Source: an uncultured Oscillospiraceae bacterium (GTDB taxonomy: Bacteria; Bacillota_A; Clostridia; Oscillospirales; Oscillospiraceae). Taken from it: a stretch of DNA of 6,194 nt. Below, one piece after another: positions 1 through 6,194 of this stretch (positions are counted from its first letter, which is position 1; each line of letters starts with the position of its first letter). Location: the NCBI GenBank assembly GCA_944387745.1, contig CALXGD010000010.1:1-6194 (forward strand), in the 5' to 3' direction. The translations under genes were made by a program, and so were the position numbers. The notes beneath the pieces are model-generated. The model was not told the DNA's origin. It saw nothing but the letters and a program-made list of their open reading frames with translations, and searched no databases.

Positions 1-239
1 CTGTGGAGCACCCGGCCGCCGGCGAAGCAGTACTGGCCGCTGAGGGTGACCTGTCCGTCAAAGGAGAACAGACGGTCCACCGGCCGGAGCATCACCCGGT
101 GCCGCCCGGTGGCCAGGAAGAGCTTGATCCCCTTCTCCCGCAGGGCATGGAGGGCCGCCAGGGCGGAGGGAGGGATGGTGTGGGTGCGGAAGCTCACCAG
201 GGTGCCGTCTACGTCGAAAAAAATGGCTTTGACCATCAT
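1..239 (-). CDS. Cof-type HAD-IIB family hydrolase, N-terminal part (runs off the window)
   Basis: The first 79 residues are visible; the rest lies beyond the left edge. Residues 9-13 are DVDGT, the HAD motif I, with nucleophile Asp9 and acid/base Asp11. Residues 42-46 are LATGR, the motif II Thr region typical of the Cof/YidA branch (HAD subclass IIB). The segment LSGQY at 66-70 sits where most Cof proteins have an L-N-G-x tract, so Ser replaces the usual Asn. Known family members are cytoplasmic Mg-dependent phosphatases acting on sugar phosphates, nucleotides or PLP; the substrate cannot be read here. I chose the ATG at 239 because AAGGAG lies about 10 nt upstream. The ATG at 244 is better spaced but runs into a stop after two codons, and an in-frame ATG directly follows at 236. 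The gene lies 100 bp downstream of the sigma/anti-sigma pair on the same strand and may have its own promoter. Confidence 0.88.
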   Translation of the reverse strand, partial: MMVKAIFFDVDGTLVSFRTHTIPPSALAALHALREKGIKLFLATGRHRVMLRPVDRLFSFDGQVTLSGQYCFAGGRVLH

Positions 240-292
240 GCCATGCGTTCTCCTTTCCCGCAGCCCAAGGCCGCAAGGGCTTCGTGGATCCC

Positions 293-321
293 AGAATACC
301 ATAAATCGGCCCCGCCCGCAA
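293..321 (-). promoter_or_regulatory. Candidate extended -10 promoter for the HAD hydrolase gene
   Basis: On the minus strand, TTGCGG (321-316) is followed after 17 bp by TATTCT (298-293), which is preceded by TGG, an extended -10 arrangement. It would give a leader of about 45 nt before the ATG at 239. Both hexamers are imperfect, so this is a modest prediction. No convincing terminator separates the upstream operon from this gene, so read-through is also possible. Confidence 0.35.
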
Positions 322-339
322 GAGAGAGGCGCGCCCAGG

Positions 340-939
340 TCAGCTCCGGCCCCTGGCCAGGGCGTAGCCGCCGCCCGGAAGCTGCACATAGAGGGTTCCA
401 TCCGGCCCCTCCCAGAGCATACAGCCGGCGTACTCCTTCCGATCGGTGTAGAGCTGACTTTCGCTGTCCTCCCCCTCCAGGAACAGCACGCCCAGCTGGC
501 GGCTGTTTTCGGGCAATTCCGACACAACCTCTCCGGTGAGGGAATAGTCGCCTGCGGGGGTGCGAAGGACGGACGATTCCCCTTGCTGTTCCTGCGAGGG
601 GGATGCACTCTCCCCGTCGCTGGGGGCCGCGGGGGCGGAGGGAAGTCCGTTTCCAACGCTCCCCCCGCCAGAGTCCGCCGCGCCGCCCGACATTCCGGCG
701 GAACTCTCCGCCTGGCCGGCGGTGGTGGCGTCGGCGGAGGCCCCGCCGCCGGCTAGATTGCCCATAGTGGGCAGGTGGGTCAGCGCCGCAGCCACCAGAC
801 AGGCGGCGGCCAGGCCGCCGATCAGGGGTTTCCAGCGGGCGAAGAGCAGGACTTTAGCGGGAGGCCGGTACTCCTCCGCCTCTTGAATCAGGTCGTCGTC
901 CACCTGACCGATGGCGTTCAGCAGTTCCTCAGAGGTCAT
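340..939 (-). CDS. Putative anti-sigma factor: single-pass membrane protein coupled to the ECF sigma gene
   Basis: This 199-residue protein has three parts. Residues 1-35 are a short cytoplasmic segment with the pattern LLNAIGQVDDDLIQEA, which I recognise as recurrent in Firmicutes proteins encoded next to ECF sigma genes. Residues 38-56 are a hydrophobic transmembrane helix preceded by Arg35 and Lys37, predicting an N-in, C-out topology. Residues 60-123 are a Gly/Ala/Ser-rich spacer, followed by a small outside domain (124-199) containing DYSLTGEVV, GCMLWEGPDGTLYVQLPGGG and a single Cys173. No zinc-binding HxxxCxxC anti-sigma motif is present. Its ATG overlaps the sigma stop codon (ATGA, 936-939), implying translational coupling and roughly equal production. 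The anti-sigma role is inferred from position and topology, not from a clear domain match. The outside domain may be the sensor; I do not recognise its fold. Confidence 0.72.
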   Translation of the reverse strand: MTSEELLNAIGQVDDDLIQEAEEYRPPAKVLLFARWKPLIGGLAAACLVAAALTHLPTMGNLAGGGASADATTAGQAESSAGMSGGAADSGGGSVGNGLPSAPAAPSDGESASPSQEQQGESSVLRTPAGDYSLTGEVVSELPENSRQLGVLFLEGEDSESQLYTDRKEYAGCMLWEGPDGTLYVQLPGGGYALARGRS

Positions 940-1496
940 ACCGCCACCCCCTCTCGCATCAAAGCCTCCCGCAGCCGCAGGCGGATGCGGTGGAGGCGGG
1001 ATTTCGTCTGACTCTCACTGAGGTGAAAGCGCTTAGCCAGAGTAGAAATGGAATCCAAATACCAGTACCGGCGCAGAAACAGATTCCGGTCCAAGTCGGA
1101 CTGTTCCCGGAGAAAGCGGGAGATGAGGGCGGCGGTCTCCCGTTCCTCCAGGCGTTCCTCCGGCCGCCCAGGTGCGGGGAGGCAGTGCTCCAGCTCCTCC
1201 AGGGCCACCTCCACCTGGGGGCCGCCCCGCTTGGAGGCCCGGCTGTGCCGCCACCGGTCTAAGGACAGATTTCGGGTGATTTTCCCAAAGAAGGCGGACA
1301 GTACGCTGGGGCGCTGGGGAGGCATGGCGTTCCAGGCGTGGAGCCAGGTGTCGTTGACGCACTCCTCCGCGTCCTCCTCTTGCCTTAAAATGTTCCGGGC
1401 AATGGCCCGGCAGAAGGTTCCGTATTTCGTCTCGCTCTCGGCGATGGCCTGCTCCGAGCGGGCCCAGTACAGGTCGATGATCCCTTGATCCTCCAT
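936..1496 (-). CDS. ECF-type RNA polymerase sigma factor (sigma-70 family)
   Basis: This 186-residue protein has normal ECF length and only regions 2 and 4. Region 2 covers about residues 8-85: a DAEECVNDTWLHAWNAMPP core (42-60) for polymerase binding and -10 melting, then FFGKITRNLSLDRWRHSRASKR (69-90), the basic 2.3/2.4 part. A linker with ELEHCLPAPGRPEE leads to region 4 (about 118-180), whose helix-turn-helix is SISTLAKRFHLSESQTKSRL (149-168), which should read the -35 element. The ATG at 1496 follows AGAGGAG by 7 nt. The gene is first in an operon with the overlapping membrane protein, the usual sigma/anti-sigma order. A promoter of ECF type directly upstream matches one in front of the divergent SLH gene, which suggests autoregulation. 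The family is clear; the inducing signal is unknown. Confidence 0.92.
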   Translation of the reverse strand: MEDQGIIDLYWARSEQAIAESETKYGTFCRAIARNILRQEEDAEECVNDTWLHAWNAMPPQRPSVLSAFFGKITRNLSLDRWRHSRASKRGGPQVEVALEELEHCLPAPGRPEERLEERETAALISRFLREQSDLDRNLFLRRYWYLDSISTLAKRFHLSESQTKSRLHRIRLRLREALMREGVAV

Positions 1497-1540
1497 AGCG
1501 GCACTCCTCTCCAGCCGGCGGCGTTTTCTCTATTATAAAA

Positions 1541-1566
1541 GACGCAGGCCGCCGGGAAAAGTTGCG
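1541..1566 (-). promoter_or_regulatory. Predicted ECF promoter of the sigma/anti-sigma operon
   Basis: On the minus strand CGCAAC (1566-1561) and CGTC (1544-1541) are separated by exactly 16 bp. This resembles known ECF promoters, in which an AAC-containing -35 and a CGT-containing -10 are typical. The same two elements with the same spacing occur on the opposite strand in front of the SLH gene. Transcription would begin near 1532-1535, giving a leader of about 35-40 nt. A TATAAT at 1537-1532 lies where transcription would start and has no good -35 partner, so I take it as secondary. Confidence 0.6.
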
Positions 1567-1602
1567 GAGCGTGAGAAAATTTTTAAATTTCTTTTAAAAT
1601 TG

Positions 1603-1628
1603 CGCAACCAAAGCCATTTGTTTTCGTC
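1603..1628 (+). promoter_or_regulatory. Predicted ECF promoter of the SLH exoprotein gene
   Basis: CGCAAC (1603-1608), a 16-bp spacer and CGTC (1625-1628, followed by TA) repeat the architecture of the promoter on the other strand. Transcription starting near 1636 would give an unusually long leader of about 130 nt before the GTG at 1767. The -35 elements of the two promoters form an inverted repeat (GTTGCG at 1561-1566, CGCAAC at 1603-1608) flanking an AT-rich stretch at about 1576-1600. The two promoters therefore sit back to back and fire outward. Confidence 0.6.
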
Positions 1629-1754
1629 TAAGTATATGATAAGATACCCATATCAAAGCGTCGCAGAAGGCCCTGACCGCCCGCCCCTGGGCGGAGCGGG
1701 GGAACGCAGAAACCCAGGAACGCAGCACAAATCTTAGGAAATATAAAAAGAATT

Positions 1755-1760
1755 GGAGGG
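1755..1760 (+). promoter_or_regulatory. Ribosome binding site that selects a GTG start
   Basis: GGAGGG lies 6 nt before GTG at 1767. It decides for the GTG over the in-frame ATG at 1776, which would be 15 nt away and would remove the Lys-Arg that begins the signal peptide. Confidence 0.75.
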
Positions 1761-1766
1761 ATTTTT

Positions 1767-3938
1767 GTGAAACGTATGGTATCTCTGCTTTTGACCGGGG
1801 CTCTAGCCGCCGGCCTGGCTCTGCCCGCCGCCGCGGCGGAGCCCACCCAGGACCAGCGGCTGACTCAGGTCACCCAGGCGGTGAAGGAGGTCCTGGACCT
1901 GGACACCTCGCCCTATGACAACTTCTATGGGGAGTGCTATGACCAGCAGCTGGTGAGCCAGTGGTCCCTGTACTGGGAGGGACCGGAGGGCCGCCTGTCC
2001 GTGGACGCCCTGGAGGACGGCACGGTGATCTGGTACAGCCTGTACCAGAACGAGACGGAGGGGCCGGAGTACGGCCTGCCCGGCTACCCCGGCGGGGACG
2101 CCACCCAGGCCAAGGCCGCCGCCCAGGCCTTTGTGGACAAGGTGCTAGAGCCGGGGCTGGAGACTGCCATTTTAGAGGAATCCAGCAGCTCCGCCCAGCT
2201 GGGCCGGGACGACCTCCGCTTCACCGGAGACATCCTGTTCCACGGCCTGCCCTCCCCCCTGAGCTGCTCCGTGGAGGTGGACCTGGGGAGCGGGCAGGTG
2301 ACCTACTTCTCCCGGGACGTCTCCTATGGCCTCTACCTGGGGGACGTACCCAGCCCCACCCCGGCGGTGGACGCCGGTACGGCGGCGGAGGGCCTGAAAA
2401 GCTCCCTGTCCCTGAAGCTGGAGTATGTGCGCTCCGAGACCAGTGAGAAGCAGGCGGTGCTGCGCTACCTCCCGGACAACCGGGACGAATACTATGTGGA
2501 CGCCCAGACCGGGGCGCTGGTGAACCTGACGGAGCTGGAGGGAAAGCTGCCGGAAGGCGACCTGGGGGCGGGCGCCGGCGCCGACTCCAACGCCAGCACG
2601 AGTGAGAGCGCCCCCAGTGCCTCTGCGGACAGCCTGACCCAGGCGGAGCAGGCGGGGATCCAGAAGCTGGAGGGGGTGCTGTCCCGAGAGGTCCTGGACG
2701 AGAAGCTTCGGGCTGCGGCGGAGTATGGACTGAGCGGATATACCCTGGACTCCGCCTCCTACCGCCTTGTGGAGGCCAGCGAGGACCGGGCGGAACAGGT
2801 GCTGTGTACCCTGCGCTACATCAAGAGGACCGGTGAGGAACTGGCCTCCCGCACCTTTACCGTGGACGCCCGCACCGGGGAAGTGGAGAGCCTGCGCTCC
2901 TCCCTGCCCTGGGACAAGGACCAGACCCCGGCGCTGACCGGGGCGGAGGCCCAGGCCAAGGCGGAGGCTTTCCTGCAAACCTTCTGCCCGGACCGGGCGG
3001 GGACCCTGGCCCTGTACGACGCCCCTGACCCGGAGGAGCAGGTGTGGGCCCAGTACCGCTTCACCTTCGCTCGGCAGGAAAACGGGTATTTCTTCCCCGA
3101 CCACTTCTATGAGGTGGGCATCTCAGCGGAGGACGGCTCCGTGTGCGCCCTGTCCTTCTTCTATGAGGAGGACGTGACCTTTGACAGCCCAGAGGGAATC
3201 GTCTCAGAGCAGGCGGCCCTGGACGCCTGGATGAATACCTACACCGTGACCCTGGGCTATCTCCCCGTGCCCGAAATGCTGGACGAGAAGGACCCAGAGA
3301 CTGCCCCCTACCTCCAGCTGGGGCTGAAGGCCTTCTATGTGCTCAAGCTGGGCTACGGCCTGGAGCGGGAGGGCTACTACTCCGGCGTGGACGCCAAGAC
3401 CGGCGCCCCCATCCTGCGGGATGTGGGCAGCTCCGGCGGCCTGACCTACTCCGACCTGGCGGGCCACTGGGCCCAGAGCACCGTGGAGACCCTGGCCGCC
3501 TACGACGTGGGCTATGAGGGCGGCGTCTTTGCCCCCGCTCAGGCCATGACCCAGTGGGATATGATCGCCCTGTTGTACAGCGTGGAGAGCTACCCCCTGG
3601 ACCCCGCCGCCGCCACAGAGGAGGAGCGGGATGCAGCCTACGCCGCCGCCTACCGCATGGGGGCACTCACTTCGGCGGAGCGCAGCGACAGCGCCCCCCT
3701 CACCCGCAGCGGAGCGGTGAAGCTGCTGCTCAACGCCGAGGGGCTGGGCCATGTGGCCAAAATGTCAAATATTTTCGCCTGCAATTATACAGATGCAGAA
3801 CTGATTGCCGCCCCGGAGGACTGGGGATATGCCTGTCTGGCACAGGGCATCGGCATGACTGGGGACACCTGGGCCGGGGATCGGGTTATCAGCCGGGCTG
3901 AGGCCGCGGTGATGCTCCACAGACTGCTGGCCTGGTAA
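1767..3938 (+). CDS. Secreted YcdB/YcdC-like protein with C-terminal SLH wall anchor
   Basis: This 723-residue protein starts with a Sec signal peptide: MKR, a hydrophobic core and AAAA, with likely cleavage after Ala24. Two related regions follow, about 30-260 and 300-550, joined by a Ser/Ala/Gly linker (266-290). Both contain a Gln/Ala-rich helix (AQAFVDK at 119-125; AEAFLQTF at 399-406) and a VDAxTG turn (VDAQTGALV, VDARTGEVE, VDAKTGAPI), as in YcdB/YcdC repeat proteins, whose biochemical role is unknown. Residues 560-723 contain three degenerate SLH repeats: YSDLAGHWAQSTVETL (561-576), a short second copy near 623-660 with LTRSGAVKLLL, and a third with ISRAEAAVMLHRLL. SLH repeats bind secondary cell-wall polymers, so the protein should sit on the wall. 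The gene is divergent from the ECF sigma operon and has a matching ECF promoter, suggesting it is an output of that sigma factor. No catalytic motif is visible. Confidence 0.85.
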   Translation: MKRMVSLLLTGALAAGLALPAAAAEPTQDQRLTQVTQAVKEVLDLDTSPYDNFYGECYDQQLVSQWSLYWEGPEGRLSVDALEDGTVIWYSLYQNETEGPEYGLPGYPGGDATQAKAAAQAFVDKVLEPGLETAILEESSSSAQLGRDDLRFTGDILFHGLPSPLSCSVEVDLGSGQVTYFSRDVSYGLYLGDVPSPTPAVDAGTAAEGLKSSLSLKLEYVRSETSEKQAVLRYLPDNRDEYYVDAQTGALVNLTELEGKLPEGDLGAGAGADSNASTSESAPSASADSLTQAEQAGIQKLEGVLSREVLDEKLRAAAEYGLSGYTLDSASYRLVEASEDRAEQVLCTLRYIKRTGEELASRTFTVDARTGEVESLRSSLPWDKDQTPALTGAEAQAKAEAFLQTFCPDRAGTLALYDAPDPEEQVWAQYRFTFARQENGYFFPDHFYEVGISAEDGSVCALSFFYEEDVTFDSPEGIVSEQAALDAWMNTYTVTLGYLPVPEMLDEKDPETAPYLQLGLKAFYVLKLGYGLEREGYYSGVDAKTGAPILRDVGSSGGLTYSDLAGHWAQSTVETLAAYDVGYEGGVFAPAQAMTQWDMIALLYSVESYPLDPAAATEEERDAAYAAAYRMGALTSAERSDSAPLTRSGAVKLLLNAEGLGHVAKMSNIFACNYTDAELIAAPEDWGYACLAQGIGMTGDTWAGDRVISRAEAAVMLHRLLAW

Positions 3939-3967
3939 GGGGCACCCAGGCAAACCAGAAAAACAGC

Positions 3968-4001
3968 AAGGCGGCCTGGCAGATCTCTGCCAGGCCGCCT
4001 T
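3968..4001. terminator. Bidirectional intrinsic terminator between convergent genes
   Basis: A perfect 15-bp stem (3968-3982 with 3987-4001) closes an ATCT loop. On the plus strand it is followed by only a short TTT, 29 bp after the SLH gene stop. On the minus strand it is followed by TTGCTGTTTTTC, a better U-tract, 46 bp after the stop of the kinase-like gene. It is placed to end both convergent transcripts. Confidence 0.85.
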
Positions 4002-4047
4002 TGTCGCCACTATAGCTCGGGGGCGTGAACTTCCCTCCCGGAATCAT

Positions 4048-5088
4048 TCAGTCATCCATCATCTCAAACAGAGACAGGGGGAGCACATCGGACAACTCCA
4101 TTAGCACGGGGGAGAAGCCGCCCGCCTCCTCCGCCGGGCTGCGCACCGACAGGCGGGGGTCCAGAGTGCCAAGAGGCAGAGATACCACAGAGAGCACGCC
4201 GTTCTTTCGCGGCTCCATGAGCAGAGCCCCGCCGTGGAGGGAGACAATGTGCCGGGCAATGGCCAGGCCCATACCGGCCCCGTCTCTGGGGTCCGGAATC
4301 TGGATCTCCGGCTGCATATCTTGAGCCAGTAGCGCCTCCAGTCCAGCGTCGTCCAGCCCCTCCCCCCGGCTGCCCAGGGTGACGATGGCCCGCCCCTTCC
4401 GGCTGCTCACCGTCAGGGACACCGTCCCTCCGGGGCCTGCCTTGGCACCGTTGGACAGAAGGGTGAGCAACAGCTTCTGGAGCAGATCCGGGTCCCCTGG
4501 GATGAGCAGAGAGGACAAGTCGCTCTGATAGACAAGCTGAATGTCCGCCTCCTTCAGCAGAAAAGCGGCCTCTTGGACCAGATGGCGGCACAGGCCCGCC
4601 AGATCCATGGTCACCGGGTGGAAAGGGACCCCCTCCGGCGTGCCCATCAGCCGGATGAAGTCCAGATTGGACAGCAGGCGGTATGTCCGGCAGAAGCTTC
4701 TGCTGAAGGTGTCCATTCCCCTGCGGGAGGGGCCGGACACCGCCTCAAACTCCAGCATGATGTCCTGGAGCAGGCTGCGCATCTGCCGGATAAAGCCCTC
4801 CAGCTGCTGCTGGGTGAGCGTGGACTGAGGGGCCGGACGGAAGAGGAGCAGCTCCCGCTCCCCGCTGGAGACACGGCTGAACAGATAGACCGAGCCATTG
4901 TGGGCAAAGCTCCCCGAGCCCTCTGGGTCGGCGAAGGGACTGGAGAGAAAGGCTGGTGGCTCCGCCCCCACGGCCAGCTCCGGAAATTGAAGCTGAGCCG
5001 CCTGGTTCAGCCCCTGGATCCGCCCCTGGGCCACCTCAATGGCGCCCTCAGAGAAGCGCTCCAAATAAGAACCCGTTACATCAGACAT
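4048..5088 (-). CDS. Soluble histidine-kinase-like protein (HATPase_c), possibly a pseudokinase
   Basis: This protein has 346 residues, no signal peptide and no transmembrane segment, so it is cytoplasmic. Residues 1-85 form an unrecognised input region. Residues 88-148 are two helices resembling a DHp dimerisation hairpin, ending in FCRTYRLLSNLDFIRLM. Residues 160-306 form a GHKL ATPase domain: N-box LLLTLLSNGAKAG (206-218, Asn213) and glycine-rich G2 box DGAGMGLAIARHIVSLHGG (269-287). Residues 307-346 are an extra tail. Two features are degenerate. There is no histidine anywhere in 88-148, so the phosphoacceptor is missing. The G1 box, usually DxGxG, reads SRGEG (240-244), with Ser in place of the adenine-contacting Asp. 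The ATG at 5088 follows GAGGGAGG by 4 nt. No response regulator gene is adjacent. It may be an atypical kinase, a phosphatase or an ATP-binding regulator; the fold is more certain than the activity. Confidence 0.75.
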   Translation of the reverse strand: MSDVTGSYLERFSEGAIEVAQGRIQGLNQAAQLQFPELAVGAEPPAFLSSPFADPEGSGSFAHNGSVYLFSRVSSGERELLLFRPAPQSTLTQQQLEGFIRQMRSLLQDIMLEFEAVSGPSRRGMDTFSRSFCRTYRLLSNLDFIRLMGTPEGVPFHPVTMDLAGLCRHLVQEAAFLLKEADIQLVYQSDLSSLLIPGDPDLLQKLLLTLLSNGAKAGPGGTVSLTVSSRKGRAIVTLGSRGEGLDDAGLEALLAQDMQPEIQIPDPRDGAGMGLAIARHIVSLHGGALLMEPRKNGVLSVVSLPLGTLDPRLSVRSPAEEAGGFSPVLMELSDVLPLSLFEMMDD

Positions 5089-5185
5089 AGTACCTCCCTC
5101 CGGCAGAGAACGCGCCGGTCCTTCACTTCAATGTATGCCGTCCATAGCTTGTGCGGAGACAGCACAGCCATTGATTGTAAATTTC

Positions 5186-5214
5186 AGTATAACAAAAAAA
5201 GGAATAGACAACAA
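5186..5214 (-). promoter_or_regulatory. Extended -10 housekeeping promoter of the kinase-like gene
   Basis: On the minus strand TTGTTG (5214-5209), a 17-bp spacer and TATACT (5191-5186) are preceded by TGT, giving an extended -10. The spacer contains a run of seven T. The leader would be about 90 nt. Confidence 0.6.
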
Positions 5215-5227
5215 GGGGAAAAGGGGA

Positions 5228-5260
5228 AATTCGCCAGGAATTTGTCGGGAATTCGTCAGA
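5228..5260. repeat. Three 11-bp phased direct repeats, consensus AATTYGYCRGG
   Basis: Units begin at 5228, 5239 and 5250: AATTCGCCAGG, AATTTGTCGGG and AATTCGTCAGA, head to tail with no spacers. An 11-bp period places each unit on the same face of the helix, as in binding sites of OmpR/PhoB-family response regulators. The block begins 14 bp upstream of the -35 of the kinase-like gene. Confidence 0.5.
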
Positions 5261-5455
5261 AATAGGGAGAAGGCGCCACTTTTTCGGGGCCGGACTCCCG
5301 GAGTCTGCGCAGCCGCCGGAGCAGCGGGCGAAAACAGGCTAAATTGCCGCGAACGGGTATAAAAACCGGTGTTTTCCTGCTCTATGGCTAATTTTTCCGA
5401 AAAAATTTCCTAAAATATATGAAAAAAGTCACTATCTAAACGGAGGATTTCGGGA

Positions 5456-5461
5456 TATAAT
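5456..5461 (+). promoter_or_regulatory. Likely -10 box of gap
   Basis: A perfect TATAAT sits 62 bp before the gap start. The hexamer 17 bp upstream (TATCTA) is a poor -35. A-tracts at 5400-5405 and 5422-5427 could act as UP elements, and the -10 sits in a near-palindrome GGGATATAATAACCC (5452-5466) that could double as an operator. Confidence 0.45.
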
Positions 5462-5463
5462 AA

Positions 5464-6194
<731 letters not shown>

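What the first reader, a model, noticed from the sequence alone, without database searches (positions are those of the whole stretch)
1541..1628. Identical ECF promoters back to back predict an autoregulated sigma factor and its target
CGCAAC-N16-CGTCT occurs on both strands of one 270-bp intergenic region, once facing the ECF sigma operon and once facing the SLH exoprotein gene, with the same hexamer, spacer length and -10 core. Chance agreement of two motifs at identical spacing on both strands is unlikely. It gives a concrete recognition sequence for this uncharacterised sigma factor and ties the wall protein to it.
Basis: partly seen in the sequence, partly recalled or inferred. Interest (0 to 1): 0.7.

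Follow-up and report, generated by a model that had tools for sequence, protein, structure and literature searches.

The report
Self-switching stress regulator and its targets
Two matching DNA on-switches, back to back between a stress-regulator gene and a surface-protein gene, look real: related gut bacteria keep the same switch in front of the regulator and of several envelope genes, so it probably turns itself and a small set of surface genes on together.

Summary
Confirmed and extended. GCAAC-N16-CGTC(T) stands on both strands of the 270-bp gap (minus 1541-1566, plus 1603-1628; 0 of 200 shuffles give two). No whole genome is held for the window, so relatives were used. The 4 relatives found with the same divergent sigma/SLH pair all keep both sites at N16; 18 of 18 core columns are invariant, 79 of 252 others. 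In 46 protein-selected sigma orthologs the exact motif peaks at N16 (21; at most 2 at any other spacer 8-25). It also precedes DUF4349 lipoproteins (18 of 30) and serpins (18 of 30), 0 at other spacers; 82 of 119 hits in 64 genomes precede the sigma or a few envelope families. A matrix trained outside the window's clade ranks the two window sites first and second. Best reading: an autoregulated ECF sigma with a probable membrane anti-sigma controls an envelope regulon; the SLH/DUF4901 gene is a clade-specific member. Distant SLH relatives carry GGAAC instead (14 of 30 at N16, 0 GCAAC), suggesting rewiring. In 26 of 46 relatives the sigma promoter overlaps a terminator-like hairpin. No transcription data.

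The parts
1541..1566 (-). Predicted ECF promoter of the sigma/anti-sigma operon: -35 CGCAAC at 1561-1566, 16-bp spacer, -10 CGTC at 1541-1544
   Evidence: second-best of all positions with a matrix trained outside the clade, 34.2 bits against -4.9 for the third; all 9 core columns (GCAAC, CGTC) invariant in 5 genomes
1603..1628 (+). Predicted ECF promoter of the DUF4901/SLH gene: -35 CGCAAC at 1603-1608, 16-bp spacer, -10 CGTC at 1625-1628
   Evidence: best-scoring position of the window, 39.9 bits; all 9 core columns invariant in 5 genomes
1567..1602 (.). A/T-rich stretch between the two -35 elements, possibly a shared upstream (UP-like) element; the GCAAC cores are 38 bp apart in 4 genomes and 40 bp in G001
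   Evidence: Sequence, alignment A1, positions; the UP role is inferred
936..1496 (-). ECF sigma factor, 186 aa
   Evidence: TIGR02937 64.4 bits (cut-off 42.9), Sigma70_r2 40.9 bits (cut-off 24); the region 4 match, 18.9 bits, is below its cut-off of 24.1
340..939 (-). Probable anti-sigma factor, 199 aa, overlapping the sigma stop: short N-terminus, one hydrophobic segment near residues 38-58, Ser/Gly-rich linker, variable outer part
   Evidence: No Pfam match at E 0.01 and no NCBIfam match; found by tblastn (E 1e-3) in 22 of 82 sigma loci, 0-9 nt from the sigma match in 21 and 125 nt in L022; hydropathy; 13 translations; anti-sigma role inferred from position and layout
1767..3938 (+). 723-aa DUF4901 (YcdB/YcdC) protein with PepSY match at cut-off and one C-terminal SLH repeat at cut-off; predicted secreted target
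   Evidence: relatives; signal peptide read by eye
1755..1760 (+). Ribosome-binding site GGAGGG of the SLH gene
   Evidence: Sequence, conserved in alignment A1

Best explanation
Two divergent promoters of one ECF sigma factor. The sigma gene and its membrane-bound anti-sigma form one operon transcribed from the minus-strand site, so active sigma raises both (autoregulation with built-in braking). The same holoenzyme fires the plus-strand site to make the DUF4901/SLH protein. In relatives the same promoter drives a small envelope regulon: DUF4349 lipoprotein, serpin lipoprotein, a sulfatase-domain protein that I take to be LtaS-like (recalled resemblance), and small membrane or Ig-like proteins. 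Shown: sites, spacing, conservation, placement in genomes. Inferred: that this sigma reads them, that the 199-aa protein inhibits it, and that the trigger is envelope stress.
For: Two exact sites, 0 of 200 shuffles. Both kept in 4 of 4 relatives with the divergent pair; 18 of 18 core columns invariant against 79 of 252 others of 1497-1766 (p 3.3e-9; 79 of 170 ungapped columns, p 3.7e-6; columns and close kin are not independent). 21 of 46 protein-selected sigma orthologs have the exact motif at N16 on the sense strand; other spacers 8-25 give 0 to 2. DUF4349 18 of 30 and serpin 18 of 30 at N16, 0 at the other 17 spacers. 82 of 119 hits in 64 genomes precede the sigma gene or listed families. 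Regulon-type sites occur in 33 of 47 genomes with the sigma and 3 of 17 without, p 0.0004 (G454 counted as having it because of a split copy; otherwise 32 of 46 and 4 of 18). An out-of-clade matrix ranks the two window sites first and second; positions not used for selection also fit (14.6 and 13.6; training median 16.6; unclassified median -18.4).
Against: No transcription data and no genome for the window. The motif is not over-abundant by number: the pattern read backwards is as common or commoner in most genomes (control columns), so the case rests on placement and spacing. 25 of 46 sigma orthologs lack the exact motif (relaxed form: 29 at N16, 11 at N17). 3 genomes without a sigma ortholog (G422, G434, G450) still carry regulon-type sites: assembly gaps or a paralogue. 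Sigma genes of 49-61% identity carry the motif in places. TATAAT lies 3 nt beyond the minus -10, TATGAT 6 nt beyond the plus -10, and a weak housekeeping-like site is at 1571-1600 plus (9 of 12; 0.3 expected).
Confidence: 0.82

Rival explanations
1. The sites are ECF promoters, but a paralogous ECF sigma (relatives hold several) reads some or all of them.
For: Many family genomes have several sigma matches at E 1e-40; the motif is found before some sigma genes of only 49-61% identity; 3 of 17 genomes lacking the ortholog keep sites.
Against: Sites before non-sigma targets go with presence of this ortholog (33 of 47 against 3 of 17; not corrected for kinship), and the motif lies before this sigma itself in 21 of 46 exactly.
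Confidence: 0.12
2. The genes are expressed mainly from housekeeping promoters, and the GCAAC/CGTC pairs are incidental.
For: TATAAT after the minus site in 4 of 5 aligned genomes, TATGAT after the plus site in 5 of 6 rows, TATGGT in G450; one weak sigma-70-like site at 1571-1600 plus, 9 of 12 matches, 0.3 expected.
Against: The scan pairs neither TATAAT nor TATGAT with a -35; the TATAAT is absent in G001, while both GCAAC-N16-CGTC cores are invariant and the motif recurs in the genus.
Confidence: 0.05
3. Chance agreement or repeated sequence.
For: Short motif; of 73 distinct unclassified sites in fetched loci most look like background.
Against: 0 of 200 shuffles, spacing peak, conservation; spacers and flanks differ between the two sites, so they are not copies.
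Confidence: 0.01

Closest known systems
Bacillus subtilis SigW/SigM-type cell-envelope ECF systems
   Same: Two-box promoter with ..AAC -35, 16-17 bp spacer and CGT-type -10; SigW TGAAAC-N16,17-CGTA is given in PMC2375139 (passages). SigM controls cell-wall genes (PMC11081497, passages). Predicted envelope regulon here too.
   Different: -35 is GCAAC, not TGAAAC; predicted regulon has serpins, DUF4349 and DUF4901/SLH proteins; the sigma scores far below the cut-offs of the NCBIfam SigW, SigM, SigX and SigZ models.
Autoregulated ECF sigma / anti-sigma operons in general
   Same: Most ECF sigmas are transcribed from a promoter that they recognise themselves (PMC3817407, passages).
   Different: A second, divergent copy of the promoter faces a surface-protein gene; the putative anti-sigma matches no family searched.
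RsiV-like anti-sigma factors (recalled, no call)
   Same: Short cytoplasmic N-terminus before one membrane span.
   Different: No match to any Pfam or NCBIfam model at E 0.01.

Membership tests
ECF sigma factors (group IV sigma-70) | Sigma-70 regions 2 and 4 only, about 160-200 aa | tested here: met
   TIGR02937 64.4 bits over 42.9; Sigma70_r2 over cut-off; region 4 match below its Pfam cut-off
ECF sigma factors (group IV sigma-70) | Target promoters with ..AAC -35, about 16 bp spacer, CGT-type -10 | tested here: met
   (sequence only, no transcription)
Autoregulated ECF system | Same motif before the sigma gene, conserved among orthologs | tested here: met
   21 of 46 exact, 29 of 46 relaxed at N16; 25 of 46 lack the exact form
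Autoregulated ECF system | Expression depends on the sigma itself | not testable with these tools
   No expression data
ECF operon with cognate anti-sigma | Membrane anti-sigma directly downstream | tested here: inconclusive
   Overlapping 199-aa protein with one hydrophobic segment, similar N-termini in 13 translations by eye; no family match; binding untested
NCBIfam SigW, SigM, SigX, SigZ models | Curated equivalog cut-off | tested here: not met
   25.7, 24.4, 24.1, 24.0 bits against cut-offs of 209, 190, 194, 168.65
Published ECF group numbers | Assignment to a phylogenetic group | not tested
   No group models in the libraries used
S-layer/SLH wall proteins | SLH repeats, commonly three (recalled) | tested here: inconclusive
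   One repeat exactly at the Pfam cut-off

The most novel reading that the evidence does not exclude
Two unusual regulatory arrangements. (1) Rewiring: in other genomes of the family the DUF4901/SLH gene often carries a GGAAC-type ECF promoter, and in the window's clade, where the gene lies beside this sigma (or did, as G450 suggests), the -35 is GCAAC, the sigma's own type, so a surface gene has changed master by about one base of its -35. (2) In many sister genomes the sigma's own promoter is laid over the intrinsic terminator of the gene before it: the hairpin loop (GCAA or GAAA, GNRA-like) is the -35, the 3' arm and T-run are the spacer, and CGTC follows the T-run, so termination, read-through and autoactivation would share one 40-bp element.
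Probability: 0.5. Interest if true: 0.65.

Novelty: new member of a known kind. Interest (0 to 1): 0.5.

Why it matters
It gives a defined recognition sequence and a predicted regulon (itself, serpin, DUF4349, sulfatase-domain protein, DUF4901/SLH) for an uncharacterised ECF sigma of Oscillospiraceae, and puts serpin-type protease inhibitors under a predicted envelope-stress switch. Searches of the open-access library for ECF sigma factor + serpin + Clostridia, DUF4349 + sigma factor and GCAAC + CGTC + ECF sigma factor each found 0 papers; most subscription papers are not held. For the nested terminator, 'embedded in the terminator' found 0; of the 19 papers of a broader search 15 were seen, as a listing only. 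The GGAAC/GCAAC contrast makes promoter rewiring between ECF sigmas directly testable.

Tried and rejected
Own-genome scan: impossible, no genome held. Distant sigma homologs as a conservation test: 65 of 79 loci lack the exact motif, so the test was moved to the genus. The first gene caller called many sites 'inside' genes because of spurious high-GC frames; replaced by start/RBS-based and similarity-based calls, whose target classes were named after seeing the data. Solved structures: none for the sigma at E 0.001; for the SLH protein only a de novo design at E 0.078. C. difficile start-site paper: ECF consensus sequences are said to remain to be identified there (PMC7438776, passages). Paper searches were seen as listings apart from the passages cited. 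Structure prediction was not run: it would not decide the promoter question. No ECF group number was assigned.

Controls. The pattern read backwards is of other composition and often more frequent than the motif; the spacer scans served as null instead. Relaxed patterns: DUF4349 20 at N16 and 0 elsewhere; serpin 19 at N16, and 1, 1, 3, 1 at N9, N10, N11, N17. The first column count left out 1741-1766 (65 of 226); one search covers the whole gap. Redundancy: some promoter sequences are near-identical among close relatives (for example L355, L359, L363), so counts are of loci or genomes, not independent events. The serpin and DUF4349 sets are the 30 matches each that came with loci, not all listed rows. 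One search left out L410 (no proper upstream region) and L168 (window's clade). The loose hairpin test flags 21 of 32 distinct sigma sites but also 10 of 29 DUF4349 and 3 of 21 serpin sites; the stricter test was run on sigma orthologs only.

Full report
What was claimed and what is there. Both sites are exactly there: minus 1541-1566 and plus 1603-1628. With spacers of 15-17 allowed, the window is expected to hold 0.03 matches and 0 of 200 shuffles hold two. The gap is 270 bp.

The genes. The 186-aa protein is an ECF sigma factor (TIGR02937 64.4 bits, cut-off 42.9; Sigma70_r2 over cut-off, region 4 below cut-off). The 199-aa gene 340-939 overlaps its stop, has no family match and one hydrophobic segment. 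It is found by tblastn at E 1e-3 in 22 of 82 sigma loci; 13 translations listed share by eye an N-terminus of the type MTxExLLxAxGxxDDDLIxEAE. I take it as the anti-sigma; that is inferred. The 723-aa protein has DUF4901 (54.2 bits), a PepSY match at cut-off and one SLH repeat at cut-off.

Conservation of the pair. No genome is held for the window. The closest named relative, an uncultured Oscillospiraceae bacterium (L001; 76% sigma identity), keeps both sites at N16. Its genus has 64 genomes here; 7 hold the SLH protein at E 1e-8. Four of these (G001, G410, G431, G452) have the sigma divergent to it, and all four keep both sites at N16. The distance between the two GCAAC cores is 38 bp in the window and three relatives and 40 bp in G001 (positions). 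G450 has the SLH gene with the site but without the sigma next to it. In G413 and G438 (41-44% identity) the SLH gene lacks GCAAC. In the five paired gaps all 18 core columns are invariant, against 79 of 252 other columns of 1497-1766 (p 3.3e-9), or 79 of 170 without gaps (p 3.7e-6). G410, G431 and G452 are close kin, so the p values overstate.

Autoregulation in the genus. 46 of 64 genomes have a sigma ortholog at E 1e-65; a split copy in G454 makes 47. In the 300 bp before the 46 orthologs, chosen by protein alone, the exact motif stands on the sense strand in 21 at N16; other spacers from 8 to 25 give 2 (N13), 1 (N22) or 0. On the antisense strand it stands in 4, all at N16, matching the four paired genomes. 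Relaxed to G(C/A)AAC and CGT the counts are 29 at N16 and 11 at N17. So 25 of 46 lack the exact form.

Regulon. An exact search of 8 relatives gave 57 sites, and a genus-wide search with GCAACY-N15-CGTCT gave 119 sites in 50 of 64 genomes. By number alone this is no excess: the pattern read backwards is as common or commoner in most genomes. The placement is telling. By similarity of the downstream gene to eight chosen examples, 82 of 119 sites precede: DUF4349 lipoproteins (26), serpin lipoproteins (21), the sigma (18), a sulfatase-domain protein (6), DUF4901/SLH (4), a 300-aa protein without Pfam match (4), proteins of a Big_14 kind (3; of two examples one passes Pfam's cut-off) (families). 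The remaining 37 include probable further targets and chance hits. These classes were named after seeing the data. As an unselected test, DUF4349 and serpin genes were found by Pfam model and the 30 of each that came with loci examined: 18 and 18 have the exact motif at N16 and 0 at the other 17 spacers. Genomes with the sigma have a regulon-type site in 33 of 47, without it in 3 of 17 (p 0.0004, not corrected for kinship; many assemblies are in pieces; with G454 counted as lacking it, 32 of 46 and 4 of 18).

A test that leaves the window out. A matrix from 79 sites outside the window's clade, scanned over the window, gives 39.9 bits (plus site) and 34.2 bits (minus site); the next position has -4.9 and the best of 60 random windows 0.6. 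Since GRAAC and CGTC were required for training, the two sites were scored again on positions not used for selection: 14.6 and 13.6, against a leave-one-out median of 16.6 for the training sites and -18.4 for 73 unclassified sites, 6 of which score as high. Classified sites share a T-run before the -10, then CGTCTATA and a TAGAG-like stretch; the consensus of unclassified sites does not.

Mechanism. Most likely, a signal at the envelope frees sigma from the membrane anti-sigma; the holoenzyme then fires both divergent promoters, possibly sharing the A/T-rich stretch between them, raising sigma, anti-sigma and the surface protein together. Shown: sites, spacing, conservation and company. Inferred: sigma identity, inhibition and signal. 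Most ECF sigmas autoregulate (PMC3817407, passages seen); SigW of B. subtilis reads TGAAAC-N16,17-CGTA (PMC2375139, passages).

Rewiring. SLH-protein relatives were found in 71 of 400 family genomes at E 1e-60 (G001 included; 31-58% identity). In 30 upstream regions (28 of the 29 other loci, plus L172 and L173; identities about 39-54%) GCAAC-N-CGTC occurs in 0 at any spacer 8-25, but GGAAC-CGTC occurs in 14 at N16, 6 at N17 and 1 at N9, and no sigma ortholog is seen in the flanks held. The gene family thus often looks ECF-driven, and the window's clade uses this sigma's -35. That the GGAAC sites belong to another sigma is inferred.

Nested terminator. In 26 of 46 sigma orthologs the promoter-like site overlaps a hairpin of at least 9 pairs: the loop holds the -35, the 3' arm and T-run fill the spacer. 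Of 32 distinct sigma sites folded, 12 fold at -20 kcal/mol or below; a looser test there flags 21 of 32, but also 10 of 29 DUF4349 and 3 of 21 serpin sites. In the clearer cases a gene read in the same direction ends just before, for example one ending in a rubredoxin-like sequence (many frames in that output are spurious). Of 257 terminator-like hairpins in L001-L079, 7 have CGTC within 6 nt of the T-run, and 5 of those 7 are, by sequence, the sigma sites. In the window and its clade, with a divergent neighbour, no strong hairpin covers the site, and no terminator-like site is found in 1440-1780.

Against the reading. There is no expression evidence; three genomes without the ortholog keep sites; sigma genes of 49-61% identity bear the motif in places; TATAAT- and TATGAT-like sequences lie just downstream, and one weak housekeeping-like site is at 1571-1600. 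I set the probability that both sites are promoters of this sigma at 0.82. The system is a new member of a known kind; the rewiring and the nested terminator are the newer parts.

Noticed in passing
L190, L239, L243, L196 (upstream of sigma) and others, 26 of 46 sigma orthologs: Sigma promoter superimposed on an intrinsic-terminator-like hairpin: GCAA/GAAA loop is the -35, T-run then CGTC.
   Followed up: partly
L389-L417, L172 (upstream of DUF4901/SLH genes): Distant relatives of the SLH gene often carry GGAAC-N16/17-CGTC instead of GCAAC, suggesting control by another ECF sigma.
   Followed up: partly
window, within 1653-1740: About 74 nt of the SLH leader have no counterpart in the five aligned relatives (alignment A1).
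   Followed up: no
window 1532-1537 (minus) and 1635-1640 (plus): TATAAT and TATGAT just downstream of the two -10 elements; TATGATA-like sequence is conserved on the SLH side. Could be start-region sequence or housekeeping -10 elements; a consensus scan pairs neither with a -35.
   Followed up: partly
L246 (G047) and L247 (G350): A hairpin-nested copy of the motif lies about 1.4 kb before the sigma gene rather than directly before it.
   Followed up: no
L091, L296 (G004, G444): High-scoring motif before related hydrophobic, transporter-like proteins (by eye; L091 has no Pfam match), a possible further target.
   Followed up: no
window 4048-5088 (minus): Protein with histidine-kinase-type ATPase domain and no response regulator seen among the window's proteins scanned, beside the GAPDH gene at 5524.
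   Followed up: no
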